From assembly GCA_947499725.1 (NCBI GenBank), contig CANMPK010000003.1, positions 186,001-250,000 of the forward strand: a DNA stretch of 64,000 nt. The letters are read 5' to 3'. Below, in pieces: positions 1 to 64,000 of this stretch. Position 1 is the stretch's first letter, and the number at the start of each line of letters is the position of its first letter. The stretch is from an uncultured Paracoccaceae bacterium. GTDB lineage: Bacteria > Pseudomonadota > Alphaproteobacteria > Rhodobacterales > Rhodobacteraceae. Position numbers and translations under genes: made by a program. The notes beneath the pieces are model-generated. The model made no database searches. It had not been told where the DNA came from and saw only the letters and a list, made by a program, of their open reading frames with translations.

Positions 1-889
1 AGACGAAATCAATTCCGCGCTCTCTGCCAAGAAAACATCTTTGGCAGATGCCGCGCTCGAAGAGCGTTTGCGCACCGAGTGGCTAGACGTCACGCTGCCA
101 GGCCGTGGGCGTCGTCAGGGCTCTATTCACCCGATCTCTCAGGTGACGGAAGAGGTCTCTGCGATCTTTGCTGACATGGGTTTTGCCGTGGCCGAAGGCC
201 CGCAGATCGAAACCGATTGGTATAACTTTGACGCGCTGAACATTCCGGGCCACCACCCAGCGCGTGCTGAGATGGACACGTTCTACACACACCGTGCCGA
301 AGGCGATAACCGCCCGCCGCATGTGCTGCGCACGCATACGTCCCCTGTGCAAATCCGCTCCATGGAAAAGCAGGGCGCGCCGATCCGCATTATCTGCCCA
401 GGTCGCGTGTACCGTGCGGACTATGATCAGACACACACACCGATGTTCCACCAAGTGGAAGGTCTGGCAATCGACAAAGATATCTCTATGGCGAACCTGA
501 AATGGGTTCTCGAAGAATTCTTCACAGCCTTCTTTGGCACCGAAGTGAAAACCCGCTTCCGCGCGTCTCACTTCCCGTTCACAGAACCATCCGCCGAGGT
601 GGATATTCAGTGCAAATGGGAAAACGGCTCTGTCAAAGTGGGTGAAGGCGATGACTGGCTCGAGGTTCTCGGCTCTGGCATGGTGCACCCTAAGGTATTG
701 AAAGCAGGGGGAATTGATCCTGATGTCTACCAAGGTTTTGCCTTTGGTATCGGGATCGACCGTCTGGCGATGCTGAAATACGGCATCCCAGATCTGCGCG
801 CCTTCTTTGACGCGGATCTGCGTTGGCTGCGCCATTATGGCTTTGCCTCGCTCGACCAGCCAACCCTGCACGGCGGTTTGACCCGCTAA
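1..889 (+). CDS. pheS: Phenylalanine--tRNA ligase alpha subunit (5' end outside window)
   Basis: Catalytic alpha subunit of the alpha2beta2 enzyme that charges tRNA-Phe. The reading frame is open from base 2, so the N-terminal coiled coil is missing and the window begins inside the gene. The class II core is visible: the motif 2 region around [12 protein letters not shown] and motif 3 ([11 protein letters not shown]) near the C-terminus. The stop is at 887-889 and pheT follows after 36 bases in the same direction, the usual bacterial pheST operon. Family assignment is secure; only the start cannot be seen. Confidence 0.97.
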
Positions 890-925
890 TCGCCGACATA
901 CGAATTTGATAGACGGAACTGACCG

Positions 926-3337
926 ATGAAATTCACTCTCTCTTGGTTGAAAGACCACCTGGACACCGACGCGAGCCTTGACGACATCCTATATGCCCTG
1001 ACCGATTTGGGCCTAGAGGTGGAAGAGGTCACAAACCCTGCGGACCGCTTGAAAGAGTTTACCATCGCAAAAGTTCTGCACGCTGAAAAGCACCCAGACG
1101 CGGATAAACTGAAGGTTTGCAAGGTCTTAACGGATGATGGCGAAAGCCAAATCGTCTGCGGTGCACCTAACGCGCGTGAAGGCATCACTGTCGTTCTGTG
1201 TAAGCCGGGCAGCTATATTCCGGGTCTGGACATCACCATTAAGGTTGGCAACATCCGCGGTGTGGAAAGCCACGGGATGATGGCGTCCGAACGTGAGTTG
1301 GAACTGTCTGACGAGCATAACGGCATTATCGAACTGCCGTCTGGCGAGGTTGGTCAGCGTTTCGTGGATTGGCTGGCAGAGAACGATCCGTCCAAAGTGG
1401 ACCCTGTGATTGAAATTGCAATCACGCCAAACCGTCCGGACGCATTGGGTGTACGTGGCATCGCGCTTGATCTGGCAGCGCGTGGCTTGGGTACAATGAA
1501 ACCTGCAAAAACGGCAGAGGTTTCAGGCACTTATCCATCCCCGATCAATGTGACCATCGATGATGACACCAAGACAGACGGCTGTTTTACCTTCGCAGGT
1601 CGCTTGATCAAGGGCGTGAAAAACGGACCGTCTCCGCAGTGGTTGCAGGATCGTTTGACGGCGATTGGCCTGCGTCCGATTTCTGCGCTGGTGGATATTA
1701 CCAACTTCTTCACGTTTGATCGCAACCGTCCTTTGCACGTGTTTGATGCGGATAAAGTTAACGGCAACCTGCGTGTGCATCGCACGGCTGGCGGTGAAAA
1801 ACTGGTTGGTTTGGATGAAAAAGAATACACATTTGGCGCGGGCCAAGTTGTGATTTCAGATGATCAAGCCATTGAAAGCATTGGCGGAATCATGGGTGGC
1901 CTGTCTACAGGTTGCGCCGAAGAAACAACGAATGTTTTCCTTGAAGCGGCATACTGGGATCACGTGCAAATCGCGCTGACCGGTCGTGCGCTTAAGATCA
2001 ACACCGATGCGCGTTACCGTAACGAGCGCGGCATTGACCCAGCGTTTAACAATGAAGCGCTGGATTTGGCGACGGCGATGATCATGGACCTTTGTGGTGG
2101 TGAGCCATCCGAAGCGGTTTACGCCGGCGAAGTGCCTGACGTGAGCCGTGCCTATAAGCTGGATACAGATCGTGTGCAGTCTTTGGTGGGTATGGAAATT
2201 CCAGCTGAAGAACAGCGCAAGACATTGGAAACATTGGGCTTTGTTCTAAATGGCGATATGGCTTCTGTGCCGTCTTGGCGTCCTGATGTGCAGGGCGAAG
2301 CGGACCTTGTGGAAGAAGTTGCGCGGGTTGCGTCTTTGACGAAACTCAAGGGTGTTCCTTTGCCGCGTGTGGATGCGGGGGTGCCGCAGCAAATCTTAAC
2401 GCCGCTGCAAAAGCGCGAGCAGATTGGCCGCCGTACAACAGCGTCCTTGGGCTACAATGAATGCGTAACCTATTCATTTATCGACAAAAAATCGGCTGAA
2501 CTGTTCGGCGGTGGCTCTGATGCGACCATGTTGGAGAACCCGATTTCTTCCGAAATGAGCCATATGCGTCCGGATTTGTTGCCGGGGTTGCTGCAAGCAG
2601 CGGCGCGGAACCAAGCGCGTGGGTTCATGGATATGGCGCTGTTTGAAGCGGGTCCTGCCTATCACGGCGGCGAGCCGGGTGAGCAACACCTTGAAATCAC
2701 AGGTCTTTTGGTCGGTCGTACGGTTGAAAAAGACGTGCATGGCGAGAGCCGTGGTGTGGATTTGTTTGATGCAAAAGCAGACGCTGAGGCTGTTTTGGCA
2801 GCGATTGGCGCACCGGCGAAAGTGCAGATTTTGCGCGGTGGTGAAGGCTGGTGGCACCCTGGTCGTCATGGTCGCATCTGCCTTGGCCCTAAGAAAACAT
2901 TGTGTGTTTACGGGGAGTTACACCCGAAGGTTCTGGCTGAGTTGGGCGTAAAAGGTCCGGCAGTTGCGTTTACGATTTACCCTGAAGAAATCCCGATGCC
3001 GCGCAAAAAGTCTGCGACGCGGGCCGCGCTGGAATTGCGTGACCTTCAGGCCGTAGAGCGTGACTTTGCCTTTGTGGTCGACACTTCCGTTGAGGCGCTG
3101 ACTCTGGTGAACGCGGCTTCTGGCGCGGATAAGGAACTGATTGAAAACGTTCGTGTTTTTGATGAGTTCACCGGCGAAACGGCTGAAAAGCAGATGGGCG
3201 AAGGCAAGAAATCTATCGCCATGACAGTGCGTTTGCAGCCGAAAGAGAAGACACTGAAAGAGAAAGATATCGAGGCTGTTGCGGCCAAGATCATCGAGAA
3301 AGTTACCAAAGCGACCGGTGGTGTATTGCGCGGTTAA
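926..3337 (+). CDS. pheT: Phenylalanine--tRNA ligase beta subunit
   Basis: Beta subunit of PheRS, 803 residues, the full bacterial length. Domains in order: an N-terminal tRNA-binding OB fold (EKHPDADKLKVCKV, about residues 50-65), the B3/B4 editing domain that hydrolyses Tyr-tRNA-Phe, the B5 and catalytic-like domains, and the C-terminal ferredoxin-fold anticodon-binding domain beginning near VERDFAFVVD. It is second in the pheST operon and ends just before an intrinsic terminator at 3391-3417. Nothing unusual is seen. Confidence 0.97.
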   Translation: MKFTLSWLKDHLDTDASLDDILYALTDLGLEVEEVTNPADRLKEFTIAKVLHAEKHPDADKLKVCKVLTDDGESQIVCGAPNAREGITVVLCKPGSYIPGLDITIKVGNIRGVESHGMMASERELELSDEHNGIIELPSGEVGQRFVDWLAENDPSKVDPVIEIAITPNRPDALGVRGIALDLAARGLGTMKPAKTAEVSGTYPSPINVTIDDDTKTDGCFTFAGRLIKGVKNGPSPQWLQDRLTAIGLRPISALVDITNFFTFDRNRPLHVFDADKVNGNLRVHRTAGGEKLVGLDEKEYTFGAGQVVISDDQAIESIGGIMGGLSTGCAEETTNVFLEAAYWDHVQIALTGRALKINTDARYRNERGIDPAFNNEALDLATAMIMDLCGGEPSEAVYAGEVPDVSRAYKLDTDRVQSLVGMEIPAEEQRKTLETLGFVLNGDMASVPSWRPDVQGEADLVEEVARVASLTKLKGVPLPRVDAGVPQQILTPLQKREQIGRRTTASLGYNECVTYSFIDKKSAELFGGGSDATMLENPISSEMSHMRPDLLPGLLQAAARNQARGFMDMALFEAGPAYHGGEPGEQHLEITGLLVGRTVEKDVHGESRGVDLFDAKADAEAVLAAIGAPAKVQILRGGEGWWHPGRHGRICLGPKKTLCVYGELHPKVLAELGVKGPAVAFTIYPEEIPMPRKKSATRAALELRDLQAVERDFAFVVDTSVEALTLVNAASGADKELIENVRVFDEFTGETAEKQMGEGKKSIAMTVRLQPKEKTLKEKDIEAVAAKIIEKVTKATGGVLRG

Positions 3338-3390
3338 TGTTGCAATTCGCCCCTTTCGGGGTCTGAAATGTACAATTGAGCTTTTGAACG

Positions 3391-3417
3391 ATCCCTCAGC
3401 CTTGGCTGGGGGATTTT
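3391..3417 (+). terminator. Intrinsic terminator of pheST
   Basis: A 9-bp stem, CCCTCAGCC (3393-3401) with GGCTGGGGG (3404-3412, one G-T pair), is followed by ATTTTTC. It lies 55 bases past the pheT stop. The last codons and stop of the convergent MerR gene fall inside the hairpin, so the two genes share the site. Confidence 0.75.
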
Positions 3418-3857
3418 TCGTTGGTTGAGCGTGATCCACTTTCGGCGTCTGGAAGCTCGTCTCGGGTGGCGAGGGCGTTTTTCAGCAGAGCCAAAAAACG
3501 CGGACATTCTAGATGCGAGGGGGCTGAGCAATTGGCCACGTGATCGAGCAATTCAGCAGTGGCTTCCAATTCACGCGCTTGCGCGCGAAGGGCATCCGCT
3601 TGGGAGCGCAATGCGCCGCGATCGATGTTGGGCGTGGTTTCTGCGGGGCGGAACAGATCGGCGATGTCATCCAGTGAGTACCCTGCGCGTTGGCCAAGGG
3701 CGATCAGGCCCAATTTGTTCAGCACGCTGTCGTCGTATTGGCGGCGCAAGCCGTTGCGGCTGTCGGCGGAAATGAGGCCACGTTTTTCATAGTAGCGCAG
3801 GGTGGAGGCGGAGAGGCCCGTGCGGCGTGTGACCTCTGCGATGTCGAGTTGATACAT
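3396..3857 (-). CDS. MerR-family transcriptional regulator with CX7C motif
   Basis: 153 residues. The N-terminal winged helix (IAEVTRRTGLSASTLRYYEKRGL, residues 6-28, given here only as landmarks) is typical of MerR proteins that twist a promoter with an over-long spacer. A dimerisation helix follows, then two cysteines (C110, C118) spaced as CX7C, like the metal-binding loop of CueR. That suggests a metal or redox signal, but no efflux or metal gene is adjacent, so the effector is open. A near-palindrome at 3862-3881 lies just before the start codon and probably mediates autoregulation. The gene converges on pheT and shares its terminator. Confidence 0.85.
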   Translation of the reverse strand: MYQLDIAEVTRRTGLSASTLRYYEKRGLISADSRNGLRRQYDDSVLNKLGLIALGQRAGYSLDDIADLFRPAETTPNIDRGALRSQADALRAQARELEATAELLDHVANCSAPSHLECPRFLALLKNALATRDELPDAESGSRSTNEKSPSQG

Positions 3858-3861
3858 GCTG

Positions 3862-3881
3862 ACTTAAACCTCGCTTCAAGT
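3862..3881 (-). promoter_or_regulatory. Candidate MerR operator/promoter
   Basis: On the minus strand, ACTTGAA and TTTAAGT arms flank GCGAGG, an imperfect dyad of the MerR type. It ends 4 bases before the start codon of the MerR gene at 3857, so the transcript would have a very short leader. The regulatory role is inferred from position and symmetry. Confidence 0.4.
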
Positions 3882-3974
3882 TGCGCAAACCATGCAGGAT
3901 TTTTGCGACAAGGAAAAGATCAAGGAATCTGTATCGGTTTTGACTTGGGGCGCTGCGCTGGGATTGGGCGGCCC

Positions 3975-4868
3975 TTAGTGTTTGAGCGCTTTGAGGTGGT
4001 CGGCCATCAGATCAAATACCAGCCTAATGCGGCGGCTGGTGTGGAGCTCTCGGTGGGTGACGAGCCACATGGGGAAGGTGAAGGGTTCCGCCTCTGGCAG
4101 CAGGCGCACCATGTCGCTGGCTTGGGCCACGTAGTTTTCCATGACGGCAATGCCAAATCCTTGGCGGCATAGCTCCCAAGCGACGATGCCGTTTTTGGAG
4201 CCAACGGGGAAGTTGCTTTGGGTGAGGTTGGCTCCGGTTGGATTTAAGAAGCCCATCATTTCGTCCGCGTCTCCGAAGGAGATGAAGTGATGGTCTTTCA
4301 GATCTTCCACTTTGGTTGGAGTGCCGTGCTTTTCCAGATAGCTGCGTGATGCATAGTAATGGGCTTTGGGTTCGCCCACGAGGCGGGCGATGAGGTCTGG
4401 TTGTTCTGGGCGGACATGGCGCAGGGCAATATCAGCTTCGCGGCGCATGAGATCTTGGATGTTGTTTGAGGCCACGATTTTGATGCGCAGCTCTGGCGCG
4501 ACCTCGCGGAGCTCTTTCAGGATGGGCGGCAGATAGAAGGAGGAAAAGACATCCGCTGCGGTGATGCTGATTTCGCCTTCGATGGCTTGGGATTGGCCGT
4601 TGGCCACAAGAGAGAACTTGTCGGCGGCTTCGCCCATGGCGCGGGTGTGATCAAGCAGTTCGACACCGGCTTGGGTGAGCTCGAGCGTGCGGCCCACGCG
4701 TTCAAAGAGCATGACGCCGAGTTCCTCTTCGAGGGCGGCGACTTGGCGCGATAGCGTTGGTTGGGTGAGCCCCAATTCACGCGCAGCGGCGGACAAAGAG
4801 CCGTGGGTGGCCGTCGCCAGAAAGGCGCGGATGTGGTTCCAGTCGGGTGTTTGGGGCGTGTTGCTCAT
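3975..4868 (-). CDS. LysR-family transcriptional regulator
   Basis: 297 residues starting at MSNTPQTPDW. The frame stays open upstream to 5093, but that extension would run through the divergent promoter and into the methyltransferase gene, so the 4868 start is preferred. The N-terminal winged helix-turn-helix (residues about 8-70, with LTQPTLSRQVAALEEELG) is followed by a periplasmic-binding-protein-like effector domain. It is divergent from a methyltransferase at 4959/4971, which it may control. The co-inducer cannot be read from sequence. Confidence 0.9.
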   Translation of the reverse strand: MSNTPQTPDWNHIRAFLATATHGSLSAAARELGLTQPTLSRQVAALEEELGVMLFERVGRTLELTQAGVELLDHTRAMGEAADKFSLVANGQSQAIEGEISITAADVFSSFYLPPILKELREVAPELRIKIVASNNIQDLMRREADIALRHVRPEQPDLIARLVGEPKAHYYASRSYLEKHGTPTKVEDLKDHHFISFGDADEMMGFLNPTGANLTQSNFPVGSKNGIVAWELCRQGFGIAVMENYVAQASDMVRLLPEAEPFTFPMWLVTHRELHTSRRIRLVFDLMADHLKALKH

Positions 4869-4880
4869 ACATATTTGTAT
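4867..4880. promoter_or_regulatory. Candidate LysR operator
   Basis: A perfect dyad ATACA-TATT-TGTAT overlaps the start codon of the LysR gene and faces the divergent methyltransferase. LysR proteins typically bind short dyads of this kind near their own promoters. Function is inferred from symmetry and position only. Confidence 0.35.
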
Positions 4881-4970
4881 AACTCGGCTACGAAATTGGG
4901 CAATTCCTTTATATGTTGGCGGCTGTATCTTTGGCTTAACAGTTATGGAAACGACCTGATGGAGCCGAAG

Positions 4971-5600
4971 ATGAGCAGCTCGCAAGCTTTTTGGAATAAA
5001 CACGCGGCGAAATATGCGGCGTCGAAAATCGCCAATATGGACAGCTATGATTACACGACAGAGCGCACGCGCAGCTATCTGGCGCAGGATCATCAGGTGC
5101 TGGAAATTGGCGCGGGCACCGGGCGCACGGCTTTGGCCTTGGCGCCCAACGTGCGCGAGATGGTTGTGACAGATTTTTCAGACGCGATGCTGGATGTGGG
5201 GCGCGCGGAGGCGAAAGAGGCGGGGCTTGAGAATATCTCGTTTGAATGTCGTGATGCGACAGATATGCCGGAAGGGCCGTATGATGTGATCTTGGCGCAT
5301 AACATTTTGCACCTTGTGGAAGATCTGGAGGGGGTCTTGGCAGAGGCCTATGCCAATCTGAAACCCGGTGGGCTGTTGATTTCCAAGACCTTTGTGAAGC
5401 CGGATCGTGGATTGCATCTGTTCATTCGCTTTATGTTGCTGGTGGTCCCCATGTTGCAACTGATCGGAAAGGCGCCTTTTGTGAATATTCCGAGCCTGAG
5501 TGCATTAGAAGGCGCACATCGTTGGGGTGGGTTTGAGATCATCGAGAGCGCCAATTACCTCAAGGATTCACGCCGCTATCTGGTGGCGCGTAAGGTTTAA
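4971..5600 (+). CDS. Class I SAM-dependent methyltransferase
   Basis: 209 residues from ATG 4971; an in-frame ATG at 4959 would add four residues. The Rossmann core carries motif I VLEIGAGTGRTALAL (about residues 43-57), an acidic end of strand 2 (VTDFSDAML) and a post-motif region ILAHNILHLVEDLEGVL, as in small-molecule or quinone-type methyltransferases. A hydrophobic stretch near residues 140-160 (FIRFMLLVVPMLQLI) suggests a membrane-associated or lipid-like substrate. It is divergent from a LysR gene that may regulate it. The substrate is unknown. Confidence 0.82.
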   Translation: MSSSQAFWNKHAAKYAASKIANMDSYDYTTERTRSYLAQDHQVLEIGAGTGRTALALAPNVREMVVTDFSDAMLDVGRAEAKEAGLENISFECRDATDMPEGPYDVILAHNILHLVEDLEGVLAEAYANLKPGGLLISKTFVKPDRGLHLFIRFMLLVVPMLQLIGKAPFVNIPSLSALEGAHRWGGFEIIESANYLKDSRRYLVARKV

Positions 5601-5667
5601 ACGCAGCGGCGGGGCAGCGGTTGTGCGCTTTGCCCCGTGCTGTGCCCGCCGCGGTGCAGCGTTCACA

Positions 5668-5710
5668 TACGTTGAGATGTGGAAGGGCTTCTCTGCTTTA
5701 CGTTGACGTA
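5668..5710. promoter_or_regulatory. Candidate operator upstream of mscL (repeated TACGTTGA)
   Basis: TACGTTGA occurs at 5668-5675 and again at 5699-5706, 31 bp apart. The second copy is part of TTTACGTTGACGTA (5697-5710), which resembles the MerR-type LiuR operator family (TTTACGT..ACGTAAA). No liu genes are in the window, so the regulator is not identified. Confidence 0.25.
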
Positions 5711-5854
5711 GGGTCGTCTGGCGTAAAGAAAGGGGAAGAAGTCTGTTAATTTCCCGTGATTTGTTTTCGAAATTCGTGCAACTTCACTTCAGCCATCCAA
5801 GCGAGTTGTTTGGGGAAGCTAGAAATGCGCGACAAGGGGCAAAAGGGGAAACAC

Positions 5855-6286
5855 ATGCTTCAGGAATTTAAGGACTTTATCGCCAAGGGCAATGTCATGG
5901 ACATGGCTGTTGGTATTATCATTGGTGCCGCCTTTACGGCGATTGTGAAATCTTTGGTTGATGATTTGATCAATCCGTTCATCGGCCTGTTCATGGGCGG
6001 TGTGGATTTCGTGAACATGTATGTTGTTCTGGCGGGCGAAGTTGCGGCAGGCACAAGCCTTGCTGATGCGCGTGAAGCTGGTGCGGCCGTGTTTGCTTAC
6101 GGTTCCTTCGTCATGGCGATCATTAACTTCCTGATCATCGCATTCGTTGTGTTCATGTTGGTTCGCTATGTGAACAAGGTCAAAGAGGCCACAGCGAAGA
6201 AAGAAGAAGAGGCGCCAGTGGAAGAGGACAAGGGTCCTTCAGAGTTGGACGTCCTGCTGGAAATCCGCGACTCTCTGAAGAAGTAA
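5855..6286 (+). CDS. mscL: Large-conductance mechanosensitive channel MscL
   Basis: 143 residues, standard length. Homopentameric inner-membrane channel that opens at near-lytic membrane tension during hypo-osmotic shock. The start ATG 5855 follows AAAAGGGGAA and gives the canonical N-terminus [22 protein letters not shown]1 (residues about 15-40) contains the glycine-rich gate, TM2 is [19 protein letters not shown], and the C-terminal tail is charged ([11 protein letters not shown]). An MscS-type channel gene follows, so two osmotic safety valves sit together, apparently separated by a terminator. Confidence 0.97.
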
Positions 6287-6329
6287 GTTGGGGAAGGCCC
6301 TTGGGGAGATCCAAGGGCCACCTGTTTGG

Positions 6330-6358
6330 GGCCGGAGATGATCCGGCCTCTTTCATTT
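6330..6358 (+). terminator. Probable mscL terminator
   Basis: Stem GGCCGGA (6330-6336) / TCCGGCC (6342-6348) followed by TCTTTCATTT. A second GC-rich hairpin, GGCCCTTGG / CCAAGGGCC, lies just before it at 6296-6319. Both are between mscL and the MscS gene. Confidence 0.55.
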
Positions 6359-6371
6359 GAAGGATAGACGA

Positions 6372-7178
6372 ATGGACATGATCCTAGAATTTGCGCAAAG
6401 CAATGCGGGTGTTGTTGTCAACGCGGCCAAGGCGCTTGCGGTTCTGGTCATCGGTTGGATGGTTGCTGGGCTGGTGAGTGGCGTGATCCGTCGCCGTGTT
6501 TTGGCGAGTGAGACGATTGACGATACGATCGGCAATTTTGTGGCGTCGATTGTGAAGTGGGTCATCTTGCTGATGGTTCTGATTGCGGTGCTGGGGCTGT
6601 TTGGCATCCAAGCGACCAGCCTTGTGGCGATTATGGGCGCGGCGACTTTGGCCATTGGTATGGCTTTGCAAGGCACGCTGTCTGATTTGGCGGCTGGGTT
6701 TATGTTGATCCTGTTCCGGCCTTATAAGCTGGGTCAGGTGGTTGATATTGCGGGCACAATGGGCACGGTGAAAGACATCAACCTGTTTGTGACTGAATTG
6801 GCGACGCCAGATAATGTGCAGATTATTGTGCCAAACGGGCAGGCTTGGGGATCTGTGATCACCAACTACAGCCATCACGCGACACGCCGTGTCGATCTGG
6901 TGTTTGGCATCGATTATTCCGACGACATCGAGAAAGCCAAGGCGATCATTCTGCGTCTGGCGGATGCGGATGCGCGGGTGGCGTCTGATCCTGAACCTTG
7001 GGTGCGCGTGACCAATCTGGGCGATAGCTCGGTTGATTTGACGACCCGCGTTTGGGTGGCTGCCGAAGATTACTGGGATGTGAAATTCGGCATGACACAG
7101 GCGGTTAAGGAGGCCTTTGACGGGGAAGGCGTTTCTATTCCTTATCCGCATACGGTGGAGATCAAGCGAGAAGCTTGA
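6372..7178 (+). CDS. MscS-family small-conductance mechanosensitive channel
   Basis: 268 residues, the size of the minimal MscS type. The start ATG 6372 follows AAGGA at 6360-6364. Three N-terminal TM helices are visible. The pore-lining TM3 is rich in Gly and Ala (MGAATLAIGMALQGTLSDLAAG) and is followed by the FRPYKLGQVV beta-domain entry and a mixed alpha/beta C-terminal cytoplasmic chamber. Acts in the inner membrane to release solutes on hypo-osmotic shock. Downstream of mscL on the same strand. Confidence 0.93.
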   Translation: MDMILEFAQSNAGVVVNAAKALAVLVIGWMVAGLVSGVIRRRVLASETIDDTIGNFVASIVKWVILLMVLIAVLGLFGIQATSLVAIMGAATLAIGMALQGTLSDLAAGFMLILFRPYKLGQVVDIAGTMGTVKDINLFVTELATPDNVQIIVPNGQAWGSVITNYSHHATRRVDLVFGIDYSDDIEKAKAIILRLADADARVASDPEPWVRVTNLGDSSVDLTTRVWVAAEDYWDVKFGMTQAVKEAFDGEGVSIPYPHTVEIKREA

Positions 7179-7226
7179 TCCTGCCAAAGGGGCGAGCTTC
7201 TGAGGGGTGGCTCGCCCCACCTGATT

Positions 7227-7511
7227 TTACATCAGGATGATGTTTGAAATGCCAGAGGCACGGCGTAGGGCGTGGACCTCGGCAAAATCAGGATCGGTGA
7301 TCCATGCGTTGGCATGATCGCGATCTGGAAATTCCAAAATCACTGTAACGTCTGGCGTGTCGATCTCGCCTTCGATCACGCGGGCTTCGCCGCGGGTGAC
7401 GTGCAGCGGCTTGCCGCCGTGTTTGGCCATGGCTGCGCCGGCTTGCTCGCGGTAGCTGTTGAAGGTTTCTGGGTCTTTGACGGTGACTGTGACCATTGCA
7501 TAGGCTGACAT
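7227..7511 (-). CDS. DUF1330 domain protein
   Basis: 94 residues from MSAYAMVTVTVKDPE; the longer open frame to 7718 is rejected because it would cross the divergent LysR gene. DUF1330 proteins are small dimeric alpha-beta barrel folds (ABM/EthD-like). The family signature is visible as YREQAG, VTVILEFPDRDHANAW and FAEVHALRR. Biochemical function of the family is not established. It is divergent from a LysR regulator at 7609 across a 97-bp gap holding a dyad, so it is probably the target of that regulator. Confidence 0.88.
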   Translation of the reverse strand: MSAYAMVTVTVKDPETFNSYREQAGAAMAKHGGKPLHVTRGEARVIEGEIDTPDVTVILEFPDRDHANAWITDPDFAEVHALRRASGISNIILM

Positions 7512-7556
7512 GGGCTGTCCTTTCGTTGTGATGGGGGGAGAATAGCGGCACATGGC

Positions 7557-7574
7557 ATGATTGAAATTGATCAT
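7557..7574. promoter_or_regulatory. Candidate LysR operator (ATGAT-N8-ATCAT)
   Basis: Dyad ATGAT (7557-7561) / ATCAT (7570-7574) in the divergent DUF1330-LysR intergenic region, about 35 bp before the LysR start. Size and placement fit a LysR recognition box. No experimental basis. Confidence 0.35.
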
Positions 7575-7608
7575 TGTCGCATTCCGCTTGTGCAAATATG
7601 ATCGGGCT

Positions 7609-8514
7609 ATGTTGGACTGGAATGATCTGAAATATGTGCTGGAGACGGCCGAGCAAGGCGGGATCAGCGGGGCTGCGCGGGTGCTTGGGGTGAACCATGC
7701 CACGGTGGCGCGGCGCATTTCGGCGGCCGAAGAGGCGCTTGGCGCGCGGTTGTTTGAGCGTTTGCCCAGCGGCTATGTGCCCACAGAGGCTGGGCTGGAT
7801 GCGGTGAACACGGCGCGGCAGATGGCGCGGATGCAGTTTGATTTGGATCGCCAGATTGGCGCGCGGGATACGGAACTGTCGGGCGTGTTGCGGGTGACGG
7901 CCTCGGAATTGCTGTGCGAGCGTATTCTGTCACCCATCTTTGCGGGGTTTATCGAGGCGCATCCCGAGATTGATCTGCGCCTTGTGGCGACCAATGATCC
8001 GCTGAACATGGCGCAGCGTGAGGCGGATGTGGCCATTCGCTTTTCGCAGAAGCCACCTGAGGCTTTGGTGGGGCGCTGTGTGATTTCCCCTAAGGGCTCT
8101 GTTTATGCGAGCCGTGCCTTGATGGCGGATGATAAAGGCGGCGAGGCTCCGCTGGATTGGATCCGCTTTGCCCATTGGCCCGGTCCGCCGCCTGAGGTGA
8201 AGGCGGTGCGCCCGTACTTGCGGGTGCGGATGACCGTGGATGATATGATCTCGGCCATTGGCGCGGTGCGGGCGGGGATTGGCGCGACGCGGATGGGCTG
8301 TTTTCTAGGAGATGCGGACCCTGAGATGATGCGGGTGCCGGGGATGCCCTTGTTTGACTATCTGCCGCTGTGGGTGCTGACCCATGCAGATCTGAAACAT
8401 GTGCCGCGTATTCGGGCCTTTACGGACTATGTGACCGCAGGTTTGCTGGCACAGAAGGATTTGTTTGAAGGGCGTTGTGTTTCTGAAGAAGAAACGGCGT
8501 CAGGGGGCCAATAA
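7609..8514 (+). CDS. LysR-family transcriptional regulator
   Basis: 301 residues from MLDWNDLKYVLETAEQGG, a typical LysR N-terminus; the frame is open upstream to 7561 but the dyad operator sits there. Winged HTH at about residues 4-62 (VNHATVARRISAAEEALGARLFERL), then the two-lobed effector domain. The V-N-H-A-T-V-A-R-R form of the recognition helix is common in proteobacterial LysR proteins that read short target palindromes. It is divergent from the DUF1330 gene. An 11-bp hairpin overlaps its stop codon. Confidence 0.9.
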   Translation: MLDWNDLKYVLETAEQGGISGAARVLGVNHATVARRISAAEEALGARLFERLPSGYVPTEAGLDAVNTARQMARMQFDLDRQIGARDTELSGVLRVTASELLCERILSPIFAGFIEAHPEIDLRLVATNDPLNMAQREADVAIRFSQKPPEALVGRCVISPKGSVYASRALMADDKGGEAPLDWIRFAHWPGPPPEVKAVRPYLRVRMTVDDMISAIGAVRAGIGATRMGCFLGDADPEMMRVPGMPLFDYLPLWVLTHADLKHVPRIRAFTDYVTAGLLAQKDLFEGRCVSEEETASGGQ

Positions 8515-8537
8515 GGACCATTCACGGGCCCCCTGAC
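8499..8537. terminator. Long hairpin between convergent LysR and ald genes
   Basis: Perfect 11-bp inverted repeat, GTCAGGGGGCC (8499-8509) and GGCCCCCTGAC (8527-8537), with a 17-nt loop containing the LysR stop codon. No U-tract follows, so intrinsic termination is uncertain, but the place between convergent genes suits a bidirectional 3' end. Confidence 0.4.
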
Positions 8538-8564
8538 GGTTGCCCCTTGCGGGGCGGGGGAGCC

Positions 8565-9683
8565 TTAGCGCTTGAGCGCCAGGGCGGGTGAAACCACATC
8601 CATGCCGAGGGCTTTGCCCACTGCGACATAGGTCAGATTGCCAGCATGGACATTCAGACCATTCAGAAGGTGCGGATCATCGGTGCAGGCTTGGCGCCAG
8701 CCCTTGTCAGCGAGGCTGAGCATGAAGGGCAGGGTGGCGTTGCTGAGCGCCTGCGTCGAGGTGCGCGCCACGGCGCCGGGCATATTGGCGACGCAGTAGT
8801 GCATGATGCCGTCGACATTGTAGATCGGGTCGGCGTGGGTGGTGGCTTTGGAGGTTTCAAAGCACCCGCCTTGGTCAATCGCCACATCCACCAGAACCGC
8901 GCCTGGTTTCATGTCGGACAATTGCGCGCGGCTGATCAGTTTTGGCGCAGCGGCACCCGGGATCAGAACCGCGCCAATGACCATGTCGGCCTCTGCGATC
9001 AGTTCGGCTGTGGCGCCTGCGGTGGAGTATTGGTTTTTGAACGTGCCACCAAAGACATCATCCAGATACCGCAAACGCGCCAAAGAGCGATCCAGTACGG
9101 TCACATCTGCGCCCATGCCTGCGGCGACTTTGGCCGCATGTGTGCCCACAACACCGCCGCCGATCACGACGACTTTAGCAGGGGCCACGCCCGGCACGCC
9201 GCCCATCAGAACGCCGCGGCCTCCGTTGGCTTTTTGCAGCGTATAGGCGCCCACTTGTGGGGCCAAACGGCCTGCGACTTCGGACATTGGGGCCAGCAAA
9301 GGCAGGCCGCCATTGGCGTCTGTCACGGTTTCATAGGCAATCGCTGTGCAGCCGCTTTCCAGCAGATCTTTTGTCTGTTCTGGATCGGGCGCAAGGTGCA
9401 GGTAGGTGAACAAAAGCTGCCCCTCGCGCAGCATTTTGCGTTCGACCGCCTGAGGTTCTTTGACCTTTACGATCATCTCTGCCGTGGCGAAGATGTCTTC
9501 GGCGGTATCGAGCAGCGTGGCCCCCGCAGCCACGTAATCTGCATCGGTGAAGCCCGCGCCCATGCCGGCGCCGGTTTGCACGTAGACCTCATGGCCATGC
9601 ACCACGGCTTCGCGTGCGGCGTCTGGCGTCAGGCCGACGCGGAATTCTTGGGGTTTGATTTCTGTTGGGCAGCCTATTTTCAT
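8565..9683 (-). CDS. ald: Alanine dehydrogenase
   Basis: 372 residues, the usual length. Catalyses reversible NAD-dependent oxidative deamination of L-alanine to pyruvate and ammonia. The start ATG at 9683 follows GGAGGCGACC. Visible: the N-terminal catalytic domain ([20 protein letters not shown]), catalytic Lys/His region in VKVKEPQ and FTYLHLAPD, the NAD-binding [20 protein letters not shown], and the C-terminal part [17 protein letters not shown]. Divergent from an Lrp/AsnC regulator, the arrangement known for AldR-controlled ald. Confidence 0.96.
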
Positions 9684-9775
9684 GGTCGCCTCCTTTAGTG
9701 TCACTCAAGCTTAATTTGACGCGAGTTTTGAAAAATATGTTGCTGTTCTTTGCGGGGTGCGGCAGGTTTTGAGGG

Positions 9776-9792
9776 AGATTCTTCGAGAATCT
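9776..9792. promoter_or_regulatory. Candidate Lrp/AldR operator
   Basis: Perfect dyad AGATTCT-TCG-AGAATCT in the ald-Lrp intergenic region, 30 bp upstream of the Lrp-type gene start. Placement suits an operator for the divergent pair. Inferred. Confidence 0.4.
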
Positions 9793-9821
9793 GAGGGATA
9801 CTCGCATAAAGGTTCGATGAA

Positions 9822-10280
9822 ATGACGTTAGATCAGTTGGATCGTCAGATATTGAGGGTTTTGCAGAAGCAAGGACGCATTTCGAATGCGGATTTGTCAG
9901 AGGCGGTGAACCTGTCGCCGTCGGCCTGTCACCGCCGCGTGCAGCGGTTGGAAAGTGACGGGTATATTCGCGATTACGTGGCCCTGCTGGATGCGCGTAA
10001 GATGGCTGTGCCCACGACGGTATTTGTGGAGATCACCCTGTCTGGGCAGGCCGATGAGGTGCTGGATGCGTTTGAGAAAGCCGTGGCGCGGATACCGGAT
10101 GTGCTGGAGTGCCATTTGATGGCGGGGTCGGCGGATTATCTGCTGAAGGTGGTGGCTGAAAACACCGACGATTTCGCGCGTATTCACCGGCAGTATTTGG
10201 CGCGTTTGCCGGGTGTGGCGCAGATGCAAAGCTCGTTTGCTTTGCGGACAGTCTTTAAGACGACGGCTTTGCCGGTTTAG
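9822..10280 (+). CDS. Lrp/AsnC-family regulator (AldR-like)
   Basis: 152 residues. N-terminal HTH (LDQLDRQILRVLQKQGRISNADLSEAVNLS region, residues 2-45) followed by the RAM/ACT-like effector domain with the family landmark VLECHLMAGSADYLLKV. Lrp/AsnC proteins form octamers that sense amino acids. Divergent position beside ald strongly suggests it controls alanine dehydrogenase, probably in response to alanine; that link is inference from synteny. Confidence 0.92.
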   Translation: MTLDQLDRQILRVLQKQGRISNADLSEAVNLSPSACHRRVQRLESDGYIRDYVALLDARKMAVPTTVFVEITLSGQADEVLDAFEKAVARIPDVLECHLMAGSADYLLKVVAENTDDFARIHRQYLARLPGVAQMQSSFALRTVFKTTALPV

Positions 10281-10306
10281 GGTTTTCTTTGCTTTGGGAG
10301 TTTGGT

Positions 10307-10355
10307 GCGAGGGGCTTTCGCCCCTCGCGTTTTAGGTATTTGAGCCAAGAAGAAA
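10307..10355 (+). repeat. Dispersed intergenic repeat, copy 1
   Basis: Perfect hairpin GCGAGGGGC-TTTC-GCCCCTCGC (10307-10328) followed by TTTTAGGTATTTGAGCCAAG and AAGAAA. It fills the gap between the convergent Lrp and GST genes and ends one base before the GST stop. Related copies are at 15607, 17528 and 21680. Confidence 0.6.
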
Positions 10356-11228
10356 TCAGGTGGTTTCTGATTGCAGCTTGTCTTGGGTTTGGGTGTCGAA
10401 GTCTGCGGCGCTGTGGCGTTCGTGCAGCTGCAGTTCCAGATCCCCAAAGGCGCGGTTGACCATGCGGCCGCGTTGCACGGCGGGGCGGGCGTCGATCTGT
10501 TTGGCCCAACGCATAACGTTTGTGTAGCTTTCCACATCGAGGAACTCTGCCGCATCATAGAGGCGGCCCAGAACCAGTTGGCCGTACCATGGCCAGATGG
10601 CGATGTCGGCGATGGTGTAGTCTTCGCCGCTGATAAACGTGTTGTCTGCCAACTGGCGATCCAGCACATCCAGTTGGCGTTTGGTTTCCATGGTGAAGCG
10701 ATCAATCGGGTATTGGAATTTTTCCGGCGCATAGGCGTAGAAATGGCCAAAGCCGCCGCCCAGATAGGGCGCGCTGCCCATTTGCCAGAAGAGCCAGTTG
10801 AACATCTCTGGCCGTTTAGCGGGATCGCTTGGCAGGAAGGCGTTAAACTTTTCGGCCAGATGCAGCAAGATCGAAGCGGACTCAAAGACGCGGGTTGGCG
10901 GCGTTGTGGTGTGGTCCAGAAGCGCTGGGATTTTGGAGTTCGGGTTGATGTCGACAAAATCCGAGCCGAATTGATCGCCATCGCCGATGCGGATCAGCCA
11001 TGCGTCGTATTCTGCGTCTGAATGACCTGCGGCGAGCAGTTCTTCGAACATCACCGTGACTTTCACGCCGTTGGGCGTGGCCAGCGAATAGAGTTGGAAC
11101 GGGTGATCGCCCACGGGCAATTCTTTGTCATGGGTCGCGCCGGCAATGGGGCGGTTGGTGGAGGCCCATTCGCCGCCGTTTTCTTGATCCCATGTCCAGA
11201 CTTTAGGCGGAGTATATGTATCGCTCAT
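10356..11228 (-). CDS. Glutathione S-transferase family protein, YghU-like
   Basis: 290 residues from MSDTYTPPKVWTWD. The N-terminal extension, thioredoxin-fold domain (FQLYSLATPNGVKVTVMFEELL), cis-proline region NPNSKIPALLDH and Ser/Glu-Ser step FESASILLHLAEKF, then a helical C-terminal domain, match the YghU/YfcG group of disulfide-bond reductases and organic hydroperoxide GSTs. Probably cytoplasmic, glutathione-dependent. It stands alone; its 3' end abuts a dispersed repeat. Confidence 0.9.
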   Translation of the reverse strand: MSDTYTPPKVWTWDQENGGEWASTNRPIAGATHDKELPVGDHPFQLYSLATPNGVKVTVMFEELLAAGHSDAEYDAWLIRIGDGDQFGSDFVDINPNSKIPALLDHTTTPPTRVFESASILLHLAEKFNAFLPSDPAKRPEMFNWLFWQMGSAPYLGGGFGHFYAYAPEKFQYPIDRFTMETKRQLDVLDRQLADNTFISGEDYTIADIAIWPWYGQLVLGRLYDAAEFLDVESYTNVMRWAKQIDARPAVQRGRMVNRAFGDLELQLHERHSAADFDTQTQDKLQSETT

Positions 11229-11347
11229 CTTTGGTTCCTGTTCGATTAGGATGTGACTTGCAGATAAGGTAAGGCCCAAGAGCGGATATTGCACCTGCTC
11301 TTGGGCCTGAATTTTTGCACAGTGGTCGTGCATAGATGTGTGGGGGC

Positions 11348-11854
11348 TTAGCCTTCGCTGCCTTCGGTGCGCTGGCCCAGCTCGCTGTCGAGCATTTGCA
11401 GGTTCCACGGATCATTCGCGGCGGCTTTGGTTTTGATCAGCAGGTTGCGGAAGCTGTCTTCTTCTTCGACTTGTTCGTCCAGAAACCATGTCAGCAGGGA
11501 CTGAGACGCGTAGTCTTGCACTTCGCGGGCCAAAGCAAAGAGGGCGTGGATTTGGGCGGAGACGCCTTGTTCCATTTTAAGGCCCGCCTCGATGGCGTCC
11601 AGTGGGCTTGCGAAATCTTGTTTCGGCTGGGCGATGGCGCCCACGGTCACATCGGCGTCGCGGCGCATGATGAAATCGTAGAACTTCATGGCGTGCTGGG
11701 TTTCTTCGGCGGATTGCGCGCGGAACCATTGGGCGAAGCCGGGGAGATCGTTCGCATCGAAATAAGCAGAGATCGCCAAGTAGTTATGCGCCGCAGCCAA
11801 TTCTGCGTTCACTTGGTCGTTCATCGCTGAGGCGAGTTTTTCATTCAAATTCAT
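11348..11854 (-). CDS. Ferritin (non-haem, FtnA-like)
   Basis: 168 residues, standard for a 24-mer iron-storage ferritin. Four-helix bundle with ferroxidase ligands visible in NAELAAAHNYLAISAYF and SAEETQHAMKFYDFI (the ExxH pair) and a third helix DYASQSLLTWFLDEQVEEE. No haem-ligand methionine typical of bacterioferritin was recognised. A perfect 7-1-7 Irr-type iron control element lies 60 bp upstream, so the gene is probably repressed by Irr when iron is low. Confidence 0.93.
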   Translation of the reverse strand: MNLNEKLASAMNDQVNAELAAAHNYLAISAYFDANDLPGFAQWFRAQSAEETQHAMKFYDFIMRRDADVTVGAIAQPKQDFASPLDAIEAGLKMEQGVSAQIHALFALAREVQDYASQSLLTWFLDEQVEEEDSFRNLLIKTKAAANDPWNLQMLDSELGQRTEGSEG

Positions 11855-11913
11855 TGCTTTTCCTTCGCAGAGTGATCGCTGGCGGCGGCTGGCGATGGGG
11901 ATATGAGTTTAAC

Positions 11914-11928
11914 TTAGAATAATTCTAA
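11914..11928. promoter_or_regulatory. Iron control element (Irr box) of ferritin
   Basis: TTAGAAT-A-ATTCTAA is a perfect palindrome and matches the ICE consensus (TTTAGAA-N3-TTCTAAA core) bound by Irr in Rhizobiales and Rhodobacterales. It lies 60 bp upstream of the ferritin start in an AT-rich gap. Established motif; occupancy here is inferred. Confidence 0.7.
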
Positions 11929-11969
11929 ATAGCTTCAAGTACTTTCGCGCTTGAGCCTTCAAAAGTTTC

Positions 11970-12338
11970 TTAAGAGTGTTCGGATAGGGGAGCGGTTCTT
12001 GGGTGGGTACTGCCCCACGTATGCAGCGCGTTTAGGACTGGGGCCAGCGCTTTGCCCTTATCTGTCAGGCTGTATTCCACACGGGGCGGCACAACCGCAA
12101 AGACCTTGCGGGTGACAATCCCATCCGCTTCGAGTTCGCGCAGTTGCTTGGTTAGACTGCGCTGTGTGACCGAGCCGATACGGCGTGACAACTCGTTAAA
12201 GCGCAGGGTTTCCGACAGAAGGTGGTACAGCACGAGGCCTTTCCATTTTCCAGCGATCTGCTCGAGCGCGCCTTCGACAGGGCAGCCTTCGTTACATCCG
12301 GTTTCCGGGAAGCGTTTGTTCAGTTTTACAGTATTCAT
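11970..12338 (-). CDS. HxlR-family transcriptional regulator
   Basis: 122 residues from [10 protein letters not shown]; an upstream in-frame start at 12383 is less likely because it enters the divergent promoter. The winged helix is the HxlR type ([21 protein letters not shown], then [20 protein letters not shown]). Two N-terminal cysteines (C15, C19) match the conserved redox or electrophile-sensing position of the family (YodB, HypR). Divergent from a quinone-oxidoreductase-like dehydrogenase, the classic target type, so it probably senses quinones or electrophiles and represses that gene. Confidence 0.9.
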
Positions 12339-12452
12339 TTGGTACCTATATGCCAAAATAGTGCGTACTCGTGAGATAAGCATATGAATTTATAGCTGTG
12401 AGGCAAGCCCGTGCCCGCAAGGGCGCAGCCCTTCCAAGCAAAGGACACAGTT

Positions 12453-13472
12453 ATGAAAGCCATTGGATATTATGAAAGCCTGCCGTCGAGCGAGCCAAAC
12501 GCTCTTGTTGATTTAGACCTGCCCAAACCTGTCGCCACTGGCCACGATCTTCTTGTTGAGGTCAAAGCTGTGTCAGTGAACCCAGTGGATACCAAAGTAA
12601 GGGTCAACCGCACGCCGCGCGAAGGGGTTGCTGAAGTGTTGGGCTGGGATGCCGCTGGGGTGGTGGCTGCCGTTGGGCCAGACGTGACGACTTATGCGGT
12701 TGGGGATCATGTTTGGTATGCGGGGGATATTTCGCGCCCTGGGACCAACAGCGCCTTTCATTTGGTGGATGAGCGGATCGTTGGGCGTAAGCCGGAGAGT
12801 TTGAGTTTTCCAGAAGCGGCCGCCCTGCCGCTGACTTCCTTGACGGCGTACGAGATGTTGTTTGACCGTTTGAAAGTAGACCAGCCTGTTGCAGGCGGAG
12901 CCGCTGCGGTTTTGATCATAGGGGGCGCTGGGGGTGTTGGATCAATCGCGATTCAATTGCTGCGCGCTTTGACGGATTTGACGGTGATCGCAACGGCCTC
13001 ACGCGAAGAAACGCGGGATTGGGTGACCGATCTTGGAGCGCATCATGTGATAGATCATAGGCAGCCTTTGGCGGCCCAGATCGATGCGCAGAAGATTGGG
13101 GCGCCGTCTTTTGTGTTTTCCACCACCCATTCAGACACCTACATCGACGACGTGGCGGCATTGATTGCGCCACAGGGACGGTATGGGCTGATCGATGATC
13201 CGGCGCAGTTCAATATCATGCCTTTTAAGAGCAAGAGCATCTCGATCCATTGGGAACTGATGTATACGCGTTCGCTTTTTGAAACGGCTGATATGAGTCG
13301 TCAGCGCAGTATCTTAAATGAAGTTGCACAATTGGTGGATCGTGGTGCGGTGCGGTCGACCTCTGCCAGAGATATGGGGGAGGTTAACGCCGAGAACCTG
13401 CGCAAAGCCCATGCTTTGCTGGAAAGTGGCAAGGCGAAAGGCAAGCTAACTTTAAGCGGTTTTGCGACCTAA
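12453..13472 (+). CDS. Medium-chain dehydrogenase/reductase, zinc-type ADH-like (quinone reductase group)
   Basis: 339 residues from MKAIGYYESLP. GroES-like N-terminal domain (VKAVSVNPVDTKVR), Rossmann domain with LIIGGAGGVGSIAIQLLRAL, and an MDR C-terminal tail (AHALLESGKAKGKLTLSGF). The structural zinc cysteines of true alcohol dehydrogenases are absent, placing it with NAD(P)H quinone/enone reductases. Divergent from an HxlR regulator, which suggests a role in clearing quinones or reactive enones. A longer frame from 12411 has no ribosome-binding site. Confidence 0.88.
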   Translation: MKAIGYYESLPSSEPNALVDLDLPKPVATGHDLLVEVKAVSVNPVDTKVRVNRTPREGVAEVLGWDAAGVVAAVGPDVTTYAVGDHVWYAGDISRPGTNSAFHLVDERIVGRKPESLSFPEAAALPLTSLTAYEMLFDRLKVDQPVAGGAAAVLIIGGAGGVGSIAIQLLRALTDLTVIATASREETRDWVTDLGAHHVIDHRQPLAAQIDAQKIGAPSFVFSTTHSDTYIDDVAALIAPQGRYGLIDDPAQFNIMPFKSKSISIHWELMYTRSLFETADMSRQRSILNEVAQLVDRGAVRSTSARDMGEVNAENLRKAHALLESGKAKGKLTLSGFAT

Positions 13473-13491
13473 CCGAGATGTGCGGCAAACC

Positions 13492-13528
13492 AGAAAAGAC
13501 AAACCCCCGCGGCTAGGCCTCGGGGGTC
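13492..13528 (-). terminator. Terminator of rpsU
   Basis: Stem ACCCCCG (13503-13509) / CGGGGGT (13521-13527), extended by GGC/GCC inside the loop. Read on the minus strand it is followed by TTTGTCTTTT. It lies 38 bases past the rpsU stop. Confidence 0.7.
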
Positions 13529-13565
13529 GTCAATTCTTTAAGTATCCAAAAGCTGGAAGGGCTGC

Positions 13566-13772
13566 TTAGAGCATACCTTCGCGCTGTGCTTTCTTACGAG
13601 CCAGTTTACGGCTACGACGGATCGCTTCAGCTTTCTCGCGCGCTTTTTTCTCGGATGGCTTCTCGAAATGTTGCTTAAGCTTCATTTCACGGAAGACGCC
13701 CTCACGCTGCAGCTTTTTCTTCAGGGCACGAAGCGCCTGATCGACGTTGTTGTCGCGAACACTAACCTGCAT
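13566..13772 (-). CDS. rpsU: 30S ribosomal protein S21
   Basis: 68 residues, typical for bS21. Very basic, with the N-terminal [21 protein letters not shown] and the Arg/Lys-rich tail [17 protein letters not shown]. It sits on the 30S platform near the anti-Shine-Dalgarno end of 16S rRNA and helps initiation. Single gene with its own terminator on the minus strand. Confidence 0.97.
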
Positions 13773-13883
13773 GTGGTTTTCACCACCTTTCTAGTTTGAA
13801 GTTGCAATAAGATTGCAGGAGCCCGCGCTATAGCAAAGGCTGTTGGTTCTGTCTAGTATATGGCCAAGACAAGGAGACCAGAC

Positions 13884-14564
13884 ATGGCTGACAGCGCAAA
13901 TGACTTGAGAAATCGCCTGATTGAGGCGGCTTTGGTGCATGTGGCCTTTGATGGCTGGGGGCCGGAGACCTTTGACGCGGCGGTGAGTGATTCTGGTGTG
14001 GCGCCGGCTGTGGCGCGCTCGATGTTCCCGCGCGGGGGCGTGGATTTGGCGGCGGGTTTCCACAAGATGGGGGACGCCAAGATGGCGGCGGCCCTGACTG
14101 AGGCGGATCTGTCAGAGATGCGGTTTCGCGATAAGGTGATGCATGCCGTGCGTCTGCGGCTTGAGCTGTGCGAGGACAAGGAAGCAGTGCGTCGTGGCAC
14201 GACCTTGTTTGCGTTGCCGCATCATGCGCCGCAGGGCACTTCGTTGATTTGGGGCACGGCGGATGCGATTTGGACGGCGCTGGGCGATACTTCGCGCGAT
14301 TTCAATTGGTATTCCAAACGCGCCACCTTGAGCGCGGTTTATGGCGCGACGGTGCTGTTTTGGCTGGGCGATGAGAGTGAAGACCATGCGGCGACATGGG
14401 ACTTCCTTGAGCGGCGTATTGAGAACGTTATGCAATTTGAAAAGACCAAGGCCGGTTTTCAGGCCAGCCCATTGGGCAAGATGATGGCAGGGCCATTGTC
14501 GGTTTTGGGGCGCATTCAAGCGCCAAACCAAACCGCGGGCATGCCGGGGCGTTGGTCTAAATAA
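13884..14564 (+). CDS. COQ9 family protein (ubiquinone biosynthesis accessory)
   Basis: 226 residues from MADSANDLRN; the start follows AAGGAG. TetR-like helical fold with the COQ9 signatures LIEAALVHVAFDGWG, ARSMFPRGGVDLAAGFH and FNWYSKRATLSAVYGATVLFWLGD. COQ9 proteins bind lipids and assist the hydroxylase step of ubiquinone synthesis; bacterial copies are mostly alphaproteobacterial. The quinone oxidoreductase gene that follows 25 bases later is probably cotranscribed. Confidence 0.92.
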   Translation: MADSANDLRNRLIEAALVHVAFDGWGPETFDAAVSDSGVAPAVARSMFPRGGVDLAAGFHKMGDAKMAAALTEADLSEMRFRDKVMHAVRLRLELCEDKEAVRRGTTLFALPHHAPQGTSLIWGTADAIWTALGDTSRDFNWYSKRATLSAVYGATVLFWLGDESEDHAATWDFLERRIENVMQFEKTKAGFQASPLGKMMAGPLSVLGRIQAPNQTAGMPGRWSK

Positions 14565-14589
14565 GCTTCTTTGAAAGCAGGAGAGCGTT

Positions 14590-15576
14590 ATGAGCGAGCA
14601 GATGCGCGCGGTGGAGATCACCTCGCCCGGTGGGCCGGAGGTGTTGCGGCTGGTGGATCATCCTGTGCCAACACCCGGTGCCGGTGAGGTTTTGATCAAG
14701 GTTGCCTATGCAGGGGTGAATCGTCCTGATGCTTTGCAGCGGGCTGGGCTGTATCGTCCGCCGCCCTCTGCCAGCCCTTTGCCGGGGCTTGAGGCCGCTG
14801 GCGAGATTGTGGCTTTGGGTGCTGGCGTGCAGGGCTGGGCTTTGGGCGATCAGGTCTGTGCGTTGCTGCCCGGTGGGGGCTATGCGGATTATGTGCTGAC
14901 CCCTGCGGCGCATTGCTTGCCGGTGCCCAAGGGCATGGGGCTGCATGAGGCGGCTTGTTTGCCGGAGACGTTTTTCACGGTGTGGAGCAATGTGTTTCAG
15001 CGTGGCGGCCTGACGGCGGGCGAGCGGTTTTTGGTGCATGGGGGCTCGTCTGGTATTGGCACCACGGCGATCCAATTGGCGCATGCTTTTGGCGCGCGGG
15101 TCTTTGCGACGGCGGGCTCTGCGGAGAAGGTTGAGGCCTGTTTGGCGCTGGGCGCGGAGCGGGCGGTGAACTACCGCGATGAGGATTTTGTTGAGGTTCT
15201 GAAGGCCGAGGGCGGCGCGAACCTGATTTTGGATATGGTGGGCGGGGATTACCTGCCGCGCAATATCAAGTCTTTGGCGGATGAGGGCCGCTTGGTGCAG
15301 ATCGCCTTTTTGCAAGGGCCGAAGGTGGAACTGAACTTTGCGCAGATCATGATGCGGCGTTTGACGGTGACCGGCTCGACCCTGCGCCCGCAGAGCGATG
15401 TGGTGAAGGCGGGGGTTGCAGCTGAGTTGCGCGCGAAGGTGTGGCCTTTGCTGGAGAGCGGACAGGTGAAGCCGGTGATGGACAGTGTGTTTGATCTGTC
15501 TGAGGCGGCGGCTGCCCATGCGCATATGGAGAGCAACGCGCATATTGGGAAGATTGTTTTGAAGGTTGGGGGTTGA
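14590..15576 (+). CDS. NAD(P)H quinone oxidoreductase, PIG3 family
   Basis: 328 residues. Zinc-free MDR enzyme: GroES-like domain with VAYAGVNRPDALQRAGLY, Rossmann domain with HGGSSGIGTTAIQLAHAFGA, and the PIG3-type end SGQVKPVMDSVFDLSEAAAAH. Transfers hydride from NADPH to quinones or other activated carbonyls in the cytoplasm. It follows the COQ9 gene closely on the same strand and is followed by a dispersed repeat and a bidirectional terminator. Confidence 0.92.
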   Translation: MSEQMRAVEITSPGGPEVLRLVDHPVPTPGAGEVLIKVAYAGVNRPDALQRAGLYRPPPSASPLPGLEAAGEIVALGAGVQGWALGDQVCALLPGGGYADYVLTPAAHCLPVPKGMGLHEAACLPETFFTVWSNVFQRGGLTAGERFLVHGGSSGIGTTAIQLAHAFGARVFATAGSAEKVEACLALGAERAVNYRDEDFVEVLKAEGGANLILDMVGGDYLPRNIKSLADEGRLVQIAFLQGPKVELNFAQIMMRRLTVTGSTLRPQSDVVKAGVAAELRAKVWPLLESGQVKPVMDSVFDLSEAAAAHAHMESNAHIGKIVLKVGG

Positions 15577-15606
15577 GCCTCGTATAGGGGCTTCGCCCAG
15601 TTGGGT

Positions 15607-15665
15607 TTTAGGGGCTTTGCCCCTCGGCCTGCGGCCTCACCCCAAGGTATTTTGATCAAGAAGAA
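15607..15665 (+). repeat. Dispersed intergenic repeat, copy 2
   Basis: TTTAGGGGCTTTGCCCCT hairpin, then a CGGCCTGCGGCCTC stem and CACCCCAAGGTATTTTGATC followed by AAGAAGAA. Nearly identical to copy 3 at 17528 over about 60 bases, apart from a few substitutions in the hairpin loop and in the spacer after GGTAT. Confidence 0.7.
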
Positions 15666-15697
15666 GCAGCGGGTCGGTATAATGACCCGCTGCTTTT
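15666..15697. terminator. Bidirectional terminator between qor-like and PepSY genes
   Basis: Perfect 10-bp stem GCAGCGGGTC (15666-15675) / GACCCGCTGC (15684-15693), followed by TTTT on the plus strand and by TTCTTCTTG on the minus strand. The genes either side converge, so it can end both transcripts. Confidence 0.75.
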
Positions 15698-15701
15698 GGT
15701 T

Positions 15702-17003
15702 TTATGCGGCGCGGAACCAGCCGAGGCGTTTGAAGATCAGCCAATCCAAGATCAGCGCGACGATGAGCGAGGCGCCCACCAGCGGGAAGAGGATTGAAAG
15801 GCCGACCACCAGCAGGATCATGGCTGGGCTGAGGGCGGCTTCTGGGGCTTTTGGCACGCCAAGACTGCCGCTGGGGCGGCGTTTCCACCATGCGACGAAG
15901 CCTGTCACTGACAGCGCAAAGGCGAGGAAGGCCGCCAGTGTGTTTTGCGCCGTGTTGAGCCAGCCGTATAGCTCGCCCTGATGGAAGGAAATGCCGTAGG
16001 AAACGGTTTTGGCCACCACGGGATTGTCTGCAAAATTGTGGCGTTTCAGAACTGCGCCTGAGTATTGGTCGATGATAAGCTCGTCTTGGTCATTACGGTT
16101 TACGCTGGCCGAGCGCAGCCAAAAGGCGGCTTCTGCGGTGCGAGGCGGGCGCATTTCGTAAGGGGCTTGTAGGCCTTGTGCACGCGCGACTGCAAAGACT
16201 TGGGCATAGTCAATCGTGGTGCCTTCGGAGGCGGTGGAGTTTGGCACCTGGCCGCCAAAGCGCAGGGACCCTGACGATTGGTTCGTGGCCTTTTGGATGG
16301 TGCTGAGACCGCCGCCCCAGATGTCTGTCCATGGTAGGCCAGAGACGAGGATTGGCACCACGAGTACAGTGGCCAGAAACCCTGTGAAGAGGTGGGTGTC
16401 GCGCCACCAGCTTCGGGTCTTGGGGCTGCCGCTTGGGGGGCTGATGGCTTTTTTCAGGCTGCGGGTTTTGCGGGGCCACCAGAGGTAGGCGCCGGTGATG
16501 AACATCACAATCGCCCAATGGGCGGCGAGTTCCACGAATTTGGTGCCGGTTTTGCCCAGTAGGATTTCACTGTGGATGGTTTTGAGGATGCGCATGGGCA
16601 TGTCATCGCGGGCGGTGACGCCAAGGACCTCGGATGTATATGGGTTCACCCAGGCGTAGGATCGGATTTTCGCGCCGTCGTTGAATTCGATCATCGTGCT
16701 GCGGGTTGGATCGTCATAGGTGGTGACGCCGCGCAGGCGGGTGATGACGGAGTGGGTTTCTAGGGCAGAGATTTGCGCTTCATAGCTTTGGGGGGCTGCG
16801 CCTTGGGTGACGAAGATTTGGTCTGCGTAGAGCCAGTTTTCGATCTTGTCTTTATAGAGATAGATCCCGCCGGTCAGCGAGAGCAGCATCATGAAAGGTA
16901 GCACGTAGAGAGAGGCCAAAAAGTGCCATTTCCAGACGAGACGATAGAAGGCGCCGCCGGTCGTATAAGACGCGGAGGAGCCCGGTGCGGTTGCATCGGT
17001 CAT
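15702..17003 (-). CDS. PepSY-associated TM helix protein (PiuB-type)
   Basis: 433 residues. Opens with a Trp-rich entry (FYRLVWKWHFLASLYVLPFMM) into TM1, then a PepSY-like extracytoplasmic domain, TM2 at AHWAIVMFITGAYLWWPR, TM3 at TGFLATVLVVPILVSGL, a second PepSY-like segment, and C-terminal TMs. This is the PiuB/FegB-type membrane protein often found with siderophore or haem uptake and thought to be a flavin/haem-linked reductase of the periplasm. Downstream partner of a small protein gene at 17046, probably one operon. Confidence 0.88.
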   Translation of the reverse strand: MTDATAPGSSASYTTGGAFYRLVWKWHFLASLYVLPFMMLLSLTGGIYLYKDKIENWLYADQIFVTQGAAPQSYEAQISALETHSVITRLRGVTTYDDPTRSTMIEFNDGAKIRSYAWVNPYTSEVLGVTARDDMPMRILKTIHSEILLGKTGTKFVELAAHWAIVMFITGAYLWWPRKTRSLKKAISPPSGSPKTRSWWRDTHLFTGFLATVLVVPILVSGLPWTDIWGGGLSTIQKATNQSSGSLRFGGQVPNSTASEGTTIDYAQVFAVARAQGLQAPYEMRPPRTAEAAFWLRSASVNRNDQDELIIDQYSGAVLKRHNFADNPVVAKTVSYGISFHQGELYGWLNTAQNTLAAFLAFALSVTGFVAWWKRRPSGSLGVPKAPEAALSPAMILLVVGLSILFPLVGASLIVALILDWLIFKRLGWFRAA

Positions 17004-17045
17004 TGTATTTCCTGTGTGATTTGAATGCGTTGAGATTTGTGAAAA

Positions 17046-17423
17046 TCAGATCAACACAGGGGGTGCGCGCGCGGGTTCTAGTCTGCTGAGACGGTCTTGG
17101 TGGGCAATGGCATGTTCACGGATGGAGAATGCGTGCCCGTATTGCAGCGCGAGCTTTTGCCAGAACGGCATGGGGCGCTGGGCGGTTTGGGCGAGGTCTG
17201 CAAGGGTGCAGTGGTTTTCTTCGATCTCTTCATGCTCGGCGGGGGAGCCGTCGGCATTGAGCGTGACCGTGAGGAAGGCGTCGCCCGTACAGATCACCAT
17301 CGTATCGATGTTGGGCAACATGGCCGTCAGGACCGGAGAGATGCGCGGCAAGGCCAGCACCAGCACGAGGAACAGGGCGGCGGCCCAGCGTTCGTAGTGG
17401 TAGAGGAATTGGCTGAAACGCAT
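17046..17423 (-). CDS. Small exported/membrane protein, DUF2946-like
   Basis: 125 residues. One N-terminal hydrophobic helix (WAAALFLVLVLALP) works as signal anchor; the rest is predicted periplasmic and has the pattern VICTGDAF...HCTLADLA, resembling DUF2946 proteins, whose genes often accompany TonB receptors and PepSY proteins in metal uptake loci. It starts 42 bases before the PepSY gene, same strand. Function is not known; the family call is tentative. Confidence 0.6.
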   Translation of the reverse strand: MRFSQFLYHYERWAAALFLVLVLALPRISPVLTAMLPNIDTMVICTGDAFLTVTLNADGSPAEHEEIEENHCTLADLAQTAQRPMPFWQKLALQYGHAFSIREHAIAHQDRLSRLEPARAPPVLI

Positions 17424-17527
17424 TTCGATCTGTTGGCCTTATGCTAATGGCGCAGTGATAGGGGAATGGGGTTGTTGGCGGAAGGGGGATTTTGCCGGAT
17501 TGTTTGGGGAAATTGCCGCAGGTTGGT

Positions 17528-17588
17528 TTTAGGGGCGTTGCCCCTCGGCCTGTGGCCTCACCCCAAGGTATCTAAGCCAAGAAGAAGT
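17528..17588 (+). repeat. Dispersed intergenic repeat, copy 3
   Basis: TTTAGGGGCGTTGCCCCT hairpin, CGGCCTGTGGCCTC, then CACCCCAAGGTATCTAAGCC and AAGAAGAAG. It lies between the 3' end of the RNase T2 gene and the promoter side of the 17046-17423 gene. Confidence 0.7.
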
Positions 17589-17626
17589 TTGTGTGGGTAT
17601 TGAGGGAAGCTTTGGGTAAGCGCCCA

Positions 17627-18265
17627 TTAGCGTACTGGGGTGAAGAGGGCGTCGTTAAGGGTGCAGTCTTTGATCACGTCGCGGCCGCAAGGGACGGGGG
17701 AGAGATCTTTGGACAGGCAGATGCGCGTTTCTTGGATGTGGCCTTGTTTGCAGGTGATGGTGACACTGTCTTTGCTGTGGTCGGGATTGGCTTTGAGGAA
17801 AGCCTCTTCGATCAGCGAAGCTGGCAGGCGCACGGTTTTGTCCAGTTTGCGGAAAATCTCTGGGCGGTTGATGGTGCCGTAGGCTTCGCGAGACAGCGCG
17901 TAATAGGCGCTGGCAGAGAGGCCAGAGCAGGTGCCGTGTTTCTTCCATTGGTGCCATGCAAGGCCGGAGGTGCCCATGATGTCGGCCATCTCGTTGGTTT
18001 GGCTGCGCGAGGGGTTGCGTTCTACCGTGCGGCAGTAGCTGGGCCAGCCTTGGTGAAACTGCGGCCAGAGCCCGTGCAGAATCCAGCCGTGATCTTCGCG
18101 AGTGTCGCATTGGGGCGAGTTTTTCGCATCGCCTTCCAATTCGCACCAATTGGGGGACCAGCTGAGGGCCATGACATAGTAATCAAATTCTCCGGCTGGT
18201 TCGCCTTCGGCTGTGGCCTGCTGGGCAAATAGGGCTGTTGTTAGCAAGATGGCAAGAAACCGCAT
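17627..18265 (-). CDS. Ribonuclease T2 family endoribonuclease
   Basis: 212 residues with a cleavable Sec signal (MRFLAILLTTALFAQQATAEG), so periplasmic or secreted. Both catalytic segments are intact: CAS1 HGLWP (H64) and CAS2 HQWKKHGTC (H105, K109, H110), with paired cysteines of the fold. Cleaves RNA through 2',3'-cyclic phosphates (E. coli RNase I type). Single gene; its 3' end is close to dispersed repeat copy 3. Confidence 0.95.
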   Translation of the reverse strand: MRFLAILLTTALFAQQATAEGEPAGEFDYYVMALSWSPNWCELEGDAKNSPQCDTREDHGWILHGLWPQFHQGWPSYCRTVERNPSRSQTNEMADIMGTSGLAWHQWKKHGTCSGLSASAYYALSREAYGTINRPEIFRKLDKTVRLPASLIEEAFLKANPDHSKDSVTITCKQGHIQETRICLSKDLSPVPCGRDVIKDCTLNDALFTPVR

Positions 18266-18399
18266 TCACTCTTTCCTTTTTCTCTTGGGGGCACTATATC
18301 GGCTGCAAGTTCCCCTTCAATGGAAACCCGCATTCTTCCAAAGAATGCCGCCGGCCCCAAGGTCTGGCGATGGGTAGACTATGTTTTCAGGAGGCCGTT

Positions 18400-19152
18400 A
18401 TGGCAAAACCGATTATGGCGAAAGCCACAGCTGTTTGGCTGGTGGATAACACGACAATCAGCTTCAAACAGATTGCTGATTTCGTTGGCATGCATGAGCT
18501 GGAAGTTCAGGGCATTGCGGATGGTGATGTTGCGACTGGCGTGAAAGGCTTTGATCCGATTGCCAATAACCAGCTGACCCAAGAAGAGATCGACGCGGCT
18601 GAAGGCAGCCCGCTGCACAAGCTGAAGCTGAAGTTCAACGCCGCAGCTGTGGGTGAAGAAAAGCGCCGTGGTCCACGGTATACACCACTGTCTAAGCGTC
18701 AGGATCGTCCGGCGTCTATTCTGTGGCTGGTGAAGTTCCACCCTGAACTGACAGACGGTCAGGTGTCTAAGCTGGTGGGCACAACCAAGCCAACCATCCA
18801 AGCGATCCGTGAGCGCACGCACTGGAACATCGCCAACATTCAGCCAATCGATCCGGTTGCTTTGGGGCTGTGTAAACAATCTGAGCTGGATGCAGCGGTT
18901 CAGAAAGCGGCAGCGAAACAAGCGGCTGAAGGCAATGTGATGAGCGATGATGAGCGTCGCAAGCTGGTGTCGACAGAGCAGTCTCTGGAGATGGAAGCAG
19001 AGCCGAAGATCCCTGCGGCGATCGAAGGTCTGGAGACATTCACATTGGGTGACAGCGCAGATGATGCGGATGAAAAAGAAGATGACGCAAACTACGCGGA
19101 TGCGGATAGCTTCTTTAACCTGTCCAGCGATGACGGTGACGAGCAGCCTTAA
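18400..19152 (+). CDS. trcR: Cell-cycle transcriptional regulator TrcR (DUF1013)
   Basis: 250 residues from ATG 18400, placed by the strong CAGGAGGCC ribosome-binding site; a longer frame from 18238 overlaps the RNase T2 gene. Two HTH-like repeats are visible: TISFKQIADFVGMHELEVQGI and LTDGQVSKLVGTTKPTIQAI. The C-terminal 50 residues are acidic (DSADDADEKEDD). DUF1013/TrcR is a conserved alphaproteobacterial protein linked to CtrA-controlled cell-cycle gene expression and RNA polymerase binding in Caulobacter. A clean terminator follows. Confidence 0.92.
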   Translation: MAKPIMAKATAVWLVDNTTISFKQIADFVGMHELEVQGIADGDVATGVKGFDPIANNQLTQEEIDAAEGSPLHKLKLKFNAAAVGEEKRRGPRYTPLSKRQDRPASILWLVKFHPELTDGQVSKLVGTTKPTIQAIRERTHWNIANIQPIDPVALGLCKQSELDAAVQKAAAKQAAEGNVMSDDERRKLVSTEQSLEMEAEPKIPAAIEGLETFTLGDSADDADEKEDDANYADADSFFNLSSDDGDEQP

Positions 19153-19179
19153 TCGGCGCTTGATCTGAGAATTTGGAAA

Positions 19180-19210
19180 GACCCGTAGGCCAAGGCTTGC
19201 GGGTCTTTTT
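19180..19210 (+). terminator. Terminator of trcR
   Basis: Hairpin with GACCCG (19180-19185) pairing CGGGTC (19200-19205), a central GGCC/GGCT extension, and a TTTTTCG tail. Confidence 0.75.
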
Positions 19211-19231
19211 CGTTTTTGCGAGGTGTTGGAC

Positions 19232-19873
19232 ATGCGCAGCGTGATTGATGTTTGGCACCATACCGTTTCAGAGGCTGCACCGGTGACGGTGCTGCCGGAT
19301 GGCTGTCGGGATGTGATTGTGCGCAAAAGGGTTGGGCAGAGGCCGGATTGGTTTGTCTCGCATTTGCAAGACGCGCCGATGTTGGCCAGCCAACCGAGCG
19401 GCACAGTGATGACAGGCTATCGACTGCGCGCGGGGGTGAGGCTTGATCTTACAGGGGCGCTGCCCCGTGATGTTGATGCCGTGCTGGATTGGCTGCAAGA
19501 CGCAGGGGCTGATGCGCCAAGCGTGGTGGAGGATCTCGAGGTTCTGGCGGCCGCATCTTCGGTGACAGAGGCTGCCAAAGAGATCGGGGTGAGTGCGCGC
19601 AGCTTGCAGCGGCATGTTGCGGCGGCGACGGGACGGACGCCTGTGTTTTGGCATCGTTTAGGGCGCATGCGTCGGGCTGGGGTTGGCTTATCTGGTGCGG
19701 AGGATTTGGCAGAGCTTGCCGCGCAGCATGGGTTTGCAGATCAGGCGCATTTCTCGCGGGAGTGCCGCCACTGGTTTGGGATGAGCCCGCACAAGTTGCG
19801 GGCTGATCACAGTGTTTTGGCGCAGCTGGCTCAGCCGGGGTTGGCGACAGGCGAGCAAATTTCCACGAGGTAG
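19232..19873 (+). CDS. AraC-type helix-turn-helix regulator
   Basis: 213 residues from ATG 19232, 8 bases after GCGAGG; a GTG at 19223 would add three residues. N-terminal domain (VIDVWHHTVSEAAPVTVLPDGCRDVIV) resembles the DUF6597/bacterial AraC sensor half. The C-terminal double HTH is compact: SVTEAAKEIGVSARSLQRHV and DLAELAAQHGFADQAHFSRE. Ligand unknown. Its last 43 bases overlap the convergent VOC gene. Confidence 0.85.
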   Translation: MRSVIDVWHHTVSEAAPVTVLPDGCRDVIVRKRVGQRPDWFVSHLQDAPMLASQPSGTVMTGYRLRAGVRLDLTGALPRDVDAVLDWLQDAGADAPSVVEDLEVLAAASSVTEAAKEIGVSARSLQRHVAAATGRTPVFWHRLGRMRRAGVGLSGAEDLAELAAQHGFADQAHFSRECRHWFGMSPHKLRADHSVLAQLAQPGLATGEQISTR

Positions 19874-20220
19874 CCATCTGGGTCGCTGACATAAGAGGTG
19901 GTTTGACCCCATGGTTCTGCGCGGGCCTCTTGCACCAGCGTTGCGCCCGCATCGAGGGCTTTTTGCAAGGCGCTTTCCACCTCATCGGTTTCAAAAGCGA
20001 TTTCAAAGCTGGGGGCTTTCGGGTCGGCTTTGGCTGGGGATTTGCCTAATTGGGTCATCAAGGCGCGGGAGGAAAAGGCCAGTTTGGTGTCTCCGGTGAT
20101 CAGCTCGCCATAGTCATGGCCTTCGTGCAGAAAGCCGCGCTGGAAGCCAAACGCTGCTTCGTAAAAGGCGAGGCTGGCGGGGACATCTTCGACGTAAAGA
20201 ATGGTGTATCTGAAAATCAT
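19831..20220 (-). CDS. VOC superfamily (glyoxalase/bleomycin resistance-like) protein
   Basis: 129 residues, one full vicinal-oxygen-chelate unit of paired beta-alpha-beta-beta-beta modules: TILYVEDVPASLAFYEAAFGF, then FEIAFETDEVESALQKALDAGATLV and SYVSDPDGYLVEI with the conserved C-terminal Glu metal ligand. Probably a lyase, dioxygenase or binding protein; substrate not predictable. Convergent with, and overlapping by 43 bases, the AraC-type gene. Confidence 0.88.
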   Translation of the reverse strand: MIFRYTILYVEDVPASLAFYEAAFGFQRGFLHEGHDYGELITGDTKLAFSSRALMTQLGKSPAKADPKAPSFEIAFETDEVESALQKALDAGATLVQEARAEPWGQTTSYVSDPDGYLVEICSPVANPG

Positions 20221-20295
20221 GGGGCGCTCCTTTTTGGCAGAGCTTTAAGGCATGCGCTGGGCTGCGTCTTGAAGATTTCGGACAGCGTTGATGAT

Positions 20296-20961
20296 TTACA
20301 CCGTTTGGGGTTTGCGGTTGGTGGGGCGCGCGATGATACATTCTGCGGCCACAGCAGAGGTGATCCACCCCACCCACATCATGATGTCTGCAAGTTTTGC
20401 ATCAAAGCTGCCGTTGATCGCGAGGGCAAGCAAGATCAAGTAGCTTTGTACGCCTGCACTGGCCGACAGCGCATAGGCGCGGATCATCCATGCGCGGTGT
20501 TGGGTAAAGTCTTTGCGCAGGGCAGAGCGAATGCCGAGGGTGAGCACGGCAATGATGCTGCTGCCAAAGATCACACGGCCGATGTCGATATGCAGCGCAC
20601 CAAGGCTGTGGCTGGGGTAGAAGAACACCATCCACACACCGGAAATGGCAAAGGTGAGCCCTGCGATCAAAGCAGCGTAGCCGAGTTTACGATGTAATTT
20701 GCGATGGCGCATCCGCAACGTGGAGGACATTTGCAGCGCGCCGATGATCAGAAACAGGCTGCCAAAGATCACATGCGATAGGATCGAAACAGGCATGGCG
20801 AGAAAGCGCGCTTCGTCGGGTGTTGCGGTGCTATGCGCATCTGGATCAGACATGACCACAACGCGAAAGGCGCTGGCCGCGATGGGCAGGATTCCCAAGA
20901 GCATCAGGCCGAGGGGCAGTTTCAGGGTTTTGAATAGGCTTGGACGCGTGGCGGTTGGCAT
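20296..20961 (-). CDS. DUF2306 family membrane protein
   Basis: 221 residues from MPTATRPSLFK; the frame is open to 21027 without a better start. Six or so TM helices: LPLGLMLLGILPIAASAFR, LSHVIFGSLFLIIGALQM, GYAALIAGLTFAISGVWMV, IIAVLTLGIRSAL and later ones, with histidines at helix ends (H in LSHV, RKLHRKLGY, TQHRAWMIR) that match the DUF2306 pattern and could bind haem or metal. Function of the family is not established. Stands alone. Confidence 0.8.
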   Translation of the reverse strand: MPTATRPSLFKTLKLPLGLMLLGILPIAASAFRVVVMSDPDAHSTATPDEARFLAMPVSILSHVIFGSLFLIIGALQMSSTLRMRHRKLHRKLGYAALIAGLTFAISGVWMVFFYPSHSLGALHIDIGRVIFGSSIIAVLTLGIRSALRKDFTQHRAWMIRAYALSASAGVQSYLILLALAINGSFDAKLADIMMWVGWITSAVAAECIIARPTNRKPQTV

Positions 20962-21051
20962 GGGCGATCTCCTGTTTCGGAGGGTATCGCAGCTAAAGGC
21001 CGTTTTGCAAATTGCCGAAATCGGCATGCATATTATGCAGATTTGTTGAAC

Positions 21052-21642
21052 CTAGAGCGGTTTGCGCGCATTCAAGGCAGCGGAAATTGTGCCTTCGTCG
21101 AGGTAGTCCAGCTCGCCTCCGATGGGCACGCCCTGCGCCAAAGAGCTGAGCGTTACGCGGTCTTCGATTTGGTCGGCGATATAGTGCGCTGTGGTTTGGC
21201 CGTCGACGGTGGCATTCAGAGCCAAGATCACCTCGGTGATATTTTCACTGGTCAGGCGGTCGATCAGGCGGGGGATCGAAAGGTCTTCGGGGCCGATATT
21301 GTCCAGCGCAGAGAGCGTGCCGCCCAGAACATGATAGCGTCCTTTGAAGACGCCGGCGCGTTCCATCGCCCAAAGGTCTGCCACGTCTTCGACGACGCAG
21401 ATTTCACCGGTGGCGCGTTTGTCGTCGGCGCAGATCTCGCAAATGTCAGAGGTGCCTACGTTGCCGCAGTTCAGGCATTCGCGGGCTGTGATGGCAACCT
21501 CTTGCATGGCGTCCGAAAGCGGGGTGAGCAATTGGCTGCGTTTGCGGATGAGGTGCAGAACAGCGCGGCGGGCAGAGCGGGGGCCGAGGCCCGGGAGGCG
21601 GGCCATCAGGTCAATCAGGGTGTCCAGATCACTGCTGCTCAT
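21052..21642 (-). CDS. recR: Recombination protein RecR
   Basis: 196 residues, complete. HhH segment ([20 protein letters not shown]), the four-cysteine zinc finger ([16 protein letters not shown]), Toprim domain ([14 protein letters not shown]) and C-terminal Walker-B-like part. With RecF/RecO it loads RecA at gaps in ssDNA. Third gene of the dnaX-ybaB-recR operon, though separated from ybaB by a dispersed repeat. Confidence 0.97.
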
Positions 21643-21679
21643 GCTGTGGGCCCGTTGCTGTTGTGTGCTGCTTGTTGTT

Positions 21680-21729
21680 GGGGGCCTTTGGCCCCTGCTT
21701 TAGGTATTTATATCAAGAAAAAGCAGGGG
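21680..21729 (+). repeat. Dispersed intergenic repeat, copy 4
   Basis: GGGGCCTTTGGCCCC hairpin (21681-21695) then TGCTTTAGGTATTTATATC and AAGAAAAAGCAGGGG. Unlike the other copies it lies inside an operon, between ybaB and recR. Confidence 0.55.
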
Positions 21730-21751
21730 CGTCTTGTGCTTTTGATCGCGC

Positions 21752-22096
21752 TTAGAACGGCATTTTGAAATCAGCCGGCAGGCCAAGGCCTTCGGTGATT
21801 TTGGACAGTTCAGATTGCGCTTTGTCAGACGCTTTGGATTGCGCGTCTTTGATGGCGGCGAGGATCAGATCTTCGACCACTTCTTTTTCGGAAGCCACAA
21901 AGATGGATGGATCAATGTCCAGCGCTTTCAGCTCGCCCTTGGCAGAGGCGGTGGCTTTCACAAGGCCCGCGCCGCTTTCGCCGACGACCGTCATGTTATG
22001 CAGCTCGTCCTGCATATCTGTCATTTTGGCCTGCATTTCTTGGGCTTGTTTCATCATCTTGGCCATATCGCCAAGCTGGCCGAGTCCTTTAAGCAT
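21752..22096 (-). CDS. YbaB/EbfC family nucleoid-associated protein
   Basis: 114 residues. N-terminal helix rich in Met and Gln (MMKQAQEMQAKMTDMQDEL), then the YbaB core VVGESGAGLVKATASAKGELKALDIDPS. Forms dimers that bind DNA and organise the nucleoid. Lies between dnaX and recR, the classic bacterial neighbourhood. Confidence 0.95.
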   Translation of the reverse strand: MLKGLGQLGDMAKMMKQAQEMQAKMTDMQDELHNMTVVGESGAGLVKATASAKGELKALDIDPSIFVASEKEVVEDLILAAIKDAQSKASDKAQSELSKITEGLGLPADFKMPF

Positions 22097-22159
22097 CGGA
22101 ATCTCCTGAATGTTCGAATTTGGCGTCTAGATAGGGACGCGGGATGGGCTGGGCAAGAG

Positions 22160-23923
22160 TTACTCTTCTTCGAAGGGGTCCCATTCGTCTTCCACTTCGG
22201 GAAGCGCGTCCATATGGGCCGCTTGGGTGATCTCTTGCTGGGTTTTGATTTCGGTGATCTTGGATTTTGGGAAAATCTTGATCACGGCCTGCACCAGCGG
22301 GTGTTGCATGGCTTCGGCTTTGATGGCGTTTTCGGCGGCGTTGCGCTTTTGAACGATGGTTTCTGCGCCGCCTTCGTTGACCAGCGTGACCACCCAGCGC
22401 GTGCCTGTCCAATGGGTCAGGCGCTGTTGCAGGCGGGCGGCGAGGTCTTTGGGCGCATTGGGCGTTGGCTGAAATTCGATGCGGCCAGGGCTGTAGGACA
22501 CCAGTTGCACGTCTGCTTCGACATCCATCAGCAGCTTGCCGTCCCGCTTTTGGCGGATCAGTTCAATGATGTGATCGAAGCTCGCGTATTTTGCGAGGGC
22601 CTCTGCCGCTTGCGGCGCGAGGGCTGTGACTGTGCCGCCGGTGCCCCCTGCGACTTGTGCGCTGGCGTAGGCTTGTGTGGCGCCCCCTTGTTGTGGGGCG
22701 GGCGCGCCGCCGCCTCCTCCGCCATTTGGTGGCGTGGGCGGCGGCGTTGAGTTCTGCAATTTGCGCACCAGTTCTTCTGGGCTTGGCAGGTCGGCCACGT
22801 GGGTGAGGCGGATGATCGCCATTTCGGCGGCCATCATCGCGTTTGGTGCGGCGGAGACTTCTTCGATGGCTTTCAGCAACATTTGCCACATGCGGGTGAG
22901 CACGCGCATTGGCAGGTTTTCGGCCATCGCTTGGCCGCGGGCGCGCTCGTCTGGCGAGATGGTTGGATCATCTGCCGCTTCGGGCGTGATTTTCACCACG
23001 GAGACCCAGTGGGTGATTTCCGCCAGATCGCGCAGCACGGCCATAGGGTCTGCGCCGTCGGCATATTGGCCGGAGAGTTCTGTCAAAGCGCCGCCCGCGT
23101 CGCCTTTTAGGATTAGGTCGATCAGATCCAGCACGCGGCCACGGTCGGCCAAGCCCAGCATGGCGCGCACTTGGTCGGCTGAGGTTTCGCCGGCGCCATG
23201 GGAAATGGCTTGGTCGAGCAAGGATGTCGCATCGCGGGCCGAGCCCTCGGCGGCGCGGGTGATCAGCGCTAGCGCGTTGTCGGTGATCGCGGCCCCTTCG
23301 GCGGTGGCGATTTTGCGCAGGAGGGCGATTTGGTCTTCTGGTTCGATGCGGCGCAGATCAAAGCGTTGGCAGCGCGACAGCACCGTCACCGGCACTTTGC
23401 GGATTTCAGTAGTCGCAAAGATGAATTTGACGTGGGCGGGTGGCTCTTCCAAGGTTTTCAGCAGCGCGTTGAACGCGCTGGTGGAGAGCATGTGCACCTC
23501 ATCGATGATGTAGATCTTATAGCGGGCAGAGGCTGCGCGGTAATGGACGGAGTCGATGATTTCGCGGATGTCGCCCACACCTGTGCGGGATGCGGCGTCC
23601 ATTTCCATGACATCTACATGGCGGCCTTCCATTATGGCAGTGCAATGTTCGCAGACGCCGCAGGGTTCTGTGGTTGGGCCGCCGTTGCCGTCTGGGCCGA
23701 TACAGTTCATGCCTTTGGCGATGATCCGCGCAGTGGTGGTTTTCCCTGTGCCGCGGATGCCGGTCATGACAAACGCTTGCGCGATGCGGTCAGCCTCGAA
23801 CGCATTCTTCAGCGTACGCACCATGGCGGCTTGCCCCACAAGATCGGCAAAGGTTTCAGGCCGGTATTTACGGGCCAGAACCTGATAGGCGCCTGAGGTT
23901 GGGGTGTCTTGGGTGTCGCTCAT
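22160..23923 (-). CDS. dnaX: DNA polymerase III subunits gamma/tau
   Basis: 587 residues. Clamp-loader ATPase: Walker A TGIRGTGKTTTAR, the zinc module with CGVCEHC, Walker B IYIIDEVHML and sensor/SRC motif TVLSRCQRFDLRR. A Pro/Gly-rich linker (about residues 395-410) separates the ATPase core from the tau-specific C-terminal domain that contacts the polymerase and helicase. First gene of the dnaX-ybaB-recR operon. Confidence 0.97.
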   Translation of the reverse strand: MSDTQDTPTSGAYQVLARKYRPETFADLVGQAAMVRTLKNAFEADRIAQAFVMTGIRGTGKTTTARIIAKGMNCIGPDGNGGPTTEPCGVCEHCTAIMEGRHVDVMEMDAASRTGVGDIREIIDSVHYRAASARYKIYIIDEVHMLSTSAFNALLKTLEEPPAHVKFIFATTEIRKVPVTVLSRCQRFDLRRIEPEDQIALLRKIATAEGAAITDNALALITRAAEGSARDATSLLDQAISHGAGETSADQVRAMLGLADRGRVLDLIDLILKGDAGGALTELSGQYADGADPMAVLRDLAEITHWVSVVKITPEAADDPTISPDERARGQAMAENLPMRVLTRMWQMLLKAIEEVSAAPNAMMAAEMAIIRLTHVADLPSPEELVRKLQNSTPPPTPPNGGGGGGAPAPQQGGATQAYASAQVAGGTGGTVTALAPQAAEALAKYASFDHIIELIRQKRDGKLLMDVEADVQLVSYSPGRIEFQPTPNAPKDLAARLQQRLTHWTGTRWVVTLVNEGGAETIVQKRNAAENAIKAEAMQHPLVQAVIKIFPKSKITEIKTQQEITQAAHMDALPEVEDEWDPFEEE

Positions 23924-24373
23924 AGTGGATCGCTTTGATGGCTTGCTTGAATCGCGTCTGATGCAGGTTAAGCGTTGGGGGGCGGCGCGTCCACCGGATT
24001 GCGCGGATCGGGGGCATTGAGTGCTGGCGTTTTAAGGCGCTTCGGTTTTGCGCTGCTGTGCAGCACAGCCGAAAACACGTGGCGTGGCGAGGTGGAATCA
24101 TCACAAGGCAAGCCGAGCGATTTCACGGGAATTGCCCAAAAAAGGTAAAGCGTGCTGATTTTTAAGGCTTTTTTGCTACGCCTATGTTTTGGGCATCTGT
24201 TAACGTTTCCGTGAGACACTGCGAGAAACTTGCGCAGACCGCCCCAAGCAATGCGCCTTTTTTAGGCAGTTGCGGGTGGTTTTATGCTGCGCCCGCAGAA
24301 AGCTTTGACCTTCTTTAAACTATTTAGAACTCTGAAGAGGCAACAACGGTGTTGTCGACGCACATGTCGCTAA
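23924..24373. other. Intergenic region between dnaX and the redox cluster
   Basis: 450 bp between two divergent genes with no credible coding frame. It is AT-richer than its surroundings in 24120-24340. I see a GC hairpin TGCGGG (24271-24276) / CCCGCA (24292-24297) and a half Irr-type motif TTTAGAAC at 24323-24330, too incomplete to call. It should carry both promoters. Confidence 0.5.
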
Positions 24374-26443
24374 ATGTGCAATCGCCGAGCAAAGAGGCTC
24401 TTCTTTTTTGGGACAGGTTTGTCTCAATTTGCCAGCTTGTCTCGGAGCCAGCCGTTGAATTTGAATTTACGCCCAGAGCCTGTGTCTCACCCTGTTGCCG
24501 ATGCATCCGACGTTCTTGTTGTCGGGGGCGGTCCGGTCGGGGTTCGCGTGGCGCAGCTGTTGGCTCAAGCGGGGCAGCAGGTGGTGCTGCTGGGCGATGA
24601 AACCCATGATCCTTATAACCGTGTTCGACTGACACCGCTTTTGGGCGGGGATGTGCAGTTTGGCGAAATCAGCCTGAATGTATCGGAAGACAGCCAAGAG
24701 GGCTTGGCGCTGCACACGGGGCAACGTGTGGTGCAGATTGATCGCGACCGGCAGGTGGCGATTGGGGCGAATGGGCAGGAATGGCCGTATAAAACTTTGG
24801 TTTTGGCCACAGGTTCGCGCGCTTTTGTGCCGCAAATTCCGGGTGTGGATTTGGATGGTGTGTACCGTTTTCGTACAGCGGATGACGCATCAGCTTTGCT
24901 GGCGCGGTCTTTCTCGGCGCGGGATGTCACGATTGTTGGGGGCGGCCTTTTGGGGCTAGAGGCGGCGCGCGGTTTGGCGCGGCGCAATTGTAAGGTCACC
25001 GTGGTTGAACACGAAGATCGCCTGATGCCACGTCAGTTGGATACGGCGGCGGCGGTGCATCTGAAAGAACGCATCGAAGAGCTGGGCGTGACCATTCACA
25101 CGGGCACGCGGGTGAATGAAATTTCCGGCATGGGGCGCGTGGAAAGCGTGATCCTGTCAGATGGCAGCGAAATCAAAAGCGATGCGGTTGTGGTTTGCGC
25201 GGGGGTGCGCGCCAATATCGAGCTGGCGAGCGAAAGCGGTCTGCCGATTGAGCGCGGTATTCTGGTGGATGACCAGATGCAGACGCGAGATCCGAACATC
25301 TTTGCCGTGGGCGAATGTGCGCAGCATGGCGGGCAGGTGATTGGCTTGGTTGGCCCGGGTTATGCACAGGCCGAGGTGGCGTCGGATGCCATTCTGGGCA
25401 AAACCGCAAGCTATGTGCCGCAGATCAGCGCAACAAAGCTGAAGGTGATCGGTGCGGATGTGTTCTCGGTTGGCGATGTGGAAAAGCTGGAGGTGCGTCA
25501 CAACGTCAAAAGCCACATCTGGCAATCAGAGACCGCCTATCGGCGAGTGTTTATCGAGCGAGGCAGATTGGTTGGCGTGATCGCCGTCGGAGAATGGGAT
25601 CAGGCCAGCCGCATGCAGGATGCGGCGCAGACCGGCGAGGCGGTTTATCCGTGGATGCTGTATCGCTTCCGTAAGGCGGGCTCTTTCTGGGTGGAGGCCG
25701 AGGAAGAGATGATGGACATGCCGGATACGGCCACTGTCTGTAACTGTACGGGCGTGACCTGTGGGCAAATTCGCGGGGCGATTGCGGGCGGCGCGATGGA
25801 TGAAGAGGCGATTGGGCTGAAGACCGGCGCGGGCACAGTGTGCGGCACCTGTAAGCCTTTGCTTTCTGAACTGATTGATGCCGGTGCGCCGCCAAAGGCA
25901 GTGCGGTTCTCGAAGCCCTTGGTGGCGATTTCATCTGTGGCGGTGTTCTTGGCGTTGATCCCTGTGTTGATCGGCTATGTGCCGCTGCCGCAATCTTATT
26001 CGGCAGACAGCCTGCGTGATTGGGCATGGCGCGACAATATCGTGAAACAGTGGAGCGGCTATATCCTGCTGGGCATTCTATGCGCTGCGATGGTGATTGG
26101 CCTGCGCAAGCGTATTCGGTTCTTTGACAAGCTGGGCGGCTATGATGGCTGGCGGTTTGTCCATATCGCCATTGGTCTTTTGGCGGTGTTTGGTTTCTTT
26201 GCCCATACGGGTTTCCGTTTGGGCTCTAACTTGAATTTCGCCTTTGGCGTGGCTTTCGTGGCGACCTTGATTTTGGGCGCTGTCGTGGGGCTGGCGACGG
26301 GGGGCGATCATAAACTTCGGGAACATCGCATTGGTACGGCGCGCAAACCTGCGCGCAGGGTGCCGGCGTGGCTGCATATTCTGGCGGTTTGGCCGCTGCC
26401 GGTCTTGGCCCTGTTCCACATACTAACGGTGTACGCATTCTGA
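24374..26443 (+). CDS. Fusion: NirB-like FAD/NAD(P)H oxidoreductase + BFD [2Fe-2S] + membrane cytochrome b
   Basis: 689 residues from ATG 24374, just after an in-frame stop; GTG 24482 (residue 37) is an alternative start that removes a tail without homology. Order: FAD-binding VVGGGPVG (about 49-56); NAD(P)H-binding VGGGLLG (188-194); FAVGEC (310-315) closing the FAD site; a BFD-like [2Fe-2S] site with C456, C458, C490 and C493; then about five TM helices (517-689). Two late helices each carry His pairs 14 residues apart (H597/H611 and H668/H682), the pattern of a dihaem cytochrome b. I infer that it takes electrons from cytoplasmic NAD(P)H across the membrane. Its stop overlaps the next start by one base. 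Confidence 0.82.
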   Translation: MCNRRAKRLFFFGTGLSQFASLSRSQPLNLNLRPEPVSHPVADASDVLVVGGGPVGVRVAQLLAQAGQQVVLLGDETHDPYNRVRLTPLLGGDVQFGEISLNVSEDSQEGLALHTGQRVVQIDRDRQVAIGANGQEWPYKTLVLATGSRAFVPQIPGVDLDGVYRFRTADDASALLARSFSARDVTIVGGGLLGLEAARGLARRNCKVTVVEHEDRLMPRQLDTAAAVHLKERIEELGVTIHTGTRVNEISGMGRVESVILSDGSEIKSDAVVVCAGVRANIELASESGLPIERGILVDDQMQTRDPNIFAVGECAQHGGQVIGLVGPGYAQAEVASDAILGKTASYVPQISATKLKVIGADVFSVGDVEKLEVRHNVKSHIWQSETAYRRVFIERGRLVGVIAVGEWDQASRMQDAAQTGEAVYPWMLYRFRKAGSFWVEAEEEMMDMPDTATVCNCTGVTCGQIRGAIAGGAMDEEAIGLKTGAGTVCGTCKPLLSELIDAGAPPKAVRFSKPLVAISSVAVFLALIPVLIGYVPLPQSYSADSLRDWAWRDNIVKQWSGYILLGILCAAMVIGLRKRIRFFDKLGGYDGWRFVHIAIGLLAVFGFFAHTGFRLGSNLNFAFGVAFVATLILGAVVGLATGGDHKLREHRIGTARKPARRVPAWLHILAVWPLPVLALFHILTVYAF

Positions 26444-27939
26444 TGAAGCGCTTGAATACAAAACTCTTCTGGGCCGTTTGGGCGCTTCTGTCGATTGCAG
26501 GGGCGCTTTACGCCGCTAAAACGCTTTATGTGACGGGAGATCGGACTGTCTTGCTGCCGGGGGAAACGACTGGCGTGCACCACCAGTTCGAGATTTCCTG
26601 CCACACCTGCCATACGTCAGACGATTTTGAAGACGTCAATTCGGTGCGCAAAGACATCAACAAGACCTGTGTGACGTGTCACAAGGACGAGCTGAAGGCG
26701 TCGAACGACAGCCACCCGATCAAGAAGTTCAAGAACCCGCGGATGGCGGATTTTTGGGAGAAGATTGATGGTCGCTTCTGCACAAGCTGCCATGCGGAAC
26801 ACTCGCCCGAAGCGACGTTGCATGCAGGTGTGACTTTGCAGGGTGATTTCTGCGTGGCCTGCCATTCGGAGGGCGATCAAGATGTGCGCCAGAACCGTGA
26901 AAGCCATGCAGAGCTGACCTTTGACACTTGTGCCAGCTCTGGTTGCCATAACTATCACGATAACCGCGCACTGTATGAAGATTTCCTTGTGAAACACGGC
27001 AATATGCCTTGGGTCAAAGAAGAGCCTGTGCATTTGCCAGCGGCTCTGTCCCGTACGCCATCCGAGGCGGTTGCGGATATTGAAACCTATCTGGCGACTG
27101 TGGATACAGCGCTGCCTGCGTATGATGAGACGATTGCCCATGATTGGGCAGCGTCGGCCCATGCGGCGGGTGATGTGGGATGTGCAGGTTGCCATGCGCC
27201 AGAAGCCACCAATGAGGCAGAGATTGAAACGCAATGGGTGGAAGCGCCAAGCGAGGCGGTTTGTGCCGATTGCCACCGCAATGAGGCAAAAACCTTTGCG
27301 CTGGGTCGCCACGGGATGCGTCGCCATCCTGAAATCGCTGATCCGCGGGATGCCAAGCGGAGCTTGAAAGACCTTGGCTTCTCTGATCCGCCAGAGGCGA
27401 TGGTGCGCCTGATCGAAGCCTATCTGGCAGACCCTGATGCGCCACAAGCGATGTCTACATCCGAAGCACGCGTGTCTTTGAAGCCTGAAGCCCATGGCCA
27501 AGATTTGACCTGTAGCACCTGCCATGATCCGCACGCGCAGGATCTGGATTTCGCCGCCGTGGATGCCTGCCTGAGCTGCCATAACGACGAGCATTCGACA
27601 TCTTACAAAGACAGCACGCACTTTGCTTTGTGGTTTGACGAAAAAGACGGGCTCTTGCCTCCGGGCAGCGGCGTGACTTGCGCGACCTGCCACATGCCGC
27701 AGTCCGAAAAGGGCGGCAAAGTGCTGACCAACCATAACCAGAACGACACCCTTCGCCCGAACGAGAAGATGATCCGTGCCACTTGCCTGTCCTGCCATAG
27801 CCTCGAGTTCGCCATTGATGCGCTCGCAGATCCAGAACTGGTGAAGAACAACTTCTCGGGCCAACCGAACCGCCACATCGAGAGTATCGATTGGGCGTTA
27901 AGACGTGTGGAGCCGACTGACACCGACGCCAATCAATGA
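26443..27939 (+). CDS. Undecahaem c-type cytochrome, cytochrome c3-like, membrane-anchored
   Basis: 498 residues from ATG 26443, overlapping the upstream stop (TGATG). An N-terminal helix (LFWAVWALLSIAGALYAA) anchors or exports it. Eleven haem c motifs: ten CXXCH and one CX4CH (CASSGCH). None is the CXXCK found in NrfA or octahaem nitrite reductases. The entry segment before the first haem (TTGVHHQFEISCHTCH) resembles multihaem cytochromes that take electrons from a membrane partner. The role as periplasmic acceptor of the upstream flavocytochrome is inference; the terminal substrate is unknown. Confidence 0.85.
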   Translation: MKRLNTKLFWAVWALLSIAGALYAAKTLYVTGDRTVLLPGETTGVHHQFEISCHTCHTSDDFEDVNSVRKDINKTCVTCHKDELKASNDSHPIKKFKNPRMADFWEKIDGRFCTSCHAEHSPEATLHAGVTLQGDFCVACHSEGDQDVRQNRESHAELTFDTCASSGCHNYHDNRALYEDFLVKHGNMPWVKEEPVHLPAALSRTPSEAVADIETYLATVDTALPAYDETIAHDWAASAHAAGDVGCAGCHAPEATNEAEIETQWVEAPSEAVCADCHRNEAKTFALGRHGMRRHPEIADPRDAKRSLKDLGFSDPPEAMVRLIEAYLADPDAPQAMSTSEARVSLKPEAHGQDLTCSTCHDPHAQDLDFAAVDACLSCHNDEHSTSYKDSTHFALWFDEKDGLLPPGSGVTCATCHMPQSEKGGKVLTNHNQNDTLRPNEKMIRATCLSCHSLEFAIDALADPELVKNNFSGQPNRHIESIDWALRRVEPTDTDANQ

Positions 27940-27984
27940 CGCCGGCTCCACACACTGCAACCTAGATAGTCACAGGAGACTAAT

Positions 27985-28563
27985 ATGTACGACAAATTTA
28001 AAGGTTTGAAAGCCTCTGTTTTGGCAGGTGCTTTGGCCGTGGGCGCGATGCAGCCTGCAACAGCTGAAGAAGGTCTGGATTTCCAAACAGTATCTGACCT
28101 GCTTCACCTGGTGATGAGCTCTGACCGTACGGTTTACACACGTATGATCGTGAACCGTCTGGCGGTTGAAGAGAAGGTGATCACAGCGTCTGAGCACTTT
28201 GAAGACGACAAAGCTCTGGTTCTGCCAGCGCAGATGTTCCGCTTCGGCTCTGAAATGGTGGCAGAAGAGACGGATGCGTTCTCTTACTCCCTGCTGTCCC
28301 TATGGCCAATCAACAAGCAGAACGCGCCTTCCACACCGCTGGAAATCGAAGGTCTAGAATATCTGGCTGAAAACCCAGGTGAAAACTTCTATGGCGAAGA
28401 AGAGCTGGGCGGCGAGAAATACTTCACAGCCTTCTACCCAGATATCTCTGTGGCTGAAGCTTGCTCTAAGTGCCACAACGAGCACAAAGACAGCCCGCGC
28501 ACCGACTTTAAAGGTGGTGACGTGATGGGTGGTGTGGTGATCCGCATCCCTATGGATAGCTAA
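27985..28563 (+). CDS. Tll0287-like (DUF3365) haem c protein
   Basis: 192 residues with a Sec signal peptide cleaved near ATAEE. The rest is the DUF3365/Tll0287-like fold, a PAS-like alpha/beta domain covalently holding one haem: CSKCH (C160-H164) near the C-terminus, followed by DFKGGDVMGGVVIRIP, the family ending. In many proteins this domain is the sensor of kinases or cyclases; here it is free-standing in the periplasm, so electron transfer or ligand binding is likelier. Starts after CAGGAGACTAAT; its stop overlaps the next start (TAATG). Confidence 0.85.
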   Translation: MYDKFKGLKASVLAGALAVGAMQPATAEEGLDFQTVSDLLHLVMSSDRTVYTRMIVNRLAVEEKVITASEHFEDDKALVLPAQMFRFGSEMVAEETDAFSYSLLSLWPINKQNAPSTPLEIEGLEYLAENPGENFYGEEELGGEKYFTAFYPDISVAEACSKCHNEHKDSPRTDFKGGDVMGGVVIRIPMDS

Positions 28564-29009
28564 TGCGGTTCGCTGCCGTAATGGGAGCGATGTTCGTTTG
28601 CGCCAGCATGGCGCAAGCGGACAGTCCGGTTGTTGCAGATCGGGGGCTGGACGGTTTCGTTTCAGTCGACCGTCTGCCTGTCCCTGAGGCTTCGTTCTTG
28701 CAAGACGGCCGCACCATCTGGGCGGACACTTGCGAAGGCTGTCACGGCGGCAACAAGTATGTCGGTGCTCCGAAAATCACCTCTTTAAGGGCTTGGGAAC
28801 CACGTATCGCGCAGGGCATGGAGATCTTGATCGACCATGCAGTGAACGGGTTCGTTGGGCCAAAATACACAGAAATGCCACCACGCGGCGCCAACCCTGA
28901 TCTGACAGACGAACAGGTCGCGGCTGCGGTGGCCTTCATGGTTTGGACAAGCGGCGGGGATGCCGTTGTCGAAACCTATTTAAAGACACTCATGGGAGAA
29001 GGTTCATGA
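28563..29009 (+). CDS. Class I c-type cytochrome
   Basis: 148 residues with a signal peptide ending near MAQADS, so periplasmic. One haem motif CEGCH (C57, C60, H61) and a probable axial methionine at M105 (YTEMPPRG), as in cytochrome c5-like proteins. Its start overlaps the stop of the DUF3365 gene and its stop overlaps the globin start (ATGA), showing tight translational coupling. Likely the soluble carrier of the five-gene cluster. Confidence 0.88.
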   Translation: MRFAAVMGAMFVCASMAQADSPVVADRGLDGFVSVDRLPVPEASFLQDGRTIWADTCEGCHGGNKYVGAPKITSLRAWEPRIAQGMEILIDHAVNGFVGPKYTEMPPRGANPDLTDEQVAAAVAFMVWTSGGDAVVETYLKTLMGEGS

Positions 29010-29425
29010 CCCCCGAACAAATCGATCTGGTGCAGACCAGCTTTAAGAAAATCGCACCTATCGCGGAAACAGCAGGCCAAATTTTCTATGACCGCCTGTT
29101 TGAAATCGCACCAGACGTCCGCCCTCTGTTTCCAGAGGTTATGACCGATCAGCACAAGAAACTGATGCAGATGATTGGTGTGGCGGTGAACAGCTTGAAA
29201 AACCTTGAGGCGATCTTGCCTGCGGTTCAGGAGTTGGGCGAGCGCCACAACGGCTATGCGGTGACAGATGAGCATTATGACACTGTTGCTGAAGCGCTGA
29301 TTTACACCTTGGGTAAGGGTCTGGGTGATGACTTCACACCGGAATGCCAAGAGGCGTGGACACTCACCTATGTGACTTTGGCGAATGTCATGAAAGACGC
29401 GCAGCACGCTGCGGTAGAGGCCTAA
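29006..29425 (+). CDS. Single-domain bacterial globin
   Basis: 139 residues, the length of Vitreoscilla-type haemoglobin, without a flavin reductase domain. Proximal histidine in ERHNGYAV (H81, F8); distal side around [18 protein letters not shown]. Such globins bind O2 and NO and can dioxygenate NO when re-reduced. No signal peptide, so cytoplasmic, on the same side as the NAD(P)H domain of the first gene of the cluster, which could be its reductase. ATGA overlap with the cytochrome c gene. hemA follows 112 bases later. Confidence 0.92.
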
Positions 29426-29537
29426 CAACGCCTTAAAGACATCGGTGGGGCCTGACCTGATTTGGGCCCGCCAAGCCAGCGCAGGGGGTTTTTTTACCGC
29501 CTTGCGCCCGCCAAGACGAATGAAGGACGACACGACC

Positions 29538-30752
29538 ATGGATTTTGATAGCCTGTTCACCGCGCAGCTCGACACTTTGAAAGCGGAAGGCAACTATCGC
29601 GTTTTCGCCGAGATGGAGCGCCGCTGCGGGGCCTTCCCGAAGGCAGATACACATGCAGACGGGGGCAAGCGCGAGGTCACGGTGTGGTGCTCGAACGACT
29701 ATTTGGGCATGGGGCACCATCCGGATGTTGTCGCTGCCATGTGTGAAACCGCAGCAGCCTGCGGCACAGGGGCGGGCGGCACACGCAATATTTCCGGCAA
29801 TATGCACCAGCATATCGCGCTAGAACGCGAATTGGCGGATTTGCACCACAAAGAGGCAGCTCTGGTGTTCACCAGCGGTTATGTTTCTAATTGGACAACC
29901 CTTTCGACACTGGGCAGTCGTATCCCCAATGCGGTGATCCTGTCAGACGAATTGAACCACGCCAGCATGATCGAAGGCATTCGCCACAGCCGTGCAGATA
30001 AGGTGATCTGGAAGCACAATGATCCAGAGGATTTGAACCGCAAACTGCAAGCGATTGGGCCGGATCGCCCGAAGATCATCGCCTTTGAATCGGTTTATTC
30101 CATGGATGGCGACATCGCCCCGATTGCGGAAATTTGCGACGTGGCGGATGCCCATGGCGCGATGACTTATCTGGACGAGGTGCATGCGGTTGGCATGTAC
30201 GGCCCGCGCGGCGGTGGCGTGGCTGAAGCAGAAGGGCTGATGGATCGTCTGTCGATCATCGAGGGCACTTTGGGCAAAGCCTATGGCACCTTTGGCGGCT
30301 ATATCGCCAGCTCTGCTGCGACGATTGATTTCATCCGTTCGTTTTCCAGCGGCTTTATCTTCACCACGGCCATCCCGCCAGCGGTGGCCGCCGCGGCGAC
30401 GGCGTCTATTCAGCATTTGAAAGCCTCGCAGCTTGAGCGCGCAGCGCAAAAGCGTCAGGTCGAGAAGCTGCGCAGTATGCTGGATGCGCGCGGCATTCCG
30501 CATATGCCGAACCCGTCGCATATCATTCCGGTGATGATCGGAGATCCGGTGAAGTGCCGTATGATTTCAGAAATGCTGCTGCGGGATTTTGACATCTATG
30601 TGCAGCCGATCAACTACCCAACCGTTCCGAAAGGGACCGAGCGTTTGCGCATTACGCCAGGCCCGATGCATTCGGATGCGGATATCGAACATCTGGTCGG
30701 CGCGCTGAGCAGCATGTGGGAACAATGCCAACTGGCCAAAGCAGTCGCATAA
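29538..30752 (+). CDS. hemA: 5-aminolevulinate synthase
   Basis: 404 residues from [12 protein letters not shown], the canonical N-terminus; an ATG at 29520 is less likely. PLP enzyme condensing glycine and succinyl-CoA to ALA, the first step of alphaproteobacterial haem synthesis (C4 route). Seen: [14 protein letters not shown], the glycine loop [24 protein letters not shown] and the PLP lysine in [15 protein letters not shown]. Downstream of the multihaem/globin genes on the same strand; cotranscription would match haem supply to these haem-rich proteins. Confidence 0.96.
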
Positions 30753-30854
30753 CGGCACGGCATTGGGTGTTTCTGGCGGTCGCACCAAGATTTGTCTTGG
30801 CTGGTGGGAAAACTTTGCGAATATGGGGTAGGTGTTGGTATCTAGGAGAGACTT

Positions 30855-31376
30855 ATGTCTGCGATTTCGTTTCACGCCTTATCGGTCGGTGGGGGCACGC
30901 TGGCGCTGTCGCGCATTGCGGGGCGACATGGCGACTATGAAACGGACTTAGATCACATCAACGATTGGCGCCCTTCGATTGTGGTGACCATGACCACACT
31001 GGATGAGATGGCGCAATTTGGTGCGGATAACCTAGGCGCAGATTTGCGCGCACGTGCCGCGCGGTGGTTTCACTTTCCGATTGGGAATTACGGCGTTCCG
31101 ACGAAAGCCGCCGAGGCAGATTGGCCTGATGTTGCCGTGCCTGTCTTGTCTGCGTTGCGGGGCGGGGGCCGTGTTTTGGTGCATTGCAAAGGCGGCTGCG
31201 GGCGTTCCGGCATGGTGGCGCTGCGCTTGATGGTCGAAGCTGGCGAAGCGGTGGATGAAGCCCTAGGGCGTTTGCGCGGTGTGCGGCCCTGTGCGGTGGA
31301 AACAGACGATCAATACGACTGGGCCGCCAAGGGCAGCAAGCGCGCCTTGCCGCAGCCGGGTGTGTTTTACGGGTAA
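30855..31376 (+). CDS. Dual-specificity/tyrosine phosphatase-like protein
   Basis: 173 residues. The PTP loop HCKGGCGRSG (H110, nucleophile C111, R117) and a general-acid region near VPTKAAEADWPD fit the CDKN3/dual-specificity group, cytoplasmic. No signal peptide. Substrate unknown. It is convergent with an AraC-type gene and stands apart from hemA by about 100 bases. Confidence 0.87.
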   Translation: MSAISFHALSVGGGTLALSRIAGRHGDYETDLDHINDWRPSIVVTMTTLDEMAQFGADNLGADLRARAARWFHFPIGNYGVPTKAAEADWPDVAVPVLSALRGGGRVLVHCKGGCGRSGMVALRLMVEAGEAVDEALGRLRGVRPCAVETDDQYDWAAKGSKRALPQPGVFYG

Positions 31377-31404
31377 TTTGCCATCAATGGCTTTGTTTGG
31401 ATCG

Positions 31405-32568
31405 CTATTTGCGCAGATCAGACGGGGTTTTACCGGTTTCACGCTTGAACGCTTTGTAGAAGGCAGAGCGCGAATTAAAGCCAACATCATAGGCAATCAC
31501 GAGAATGGTTTCATCCGTTGTGGTTAACTGCTCGATCGCGTCCTTGATCCGCCAGCCATTCACCAGATCAAAGAAGCTTTTGTTGAGCTGTGTGTTCAGC
31601 GCTTGGGACACATAATGCCCAGTGACACCAATGTGTTTGGCGAGGTCCCATAGCGAAAGATTTGGGTCTCGGTACAACAGATCTTTAGACATCGCGGTTT
31701 CGATTTTGCTGGCAATGCGTTGCAGCCTGTCTGCATCCAGCGCTGATTTTTCGTATTTCCGCGCCATTGGCTCGTCGGGCGGCGTTTCGACAACAACAGA
31801 TTGGCGGCTCATGCCGGGGCGTTGGCGCAGGCCCCAGATGCCAATGACCCAAAACACCACCAAAAGGGCCAAAGAGTCCAAGGTTTGCAGGTGCGTTTCA
31901 AAGAGGTTTTCAGCAAAGACACCGGTGACGACGGCGATGGTGAACGCCACGCTGACACAAAGGTAGAAAGCCACACAGGCCAAGATCGCCCAGATCCAAT
32001 TCAGCTCTCTGTTTTCTGTGCTGGCGAAGACCTCTTTGAGGCGGGCGCGATAGGCGATCAATCGACGGACTGTAAGATACACATAGGTTGCGATCATGGC
32101 TTTGAAGACAAAGTCGGCCATGAGAACGGCCAATACGATCAGCAGATAGCCCAAAAGGCGTGGGTCGTCTTGGGGAAGATCGGTTTCTTGAAAGTCGGCG
32201 GGCAGCAGAAGCAGTGACCAAAACGCCAAAAGCACAAAGAGCATCGGGGCAATGTGATAGCCCCATTTGCGGATGCGCTCGGTTGGGCCTTCACTGGTCA
32301 GTGCGCGCACATAGGCCCAGAATAAAAACGGCGAAGCGATTTCCAACCCACCGACCAGAACGCTGACGCGGAACAAAATGCCTAAGTTCTCAGGATCATA
32401 GGTTTGCGCCAGAACATCGGTGCCAGTTGCAACGGCTTTGAACAGGAACAACAACGCGAGGGGCAAGTAGACCTCGGTGTCACGTCGGCGCATCAACAAA
32501 AGCTGCGCGCAGAACACGCAAAACCCTGTCGTGATCAAATTGATGGCGTTGTCCAAAATCATCCACAT
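31405..32568 (-). CDS. AraC-family regulator with N-terminal membrane domain
   Basis: 387 residues from ATG 32568 (MWMILDNAIN); upstream starts to 32700 would add a non-hydrophobic leader. About seven TM helices in the first 260 residues (for example LITTGFCVFCAQLLLM, FWAYVRALTSEG, GYLLIVLAVLMADFVF, SLALLVVFWVIGIWG), then a linker and a C-terminal AraC HTH with LSLWDLAKHIGVTGHYVSQALN and ILVIAYDVGFNSRSAFYKAFKRETG. A membrane-bound transcription factor that could sense a signal in or across the membrane. Ligand and target not visible. Confidence 0.85.
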   Translation of the reverse strand: MWMILDNAINLITTGFCVFCAQLLLMRRRDTEVYLPLALLFLFKAVATGTDVLAQTYDPENLGILFRVSVLVGGLEIASPFLFWAYVRALTSEGPTERIRKWGYHIAPMLFVLLAFWSLLLLPADFQETDLPQDDPRLLGYLLIVLAVLMADFVFKAMIATYVYLTVRRLIAYRARLKEVFASTENRELNWIWAILACVAFYLCVSVAFTIAVVTGVFAENLFETHLQTLDSLALLVVFWVIGIWGLRQRPGMSRQSVVVETPPDEPMARKYEKSALDADRLQRIASKIETAMSKDLLYRDPNLSLWDLAKHIGVTGHYVSQALNTQLNKSFFDLVNGWRIKDAIEQLTTTDETILVIAYDVGFNSRSAFYKAFKRETGKTPSDLRK

Positions 32569-32731
32569 GTCCAAGGTTTTTAGCGTGTCATTGATGCACA
32601 ATTTGCGGCGCCCAAGCAATGCGCCTGTGTTGTGTTGCCTATGGGCAAAAGGAAAGGATGGGCGGTGCAGACTTCGGGGGGTCTTTGCGCAGCCGCCCAT
32701 ATTTGGCTGAGGGCCAAATTTTGTACGGGGT

Positions 32732-32914
32732 TTAAAGCCCGATCAGTGATGTCGCGAGGGCCTGATTTTCGGCGGCGACCCGTTGCTGGACCGCTGCGCA
32801 GGCCTGAAGGTCTCCGCTGACGCAGGCGGCATCAAGCTGCTCGCGCGCGGCGATTTCGGCGGGGCTTTCACAGGCACAAAGGCCCAGAACGGTTAGAATG
32901 ATAAGTTTCTTCAT
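32732..32914 (-). CDS. Small putative lipoprotein
   Basis: 60 residues from MKKLIILTVLGLCACESP; the frame runs to 32986 but this start gives a proper lipoprotein signal. The lipobox appears to be LCAC, with C15 lipidated. The mature part is short, polar and alanine/glutamine rich (AREQLDAACVSGDLQACAAVQQRVA). No family recognised. A lone gene on the minus strand. Confidence 0.6.
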   Translation of the reverse strand: MKKLIILTVLGLCACESPAEIAAREQLDAACVSGDLQACAAVQQRVAAENQALATSLIGL

Positions 32915-33243
32915 GTGTCTTTCTTTCAGATGATGCTGCGCCATTGGGAGATCACGGCGGGAGGTCACGGGATGCAGTCGGCGCATGTATACGTTTGTTG
33001 TGATACGAGGTTGGGTTAGAGCGAGCTGTGTCTTGGGTCTCCTGAGCGGCCTGTGTTTGGCTCAAACTACCCAAATCTGCTGGTGTGTCGTCCTGCCCAA
33101 TAGGAGGAGACACATTGATCTGATCTTTTTGGATGGGGAGTTTGCAGCCGCTGCGGCAGAGGCAGTGAAACCTAAGCATCGCTGGGTTTCATTTGCCTTC
33201 AATTGGCATTGTTTGCGGTGCGAGGGCTGGCTACTCTGCGGCT
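32915..33243. other. Noncoding stretch
   Basis: 329 bp between a minus-strand lipoprotein gene and a plus-strand membrane protein gene. Frames crossing it look spurious. The one structure is an imperfect inverted repeat with arms GTGTC-G-TCCT (33085-33094) and AGGA-GGA-GACAC (33102-33113). No clear function. Confidence 0.5.
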
Positions 33244-33987
33244 ATGTTATTGCGCACAGTTTTACTTCTTTTCCTAGCGATTGCCGCTTCCGTTGGTGCC
33301 ACGCTGTATTTTGGCGAAAGCGTTATTGTGGCGTTTGGCTTGCTGCTGGTGCAACTGAAACTTCTATCCAAAAAGGTTTCTTTGCTGGAGGTGCCGGTGA
33401 TCCTGACGTGGATCAAGGCGCAAGGCAGTGTGTTTTTGCGGATCGAGTTGCTCAAGAAGTGGTTCATGAGCACTCTGGTACCCTTGGTGGTCGGCAAGGC
33501 CACGTTGCGGCGGGTGGCGCGGTTTGTGCGCGGGTATTCCAGCGTCCTCACGGATCGGTATCAGGCGTTGTTGAACTGGTACGGCGACCTTGGTTGGGTC
33601 GAAAAGACACTTGCGGCGGCCATCGTGGTTTTGGCTACGCTTGCGCTGGGCGTTTCATCGATCGGCCTGTGGATTGTGCTCTTCTCGGTGAAAATCCCAC
33701 TGTGGTTGGCAGCGCTGGCGGCGACACTGGGGCGGATGATTTGGACCACCTTGCAAAAGACGGTGTTTAAAACCATCGCCTTTTTGCAATTGCGTTGGTT
33801 CTGGGCCTTTGTGCGCCGATTGCTTCCGGCGCGCCTGCTGCGTTGGAAGCGCCGGCTGGATTATCGCATCGCGCGCGCTGTGATCCGTCGCCGCCGTATG
33901 AGCCTGCGCCAAGTGGCGGCCCGCAAGGACAGCCTGCCGTTTCGCATGGGGTTGATGGTGGATTACCTATTCGGGCGCACAGGGTAG
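33244..33987 (+). CDS. Hypothetical membrane protein
   Basis: 247 residues from MLLRTVLLLFL. Two hydrophobic regions: N-terminal LLLFLAIAASVGATLYF with GESVIVAFGLLLVQLKL, and a central VLATLALGVSSIGLWIVLF followed by IPLWLAALAATLG. The C-terminal 60 residues are strikingly basic (RLLPARLLRWKRRLDYRIARAV region and RRRRMSLRQ) and lie in the cytoplasm by the positive-inside rule. I recognise no family. Ends five bases before the convergent rsgA. Confidence 0.65.
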   Translation: MLLRTVLLLFLAIAASVGATLYFGESVIVAFGLLLVQLKLLSKKVSLLEVPVILTWIKAQGSVFLRIELLKKWFMSTLVPLVVGKATLRRVARFVRGYSSVLTDRYQALLNWYGDLGWVEKTLAAAIVVLATLALGVSSIGLWIVLFSVKIPLWLAALAATLGRMIWTTLQKTVFKTIAFLQLRWFWAFVRRLLPARLLRWKRRLDYRIARAVIRRRRMSLRQVAARKDSLPFRMGLMVDYLFGRTG

Positions 33988-33992
33988 GGGGC

Positions 33993-35021
33993 TTACCGCC
34001 GCCCTTTGCGATGTTTCGCCGACTTTTGCGCAGCGTTTACGCTTTTGCTGAACCGCTTTTCGCGCTGACGGGTTTGCGCCAGCGTTTCCGTGTTCAGTTT
34101 GTTTTCGGCCAAGAGCTTTTTCCAACGATCCACGCGATCCGCGTCGATCTCGCCGGCATCTAGCGCAGCTTTCACGGCGCAGCCCGGCTCGCTTTCATGG
34201 GCGCAATTGTTGAATTTGCATTGCTGCGCAAGAGCTTGCAGATCTTCGAAAACCGTATCCAGCCCATCACGCGCATCAAACAATTGCAACTCGCGCATGC
34301 CCGGCGTGTCGATCAACCAGCCGCCATTCAGCATTGGCTTCAAATAACGCGCACGAGTGGTGTGGCGTCCGCGACCATCGTCTTCGCGGATGTCACCAGT
34401 GGCGGCGTCATTGCCGGTCATCCAATTGGCCAGCGTGGTTTTGCCCACACCAGAGGTGCCTAGGAAAGCCGCGGTTTGGCCTTTGCGCACCCAACCCATA
34501 GCTTTGTGGACTTCGGCTTCGTCTTTAGCGTTCAAGCATTCCACAACAGGTGCATTGTGCAGCGCTTCGACCTGTTTGCGGTACTCAGACGGATCATCAC
34601 ATTGATCGGCCTTCGTCAGCAGAACAACCGGATAGCAATCGGCAGATTGCGCCAGTGCCAAAAACCGTTCGAGCCGTGCGATGTTGAAATCCGCGTTACA
34701 CGAGCTGACAATGAACAGTGTGTCCACATTGGCGGCGATCAGTTGCGGGCGCACCTCGTGGCCAGCCGCGCGGCGTTGCACGGTGGTTTGGCGATCTAGG
34801 ATCTGGACCAAGCGCCCCTCGGGATCGCCCAGCACCCAATCGCCGACGGCGCAAATTCGGGTTTCGCGGTTTGGCGTGACAAGGGTTTCTTCGCCGTTGG
34901 GCGACAGAACGATAATCCGGTCACGATGCACTTCGGAGACGCGATAGGCGGTCAAAGACTCATCATCATGCTGCGCGTCAAAGAAGCTGGACCAGCCTAA
35001 ATCTTGGTAGCTAAAGCTCAT
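33993..35021 (-). CDS. rsgA: Small ribosomal subunit biogenesis GTPase RsgA
   Basis: 342 residues. OB fold (residues about 40-90), circularly permuted GTPase with G4 LLTKAD before G1 GTSGVGKTT and G3 DTPG, then the C-terminal zinc knuckle CKFNNCAHESEPGC. Binds the 30S subunit late in assembly and releases RbfA on GTP hydrolysis. Downstream neighbour of ffs on the minus strand. The basic tail is long (KSVNAAQKSAKHRKGRR). Confidence 0.95.
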   Translation of the reverse strand: MSFSYQDLGWSSFFDAQHDDESLTAYRVSEVHRDRIIVLSPNGEETLVTPNRETRICAVGDWVLGDPEGRLVQILDRQTTVQRRAAGHEVRPQLIAANVDTLFIVSSCNADFNIARLERFLALAQSADCYPVVLLTKADQCDDPSEYRKQVEALHNAPVVECLNAKDEAEVHKAMGWVRKGQTAAFLGTSGVGKTTLANWMTGNDAATGDIREDDGRGRHTTRARYLKPMLNGGWLIDTPGMRELQLFDARDGLDTVFEDLQALAQQCKFNNCAHESEPGCAVKAALDAGEIDADRVDRWKKLLAENKLNTETLAQTRQREKRFSKSVNAAQKSAKHRKGRR

Positions 35022-35162
35022 GAGATCACCTGAACAACAGCACAGGGTTTGGTGAATGGATCACGCAACGCCACAGATGTCTCAGAAAAAGGCCCGAGGG
35101 GTGAAATGATAAGTCATGCATCCCTCCGTATTCAAACGATCCGCATAGCGGATGTGGCGGTA

Positions 35163-35264
35163 AGGTGAGAGGTTGAACATCGACCCAAACGGTACTCGTT
35201 GCGGCTGCTTCCTTCCGGACCTGACCGGGTTGGCGAGGCGTCTGCCCGCGCCAACCTCTCACTG
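35163..35264 (-). ncRNA. ffs: Small signal recognition particle RNA (4.5S type)
   Basis: The minus strand carries the universal apical loop sequence GGTCAGGTCCGGAAGGAAGC followed by AGCC (35203-35226), the Ffh-binding hairpin of SRP RNA. Ends are set by the closing stem GTGAGAGGTTG (minus-strand 5' side, 35252-35262) with CAACCTCTCAC (35165-35175). About 100 nt, the compact bacterial form without Alu domain. Guides Ffh and FtsY in cotranslational targeting. Its 5' edge overlaps the stop of the upstream nucleotidase gene. Confidence 0.93.
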
Positions 35265-37193
35265 GCTGATATAGGCCTGCGTTTGAGGGAATGCAAGCGA
35301 GGGCTGCGGGCTTGCGTGGTCAAAACTGAGTAAGAGTTGCAGAAACCCTTTTTTGTTTGGGATCTTGTTGGGTGGTTGACCCCCGAACACCTGTGCCACA
35401 TAGGGCGCAGCCAGCGGACTGGTTTGGACCAGCGCGCTTGCATTGGGAATCGGTTTGAACTGCCATGGGCAAGGGGGCAGGTCCGTGGCTTGCAGTCCGG
35501 TTTCAAGCAGGGCTTGCACCAGCTCACGCATATCTCGCGCAGGTAATTCAAGAGGCGGAGCTGCGCTGAGGTGAGGAATATTGCCCCCGCCGCCCGCGCG
35601 ATAGCTGTTTGTCAGCACCAAAAAGCTTTGGTTGGGATCAATGGGGTCCGCGCGAAAACACAGGTTGTGAATGCGCCCGCTCGCGGTGGTTGGTTTGCGC
35701 CGATGGCCATGGGGATCAAACGTGGCGGGTTGGGTCAGGTCAATTTCATAGGTCACCCCGAAGATCGTATCAAAGTTATATCCAGGGAACTCCGGATCCA
35801 TCAGGGGGGCGGGGTCAGCATTCGGCAGGATTTGCTGGAAGGAAGAGGCCGCCATTTCCAACCAATCTTTGATTTGCCATCCCGTTAGCAGGCGGGCGCT
35901 GATCGTATTTTGAAAGGGGTGTAAGGCGTAAAGATCGCGGCGGCTGACAGGGCCTGCTGGCACATGTGTGTAATGGTCTGGCCCTGCGCGCCCGCCGCAG
36001 CGAAAGGCGCTGGCGGCTGAAAGAAGGGGAAGCGTACCCAAGGTTTCCGCAGTGAGGGTCTGGCGAGCGAAATGCAGCTTTGCCAAGGCTGAAAGCGTAG
36101 AGGATATATCCATCGGCAGCCCAGCAAAAAAGCTGTGCACGGCCAGCGGCAAATGCCCAACGGGCTGGGCAAGATGTTCTTGCGTTGTCACACGGTAAGG
36201 GGCGAGCAGGGTCAACACATCCGCGTCCTGAGGGATCGGAGCCTGCTTAGGGCCGCCTGTTCTCATCGGCACAGCTTGGCTTTGCGCAGAATGTATCTGC
36301 CACGTCTCATCTATTTTACGCAGTTCCACATCGATCTGCCCTACGTGAGACCCGTTGAAATTGGGCATCACGGCGGGGGTTCCAGCTAAGGAGCCGCCTT
36401 GATGATCGGTCTCTGAGTCAGAGGCTTGGGCCGTATTCGGAAAAACAGCATGTGCATGTCCGCAGACAATCAGATCGATTTCGGGCAGCGCAGCGATCGC
36501 CGCGCCCGCATGTTCTGCACCACTAAGGGGCGGCAGCGCGCCGATCCCGGTGTGGGCCAAAGCGATCACAATATCTGCGCCATCCAAGCGCAGTTGCCTT
36601 GCTTGCCGTTGGGCGGTTTGCACCATTGGTGTGGCTTGCACATGGTGTGCCAAATGGTTCCAGCCAAGTGTTTGCGGCGGCATGACAGACACAACACCGA
36701 TCTTAAGCTCGTGCGGCTGGCCGGTGTGATCCACACATTGCCGCCGCAAAAAGAGCCTTGGCTGCCAAGATTGATCCGCATGACGCAGATTGCTGCACAC
36801 CAGAGGGAAATCTGCCTCTGCAAGCGTGTCCATCAAAAAGGGCAGGCCAAAATCGAATTCGTGGTTTCCCAGTCCAACGGCATCATATTGCAGATGGTTC
36901 ATGACCTTGAGAACGGGATGATCTGGTAGGCCGTTGCGCCCAAGGTTCGCCGCCATGTCACACAGGGCAGAGCCTTGTAGGAAGTCTCCGTTGTCCATCA
37001 GCAAAACGTTCGCGGCGTTTTGGCGCTGCTGTCGCACATAGGTCGCGATCCGTGCGAGGCCTTGCCAAGAGTCCGCTTTGGATAATGCGTCAGCCTCACT
37101 CAGCAAACCGTGTAGGTCTGAGGTGGCAAGAAGGGTTAGTGTCAGGCAATCGCCTCGAGGTACTTCTGTTGGCTGCATTCGAAAAAACGACAC
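35259..37193 (-). CDS. CpdB-like 2',3'-cyclic-nucleotide 2'-phosphodiesterase / 3'-nucleotidase
   Basis: 644 residues. N-terminal calcineurin-like domain with the dinuclear metal ligands LLATSDLHG (D-H), MDNGDFLQG, VGLGNHEFDFG, ALAHTGIG and CGHAHAVF, then the 5'-nucleotidase C-terminal domain with SNSYR-like VLTNSYRAGGGGN. No signal peptide: the protein begins directly with the metal domain, unlike periplasmic CpdB. An ATG at 37178 is another start. Hydrolyses cyclic and 3'-nucleotides. The stop codon overlaps the ffs gene. Confidence 0.88.
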   Translation of the reverse strand: MSFFRMQPTEVPRGDCLTLTLLATSDLHGLLSEADALSKADSWQGLARIATYVRQQRQNAANVLLMDNGDFLQGSALCDMAANLGRNGLPDHPVLKVMNHLQYDAVGLGNHEFDFGLPFLMDTLAEADFPLVCSNLRHADQSWQPRLFLRRQCVDHTGQPHELKIGVVSVMPPQTLGWNHLAHHVQATPMVQTAQRQARQLRLDGADIVIALAHTGIGALPPLSGAEHAGAAIAALPEIDLIVCGHAHAVFPNTAQASDSETDHQGGSLAGTPAVMPNFNGSHVGQIDVELRKIDETWQIHSAQSQAVPMRTGGPKQAPIPQDADVLTLLAPYRVTTQEHLAQPVGHLPLAVHSFFAGLPMDISSTLSALAKLHFARQTLTAETLGTLPLLSAASAFRCGGRAGPDHYTHVPAGPVSRRDLYALHPFQNTISARLLTGWQIKDWLEMAASSFQQILPNADPAPLMDPEFPGYNFDTIFGVTYEIDLTQPATFDPHGHRRKPTTASGRIHNLCFRADPIDPNQSFLVLTNSYRAGGGGNIPHLSAAPPLELPARDMRELVQALLETGLQATDLPPCPWQFKPIPNASALVQTSPLAAPYVAQVFGGQPPNKIPNKKGFLQLLLSFDHASPQPSLAFPQTQAYISQ

Positions 37194-37376
37194 TCATTAA
37201 AACATGTATGACAACTAAGCTATTTCTATTTTAAGTTGTGTCAATCATTCTGTCGGTTTCGCCCGAAGAAAAATCGTTTTTGCACGGGATTGGTAGGCGA
37301 CAAAGCAAAGTGTTCTAGCTACTCTCGCGCCGAATAGCACATAGCAGGTGAACCGCAGAAAGCGGCCGGAGCAGGA

Positions 37377-38348
37377 ATGATTGATTTCGAAACAGTGACC
37401 TTTGGCGGGTCGGGTCTAAACCGTGTCGCGCATCTGCGCGCGGATGCGGAAGCGTTAAAGTCTGCCTGCGCAAAACATGGGTCTTATGCGGTCGTCTTTT
37501 GGCGCGGGAAGCCTTTGGTGGATGCCGGTCCTGAGGCCACGGCGCATCAATTGGTTCGGTTGCCGCTCAATCATCCCATCTTTCAAAATGCGCCTGCGCC
37601 CATTTTGCTTGGGCAAGAAGACGCAGGCCTGTGTTTCGCCTATGACATCTCCAATTGGCAGCCCGTCGGGCAAGATCTGCCGGATCAGAGCTTTTTGGAT
37701 CAAACATTTCAGCGGCATCCGGATTTGGATCAAAATCACGGATTTCAAGAATTGCGCGCTGTGATGGCACGGTTGTCTGCGCGTGATGCTGAACTCGCAG
37801 CGACAGGGCGATCGTTGTTTGCATGGCATAGATCGCATCAGTTTTGCTCTGCCTGCGGCGCGCGTGCGCAAGTCGTGCAATCTGGATGGCAAAGCAGTTG
37901 CCCAAGCTGCGGAACGCAACATTTCCCACGTACAGATCCGGTGGTGATTATGTTGATCACCCACGGAAACTCCGTGCTTTTGGGGCGCAGCCCAGGTTGG
38001 CCAGAGGGCATGTATTCCCTTTTGGCAGGCTTTGTTGAACCAGGAGAAACCCCCGAAGCCGCCGTGCGCCGTGAGGTTTTCGAAGAAGCGGGCGTAACCG
38101 TTGGGCAGGTGGGGTATCTTGGCAGCCAACCATGGGCTTTCCCATCGTCGTTAATGATGGGGTTCCGCGGAGAGGCGAAAGATCCCACAATTCAAATTGA
38201 TCCAGTCGAGATCGAAGATGCGTTGTGGGTTAGCCGAGAAGAGCTGACTGTGGCCTTTGCGGGGGATCATGAAAAGATCAAGCCGACGCGGAAAGGATCC
38301 ATCGCGCATTTTATATTGCTTAACTGGCTTGCGGATAAGCTCGATTAG
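37377..38348 (+). CDS. nudC: NADH pyrophosphatase / RNA de-NADding Nudix hydrolase
   Basis: 323 residues. N-terminal NudC domain, zinc ribbon (FCSACGARA, CPSCG), Nudix box (GFVEPGETPEAAVRREVFEEAG) and the NADH-specific SQPWAFPSS signature. Splits NAD(H) to NMN(H) and AMP and removes NAD caps from RNA 5' ends; cytoplasmic. Followed 50 bases later by an SRPBCC gene on the same strand. Confidence 0.96.
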   Translation: MIDFETVTFGGSGLNRVAHLRADAEALKSACAKHGSYAVVFWRGKPLVDAGPEATAHQLVRLPLNHPIFQNAPAPILLGQEDAGLCFAYDISNWQPVGQDLPDQSFLDQTFQRHPDLDQNHGFQELRAVMARLSARDAELAATGRSLFAWHRSHQFCSACGARAQVVQSGWQSSCPSCGTQHFPRTDPVVIMLITHGNSVLLGRSPGWPEGMYSLLAGFVEPGETPEAAVRREVFEEAGVTVGQVGYLGSQPWAFPSSLMMGFRGEAKDPTIQIDPVEIEDALWVSREELTVAFAGDHEKIKPTRKGSIAHFILLNWLADKLD

Positions 38349-38398
38349 AGCGACACTTACGAAAACCAAAGGTAAACCCTAAAAAACCGAGCAGAACC

Positions 38399-38878
38399 AT
38401 GAAATTTGAAGCAAAAGACGACGTTGATATTCCGATCGAAGAGGCCTTTGATCTGCTGTCCGACTACGATGTGTTTGAACGTATGGCGATGCGTCGTGGC
38501 ATCGATGTACGCCGTCATGACCAGGATCAACCGGTCGGCGTTGGCTCTAGTTGGACGGTGAATTTTGACTGGCGCGGTAAGAAAATCAAAATGGACGCTA
38601 AGGTTGTAAAGCATCAACGCCCAGACGTGATCCAATTGGAATCAGTTATGCCGGGCATGGATGTTGATGTTGTTTTTGATTTGGTTGCTTTGTCGCGTAA
38701 GCGCACACGCATGAGCATTCAAATTGAATCTGCAGCAAAAACTTTGCCAATGCGCTTGCTGCTGCAATCGCTGAAACTGGCGCGCGGCAATATCGATCGC
38801 CGCTTGCAGGACCGTGTGGAAGCGCAGTGCCGCAACATGGAAGAGCGCTACGCGCAAAAGATGGCTGTCGACAGCTAA
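38399..38878 (+). CDS. SRPBCC family protein
   Basis: 159 residues of START/polyketide-cyclase-like fold: opens with MKFEAKDDVDIPIEEAFDLL (membrane-free), then WTVNFDWRGKKIKMDAKVV and a long C-terminal helix (RLQDRVEAQCRNMEERYAQKM). Such proteins bind hydrophobic ligands in the cytoplasm. No catalytic signature. Just downstream of nudC; converges on pheA. Confidence 0.82.
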   Translation: MKFEAKDDVDIPIEEAFDLLSDYDVFERMAMRRGIDVRRHDQDQPVGVGSSWTVNFDWRGKKIKMDAKVVKHQRPDVIQLESVMPGMDVDVVFDLVALSRKRTRMSIQIESAAKTLPMRLLLQSLKLARGNIDRRLQDRVEAQCRNMEERYAQKMAVDS

Positions 38879-38894
38879 GCCTTGATCAGGCGCG

Positions 38895-39737
38895 TCAGGT
38901 TTTATGACGCGCCTCTGCTGCTGGGTACACACCAAGCACATTGATATAGCTGGTAAAGTAATCCAATTCTTCCAACGCCCGCGCCAAGGCAGGATCGTCG
39001 GGATGGCCGTCGACCTCTGCATAGAACTGCGTTGCGGTGAAAGAGCCATCCACCATATAGCTTTCTAGCTTGGTCATGTTCACGCCATTTGTCGCAAAAC
39101 CACCCATCGCTTTGTAAAGCGCCGCAGGGATGTTGCGCACCTGAAAGACAAAGCTGGTGATCATACCGTGTCCCGAATCACGGCGACTGTGGTCCGCCGT
39201 AGGGGACATGATCAAAAAGCGCGTGGTGTTATTGTCGAAATCTTCGATGTGACGCGCCAGAACATCCAGCCCGTAAATCTCGCCTGCCAGTTCCGACGCC
39301 AGTGCCGCCTGAGACGGGTCAGCCTTCTCAGCGACCTCACGCGCAGCGCGGGCATTGTCTGGGCTCACGCGCCCTCGGATACCGTTCTCGGTTAGGAAGC
39401 TCGCGCATTGCGGCAATAAAACAAGGTGCGAGTAGGCTTCTTTGATGTCGTCAAGCTTGGCACCTGGCACGGCCAAAAGATTGATGTGAACCCGAACAAA
39501 GGCTTCATCAATGATGTTCAAACCGCTGTTTGGCAGCAGGCGGTGAATATCCGCCACACGCCCGTAGGTGGTGTTTTCCACGGGCAACATGGCCAGATCT
39601 GCCGCCCCTGAATTGACCGTGTGAATCACATCTTCAAAGGTCGCGCAGGGCACCGCTTCCATGTCTGGACGGCTGTTTCTGCAAGCTTCATGCGAGTAAG
39701 CACCAAGCTCTCCCTGAAAGGCGATGCGTTTTTTCAT
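38895..39737 (-). CDS. pheA: Prephenate dehydratase
   Basis: 280 residues, monofunctional (no chorismate mutase). PDT domain with the TRF signature (NNTTRFLIMS) and MLPVENTTYGRV, then a C-terminal ACT domain (KLESYMVDGSFTATQFYAEVDG) for allosteric control by phenylalanine. Converts prephenate to phenylpyruvate. Divergent from the membrane cytochrome c at 39854. Confidence 0.95.
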   Translation of the reverse strand: MKKRIAFQGELGAYSHEACRNSRPDMEAVPCATFEDVIHTVNSGAADLAMLPVENTTYGRVADIHRLLPNSGLNIIDEAFVRVHINLLAVPGAKLDDIKEAYSHLVLLPQCASFLTENGIRGRVSPDNARAAREVAEKADPSQAALASELAGEIYGLDVLARHIEDFDNNTTRFLIMSPTADHSRRDSGHGMITSFVFQVRNIPAALYKAMGGFATNGVNMTKLESYMVDGSFTATQFYAEVDGHPDDPALARALEELDYFTSYINVLGVYPAAEARHKT

Positions 39738-39853
39738 AACGGTTTTCCACTTTTTTCACCAAAATGGTCGATTGGTCGCGGTAACTATACCTTGCGTTCC
39801 GCAGAAGGAAGCGGATAGATACGCGACAAACGCCACGAGATGGAAAACGTAGC

Positions 39854-40369
39854 ATGTTCGACACTATGACTTTGACTAAAATTACAGCCGCACTTTGCGG
39901 CGCGCTTCTGATCTACCTGCTCGGCTCTTGGGCCGCGGAAGAGCTGTACCATGTTGGTGGCGGCCACGGTGACGAAGAGCATGCCGCTGGTTACGTGATT
40001 GAAGTAGAAGAAGCCCCAACAGGCGGCGAAGTTGAAGAAGGTCCATCCTTCGCAGAGCTGATGGCTGTTGCAGATGTAGACAAAGGCGCGAAAGTCTTTG
40101 GCAAATGCCGCGCATGTCACAAACTGGAAGATGGCGCGAACGGCACAGGCCCACACTTGGCCGCGATCGTAGACCGCGCCGTGTCCTCTGCTGATGGCTT
40201 TGGGTACTCTGGCGCACTGGTTGCAGTGGCCGACACATGGACAGCTGAAAATCTGGACGCTTTCCTTGCAAGCCCAAAAGCTTTCGCACCAGGCACAGCG
40301 ATGAGCTTCTCTGGTTTGAAAAAGCCAGCAGACCGCGCAAACCTGATTGCATATCTGCAAGCGCAATAA
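39854..40369 (+). CDS. Membrane-anchored cytochrome c (c552/CycM-like)
   Basis: 171 residues. Uncleaved N-terminal TM helix (ITAALCGALLIYLLGSWAAEEL), an acidic linker rich in Glu and Gly, then a class I cytochrome domain with CRACH, the second ligand in PGTAMSF (Met) and a long C-terminal helix. Matches the membrane-bound cytochrome c552/c_y group that carries electrons from bc1 to oxidases in Paracoccus and Rhodobacter. Ends with a strong terminator. Divergent from pheA. Confidence 0.9.
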   Translation: MFDTMTLTKITAALCGALLIYLLGSWAAEELYHVGGGHGDEEHAAGYVIEVEEAPTGGEVEEGPSFAELMAVADVDKGAKVFGKCRACHKLEDGANGTGPHLAAIVDRAVSSADGFGYSGALVAVADTWTAENLDAFLASPKAFAPGTAMSFSGLKKPADRANLIAYLQAQ

Positions 40370-40400
40370 GCGCCACGCTGATCACAGCTTACGAATTGAA

Positions 40401-40430
40401 AGCCGCTGCAATCGCAGCGGCTTTTTTCGT
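40401..40430 (+). terminator. Terminator of the cytochrome c gene
   Basis: Perfect stem GCCGCTGC (40402-40409) / GCAGCGGC (40414-40421) with loop AATC and a TTTTTT tail. Confidence 0.85.
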
Positions 40431-40615
40431 TTTTGCGCTTTCTGGGCTGAAACCCGCTGAAATTGCAGGGAAATCGCGCAATTCAAAACATTTCAAAACT
40501 TCACACCTAGTTTATTCAATCTTGTCTTGAATGACAGACACGCCAAGTCTTAGTCTAATTATTAAGAAAAACTTGGGATCCTGAAGAAGTCCCCACCCGA
40601 GAAAGGGAGCACGTC

Positions 40616-42547
40616 ATGTCAAATTCTGCCGATACCACCCGATTTCTGAACATGTCTCGCCGCCATTTGCTGACCCTCATGGGCAGCAGCGCCGCCGCCA
40701 TTGGCTTTGGCCTGCCGGGGCGCGTCTATGCGGATGACCATGAAATCATCAAATCCCACGGCTATTCCTTCTTTGGCGATTTGAAATATCCGGCAGATTA
40801 CAAACATTTTGACTATGTGAACCCAAACGCCCCAAAGGGCGGCGAAATCTCCATCAGCTCGCTCGGCACGTTTGATGGTATGAACCGTTACGCCAGCAAG
40901 GGCCGTCCGGGCCTTCATTCCGGCCTAACCGCGGAATCCATGTTCGCCGATGGCTCCTTTGGCACGCCAATTCCGTCTGACAGCCTGACCGATGGCTATG
41001 GGTTGCTGGCTCATACGGTGGAATATCCGAAATCCAAAGAATGGTGCATCTTCCACATGCGTCCCGAGGCGCGTTTCTCAGATGGCACACCTGTCACAGC
41101 CCATGACGCGCTGTTCACCCATAACCTGTTCCTAGAACAAGGCATCCGCAGCTATGCACGCTCTGTGAAAGAGCGCATTGTTGGCGCAGAAGTTCTTGAT
41201 GACCTGACCATCAAATACACCTTCGCCGAAGGCATCTCGCGCCGGTCCCTGATCTCTCAGGTGGGTGGCACACCGGTCTTCTCCAAAGCATGGTACGAAG
41301 AAACCGGCGAGCGTTTGGATGAACCAAGCCTGCTCACCCAAATGGGCAGCGGCCCTTATGTGGTCGATGACTTCGAAATCAACCGCTACATCAAATACAA
41401 ACGCAATCCCGATTATTGGGGCAATGACTTGCCTGTAAACGTGGGCCGCAACAACTTTGACACGGTGCGCATCGAATATTTCGCCGATGCCACAGCTGAA
41501 TTTGAAGCCTTCAAAGCCGGTGTCTACACCTTCCGCGCCGAAGGCAGCACCAAACGCTGGGCCACAGGCTATGACTTCCCTGCCGTGGAAAAAGGCTATG
41601 TGAAGCGCGAAGAGCTGAAAACCGGCACGCCGCCAAGCCCATCTGGTTTTGTGTTCAACATGTTGCGCGACAACTTCAAAGACAAACGCGTGCGCGAAGC
41701 CATGAGCCTTGCGTTTAACTTTGAGTGGACGAAATCCTCGCTGCAATACGATCTAACTACACAGCGCCATTCCTTTGCAGAAGGCACCGAAATCGAAGCC
41801 ACTGGCCTGCCAGAAGGGCGCGAAAAGACCTTCTTGGAAAGCCTAGGCGATGTTGTTCCAGCCGAGATTTTCACCACAGAAGTGGTGCGTGCCCATGAAT
41901 CCAACCCGCGCTCGACCGTGGATCGCCGCAACAAACGCACAGCTTTGAAAATACTGGAAGAGGCTGGCTGGAAAGTTGGCAGCGATGGCATTCTGAAAAA
42001 CGAGGCAGGCGAAAGCTTTACCTTCAAGATCATGCTGTCCTCCAGCACGTCAGATACGCTTGAAGCGATCATCACCACATACACCGACAACCTGAAATCT
42101 TATGGGTTCGATGTGGAAATGGAAAAGATCGACTCCGCGCAATACGCATCGCGGTATTACGACAAAGACTGGGATATGATGTACTTCCGTAACCAGTCAT
42201 TCCAAACAACCGGCACAGGCCTGAAACAGGCCTATGGTTCTGAATCGGCGGTTGTGTCGTCCTATAATCCGCAGTCTTTGCAGAACGATATGATCGACGC
42301 GATCCTTGATGCTTCGATCAATACAACCAACCGCGAAGACGAAGTGGCATCCTTGCAAGCCCTCGATCGCGCGTTGCGTTACTTGCGCATTCAGGTGCCA
42401 GCAGGCTATGTGGCAGATGCTTGGATCGCCTCTTACGATATGTACGAGCATCCTGAAGAACTACCCCCACTCGCGATCGGCTATCTCGATTTCTGGTGGA
42501 TGAACGAAGACAAGCAAGCGGCGCTAAAAGACGCCGGTGCATTCTGA
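40616..42547 (+). CDS. yejA: Extracellular solute-binding protein of a YejA-type peptide ABC transporter
   Basis: 643 residues. The twin-arginine-like leader MSRRHLLTLMGSSAAAIGFG starts at residue 13, so export is probably by Tat; cleavage near VYADDH. The rest is the cluster C (DppA/OppA-like) fold, with FLARVGGTPVF-like and GTKYNP elements; segments FVFNMLRDNFKDKRVREAM and AYGSESAVVSSYNPQ fit the YejA branch. Binds oligopeptides (microcin C import in E. coli). First gene of yejABEF, 11 bases before yejB. Confidence 0.9.
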   Translation: MSNSADTTRFLNMSRRHLLTLMGSSAAAIGFGLPGRVYADDHEIIKSHGYSFFGDLKYPADYKHFDYVNPNAPKGGEISISSLGTFDGMNRYASKGRPGLHSGLTAESMFADGSFGTPIPSDSLTDGYGLLAHTVEYPKSKEWCIFHMRPEARFSDGTPVTAHDALFTHNLFLEQGIRSYARSVKERIVGAEVLDDLTIKYTFAEGISRRSLISQVGGTPVFSKAWYEETGERLDEPSLLTQMGSGPYVVDDFEINRYIKYKRNPDYWGNDLPVNVGRNNFDTVRIEYFADATAEFEAFKAGVYTFRAEGSTKRWATGYDFPAVEKGYVKREELKTGTPPSPSGFVFNMLRDNFKDKRVREAMSLAFNFEWTKSSLQYDLTTQRHSFAEGTEIEATGLPEGREKTFLESLGDVVPAEIFTTEVVRAHESNPRSTVDRRNKRTALKILEEAGWKVGSDGILKNEAGESFTFKIMLSSSTSDTLEAIITTYTDNLKSYGFDVEMEKIDSAQYASRYYDKDWDMMYFRNQSFQTTGTGLKQAYGSESAVVSSYNPQSLQNDMIDAILDASINTTNREDEVASLQALDRALRYLRIQVPAGYVADAWIASYDMYEHPEELPPLAIGYLDFWWMNEDKQAALKDAGAF

Positions 42548-42558
42548 GGTAAACGAAC

Positions 42559-43647
42559 TTGGGCGCCTATATCCTTCGCCGCCTGCTCTTGGTCATCCCG
42601 ACCTTGATTGGCATCATGATCATCAACTTCTCGTTGGTGCAATTTGTCCCCGGTGGGCCGATTGAGCAAATCTTGGCAGAGCTACAAGGCGAAGGGGATG
42701 CGTTTTCAAGCTTCTCTGGCGCCAAGAACGATGCCATCCAAGAAGAGACCTTTGGCTCTGACAGCCAATATGCCGGTGCGCGTGGCCTGCCCAAGGATTT
42801 CATCGAAGAGCTTGAGAAAGAGTTCGGCTTTGACAAACCACCGGTCGAACGCTTTCTGAACATGATGTGGGATTACATGCGCCTCGACTTCGGCGAGAGC
42901 TATTTCCGTAAAATCACCGTTTTCGATCTGGTGCTCGAGAAAATGCCGGTGTCGATCACGCTGGGCCTATGGTCCACTTTGATTGCTTACCTTGTGTCCA
43001 TTCCCTTGGGCATCCGCAAAGCCGTGAAAGACGGCACCCCCTTTGACACATGGACCAGCGGCGCGATCATTGTCGCCTATGCGATCCCAGGCTTCTTGTT
43101 TGCGATCCTGCTGGTGGTGCTCTTCGCAGGTGGCTCTTATTGGCGCATCTTCCCGCTGCGTGGCCTGACCAGTGATGGTTGGGAAGATCTCTCGTTGATC
43201 GCCAAGATCCTCGATTACTTCTGGCATATCGCCTTGCCGGTGATCGCCTCGACCATTTCAGCCTTTGCTACGCTCACGTTGCTGACCAAAAACTCCTTCT
43301 TGGATGAGATCAAAAAACACTATGTCATGACCGCCCGCGCCAAGGGCCTGTCTGAAGATCGTGTGCTGTATGGGCATATCTTCCGCAACGCGATGTTGAT
43401 CGTGATTGCGGGTTTCCCTGCGGTTTTCATTGGTGTCTTCTTTGGCGGCTCGCTGATCATCGAAACGATCTTCTCGCTCGACGGGCTTGGCCGCCTTGGC
43501 TTCGAAGCCGCTGTAACACGCGACTACCCTGTGATCTTCGGCACGCTCTTTGCCTTTGGCTTGCTCGGCTTGATTGTCGGTATCCTATCGGATTTGATGT
43601 ATGTCTTCGTCGATCCCCGTATTGACTTTGAGGGGAGGGAAGGCTGA
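42559..43647 (+). CDS. yejB: Peptide ABC transporter permease YejB
   Basis: 362 residues, starting with TTG at 42559 after GAGGT. N-terminal TM and the large periplasmic insertion specific to YejB ([20 protein letters not shown]), then five TM helices of the binding-protein-dependent permease with the EAA loop [29 protein letters not shown]. Pairs with YejE. Its stop overlaps the yejE start region (TGATGG). Confidence 0.93.
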
Positions 43648-44753
43648 TGGCCCTATCCGCAATCAACCAACGCCGTTGGAGCAACTTCAAAGCCAACCGC
43701 CGCGCCTTTTGGTCCTTGATCATTTTTTGTGTGCTGTTTGGCCTAACCCTGTTCTCAGAGTTCCTAGCCAATGATCGCCCGATCTTGGTGCAGTATCGCG
43801 GCGATTATTACACGCCGATCTTCAACTTCTATCCGGAAACCGCCTTTGGCGGGGATTTCGAAACCGAAGCGGCTTATTCCGACCCCGAGGTGAAATGCCT
43901 GATCCGCACTGGCGGGCTAGAGCTGTGTTTTGACGATCCAGAAGGCTACATCGAAGATGCGGCTGACGGCATCATCGAAGGCGAAGCCATCGAAAAAGGC
44001 TGGTCCATCTGGCCGCTGATCCCTTATTCCTACGATACGCCAGTGGATCGCCCCGGCGCAGCTCCGCTGCCGCCCAACAGCCAGAACTGGCTGGGCACCG
44101 ACGATACAAAGCGCGATGTTCTGGCCCGCGTGATGTACGGCTTCCGCCTGTCGATCTTCTTCACTCTTATCGTAACAACCTGCGCCAGCCTAATCGGCAT
44201 CATTGCAGGCGCGATACAAGGGTTTTTCGGCGGTAAGGTCGATCTGTTTTTCCAGCGTTTCATCGAAATCTGGGGCGCCACGCCAAGCCTTTACATCATC
44301 ATCATTCTCTTCGCGATTTTGGGGCGCAGTTTCTGGCTGCTTGTCTTGCTGACGATCCTCTTTGGCTGGACAGCCCTTGTTGGTGTCGTACGCGCTGAAT
44401 TCCTGCGCGCCCGCAATCTGGAATACGTTCGCGCCGCCAAAGCGCTGGGTGTATCGAACCGCGTGATCATGTTCCGCCACATGCTGCCCAATGCGATGGT
44501 CGCCACAGTCACCATGTTGCCCTTCATCGTCACCGGCACGATCTCGACCCTTGCGGGCCTTGATTTCCTAGGCTTCGGCCTGCCGTCCTCGGCGCCTTCC
44601 TTGGGCGAGCTAACCCTGCAAGCCAAACAAAACCTACAAGCGCCTTGGCTGGCCTTCACGGCCTTCTTCACCTTTGCCATCATGCTCTCGCTTTTGGTCT
44701 TCATCTTCGAAGGCGTGCGCGATGCGTTTGACCCAAGAAAGACTTTCTCATGA
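43647..44753 (+). CDS. yejE: Peptide ABC transporter permease YejE
   Basis: 368 residues. Cytoplasmic N-terminus and TM1 (WSLIIFCVLFGLTLFSEFLA), the YejE-type periplasmic insertion (FYPETAFGGDF...LIRTGGLELCF), then TM helices with the EAA loop ARNLEYVRAAKALGVSNRVIMFRHMLPNAM. Forms the channel with YejB. Overlaps yejB by one base and yejF by four. Confidence 0.93.
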   Translation: MALSAINQRRWSNFKANRRAFWSLIIFCVLFGLTLFSEFLANDRPILVQYRGDYYTPIFNFYPETAFGGDFETEAAYSDPEVKCLIRTGGLELCFDDPEGYIEDAADGIIEGEAIEKGWSIWPLIPYSYDTPVDRPGAAPLPPNSQNWLGTDDTKRDVLARVMYGFRLSIFFTLIVTTCASLIGIIAGAIQGFFGGKVDLFFQRFIEIWGATPSLYIIIILFAILGRSFWLLVLLTILFGWTALVGVVRAEFLRARNLEYVRAAKALGVSNRVIMFRHMLPNAMVATVTMLPFIVTGTISTLAGLDFLGFGLPSSAPSLGELTLQAKQNLQAPWLAFTAFFTFAIMLSLLVFIFEGVRDAFDPRKTFS

Positions 44754-46324
44754 GCCTGTTGAATGTGCGCGACCTGCGCGTGGCCTTCCGGCAAGACGGC
44801 GCAACCTTCGAAGCAGTGAAAGGCGTGTCTTTCAGCGTCGACCGTGGCGAGACCGTGGCTTTGGTCGGGGAATCCGGCTCTGGCAAGTCTGTCACGGCCC
44901 TGTCCACCGTGTCGCTTTTGGGCACCAGTGCCGAGGTCTCCGGCTCTGTCACTTATGACGGCCAAGAGATGGTCACCGCCGATGACAAGCTGCTGCGCAA
45001 GGTGCGCGGCAATGACATCAGCTTTATCTTCCAAGAGCCGATGACATCGCTTAACCCGCTGCACACGTTGGAAAAGCAACTGGGCGAAAGCCTTACGCTG
45101 CACCAAGGTATCGTGGGCCAAGAGGCACGCACGCGTATTCTGGAACTGATGAATAAGGTTGGCATTCGGGACCCAGAAGATCGCCTGACGTCTTATCCGC
45201 ACCAGCTCTCGGGCGGGCAACGCCAGCGCATCATGATCGCTATGGCCTTGGCCAACAAACCTGACATCCTGATCGCCGATGAGCCCACAACCGCGCTGGA
45301 TGTGACCATCCAAGCGCAAATCCTTGAGCTGCTCGCGGATTTGAAAAAGTCCGAAGGCATGGGCCTGCTGTTCATTACCCATGATCTGGGCATCGTGCGC
45401 CGCATCGCCGATAAGGTCTGCGTGATGAAAGATGGCGAGGTGGTCGAGGCGGGGCCAGTGGATCAGATTTTTGACAATCCACGCCATAGTTACACACGTA
45501 CCTTGCTCAATGCGCGCTCCACCGGCGTGCCAAAGCCCGTTCCAGCCAATGCGCCGGTTGTTGTGGAAACCGATAACACCCGCATCTGGTTCCCAATCCA
45601 ACGCGGCCTACTGCGCCGCACCGTGGGCCACGTCAAAGCCGTGAACGACGCCACGATCAGCATCCGCGCTGGCGAAACCTTGGGTGTTGTTGGGGAATCC
45701 GGCTCTGGCAAAACCACCTTGGCTTTGGCTCTTATGCGTCTGATTGGCTCTGAAGGCGCAATCCGCTTTCAAGGCAATGACATCCGCGATCTGAAAACCA
45801 AAGAGCTGCGCAACCTGCGCAAAGACATGCAGATCGTCTTCCAAGACCCGTTTGGCAGCCTCTCACCCCGCATGAGCTGCGAACAAATCATCGCCGAAGG
45901 TCTGGGCGTGCATGGCAATCCGGATGGTCGCAGCCACCACGAATTGGTGGCCGAAGTCATGACCGAAGTCGGGCTCGACCCCGCCACGATGCACCGCTAC
46001 CCGCATGAATTCTCTGGCGGCCAACGCCAGCGGATCGCCATCGCCCGTGCCATGATCCTGCGCCCGAAACTGGTGGTGCTGGACGAGCCGACATCGGCTT
46101 TGGACATGACCGTTCAGGTGCAAATCGTTGATCTGCTGCGCCAACTGCAACAGAAATACGGGCTGGCTTATCTATTCATCAGCCACGATCTGCACGTCGT
46201 GCGCGCCATGAGCCATAAGATCATGGTGATGAAACAAGGCGATGTGGTGGAAGAGGGCACCGCCGAAGAAATCTTCGACAATGCCCAAACGGAATACACG
46301 CAGGAACTCTTGGCAGCCCACTAA
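44750..46324 (+). CDS. yejF: ATP-binding protein YejF (double ABC cassette)
   Basis: 524 residues with two fused ABC domains. Cassette 1: Walker [10 protein letters not shown], signature LSGGQRQR, Walker [13 protein letters not shown]. Cassette 2: Walker [10 protein letters not shown], signature FSGGQRQR, Walker [12 protein letters not shown]. Drives uptake through YejBE. Translation is coupled to yejE by an ATGA overlap. Last gene of the operon, ending ten bases before the convergent hemN. Confidence 0.95.
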
Positions 46325-46333
46325 ACACAGCGC

Positions 46334-47674
46334 CTAAATGGCGGCGCTGTGCTGCGCCCCTGCCGCATAGGTATCAAAGGCGCGCGCCACCATGCGCGTC
46401 AGCGGACGCAGCTCGGTTGGAATATCCAGCCGCCCGCCCTGCACCTGCAACAGGTGATCAAACCGCGCATTGATCTGTTCAAACCGCGTTTGGGTTTCTG
46501 TTATCGGCAGCTCTAACGCCGCCGCATCCACAGAAAAATCACACATCAACCGCTCGATCAGCCGTGCGTTGGTCTGATCCTCAACGCTCATCACATGGCC
46601 GCGCGACGTGGCAAACCGCCCCTCGGCGATAGCCGTCGCATAGGCAGATGTGGCAGGCGCATTCTGCGCATAGCCCTGCGGAAACCGCGAAATCGCAGAG
46701 GCACCAAGCCCAATCAGCACATCCGCCTGATCATCAGTGTATCCCTGAAAGTTCCGCCGCAATCGACCCGCCTGAGCGGCCCGCGCCAAACCGTCAGAGG
46801 GCAGGGCGAAGTGATCAATCCCAATGCTGTCGTAACCCGCAGCCGTAAACAAAGCCTCCGCGCCTTCATACAGCCCAAGCCGTTCTTGCGGTGTCGGCAA
46901 GCGATCCGCAGGGATCATCTGCTGCCGCTTTGCCATCCACGGCACATGGGCATAGCCATACAGCGCCACGCGATCTGGCCCCAACGCGATCAGTTTTTCC
47001 ACGCTATCCTTGATGCGCTCCGGCGTCTGATCCGGCAGGCCAAACAGAATATCCGCGTTCAGGCTCTGTACCCCAGCCGCGCGGATCATCTGCACCACCT
47101 CACGCGTCAACGCATAGCTTTGCGGGCGGCCAATCGTCTCTTGGATCTGCGGATCAAAATCCTGCATTCCCACCGAAGCGCGGTTCATCCCGTAACGCAC
47201 CAACACAGCCAGACGATCAGCATCCACCTCATTGGGATCAATCTCCACCGAAAACTCACCCCCCTCTGCCAAAGGCGCCACGTCAAAGATCGCCTCGCAT
47301 AGGGTTTGCATCATCTCGGGGCTCAGCAACGTGGGCGTGCCGCCCCCCCAATGCAGCCGCGACAGCCGCACGCTCGCAGGCAATCGTGCCTTCAGCATCG
47401 TCAACTCAGCCAGTAAGGTTTGCACATAGCTTTGCACCGGCGAAAGCGTCTGCGTGCCCTGCGTGCGGCAGGCACAGAACCAACACAGCCGCCGACAAAA
47501 CGGCACATGCAGATACAGCGAAATCGCCGCACCCTCGGGGATCGCGGCCACAGATTGCGTAAAGAAATCCGCCCCCACGTCGGGGCTGAAATGCGGTGCG
47601 GTTGGATAGCTGGTGTAACGCGGCACTTTCGCGTCAAACAGTCCCAGCTTTGCCATTTGTGTTTTAAGTGTCAT
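46334..47674 (-). CDS. hemN: Oxygen-independent coproporphyrinogen III dehydrogenase
   Basis: 446 residues. Radical SAM enzyme with the CX3CX2C cluster motif plus fourth cysteine (CRRLCWFCAC), GGGTPTLL, and the HemN C-terminal domain. Decarboxylates coproporphyrinogen III anaerobically, complementing HemF. Divergent from fnrL across a 59-bp gap holding a perfect FNR box 36 bp upstream of this start, so FnrL activation under low oxygen is expected. Confidence 0.96.
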   Translation of the reverse strand: MTLKTQMAKLGLFDAKVPRYTSYPTAPHFSPDVGADFFTQSVAAIPEGAAISLYLHVPFCRRLCWFCACRTQGTQTLSPVQSYVQTLLAELTMLKARLPASVRLSRLHWGGGTPTLLSPEMMQTLCEAIFDVAPLAEGGEFSVEIDPNEVDADRLAVLVRYGMNRASVGMQDFDPQIQETIGRPQSYALTREVVQMIRAAGVQSLNADILFGLPDQTPERIKDSVEKLIALGPDRVALYGYAHVPWMAKRQQMIPADRLPTPQERLGLYEGAEALFTAAGYDSIGIDHFALPSDGLARAAQAGRLRRNFQGYTDDQADVLIGLGASAISRFPQGYAQNAPATSAYATAIAEGRFATSRGHVMSVEDQTNARLIERLMCDFSVDAAALELPITETQTRFEQINARFDHLLQVQGGRLDIPTELRPLTRMVARAFDTYAAGAQHSAAI

Positions 47675-47709
47675 GACGATAGCGTTAAGCCACGGGAAGC
47701 AATGCTTCT

Positions 47710-47723
47710 TTGATACAGATCAA
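47710..47723. promoter_or_regulatory. FNR box between hemN and fnrL
   Basis: TTGATACAGATCAA matches TTGAT-N4-ATCAA perfectly. It ends 11 bp before the fnrL start and is 36 bp from the hemN start. So near the fnrL ribosome-binding site, it would more naturally repress fnrL (autoregulation) than activate it; it may activate hemN only if that transcript is leaderless or starts differently. Confidence 0.85.
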
Positions 47724-47733
47724 GGCGATCCCC

Positions 47734-48480
47734 ATGACCCCAGAGCTGAGCTCCACCGCGCCAAAATCCTGCGAAGGCTGCCAAATTCGCCACCGCGCCG
47801 TCTGTTCGCGCTGCGACGACGCAGAGCTGACGCAACTGGATGCCATCAAATACTACCGCAGTTTCGAAGCCGGCCAGACATTGATCTGGGCGGGGGATGA
47901 TATGGATTTTGTGGGCTCTGTGGTGAACGGTATCGCCACACTGACCCAAACCATGGAAGACGGGCGCACCCAGATGGTGGGCCTCTTGCTGCCCAGCGAT
48001 TTCGTGGGCCGCCCAGGGCGCAATGCGGCCCCCTATGATGTGATCGCCAAAACCGATGTGGTGATGTGCTGCTTCCGCAAGAAACCGTTTGAGACCATGA
48101 TGGTCGACACGCCTCATATTGCGCAGCGTCTTTTGGAAATGACGCTGGACGAGCTCGACGCTGCCCGCGAATGGATGCTGGTTCTGGGGCGCAAAACCGC
48201 CCGAGAAAAGATCGCCTCGCTTCTAAGCATCATCGCGCGGCGCAACGCCACGCTGAAACTGATGCCGCTGAATGGCGCTGTGTCGTTCGAATTGCCCCTG
48301 ACGCGCGAAGCTATGGCTGATTATCTGGGGCTCACGCTGGAAACCGTCAGCCGTCAGATGTCTGCACTGAAAAAGGCCGGCGTGATCCAGATCGAAAACA
48401 AACGCCACATCACCGTGCCAGATATGGATGCGCTGATGGAAGAAGCTGGCGATGATGGCGATGGCGGGCTGCTGGTATAA
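47734..48480 (+). CDS. fnrL: FNR-type oxygen-responsive regulator FnrL
   Basis: 248 residues from MTPELSSTAP; the longer frame begins in the FNR box itself. Four N-terminal cysteines (C13, C16, C24, C27) include ligands for the O2-labile [4Fe-4S] cluster, CRP-like sensor with MVGLLLPSDFVGRPG, and the recognition helix TLETVSRQMSALK, which reads TTGAT-N4-ATCAA. In Rhodobacter, FnrL activates hemN, hemA and cbb3 genes. All four FNR boxes in this window flank such genes. Confidence 0.96.
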   Translation: MTPELSSTAPKSCEGCQIRHRAVCSRCDDAELTQLDAIKYYRSFEAGQTLIWAGDDMDFVGSVVNGIATLTQTMEDGRTQMVGLLLPSDFVGRPGRNAAPYDVIAKTDVVMCCFRKKPFETMMVDTPHIAQRLLEMTLDELDAAREWMLVLGRKTAREKIASLLSIIARRNATLKLMPLNGAVSFELPLTREAMADYLGLTLETVSRQMSALKKAGVIQIENKRHITVPDMDALMEEAGDDGDGGLLV

Positions 48481-48499
48481 TCCAAAACAGATACCCAAG

Positions 48500-48574
48500 C
48501 CAAATCGAAGATTTGGCAGCGCCCGAACCTCCCCCACGGGGAGGGCGCTTTGCGTCTCCCCTCGGCTCGGGCGC
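48500..48574. repeat. Nested hairpins between fnrL and usp
   Basis: A perfect 7-bp hairpin CCAAATC-GAA-GATTTGG (48500-48516), then an outer stem GCGCCCGA (48519-48526) / TCGGGCGC (48567-48574) that encloses CTCCCC/GGGGAG. The block lies between convergent genes. Read on the minus strand it contains CTTGGGTATC, so it may be a distant member of the GGTAT repeat family. No U-tract. Confidence 0.45.
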
Positions 48575-48597
48575 GGCAAAACAGTTTGGCCAATCTT

Positions 48598-49440
48598 CTA
48601 ATGCGTCATAAACACCGGCAATTGCGACTGCTCCAACATATGCCGCGTCGCGCCCCCCAAAATAGACTCGCGCAGCCGCGAATGCCCATAGGCCCCCATC
48701 ACAATCAAATCCGATCCGCACTCCACAGCGCTACGGCTTAGAACATCAGACACACGGGGCAGGGTCTTGCTCAGAACATCCACCTCGACCGTCACCCCAT
48801 GCCGCGCCAAAAACTGCGAGAGCATCCCGCCAGGGTCAGACCGGTTCGGCCCATGGGTGGGCGGATCGATAATCACCACATGCACTTTCTCGGCCAACTT
48901 GAGAAACGGTAGGGCCGCTTTGGCAGCGCGCATGGCTTCGGGGCTTTGGTTCCAAGCCAAGGTGATAATATTCGGACAAGTCAGTGCAGGGGTTTGGTCT
49001 GGAACAACCCACACCGGCGTACTTGCATCAAACAATGCAGCTTCAATCGTGGTTTCCATTTCTAGCCCTCGGTTCATGCCGTAAGGGCGCGCAAGGATCA
49101 CCATATCTGCAAACTGAGCGTGTTGCGCCACAAGTCGACCAACATCAGGAAGCGCACAAGGTGTACTTTCGACGCCATAACGCAAGCCACTGGCCCCTAG
49201 AAACTGCTCCGCGATCTCAGCTAACGAACCCGCGTCTTCGCGGGCAAGTTCCAAGGTTTGGGTCAGCGCAAAGGCGGTGAGACTGCCGTAAGCATAGCTG
49301 CTTTGGCTGCGATCCACACCCAAACACAGCACATCCAAATGCGCATCGTGCAAGATAGAGAAGGCAATCGCGGCCTCTAAAGTGTCTGCCGCGAAGGCCG
49401 TATCCGTCAGGACAGTCAGTACAGATTTAAAAGACATCAT
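48598..49440 (-). CDS. Universal stress protein (tandem UspA)
   Basis: 280 residues, two UspA domains in tandem. The C-terminal domain has the ATP-loop pattern GAYGHSRLRESILGG; the N-terminal repeat is degenerate. Cytoplasmic. Divergent from ccoNOQP with an FNR box (49507-49520) 67 bp from its start, at a distance suitable for activation, so it probably belongs to the microaerobic regulon. Two adjacent ATGs (49440, 49437) are possible starts. Confidence 0.9.
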   Translation of the reverse strand: MMSFKSVLTVLTDTAFAADTLEAAIAFSILHDAHLDVLCLGVDRSQSSYAYGSLTAFALTQTLELAREDAGSLAEIAEQFLGASGLRYGVESTPCALPDVGRLVAQHAQFADMVILARPYGMNRGLEMETTIEAALFDASTPVWVVPDQTPALTCPNIITLAWNQSPEAMRAAKAALPFLKLAEKVHVVIIDPPTHGPNRSDPGGMLSQFLARHGVTVEVDVLSKTLPRVSDVLSRSAVECGSDLIVMGAYGHSRLRESILGGATRHMLEQSQLPVFMTH

Positions 49441-49506
49441 AAGCCTCTTTGTCAGGAAATGCGCGTTTCCTGCCTGTCAGACTGCGCCCTAAAACCGGCG
49501 ATTTCC

Positions 49507-49520
49507 TTGATGCAGATCAA
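49507..49520. promoter_or_regulatory. FNR box between usp and ccoN
   Basis: TTGATGCAGATCAA, a perfect TTGAT-N4-ATCAA. It can serve both directions: a class II position (-41.5) would put transcript starts near 49555 for ccoN and near 49472 for usp, giving leaders of about 58 and 32 nt. Confidence 0.88.
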
Positions 49521-49612
49521 AGTGAGCGCTGCGCGCCTACGTCAAAACAGAGCCCGAGAATTCATACGCCCGCGGCACAATTGCGCCCGCGGGCAGGACG
49601 AAGGGACGCATT

Positions 49613-51217
49613 ATGAAGGATACCGTCAAGCTGATCGCATTGGGGCTCATCACCCTTTTTGCGATGATTGCCGCCAACTATGCCCGAGACCTTGCCTATA
49701 TGGTGCAAGCGCTGATCATCACGCTTGTCTCTGGAGGCTTGTTCATCTGGGTTTTGCGCGGGGTCGGCGAGGAGAAACCCGCCATCTCGCAAACCGAATA
49801 TATGGATGACGTCATCCGCGCCGGCGTGATCGCCACTGCCTTTTGGGGCGTTGTGGGCTTTCTGGTTGGGGTGTTCATCGCCTTCCAACTGGCCTTTCCG
49901 GTGCTGAACTTTGAATGGGCGCAGGGCTTGGCCAACTTTGGCCGCTTGCGCCCGCTGCACACCAGTGCGGTGATCTTTGCCTTCGGGGGCAACGCCTTGA
50001 TCGCCACATCGTTCTACGTGGTGCAACGCACCTCTGCCGCGCGTTTGTGGGGCGGCAATTTGGCGTGGTTTGTCTTTTGGGGCTACCAGCTGTTCATCAT
50101 TCTGGCGGCCACTGGCTATTTGTTTGGCGGCACCCAGTCCAAAGAATATGCCGAGCCTGAATGGCACGTGGATATCTGGCTGACCATCGTCTGGGTGGCC
50201 TATCTGGCGGTCTTCCTAGGCACCATCATCAAACGCCGCGAAAAGCACATCTACGTCGCCAATTGGTTCTACCTTGGCTTCATCGTCACCGTGGCCATGC
50301 TGCACTTGGTGAACAACCTCACCATTCCCGTCAGCATCTTTGGCAGCAAATCCGTGATCATCTACAGCGGCGTGCAAGATGCGATGGTGCAATGGTGGTA
50401 CGGCCACAACGCCGTGGGCTTCTTCCTCACCGCAGGCTTTCTGGGCATGATGTACTACTTCGTGCCCAAACAGGCGCAGAAACCTGTGTTCAGCTACAAG
50501 CTGTCGATCATCCACTTCTGGGCGCTGATCTTCCTGTATATCTGGGCCGGTCCGCACCATTTGCACTATACCGCGCTGCCCGATTGGGCGAGCACGCTGG
50601 GCATGGTCTTTTCCATCATCCTCTGGATGCCAAGCTGGGGCGGCATGATCAACGGGCTCATGACCCTGCAAGGCGCATGGGACAAGCTGCGTACCGATCC
50701 GGTGATCCGCATGATGGTCGCTTCGCTGGCCTTCTACGGCATGTCCACCTTCGAAGGCCCGATGATGTCGATCCGCGCGGTCAACAGCCTCAGCCACTAC
50801 ACCGATTGGACCATCGGACACGTGCATTCCGGCGCCTTGGGCTGGAACGGGCTGATCACCTTCGGCGCGCTTTATTACCTCGTGCCGGTGCTGTGGAAAC
50901 GCGAGCGTCTCTACTCACTCTCCATGGTCAGCTGGCACTTCTGGCTCGCCACAATTGGCATCGTTCTCTACGCCGCCAGCATGTGGGTCACCGGCATCAT
51001 GGAAGGCCTGATGTGGCGTGAAGTCGATGCGAACGGCTTCCTGGTGAACAGCTTCGCCGACACCGTGGCCGCCAAGTTCCCGATGTATGTGGTGCGTGGT
51101 CTGGGCGGGGTTCTCTACCTCAGCGGCGCCATCCTCATGTGCGTCAACCTCTGGCTCACAGCGCGTGGCGCGCAAGACCGCAAGGTCTCGCTCACCACAG
51201 CCGTACCAGCAGAATAA
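49613..51217 (+). CDS. ccoN: cbb3 cytochrome oxidase subunit I
   Basis: 534 residues, 12 TM helices. Haem-copper oxidase core: high-affinity O2 reductase of the cytoplasmic membrane. Visible ligand histidines: [11 protein letters not shown] with LHT before it, the CuB helix [19 protein letters not shown], and the haem pair in [16 protein letters not shown]. The first ~40 residues are the subunit's extra N-terminal TM. First gene of ccoNOQP, preceded by an FNR box. Confidence 0.97.
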
Positions 51218-51231
51218 GGAGGGCTCAGACA

Positions 51232-51960
51232 ATGGCCATTCTCGACAAACACAAATTGATCGAAACCAACGCAACCCTTCTGCTGATCCTCAGCCTTCTG
51301 GTGGTCAGCATCGGGGGGATCGTGCAGATCGCCCCGCTGTTCTGGCTGGAAAACACGATCGAGGATGTAGAGGGCATGCGCCCCTACACCCCGCTCGAAC
51401 TGGCCGGGCGTGACATCTACATCCGCGAGGGCTGCTACACCTGCCACAGCCAAATGATCCGCCCCATGCGCGACGAAGTCGAACGTTACGGGCACTATTC
51501 CTTGGCGGCAGAATCCAAATACGACCACCCGTTTCAATGGGGCTCTAAACGCACAGGGCCCGATCTGGCGCGGGTTGGCGGACGCTATTCTGATGATTGG
51601 CACGTGGATCACCTGATCGATCCGCAGTCTGTCGTGCCGGAATCCGTGATGCCAAAATATGGCTTCCTCACGCAGAAACGTATCGATGGCGACCACATCG
51701 CGGATCTGATGAAAGCCAACGCCATAGTCGGCGTGCCTTACACCGAAGACATGCTGGCCAATGCCTATCACGACTTCTCCGCCCAAGCGGATCCAGACAT
51801 GGATTACGACGGCCTGCTAGAGCGCTACGGCGACGATGTGCCCGTACGCAATTTTGATGGGCAAAGCGGCACCACCGAAATGGATGCGCTGGTCGCCTAT
51901 CTGCAAATGCTGGGCACGCTGGTGGATTTCTCCACCTTCACCCCTGATGCCAACCGATAA
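51232..51960 (+). CDS. ccoO: cbb3 cytochrome oxidase subunit II (monohaem cytochrome c)
   Basis: 242 residues from [11 protein letters not shown], 14 bases after the ccoN stop and after AAGGAGG. One N-terminal TM ([18 protein letters not shown]), then a periplasmic cytochrome c with CYTCH and methionine ligand region MPKYGF. Passes electrons from CcoP to the haem b/b3 centre. Confidence 0.97.
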
Positions 51961-51972
51961 CAAGAGGCCCCT

Positions 51973-52167
51973 ATGGAAACCTATACGCTTCTACGCCAAT
52001 TCGCTGACAGCTGGATGCTTTTGTTCCTGTTTCTGGTCTTTTCAGGCGTGATCTTCTGGGCCTTCCGCCCGGGATCAAAGGCCGCCTATCAGGAAACCGC
52101 CAGCATTCCCTTTCGCAACGACGATGCACCAGCGCCCCAAAGCGCTGACAGCCAAGATGAGGGCTGA
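51973..52167 (+). CDS. ccoQ: cbb3 oxidase subunit CcoQ
   Basis: 64 residues, one TM helix ([18 protein letters not shown]) and a polar tail. Small stabilising subunit of cbb3 oxidase. Lies 12 bases after ccoO and 2 before ccoP. Confidence 0.9.
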
Positions 52168-52169
52168 TC

Positions 52170-53036
52170 ATGAGTAAGAAATCACACGAAAAACCCGATG
52201 TGCCCACCACCGGCCACAGCTGGGATGGGATCGAAGAATACGACAACCCAATGCCGCGCTGGTGGCTCTGGACCTTCTACATCACCATCATCTGGGGCAT
52301 CGGCTACACCATCGCTTATCCCGCGTGGCCGGGCATTCAATCGGCCACTTCAGGCTTGCTGGGCTACTCCACCCGCGCCGAGGTGACAGCCGAGATCGCC
52401 GCCGTGGATGCACGCAACGCTGAAATCAACGCGCAGCTCGCCAGCACGGATCTCACAGCGATCAAAGCCGATCCAAACCTTAACAGCTTCGCCACATCCT
52501 CCGGCGCGGCCGTGTTCAAAACATGGTGCGCGCAATGCCACGGCTCTGGTGCAGCCGGGGCCAAGGGCTATCCGAACCTTTTGGACAACGATTGGCTCTG
52601 GGGCGGCGACATCGAAGCGATCCACGAAACCATTCGCGTCGGCATCCGCACGGATGAACATTTCGACACCCGCTATTCCGAAATGCCCGCCTTTGGCCGC
52701 GATCAGTTTCTGGAAAAACCGCAGATCGAAGCGGTTGTGAACTTCGTGATGTCTCTCTCAGGTGATCCGCTCGATGCTTCAACTGTCGCTGAGGGTGCAG
52801 AGGTCTTCGCCGGAAACTGCGCAAGCTGCCATGGCGAACAAGCCGAAGGCGACCGCAGCCAAGGCGCGCCCAACCTGCGCGATGCGATCTGGCTTTATGG
52901 CGGCAGTTACGATGACATCTATGAAACGGTCTTCAACAGCCGCTATGGCGTCATGCCCAACTGGGACACTCGCTTGACCGAGGCGCAAATCCGCGCCGTG
53001 GCCACCTATGTGCATCAGCTCGGCGGTGGGGAGTAA
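52170..53036 (+). CDS. ccoP: cbb3 cytochrome oxidase subunit III (dihaem cytochrome c)
   Basis: 288 residues. One N-terminal TM ([19 protein letters not shown]) with the family entry [14 protein letters not shown], then two cytochrome c domains with CAQCH (C120-H124) and CASCH (C217-H221). First electron acceptor of the oxidase. Ends with a bidirectional terminator shared with the convergent DUF1304 gene. Confidence 0.97.
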
Positions 53037-53042
53037 AACACA

Positions 53043-53072
53043 AAAGGCCCGCGCAAACACGCGGGCCTTTCT
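53043..53072. terminator. Terminator of ccoNOQP / DUF1304 gene
   Basis: Stem AAGGCCCGC (53044-53052) / GCGGGCCTT (53061-53069), followed by TCTT on one strand and TTTTGTG on the other. The genes either side converge. Confidence 0.75.
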
Positions 53073-53090
53073 TGCATAAATCGTAAAGCC

Positions 53091-53456
53091 TTAAGCGATC
53101 AAAACCGCCGCAATGGCCAAAGCCGCCGGAACCGCCTGCACAAAGATAATCTTCCGGCTCGCCGTCATCGCGCCATACACACCGGCCACAAACACGCAGC
53201 CCAAAAAGAACAGCGCCACATTCTGCGCCCAAACGGCATCGCCAATCAGCAAAGACCAAATCAAACCAGCCGCCAGAAACCCGTTATACAGCCCCTGATT
53301 GCCCGCCATCACCTTGGTCGGCGCAAACAAATCCTTTGGGAAACTGCTGAAGACCTTGGGGCCTTTGCGCTCCCAAGCGAACATTTCAAACCACATAATA
53401 TACAGATGCAGCGCCGCAATCAGCGCGATCAAAATCGTTGCGAGATAAGCCATCAT
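53091..53456 (-). CDS. DUF1304 family membrane protein
   Basis: 121 residues from MMAYLATILIALI; the frame upstream to 53537 has no ribosome site. Four TM helices (LATILIALIAALHLYIMWFE, YNGFLAAGLIWSLLIG, NVALFFLGCVFVAGVYGAM, FVQAVPAALAIAAVLIA) with the family motif HLYIMWFEMFAW and ...NQGLYNGFLA. Function unknown. It is bracketed by cco operons, and an FNR box at 53552-53565 lies 96-109 bp upstream, so it may be oxygen-regulated. Confidence 0.85.
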   Translation of the reverse strand: MMAYLATILIALIAALHLYIMWFEMFAWERKGPKVFSSFPKDLFAPTKVMAGNQGLYNGFLAAGLIWSLLIGDAVWAQNVALFFLGCVFVAGVYGAMTASRKIIFVQAVPAALAIAAVLIA

Positions 53457-53551
53457 GTCTCCAATCCAATCTGCGCGCACCCTGACACGCCCCCTCGCGC
53501 AGAGCAATCCCGCCCCAAGGTCAACAGACCCAGCCAAGAAACCCGCAAACC

Positions 53552-53565
53552 TTGATCTGGATCAA
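53552..53565. promoter_or_regulatory. FNR box upstream of DUF1304 gene / ccoG
   Basis: TTGATCTGGATCAA, a perfect FNR box. Its centre is about 102 bp upstream of the DUF1304 start, which allows a class II promoter with a 61-nt leader, and far (about 260 bp) from ccoG. Confidence 0.82.
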
Positions 53566-53579
53566 AGAACCAGCCGCGC

Positions 53580-53734
53580 AGACCTGCCAATTTACACGTG
53601 GGATGCAGGTCTCACCCGAGACCTGAGGGGCCTGTCGCAAGACAGGCAGTTTGGTACCGGCCTTTCCCTTGTTCGCGCGTTTCAGAGGGGCCGGTATCAA
53701 ATCCCACACATTCGAACCTGCGCATATGTCGCAG
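53580..53734. other. Structured noncoding segment between two FNR boxes
   Basis: Four consecutive inverted repeats: AGACCTGC (53580-53587) / GCAGGTCT (53605-53612); CCTGTC (53631-53636) / GACAGG (53641-53646); TACCGGCC (53656-53663) / GGCCGGTA (53689-53696); CTGCG / CGCAG (about 53718-53734). A long ORF crosses it but is rejected because it would encode FNR box sequence. A small RNA or a repeat cluster is possible. Confidence 0.45.
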
Positions 53735-53740
53735 GCCAGT

Positions 53741-53754
53741 TTGATCAAGATCAA
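53741..53754 (+). promoter_or_regulatory. FNR box upstream of ccoG
   Basis: TTGATCAAGATCAA, a perfect FNR box 62 bp before the preferred ccoG start (GTG 53816). A class II position gives a start point near 53789 and a 27-nt leader. Confidence 0.88.
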
Positions 53755-53815
53755 AGCCGCGGCGCATCGCACAAGGCAAAACCCACCTGAAACGTCGCAA
53801 CAAAAGGCCAGTGCT

Positions 53816-55240
53816 GTGCCACAAGCTGAAACGCCCCCAAACCTGTTTGCCGCGCGCGAACCCATCTTTCCGCGCCGCGTCTCTGGTAAGTTCCGCAACC
53901 TCAAATGGGTGATCATGGCGATCACATTGGGCATCTATTACCTCGTCCCATGGATCCGCTGGGACCGCGGTCCAAACCTGCCGGACCAAGCGGTTCTGGT
54001 CGATCTCGCCGGACGGCGCTTTTTCTTCTTCTGGATCGAAATCTGGCCGCATGAGTTCTACTTCATCGCAGGCCTTCTGATCATGGCGGGGCTTGGCCTC
54101 TTCCTATTCACCTCCGCGCTGGGCCGCGTCTGGTGCGGTTACGCTTGCCCGCAAACCGTGTGGACCGATCTGTTCATCTTGGTGGAACGCTGGGTCGAAG
54201 GCGACCGCAACGCGCGCTTGCGTCTGCATCATCAAAAGAAATGGACCTTCCGCAAACTGCGCCTGCGCGTCACCAAGACCATCCTCTGGCTGCTGATCGG
54301 CCTCGCCACCGGCGGCGCTTGGGTCTTCTATTTCGCTGATGCGCCTACTTTGATGCAGGATCTTGTCTCCGGCAGCGCCCATCCGGTGGCCTATTCCTCC
54401 CTGGCGATCCTCACCGCCACCACGTTTTTCTTCGGCGGCTACGCGCGCGAGCAAATCTGCATCTACGCCTGCCCATGGCCGCGCATCCAAGCGGCGATGA
54501 TGGACGAAGACACGCTTACCGTCGCCTACCGCGATTGGCGCGGAGAGCCGCGCGGCAAGCTGAAACAAGAAACAGACGAGCACGGCGACTGCATCGACTG
54601 CATGGCCTGCGTCAACGTCTGCCCCATGGGCATCGACATCCGCGAAGGCCAGCAGATGGAATGCATCACCTGCGCCCTGTGCATCGACGCCTGCGATGAC
54701 GTGATGGACAAAATTGGGAAAGACCGCGGCCTGATCGACTATGTCGCCCTGTCCGACGAAGCCAGCGAACGCGCAGGCAACCCGCCAAAACCCACGTGGA
54801 AACACATCTTCCGCCTGCGCACGATCCTCTACACTGCGCTGTGGGGCGGGGTGGGCGCGCTGCTGATCGTGGCGCTGTTCATGCGCAGCCCGTTTGATGT
54901 CACCGTCGCCCCTGTGCGCAACCCAACCTTCGTGACCCTGTCCGATGGCACCATCCGCAACACCTACGAGGTCCGCCTGCGCAACAAACACGGCGACGCC
55001 CGCGCCTTCACGCTTTCCGCCCCCGAAAGCCCGCCACTGATCCTGCGCATCGAAGGCCAGCCCAACACCACCTTCACCGTGCCCGCCGACAGCACCGCCT
55101 TGGTACGCGTCTACGTGTCTGCGCCACCAACTACTGACCAAGCCCAAACCCGCCTCAGTGATCTGCGCTTTTGGTTCACAGACACGAGCAATGACGACCG
55201 CACCCACAAAGACACCGTGTTTCACGGAAAAGGAGACTAA
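53816..55240 (+). CDS. ccoG: cbb3 oxidase assembly ferredoxin-like protein CcoG (FixG/RdxA)
   Basis: 474 residues. Start set to GTG 53816 after AAAAGG: it gives the usual N-terminus (REPIFPRRVSGKFRNLKW) and keeps the FNR box upstream, whereas the 53651 frame would translate it. About five TM helices, polyferredoxin cysteines (CGYACPQTVW, CIYACPWPR, CIDCMACVNVCPMGID, CITCALCIDAC), then an Ig-like periplasmic C-domain. Reduces copper(II) for CuB insertion in cbb3. First gene of ccoGHIS. Confidence 0.95.
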   Translation: MPQAETPPNLFAAREPIFPRRVSGKFRNLKWVIMAITLGIYYLVPWIRWDRGPNLPDQAVLVDLAGRRFFFFWIEIWPHEFYFIAGLLIMAGLGLFLFTSALGRVWCGYACPQTVWTDLFILVERWVEGDRNARLRLHHQKKWTFRKLRLRVTKTILWLLIGLATGGAWVFYFADAPTLMQDLVSGSAHPVAYSSLAILTATTFFFGGYAREQICIYACPWPRIQAAMMDEDTLTVAYRDWRGEPRGKLKQETDEHGDCIDCMACVNVCPMGIDIREGQQMECITCALCIDACDDVMDKIGKDRGLIDYVALSDEASERAGNPPKPTWKHIFRLRTILYTALWGGVGALLIVALFMRSPFDVTVAPVRNPTFVTLSDGTIRNTYEVRLRNKHGDARAFTLSAPESPPLILRIEGQPNTTFTVPADSTALVRVYVSAPPTTDQAQTRLSDLRFWFTDTSNDDRTHKDTVFHGKGD

Positions 55241-55242
55241 CC

Positions 55243-55701
55243 ATGCAAGCGCGCGAACTCACAGGACGCCATGTGGCGCTGATCTTTGTCACTGCCTTCA
55301 CCATCATCATCGGGGTGAACCTGAAACTGGCGTTCTCCGCCGTGGACACTTTCCCAGGGCTCGAGGTGAAAAACTCCTACGTGGCCAGCCAAAGCTTTGA
55401 CGCCCGCCGCACCGCGCAGCAGGCCCTCGGCTGGCAAGTCAGCGCCCATACGATGAACAACACCGTCGTGCTGACCATCCAAACCGCCGACGGCACGCCC
55501 GTTCAGGTCCAATCGCTCACCGCCACATTGGGCCGCGCCACCCATGTGCAAGACGACATCACGCCCAGCTTCATTTTCGACGGCACCGCCTACGTGGCCG
55601 AGGCCCCCCTTGGCGCAGGCAACTGGAACATCCGCATGACAGCCATCGCGCAAGACGGCACCCCGTTCCAGCAGCGCGTACCGCTTTTGGTAAAGGGATA
55701 G
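55243..55701 (+). CDS. ccoH: cbb3 oxidase assembly protein CcoH (FixH)
   Basis: 152 residues. One N-terminal TM (VALIFVTAFTIIIGVNLKLAF), then a periplasmic beta-sandwich with FDARRTAQQALGW, the FixH landmark. Needed for stable cbb3 assembly. Starts two bases after ccoG and ends three before ccoI. Confidence 0.93.
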   Translation: MQARELTGRHVALIFVTAFTIIIGVNLKLAFSAVDTFPGLEVKNSYVASQSFDARRTAQQALGWQVSAHTMNNTVVLTIQTADGTPVQVQSLTATLGRATHVQDDITPSFIFDGTAYVAEAPLGAGNWNIRMTAIAQDGTPFQQRVPLLVKG

Positions 55702-55704
55702 CCC

Positions 55705-57867
55705 ATGGCCATGTCTGCCTGCCCAGCTTGCGATGCAGCCCCTTTGGCGCAAACCCTCGCAACCCAGCCGCAAAGCAACCAAATCGCCCTCAGCGTGCCG
55801 GATCTGCACTGCGGCCTGTGCATTTCCAAGGTCGAAACGGCCCTCAAAGCCCTGCCGCAGGTCACAGACGCACGCGTCAACCTGACCCAAAAACGCGCCG
55901 TGGTTACCGGCGCAGCAGACATGCCCATCGCCCCCCTGATCCAAGCTTTGGCACAAGCGGGCTACCCAGCGCACGAGCTTGACCTCACCAGCCTGTCAGC
56001 CACCCAAACCGACAAGGCCGGCAAAGACATCCTTATGCGCCTCGCCGTGGCGTTTTTCGCCAGTATGAACGTGATGATGCTCTCCATCGCGGTCTGGTCC
56101 GGCGCCAGCGATGCCACCCGTGATCTGTTCCATTGGATCTCCGCCATCATCGCTGTGCCCGCGATTGCCTTTGCCGGAAAGCCCTTTTTTCTCAACGCAC
56201 TAAAGGCCTTTCGCACGCGCCAGCTCAATATGGATGTTCCCATCGTTCTGGCCATTCTGCTGGCCATGGGTACATCCCTGTGGGAGGTCTCGCTGTCCGG
56301 CCACCACGCCTATTTCGACGCGGCCTTGACGCTGATCACCTTCCTTCTGGCAGGCCGCTATCTAGATCACCGCACCCGCAGCGCAGCACGCTCTGCAGCG
56401 CAAGAGCTAGCAGCGCTTGATGTGCCCCGCGCGATGCTGATCAAAAATGGCACCCACACCAGCGTGCCCACCGCCAGCCTGCAAGTGAACGACCACATCC
56501 AAGTCGCAGCAGGCGGGCGTATTCCCGTTGATGGCATCCTGATCGAGGGCATTTCCGAACTCGACCGCTCCTTGCTCACCGGCGAAACCCAACCGGTGCT
56601 CGCCACCACCGGCATGGCGCTCAGCGCGGGCGAAGTGAACCTCACCGGCCCAATCACCCTGCGCGCCACAGCCGTGGGCAAAGACACCAGCCTGCACCAA
56701 ATGGCAGACCTCGTGGCCATCGCCGAAAGTGGTCGCGCCAATTACACGTCGCTCGCCGACAAAGCCGCCAAGCTCTACGCCCCCGGCGTGCATATCTTAG
56801 CGGGCTTAGCGTTCGCCGGTTGGTTCATCGCCACGCGCGATACACGTACAGCGCTCAACATCGCCGCAGCGGTGCTGATCATCACATGCCCCTGCGCCCT
56901 GGGCCTTGCCGTGCCCGCCGTCACCACCGCCGCCTCTGGCCGGTTGTTCCGCAAAGGCCTGCTGGTGAAAAACGCCACCGCTTTGGAGCGCCTCGCCCAA
57001 ATCGACACCGTGGTTTTCGACAAAACCGGCACCCTGACCGAAGGCCGCCCCGAGGTGCAAAACCTTAACGCCTTCCACGACAACGCGCTGAGGATCGCGC
57101 TGGCCTTGGCACATGGCTCTTCCCACCCATTGTCCAAAGCACTCACAACTGCGATTCAGGCCAAGGGCCTCAAACCCGCGCCTCTGCGCAATGTCACCGA
57201 AACCGCAGGGCAGGGGATCAGCGCCGATTGGCTCGGCACCACCGTGCGCCTTGGCCGCGCCGATTGGATCGGCGCTACCCCCTTTGATCAAACCGCCGTC
57301 TATCTAGACCTCGGCCAAGACATGCCGCAGGCCTTCCTGTTCCAAGACAACCTACGCCAAGGCGCGCAAGGGGCCATCGCCGAGCTGCAATCCCAAGGCC
57401 TCAACCTGCATCTTCTGTCAGGTGACACCGAAGCCGCCGTCGCCCGCACTTCCAAACGCCTTGGCCTTGCCCAATGGCAATCCTCGGTGCTGCCGCAAGA
57501 CAAAGCCGCCTATGTGCAGGCCCTACAAGATCAGGGCCATAAGGTTCTAATGGTGGGGGACGGTCTGAACGACACGGGCGCCTTGGCCGCCGCCCATGCT
57601 TCGATCTCGCCAGCTTCGGCCCTAGATGCCGCCCGCGTGGCCTCTGATATGGTGCTGCTTGGCGCAGACCTTGGCAGCATCCCGCAAGCATGGCGCACCG
57701 CCAAAACCGCCACCCGCCGTATCCGCGAGAATTTCCAGATCGCCACGCTGTACAATGTGATCGCCGTGCCGCTCGCAATCGCAGGCCTCGCCACGCCCTT
57801 GATCGCGGCGCTCGCCATGTCCAGCAGCTCGATCACTGTCAGCTTGAACGCCCTCCGACTTAAATGA
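55705..57867 (+). CDS. ccoI: Copper-translocating P1B-type ATPase CcoI (FixI)
   Basis: 720 residues. N-terminal Cys-rich cap (SACPACDAAP) and an HMA domain with CGLC, then TM helices, actuator loop SLLTGETQPV, the Cu-binding TCPCALGL in TM6, phosphorylation DKTGTLTEG and hinge VGDGLNDTGAL. Exports copper to the periplasm for CcoN assembly. Followed ten bases later by ccoS. Confidence 0.95.
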   Translation: MAMSACPACDAAPLAQTLATQPQSNQIALSVPDLHCGLCISKVETALKALPQVTDARVNLTQKRAVVTGAADMPIAPLIQALAQAGYPAHELDLTSLSATQTDKAGKDILMRLAVAFFASMNVMMLSIAVWSGASDATRDLFHWISAIIAVPAIAFAGKPFFLNALKAFRTRQLNMDVPIVLAILLAMGTSLWEVSLSGHHAYFDAALTLITFLLAGRYLDHRTRSAARSAAQELAALDVPRAMLIKNGTHTSVPTASLQVNDHIQVAAGGRIPVDGILIEGISELDRSLLTGETQPVLATTGMALSAGEVNLTGPITLRATAVGKDTSLHQMADLVAIAESGRANYTSLADKAAKLYAPGVHILAGLAFAGWFIATRDTRTALNIAAAVLIITCPCALGLAVPAVTTAASGRLFRKGLLVKNATALERLAQIDTVVFDKTGTLTEGRPEVQNLNAFHDNALRIALALAHGSSHPLSKALTTAIQAKGLKPAPLRNVTETAGQGISADWLGTTVRLGRADWIGATPFDQTAVYLDLGQDMPQAFLFQDNLRQGAQGAIAELQSQGLNLHLLSGDTEAAVARTSKRLGLAQWQSSVLPQDKAAYVQALQDQGHKVLMVGDGLNDTGALAAAHASISPASALDAARVASDMVLLGADLGSIPQAWRTAKTATRRIRENFQIATLYNVIAVPLAIAGLATPLIAALAMSSSSITVSLNALRLK

Positions 57868-57877
57868 AAGACGCGCT

Positions 57878-58036
57878 ATGACCATCCTCAGCTATCTGAT
57901 CCCTATTTCTTTGCTGCTTGGCGGGGCAGGGCTTGCGGCCTTTTTGTATACGCTTAAAAGCGATCAATACGACGATCCCGACGGCAACGCCCAACGCATC
58001 CTTGCGCCAGACTATGACGAAAAACCAAAGGCTTAA
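57878..58036 (+). CDS. ccoS: cbb3 oxidase assembly protein CcoS
   Basis: 52 residues, too short for routine ORF thresholds. Starts MTILSYLIPISLLLGG, with one TM helix and the CcoS hallmark FLYTLKSDQYDDPDGNAQRI directly after it. Needed for haem b and CuB incorporation. Last gene of ccoGHIS; five bases before the convergent Hint gene's stop. Confidence 0.93.
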   Translation: MTILSYLIPISLLLGGAGLAAFLYTLKSDQYDDPDGNAQRILAPDYDEKPKA

Positions 58037-58041
58037 CGGAA

Positions 58042-59082
58042 TTACTGCGCCGCCATAAGCTGCACGTTGCGCGGGCGATACAATGACATCAGCAGCCGCG
58101 CTTCATGCTTTTTCAGCACCATATGCGCCGCACGCCTATGCTGCGCGAAACCGGCCAACGCATAGACCGCACCGGCCTCTTTATCCTGCTCAAACCCTTC
58201 GGCAGAGATCGCCCCGTGAAACAGGCTTTCCGCGGGCAGACCGTTGGCAGTCAACACCGCATGATCTTCAAGCAACAGATGATGATACTGCACCCGCATG
58301 CCCAGCGGCGCGTAATCAACGCCCAAATAGCCCAGCAAAAACTTCGCCGCCACAAAGACCTGCGCTGTGCCAAACAACATCTGGCAGGTCGCCCCGGTCA
58401 CCAAAACGCGGTGGTTTGGAGAGACGAAAACATCTTGAAACGGCACCCCTTGCCCAAAGGCATGGGCCGGAATGCAAATCGGCCGCTTCGCATCTTCGCC
58501 CGCTTCCAGCATGTTCAGCCGACGCTGCCCCACCCAAGCCACCTGACGCGCGCCCTGATCGGTCATCACCTGATCACCGGCTTTGATCTCTTGCACTTTG
58601 CGGTTGCCTTGCGGTGTGTAGATCAAAGTGCCCGCCACAAAGCAGGGGATCGTGCCCGCGGAAGGGGCATCATTCACCTCATAGCTTGCGCCGCCATCCG
58701 TGCTTTCAAAACTCTCGCCACTGCCCGTAGCCCCAAGCGCGTTTGAACTTAGTCCATCTGCTGGGCCTTCAGTCGCTGTAACAGTGGATTCAAACGACAC
58801 AAATTGCAGAACAACCCCGTCCTGCACCAGCGCAACAGCGCCATTCTTATGCACGCCATTGAACGTCGAAGACGAGCCAGAGTTGAAACTATACACATCC
58901 CGACCCGCATTGGTGCTGTCGGCAACGTTCTCCAAAACGTTGGTCGTGCGCACCGTGCCATTGGGATTGTAGATGATAATCTCAAGGCCGCTGACATCCG
59001 TGCCAGCATCCACCGCGACCTCGATAAAGTCGACGTTGCCTGCGCCTAGAAACTTAAGCTCTGATAGAAATGGATCTGGCAT
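58042..59082 (-). CDS. Hint-domain (Hedgehog/intein-type) protein
   Basis: 346 residues. N-terminal ~135 residues form a beta-rich domain (lamin-tail-like landmarks FIEVAVDAGTDVSGLEIIIYNPNG). From C147 (IPCFVAGTLIYTP) runs a Hint_2 domain with VQEIKAGDQVMTD and VSPNHRVLVTG. Such alphaproteobacterial Hint proteins are typically secreted, often through RTX-linked type I systems; no classical signal peptide is seen. Autoprocessing at C147 is inferred from family. The function of the exported part is unknown. Confidence 0.85.
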   Translation of the reverse strand: MPDPFLSELKFLGAGNVDFIEVAVDAGTDVSGLEIIIYNPNGTVRTTNVLENVADSTNAGRDVYSFNSGSSSTFNGVHKNGAVALVQDGVVLQFVSFESTVTATEGPADGLSSNALGATGSGESFESTDGGASYEVNDAPSAGTIPCFVAGTLIYTPQGNRKVQEIKAGDQVMTDQGARQVAWVGQRRLNMLEAGEDAKRPICIPAHAFGQGVPFQDVFVSPNHRVLVTGATCQMLFGTAQVFVAAKFLLGYLGVDYAPLGMRVQYHHLLLEDHAVLTANGLPAESLFHGAISAEGFEQDKEAGAVYALAGFAQHRRAAHMVLKKHEARLLMSLYRPRNVQLMAAQ

Positions 59083-59113
59083 GGCGTTCTCCCATGTCGG
59101 ATCCTGCTTAGGA

Positions 59114-60589
59114 TCAGCTTGGGCCGATCATAAAGCAGGAAACCTGACGTGCTTGCAAACGACGGCATGCCAAGTCTGCGGTTTCACGGGTCAGCCCCAT
59201 GAAATTCGCATCAAACCCACGTGTGGATTTCACCACCTTGCGCAACGACCCATCCAATGTGGTCATTTCTGCAAGAGCAGTCTTCAGCAGTACCTTTTCA
59301 GCAGCATATCGGCTTCCATAACGCCCAACGTTGATCCCCCAATGACGTCCCCCAGACGTCGTAAGGCGGGTTACCACTTCAGGCTCAGGATCTTCAAGAA
59401 TAGGCGCCGGAGCCACCTGCGCGGTTTGGGCAGGGGCATCTTCTGTCACTTGTACAGATGTCGGGAACAAAGAGGCAGAGTTGCTTTGCGCTTGGCGCAA
59501 CGCATCTTCGATGCCAGAGGCTTTTACCTTCGCATTGGCTGTCTTAGGCGAAGCAATCGCACCAGGCGCAGGCTTGGGCGCTTCAGCCACAACAGTTGGC
59601 TGGGCTGCAACGGGACGCGCAATCGGGCGCAAGCTGCGGCTCACCGCGGTGGATACGCGCAGCGTCTTCCCGCCCGTGGTCGCGCCACCGGCTGTGCTGC
59701 TGCTGGCCACTTGCGTGCCCGCATTGCCCAGATACGCAGGGCGTTTTGGCTTACGCAGCGCCGCATGAGACGGCGCGCGGCGGAAGCCCAGATCCAGCAA
59801 TTCAGCGACTTTCGCGTTGCGCGATGCTGTAGAACGGCCACCAAAGACAGTCGCGATAATGCGTTCGTTGCCGCGCTCCGCAGAAGACACAAGGTTAAAG
59901 CCCGCCGCACGGGTGTAACCGGTCTTGATGCCATCCGCGCCACGATAGGCGCCAAGGAAACGACGGTTTGTGTTGTTCACTGTTGCGATGCCCGCATCCG
60001 TAGATGTGCGCGAGAACAGGTTATAATACTGCGGATAGTCATACAGCATATGACGACCCATCGTGGTCATGTCACGGGCGGTCGACATGTGACCATTTTC
60101 CGTCAGGCCGTGGGCATTGCGGAACGTTGTGTTTGTCATGCCAAGGGCTTTGGCCGTGCGGTTCATCCGGCGCGCAAAGGCTGCTTCAGAACCAGAAATC
60201 GCAATACCAATCGCGGTTGCCGCATCATTGGCAGATTTCACCGCCGCTGCACGCACCAAATACCGCAAAGCAATACGCTGACCAGTTTTCAAACCCAGTT
60301 TGGAAGGTGGCTCGGCAGAGGCTTCTTTCGTGATGCGCACTTTGGTGTCCATGGAGATCTCTCCATTCTCGACAGCCTCAAAGGCAATGTACAAGGTCAT
60401 CATCTTCGTCAAAGACGCCGGATGCAGACGGGTATCGGCATTGCGCGAATGCAAAACTTTGCCGGAACGCGCATCAATCACCATCGCCGCATAAGGCGCG
60501 GCAACAGCCTGCGAGAAACTCGCGAAAACGAATGCGATTACTGCCAGAAAATACAGCCCAAAACGGGCCGGCTTTTGATGCCGATCCAT
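59114..60589 (-). CDS. D-alanyl-D-alanine carboxypeptidase with C-terminal SPOR domain
   Basis: 491 residues. Signal/anchor (FLAVIAFVFASFSQAVAA), then a class A PBP5-type peptidase with the three motifs SLTK (S59, K62), SAN (119-121) and KTG (222-224). A long low-complexity linker leads to a SPOR domain (about 412-490), which binds denuded septal glycan. So it trims peptidoglycan pentapeptides at division sites. Upstream DNA holds two full CtrA boxes, in line with cell-cycle-timed expression. Confidence 0.93.
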   Translation of the reverse strand: MDRHQKPARFGLYFLAVIAFVFASFSQAVAAPYAAMVIDARSGKVLHSRNADTRLHPASLTKMMTLYIAFEAVENGEISMDTKVRITKEASAEPPSKLGLKTGQRIALRYLVRAAAVKSANDAATAIGIAISGSEAAFARRMNRTAKALGMTNTTFRNAHGLTENGHMSTARDMTTMGRHMLYDYPQYYNLFSRTSTDAGIATVNNTNRRFLGAYRGADGIKTGYTRAAGFNLVSSAERGNERIIATVFGGRSTASRNAKVAELLDLGFRRAPSHAALRKPKRPAYLGNAGTQVASSSTAGGATTGGKTLRVSTAVSRSLRPIARPVAAQPTVVAEAPKPAPGAIASPKTANAKVKASGIEDALRQAQSNSASLFPTSVQVTEDAPAQTAQVAPAPILEDPEPEVVTRLTTSGGRHWGINVGRYGSRYAAEKVLLKTALAEMTTLDGSLRKVVKSTRGFDANFMGLTRETADLACRRLQARQVSCFMIGPS

Positions 60590-60704
60590 AACGTTAACTT
60601 GCCCTTACTGCCTCATGCCGTCGATTTTTCGACTGACCTTTTGAAACAAGGCTAACACAGGGTGTTTTTTGAATAAAGTCTTTGATTCAAATACATGGCA
60701 AACT

Positions 60705-60719
60705 TTAACGTGAATTTAA
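60705..60719. promoter_or_regulatory. CtrA box 1 (TTAA-N7-TTAA)
   Basis: TTAA-CGTGAAT-TTAA, a full CtrA consensus, about 116 bp upstream of the SPOR carboxypeptidase start and in an AT-rich gap. A GATTC site (CcrM target, 60684-60688) is 17 bp away. Confidence 0.65.
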
Positions 60720-60790
60720 TTCTAAATGTAGCGGTTCTCGTAGAGGGGGCCACAAAACCGGCGAATGTGGCGGGAATGTGGCGAGAGGCC

Positions 60791-60805
60791 TTAAAGCTGC
60801 CTTAA
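60791..60805. promoter_or_regulatory. CtrA box 2 (TTAA-N7-TTAA)
   Basis: TTAA-AGCTGCC-TTAA, a second full CtrA consensus 71 bp further upstream. A third, near-match (TTAA-N7-TTAC, 60594-60608) lies right before the start codon. Two complete sites in 100 bp is improbable by chance. Confidence 0.65.
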
Positions 60806-60838
60806 TTTTTCGGCGGTTTTTCCCCCTAAGAAAATGAC

Positions 60839-61540
60839 CTAGTCGAGTCCCTCTAATAGCTCTTGTAGGGCACCCAGATCTTGAAGCTTAACATAACGCT
60901 TTTCACCCACCGGAGCGGGGGCTTTTTCAAACGCCCAACTCTCGCCGTGCGGCACGTAAACACCCCATCCGCCCCCATCCACGACAGGGCGCACATCCGA
61001 CTTCATCGAATTGCCAATCATCATCGCCTGCGCAATCCCATCCCCATGGGCCGCAAACAGCGCCTCATAAACCGGCTGGGTTTTGTCCGAGACAATCTCA
61101 ACCCGATCAAACATCTCGCCCAGTCCCGATTGCGCCACCTTGCGCTCCTGATCCAGCAAATCGCCTTTGGTGATCAGCATCACGCGGTAATGTTCGGCGC
61201 AATAGGCCACGGCTTCCTGCGCATAGGGCAGCAGATCAATCGGATGCTCCAGCATCTCGCGCCCCGCCGCGATCAATTCGGAAATCACCGAGGCAGGCAC
61301 CGCCTCATCCGTGACCTCAATCGCCGTTTCAATCATCGACAACACAAAGCCCTTCACCCCAAAGCCGTAGTGCCCATGATTGCGGATCTCAGCCGCCAAA
61401 AGCCGCGCCTCCAGCGTCTCCTGATCGGTGTAATCGGCCAACAGCCCCGCGAATCGATCCTGCGTGATCCGAAAGAAACGCTCGTTGTGCCAAAGCGTAT
61501 CGTCCGCATCAAAGGCAATAGTTGTGGGTTTTCTGTACAT
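60839..61540 (-). CDS. HAD-superfamily hydrolase
   Basis: 233 residues. Motif I DADDTLWHNE (D11, D13), motif II around LITKGDLLDQE, motif III/IV VSDKTQPV and MIGNSMKSDVRPV. The helical cap between motifs is of the C1 type. A phosphatase of small phosphorylated metabolites; substrate unknown. Same strand as, and 250 bases upstream of, the SPOR carboxypeptidase. Confidence 0.9.
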   Translation of the reverse strand: MYRKPTTIAFDADDTLWHNERFFRITQDRFAGLLADYTDQETLEARLLAAEIRNHGHYGFGVKGFVLSMIETAIEVTDEAVPASVISELIAAGREMLEHPIDLLPYAQEAVAYCAEHYRVMLITKGDLLDQERKVAQSGLGEMFDRVEIVSDKTQPVYEALFAAHGDGIAQAMMIGNSMKSDVRPVVDGGGWGVYVPHGESWAFEKAPAPVGEKRYVKLQDLGALQELLEGLD

Positions 61541-61631
61541 CTTTAGGCTTCCGCTGCTGCTGCGCTCTTTTCTATTGGGGAGGAGAGGTTATATACAACG
61601 CTCAAAGCGAATTTCCGGATAGACTGGCAAA

Positions 61632-61973
61632 ATGATCTTGCAACCGCTGCGCATGGCTGATGACACCCACGATGACGACGGAGACGTCGGTCTAGCCGTC
61701 AAACCGCGCACACGCACCAAACGTCCTCCGATGTATAAAGTTCTGCTTTTGAACGATGATTACACGCCGATGGAATTTGTGGTCCTCATTCTGGAACGCT
61801 TCTTCGGCCTCACGCACGCGCAGGCCTTCGAGATCATGTTGACCGTGCACAAAAAAGGCCTCGCGGTGGTTGGCGTCTTCAGCCATGAGATCGCCGAAAC
61901 CAAAGTCACCCAAGTCATGGATTTTGCACGCCAGCATCAGCACCCGCTGCAATGCACCATGGAAAAGGAGTGA
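61632..61973 (+). CDS. clpS: ClpS adaptor for ClpAP
   Basis: 113 residues. Flexible N-terminus ([13 protein letters not shown]), then the conserved fold [21 protein letters not shown] with the N-degron pocket, [19 protein letters not shown] and C-terminal [12 protein letters not shown]. Delivers N-end-rule substrates to ClpA. In alphaproteobacteria clpS is often beside clpA; here rsmC follows 30 bases later. Confidence 0.95.
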
Positions 61974-62003
61974 TCCGCGCCTCGTCGTGGATCAAAGCCC
62001 CCT

Positions 62004-62981
62004 ATGTCTCAGTCCCGTCTCACCCTCGCGGTTGATAGCGAACATATCGCTTGGCCGTCCGAAGGCCGCATTGCCGTATTCGCCCCTGTGGCAGGCATGG
62101 ATCTCTCCAGCCTCCCGAAAGAGCGCTGCGTGATCATCCAAACGGTGAAAACCCATTACGACGCTTTCGAAGCCGCGGGTTGGTCCTGCGCGATTGCCCC
62201 CGAAGGCGATTTTGCCGCCTCCGTGGTCTGCCTCACCCGCGCCAAAGCCCAAGCCCGTGGTTTCATCGCGCAAGCTGTGGCGCTTGGTGGGCAGGTGATT
62301 GTCGACGGCCAAAAGACCGACGGCGCAGAATCCTTCCTAAAAGACTGCCGCAAACGCGCTGATGTCACGGCGGTTTTGTCAAAATCCCACGGCAAGCTTT
62401 TTGCCTTCTCGGGCGGTGATTTCAGCGATTGGGCCATTGGCGACCCGACCGAAGTCGCCCCAGGCCTGATCACCGTGCCCGGTGTGTTCTCCGCAGATGG
62501 CATCGATCCGGCCTCCGCCGCGCTTGTTGCTGCCTTGCCAGAGAAACTCGGCAAACAGGTCGCAGATTTGGGCGCAGGCTGGGGCTACCTGTCCAAAGCC
62601 ATCCTTGAACGCGACACAGTCGAAACCCTTTATGCCGTCGAAGCCGACCACGCCGCGCTCACCTGCGCCAAGGCCAATGTCAGCGACGATCGCGCCGAAT
62701 TCTTCTGGGCCGACGCCACCACATGGCAACCGCGTGCCAAAATGAACACCGTGGTGATGAACCCGCCGTTCCACACGGGCCGCAAAGCTGAACCAGACCT
62801 AGGCCGTGCCTTCATCAGCGCCGCCGCCAAAATGCTGGCCCCAACCGGCCACCTTTGGCTCGTCGCCAACCGCCATCTTCCCTATGAGCCTCATTTAGAG
62901 GCATGTTTTGCCAAAGTGCAGGAAGTTGCAGGCGACAATCGGTTCAAAATCTTGCACGCAGAGCGCCCATCTCGCAAGTAA
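62004..62981 (+). CDS. rsmC: 16S rRNA (guanine1207-N2)-methyltransferase
   Basis: 325 residues, two-domain class I methyltransferase. The N-terminal half is a degenerate methyltransferase-like domain; the C-terminal half has motif I VADLGAGWGYLS and the catalytic NPPF (VVMNPPFHTG). Methylates G1207 in helix 34 of 16S rRNA after subunit assembly. Downstream of clpS on the same strand. Confidence 0.93.
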   Translation: MSQSRLTLAVDSEHIAWPSEGRIAVFAPVAGMDLSSLPKERCVIIQTVKTHYDAFEAAGWSCAIAPEGDFAASVVCLTRAKAQARGFIAQAVALGGQVIVDGQKTDGAESFLKDCRKRADVTAVLSKSHGKLFAFSGGDFSDWAIGDPTEVAPGLITVPGVFSADGIDPASAALVAALPEKLGKQVADLGAGWGYLSKAILERDTVETLYAVEADHAALTCAKANVSDDRAEFFWADATTWQPRAKMNTVVMNPPFHTGRKAEPDLGRAFISAAAKMLAPTGHLWLVANRHLPYEPHLEACFAKVQEVAGDNRFKILHAERPSRK

Positions 62982-63024
62982 TCCGAATTCGGCGTAACCT
63001 GCCGCAGAATCAACGGGGATAGAT

Positions 63025-63831
63025 ATGTCATTTTCAATCGCTGGAAAGACCGCCATCGTGACCGGAGCCGCCAACGGCATTGGTCTGGCGATCAGCCGAG
63101 AATTTGCCGAACATGGCGCCAATGTCATGATGGTGGATATGGATGACAAACAGCTCGCCAAAGAAGTCAAAGGCCTGCCCGAAGACGGCAATGTGCGCCA
63201 CTTCTCTGGAGATCTGCGCGAACGCCTGACCATCGCGAACCTATTGTCCGCCACCATCGATGCCTTTGAAGGCGTTGACATTTTGGTCAATGCCAGCCGC
63301 CAAATCATGCGCACCGATCCGCTGGATATGGATGACGACAGCATCCCTACCATGCTTTCGCAAAACCTGATGACATCCCTGCGCATCAGCCAAGCCGTGG
63401 CCAAACGCATGATCAAACAGTCCGAGGAAAACGGCAATTCCGACGCGCCCGTGGGCGCCATCGTGAACATGTCCTCCATCGCTGCCTGCCGCACCAACCC
63501 TGATCTGATGGGCTATTCCATGGCCACTGCGGCACTCGAACAAATGACACGCGGCCTTGCCACCGCTCTGGCGCCAAACCGCATCCGCGTAAACGCCGTG
63601 GCCTTTGGCTCTGTCATGAGCGCAAGCCTGCAACATATCCTCAAAGAATACCCCGATTATCGCGACGATATCGAGGCGCACACCCCACTGGGCCGCATCG
63701 CCCCTCCGACAGAGCTGGCTGAAACCGTCCGCTACCTGTCCTCTGATGCCTCCGCCTTTGTGACAGGGCAGGTGATCACGGTCGACGGTGGCCGTACCCT
63801 GCTGGATCCCGTGCGTTCTCCAGCCCACTAA
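63025..63831 (+). CDS. Short-chain dehydrogenase-like protein with altered active site
   Basis: 268 residues with an SDR Rossmann fold: TGAANGIG (13-20), strand-4 ILVNASR in place of the usual NNAG, NMSSIA (148-153, active-site Ser) and Y164. The catalytic lysine four residues after the Tyr is Thr (Y164-S-M-A-T168; codon ACT). So classical proton relay is broken; it may be a binding protein or a divergent enzyme. C-terminal SDR end (TGQVITVDGGRTLLDP) is intact. Twenty bases upstream of hemF on the same strand. Confidence 0.88.
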   Translation: MSFSIAGKTAIVTGAANGIGLAISREFAEHGANVMMVDMDDKQLAKEVKGLPEDGNVRHFSGDLRERLTIANLLSATIDAFEGVDILVNASRQIMRTDPLDMDDDSIPTMLSQNLMTSLRISQAVAKRMIKQSEENGNSDAPVGAIVNMSSIAACRTNPDLMGYSMATAALEQMTRGLATALAPNRIRVNAVAFGSVMSASLQHILKEYPDYRDDIEAHTPLGRIAPPTELAETVRYLSSDASAFVTGQVITVDGGRTLLDPVRSPAH

Positions 63832-63850
63832 GCGCTGCAAAGGAAAGACT

Positions 63851-64000
63851 ATGGCCGACATGATGGACACTCAAAAGGCGCAGGCCAGCGCTTGGTTCCG
63901 CAGCTTGCGCGATCAAATCGTTGAGGCCTTCGAAACCCTCGAAGCCAACCACGACACCGGCCCTTTCGCCGATCAACCAGCCGGCGCCTTTGAGGTCACA
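63851..64000 (+). CDS. hemF: Oxygen-dependent coproporphyrinogen III oxidase (3' end outside window)
   Basis: First 50 codons only. MADMMDTQKAQASAWFRSLR then DQIVEAFETLE matches the N-terminus of aerobic HemF. It oxidatively decarboxylates coproporphyrinogen III with O2, the aerobic counterpart of HemN at 46334. The start follows AGGAAAG; the SDR-like gene lies just upstream, probably same operon. Confidence 0.8.
   Translation, partial: MADMMDTQKAQASAWFRSLRDQIVEAFETLEANHDTGPFADQPAGAFEVT

Follow-up and report, generated by a model that had tools for sequence, protein, structure and literature searches.

Gene content and distribution of the locus

The 64,000-nt stretch of DNA that we analyzed (the window, within which all coordinates below are positions) contains a set of five forward-strand genes, P1 to P5, that is real: all five open reading frames are present, and Pfam matched the domains that the preliminary description had assigned to them. 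P1 (24455..26443) encodes an NAD(P)H/FAD oxidoreductase with a BFD [2Fe-2S] domain and a C-terminal membrane domain, as judged from Pfam, TIGR02374, alignment, and a structural model, and P2 (26443..27939) encodes an 11-heme cytochrome c (Pfam Cytochrom_c3_2/Paired_CXXCH, motif count, alignment, and model). P3 (27985..28563) is a Tll0287-like (sCache_heme) monoheme c protein (PF11845, 72.2 bits against a cutoff of 24.1), P4 (28563..29009) a monoheme cytochrome c (Pfam Cytochrome_CBB3) with what appears by eye to be a signal-peptide-like start, and P5 (29006..29425) a single-domain globin (Pfam Globin, PF00042) without a reductase domain; all three had been recognized as such from the sequence. 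The overlaps reported earlier are present (1 nt at 26443, 1 nt at 28563, and 4 nt at 29006), but a 45-nt gap separates P2 from P3, which leaves P1-P2 and P3-P4-P5 as the coupled groups. A gene for 5-aminolevulinate synthase (ALAS; 29514..30752, forward strand; TIGR01821, 657.6 bits against a cutoff of 338.55) follows, and the transcription unit may reach as far as this gene; the genome has another ALAS-like gene, with 55% identity, at a different site. Our literature searches found no paper describing the cluster, and a search of 72,556 plasmid records for the operon returned no match at an E value of ≤1e-20.

From 385 relatives we kept 80 loci. The loci were sorted into 31 of the NADH type (type A) and 46 of a second branch (type B); three (L044, L067, and L079) could not be typed, and L013 was reassigned manually to type A, having first been placed in type B, since its contig begins inside P1. 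Four weak multiheme hits of 12 (L009 to L012; E values of 4.6e-8 to 2.6e-4) were excluded as unrelated cytochromes because of their 27 to 30% identity and short cover. The membrane domain of P1, P2, and P3 recur together beyond chance and form a conserved core. The proposed gene order indeed recurs in other genomes: P3 is found in all 31 type A loci, P5 in 28 (none was detected in L013, L014, and L034), and P4 in 22, while P3 occurs in 42 of the 46 type B loci and P4 in none of them. One type strain, Actibacterium mucosum (L023), has all five genes. Type B is one branch of alpha- and gammaproteobacterial metagenome-assembled genomes (MAGs) in which a GPP34 (GOLPH3-like) domain replaces the NADH module (45/46); many of these MAGs are, we presume, from sponge symbionts, although their record titles do not say so. 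Since the globin went undetected in three type A loci and in every type B locus (0/46), and GPP34 stands in for the NADH module in nearly all of the latter, the core needs neither the globin nor the NADH module everywhere.

The predicted membrane flavoprotein and the heme proteins

The Pfam domains of P1 (Pyr_redox_2, Rubredoxin_C, and Fer2_BFD) and an alignment of its C terminus bear out the earlier proposal that an NAD(P)H/FAD/[2Fe-2S] module is joined to a membrane domain containing two pairs of His residues. The start marked previously, the ATG at 24374, falls within the RNA leader predicted below and is probably wrong; the likely start is the TTG at 24455, with GGAG at 24444-24447, giving a product of 662 amino acids. 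Counting residues from 24374, H597/H611 and H668/H682 are invariant in 73 aligned sequences (the window and 72 of the 80 loci), so that the membrane part has retained both pairs of candidate heme sites. The loci left out were L020 and L032, which have an in-frame stop in P1 (as does L091); L059; L044, L067, and L079, in which the sequence was missing or short; and L051 and L065, whose hits end at residue 641, short of the second pair. The His residues are spaced 14 apart in each pair and lie on helices 91-113 and 163-173/175-189 of the model (mean pLDDT, 84.2), and two b-hemes are expected from this arrangement. A fold search with the membrane domain gave no match at an E value of ≤0.001; the best folds were cytochrome b561 and, lower, NarI, SpNOX, and STEAP, all with E values of at least 0.2, and a profile search gave one hit, a reaction-center small polypeptide (E = 0.16). 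Against the NirB profile TIGR02374, P1 scored 385 bits (cutoff, 578.35) and covered profile positions 2-468 of 794, and a siroheme domain is absent among the matches listed by Pfam (25 of 30 families). P1 has the diaphorase half of NirB only and, lacking the siroheme half, is not “NirB-like” in the sense of a nitrite reductase.

The count of eleven heme c motifs in P2 was correct: there are ten CXXCH motifs and one CX4CH motif, and the N-terminal helix is probably a membrane anchor. All 11 motifs and 11 other His residues are invariant in 79/79 P2 sequences (an alignment without L059, which has an in-frame stop in P2, and L079, which is short), a pattern that suggests a bis-His heme wire; three further His residues are nearly invariant (75 to 76 of 79), so the ligand assignment is not certain. 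Such a wire has no evident catalytic site, which counts against the explanation that we favor below.

P3 shares 58 to 91% identity with 73 homologues, and its CXXCH is invariant (74/74 sequences; L044, L046, L048, L061, L068, L072, and L079 had no P3 or a short one and were not aligned). The only Cys residues in these 74 sequences are 160 and 163, those of the CXXCH, plus 13-14 of the signal-peptide region in ten, and the axial Cys of Tll0287 is therefore not conserved. A PDB profile search with P3 returned nothing at an E value of ≤0.01.

An RNA leader resembling NasT targets

A predicted ANTAR (NasT-type) dual-hairpin leader was found by motif scan on the forward strand at 24339..24409. Hairpin 1 is GGCAAC[AACGGT]GTTGTC (24339-24356); hairpin 2 is GAGC[AAAGAG]GCTC (24387-24400), followed by TTCTTTTTT, with its T-run. 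Both stems and both A/G hexaloops agree with the definition of ANTAR targets given in the available part of PMC3369931 (two stems of at least 3 bp and hexaloops with A at position 1 and G at position 4). Our scan, which asked for 4-bp stems and allowed G-U pairs, covered 31 type A leaders (the window included) and 43 type B leaders. Of the 31 type A leaders, 22 have tandem A..G hexaloop hairpins (19 when the loop was chosen more strictly) and nine have none detected, against a mean of 1.08 and a maximum of 5 in 200 dinucleotide shuffles; 15 other choices of loop letters gave 0 to 5 type A leaders each, and a control on the initial 430 nt of P2 gave the tandem motif in 1/30. Type B leaders are not enriched (5/43; shuffled mean, 1.85; maximum, 6). 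As background, by chance or otherwise, the tandem feature appears in 12 of 184 windows around the nas cluster.

Two measures of the leader count against the explanation favored below: no intrinsic terminator passed a simple scan with 5-bp stems, and the fold is barely better than shuffles (z = −1.16; 29/200 equally good). Rfam did not match the region, and base-pair covariation was set aside as evidence because the leaders were selected on pairing.

A similar two-hairpin element also lies 5' of nrtA in the same genome. The pattern GRGCAANGNNGCTC occurs three times there, in the operon leader, in the nrtA leader, and at one site inside an ABC transporter gene; a reversed-pattern control gave two hits, and so the 14-mer alone is weak. 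The genome encodes a single ANTAR protein, which is NasT-like and belongs to the nitrate-assimilation cluster, its neighbors being an NMT1-like NasS candidate, nrtA, nirB, nirD, and a NasA-like gene. ANTAR proteins occur in 8/8 genomes with the system (one as a truncated copy) against 100/198 (hypergeometric P = 0.0037, phylogeny ignored). These data suggest that the operon is under nitrate-linked control by NasT, which would bind the leader, and they point independently to the link with nitrogen oxides that had been proposed from the genes. In L033 nasS-nasT adjoins P1; a general linkage of NasST to the operon was ruled out (1/80 loci).

Two other control elements were considered. The start marked previously coincides with an inverted repeat, GCACAT-N8-ATGTGC, which was dropped as a repressor site in favor of the hairpins because no other leader among the 31 has it; the commonest dyad in type A leaders is CATTC-N9-GAATG (4/31; shuffle maximum, 2). 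Rrf2 proteins adjoin the operon in 11/80 loci, and of four scanned, two scored best for RirA (iron) and two for NsrR (NO), all below both NCBIfam cutoffs. Control by NsrR was rejected; the genome itself yielded no more than one weak match (E = 2.7e-5; 31% over 77 residues). That the Rrf2 neighbors fit RirA equally with NsrR counts against our best explanation.

Proposed function

Computation establishes a conserved core, invariant heme sites, swapped input modules, and a dual-hairpin leader in common with nrtA. The earlier interpretation is upheld in part: gene-order recurrence, the His pairs, and the standing of P2 outside known enzyme families survive, and P1 as a nitrite reductase does not. 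We tentatively favor, at close to an even chance, an electron conduit across the membrane that is induced by nitrate or nitrite and would defend the cell against nitrogen oxides while nitrate is assimilated. In the cytoplasm, NAD(P)H would reduce the FAD and [2Fe-2S] of P1. Electrons could then pass from P1 to the globin P5, which would turn NO and O2 into nitrate, or cross the membrane via the two predicted b-hemes, entering first the 11-heme P2 and then P3/P4 on the periplasmic side. There they would reduce a nitrogen oxide, with NO the likeliest candidate, probably at P3. When nitrate or nitrite is sensed, NasS would release NasT, and transcription would read through the leader. Since the operon carries a nitrate-linked control signal, it may help against toxic NO arising from nitrate use; the genome has no match to NirK, and its two members of the COX1 family resemble the aa3 and cbb3 types, leaving no NorB. 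ALAS would supply heme to the complex.

A flavoprotein and a single-domain globin as an NO-detoxification pair have a characterized precedent in Bjgb/Flp of the NasST-controlled Bradyrhizobium narK-bjgb-flp-nasC operon, as far as PMC4724949 was available; the conduit proposed here would resemble that pair with a transmembrane arm added. Two published observations count against our preferred reading, each from the portion of the source at hand: narK-bjgb-flp is up in a nasT mutant of Bradyrhizobium diazoefficiens under denitrifying conditions, where the hairpin is missing from most NasT targets (PMC6759348), and in Pseudomonas putida a Tll0287-type protein that stands alone bound NO only weakly (PMC12889525). 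Also weighing against it are the nine type A leaders with no detected tandem motif, the lack of enrichment in type B, the occurrence of the tandem feature around the nas cluster, the weakness of the 14-mer by itself, the loci with no detected globin, and the in-frame stops in P1 and P2.

A further reading, which we consider doubtful, is that these proteins form a kind of transmembrane redox complex not described before, in which the input module on the cytoplasmic side can be exchanged and the heme-Cache subunit is itself a periplasmic NO reductase. Its parts would be a di-heme b membrane subunit, the 11-heme wire, and the heme-Cache protein, and its input modules NADH/FAD/[2Fe-2S] in Alphaproteobacteria (Thalassococcus and Actibacterium, for example) and GPP34 in the second branch of MAGs. 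The Rhodobacterales named here are marine.

We judge it unlikely that the complex reduces, across the membrane, a different nitrogen oxide of the periplasm (nitrite or hydroxylamine) or some other acceptor, with the globin of the operon scavenging NO separately. The nitrate/nitrite leader would suit nitrite no less than NO, P2 has a weak HAO fold match (E = 0.05), and it is weakly akin to NrfA and the 8-heme nitrite reductases; this similarity, however, is restricted to short heme-pair segments and never extends over the full length. NrfA has a CXXCK heme, a motif found in 0/79 P2 homologues, and the 11 spare invariant His residues match the 11 hemes. Consistent with the preliminary description, P2 passed none of the cutoffs for known families of nitrite or hydroxylamine enzymes, did not reach that of DmsE (TIGR03508; 71.5 bits, cutoff 192.2), and gave no match at an E value of ≤0.001 in a fold search against the PDB (mean pLDDT of the model, 74.3).

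Quite unlikely is iron or heme chemistry, in which ferric iron or heme would be reduced in the periplasm and the ALAS and Rrf2 genes would reflect iron control. ALAS adjoins the operon 3' in the window, L086, and L089, and Rrf2 neighbors include the two nearest RirA, but heme demand explains ALAS too, the NasT-type leader is a nitrogen signal, and gases are the ligands suggested by the globin and Tll0287 families.

Inward electron flow, in which the multiheme protein would collect electrons in the periplasm and P1 feed them to NAD+ or assimilatory reductases, is very unlikely: it would run uphill unless the periplasmic donor were very reducing, and no recognized redox module was found in the GPP34 branch to serve as acceptor. 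In its favor, the leader groups P1 with nitrate assimilation, and Flp has been proposed as electron donor to the assimilatory nitrate reductase NasC in Bradyrhizobium (PMC4724949, in part). A redox- or NO-sensing assembly, with P3 acting as sensor and its redox state governed by P1/P2, is highly improbable, for although one member of the Tll0287 family is an NO sensor domain of high affinity and P3 lacks the axial Cys, no signaling domain is among the Pfam matches listed for the five proteins, and P3 is a stand-alone domain, a class given redox roles in the available part of PMC12889525.

The nitrate-induced conduit would be a widespread, apparently unnamed route for electrons through the inner membrane, linking nitrate assimilation to NO defense in a genome showing no NirK or NorB. 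It would offer a natural setting for the heme-Cache (Tll0287) family, whose stand-alone members were assigned only redox-related roles in that same part of PMC12889525. The GPP34 domain in place of the NADH module is unexpected and testable, and the NasT-type leader is a direct handle: nitrate should turn the operon on.

Comparison with known systems

P1 shares the FAD/NADH and BFD N-terminal half of NirB, the large subunit of assimilatory nitrite reductase, but is missing the C-terminal siroheme/[4Fe-4S] domain; a true NirB (890.2 bits) is encoded elsewhere in the genome. P2 has repeated CXXCH heme pairs in common with the multiheme cytochromes MtrA/DmsE and NrfA/HAO and differs from them in its 11 hemes, its probable N-terminal anchor, its lack of CXXCK, and the absence of a significant fold match. 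With Tll0287/sCache_heme (DUF3365), P3 shares the PF11845 domain and the conserved CXXCH; unlike Tll0287, with its axial Cys ligand, P3 has no Cys beyond the CXXCH outside the signal-peptide region and is coupled to a putative transmembrane wire, a context not found in a 2026 preprint on the family, in which the terms “operon” and “multiheme” occur 0 times. A further close counterpart, narK-bjgb-flp-nasC, likewise combines an NAD(P)H flavoprotein, a single-domain globin, and a predicted NasT hairpin (PMC4724949 and PMC6759348, both in part). That operon has a nitrate reductase and the present one does not, whereas P1, compared with Flp as described, has two additional domains, the BFD [2Fe-2S] domain and the membrane domain, and has an 11-heme cytochrome and a Tll0287 protein coupled to it.

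Operon layout and distribution

Domain profile searches of the window sequence bore out the five open reading frames (ORFs) and the domains of the preliminary description: P1 (an NAD(P)H/FAD/[2Fe-2S] module fused to a membrane domain), P2 (an 11-haem cytochrome c), P3 (a Tll0287-like monohaem protein), P4 (a monohaem cytochrome c), and P5 (a single-domain globin). The overlap coupling proposed there holds within P1-P2 and within P3-P4-P5 but not between P2 and P3, which lie 45 nt apart. The predicted RNA leader spans ATG 24374, previously marked as the P1 start, and the likely start from the sequence is TTG 24455, with GGAG upstream. A 5-aminolevulinate synthase (ALAS) gene lies 3' of the operon in three loci: window 29514-30752 (TIGR01821, 657.6 bits), L086 (13207-14439), and L089 (6462-7643), where L numbers denote operon loci in other genomes. 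A second ALAS-like gene (55% identity) is found elsewhere in the window's own genome.

Of 198 genomes sampled from the family, eight, our own among them, have strong P2 relatives; four weak matches out of 12 were set aside. These eight loci retain P1 (8/8), P3 (8/8), P4 (6/8), and P5 (7/8). One of them, L008 (genome G005; 728-2184), keeps P3-P5 and has a shortened P1 that breaks off near residue 286 and is joined to P2 residue 271 and the rest of its second half, a junction that looks like an internal deletion. Among named genomes, 456 stretches matched a search pattern and 385 encoded a relative; the best 80 of these 385 comprise 31 type A loci (with the NADH module), 46 type B loci (membrane domain without it), and three untyped. 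Since some contigs end early, the counts in these 80 are lower bounds: at least 31/31 type A and 42/46 type B loci carry P3, 22/31 and 0/46 carry P4, and 28/31 and 0/46 carry P5. Single in-frame stops, reflecting either decay or sequencing error, interrupt the BLAST match in P1 of L020, L032, and L091 (type A) and in P2 of L059 (type B). A regulator from the Rrf2 family (NsrR/RirA type) adjoins the operon in 11 of the best 80 loci, of both types (L020-L022, L028, L030, L036, L037, L041, L045, L072, and L073).

A GPP34 sequence (PF05719; L041, 153 bits; L043, 185.4 bits) lies near the membrane domain in 45/46 type B and 0/31 type A loci of the best 80 of 385 relatives. It is fused to that domain in the type B ORFs read, whereas in L043 it has a gene of its own downstream; the sole type B locus without it, L047, has sequence beginning only 606 nt before P2. 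In a tree of 79 P2 proteins (L013 still labelled B), type B groups in a 47-row branch (45 B and two untyped; support 100/100) nested in a larger set containing type A rows, a topology that gives no direction of change because it is midpoint rooted. Many type B MAGs are presumably sponge symbionts. Some MAGs have the GPP34-type system in two or three copies on separate contigs (L041/L048/L053 in one MAG; L066/L075; L054/L059), unless these bins are mixed.

Conserved haem sites

Four His of the P1 membrane domain are invariant across 73 aligned sequences, and a structure model places them on helices 91-113 and 163-173/175-189. Every one of 79 P2 sequences keeps the 11 His of the haem motifs plus 11 further His, and three more are nearly invariant (75-76/79); 77 sequences have ten CXXCH motifs and one CX4CH, two have 11 CXXCH, and CXXCK occurs in 0/79. 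This pattern of invariant His, together with the absence of CXXCK, fits a predicted bis-His haem chain serving electron transport, not catalysis. P3 keeps its CXXCH in 74/74 sequences, none of which has a further Cys outside the signal-peptide region, so P3, unlike Tll0287, lacks the Cys ligand described in the relevant passages of PMC12889525.

Predicted nitrate control

Of the 31 type A leaders, 22 contain a tandem pair of hairpins whose six-base loops have A in position 1 and G in position 4. PMC3369931 describes this element as bound by ANTAR antiterminators, and these 22 leaders are predicted ANTAR targets. Shuffling gave an expectation across the 31 leaders of 1.07 (mononucleotide; maximum 3 in 100) or 1.08 (dinucleotide; maximum 5 in 200). 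A stricter loop choice still returned 19/31, 15 alternative loop-letter choices returned 0-5 of 31, and the P2 gene start, as a control, returned 1/30. Type B leaders had no excess (5/43; shuffled mean 1.85, maximum 6). Across our genome, the second-hairpin pattern has three sites (the operon leader, before nrtA, and inside an ABC transporter gene) versus two for the reversed pattern. The nrtA leader carries a first hairpin too, and the tandem feature occurs in 12 of 184 430-nt windows spanning the 20-kb nas stretch. Leader folding is only weakly better than that of shuffles, and our scan resolved no terminator in the leader. For the Paracoccus nasA leader, the passages of PMC5424462 on hairpin HI report that its mutation severely lowered expression and that a chromosomal HI mutant lost growth on nitrate.

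The one ANTAR protein found in our genome neighbours an NMT1-like NasS candidate, nrtA-type transport genes, NirB (890.2 bits, over the cut-off), and a NirD-like ORF and NasA-like gene, both below cut-offs and named by sequence and position. An ANTAR protein is present in 8/8 genomes with the system (one of which has the shortened operon copy) versus 100/198 across the family. In L033, nasS-nasT adjoins P1. This Rhodobacteraceae MAG locus also has a set of molybdopterin oxidoreductase-like genes (6711-11250), named by eye from the sequence, 3' of the operon.

Function and comparison with known systems

A search of our genome for NirK returned no match. The two COX1-family proteins resemble, in sequence and neighbours, aa3-type and cbb3-type oxidases, which makes it unlikely that NorB reduces NO in respiration here; one of the two is encoded among ccoN, ccoO, and ccoP (cbb3-type, named by sequence) at window 49613-53036. 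The strongest candidate for where NO chemistry would take place is the conserved P3, although weak NO binding is described for a stand-alone P3 relative in PMC12889525.

In the literature searched, we found neither a description of the cluster nor an earlier report of these modules together, and no family model used here names the core as a unit. Bradyrhizobium detoxifies NO from nitrate assimilation with a flavoprotein and a single-domain globin under NasST control, as outlined in PMC4724949, although under denitrifying conditions another group saw these genes rise when nasT was mutated (PMC6759348). By analogy with the system outlined in PMC4724949, P1 and P5 would make up an equivalent pair. 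The cluster joins two known kinds of system, multihaem transmembrane electron transfer and flavoprotein-globin NO defence.
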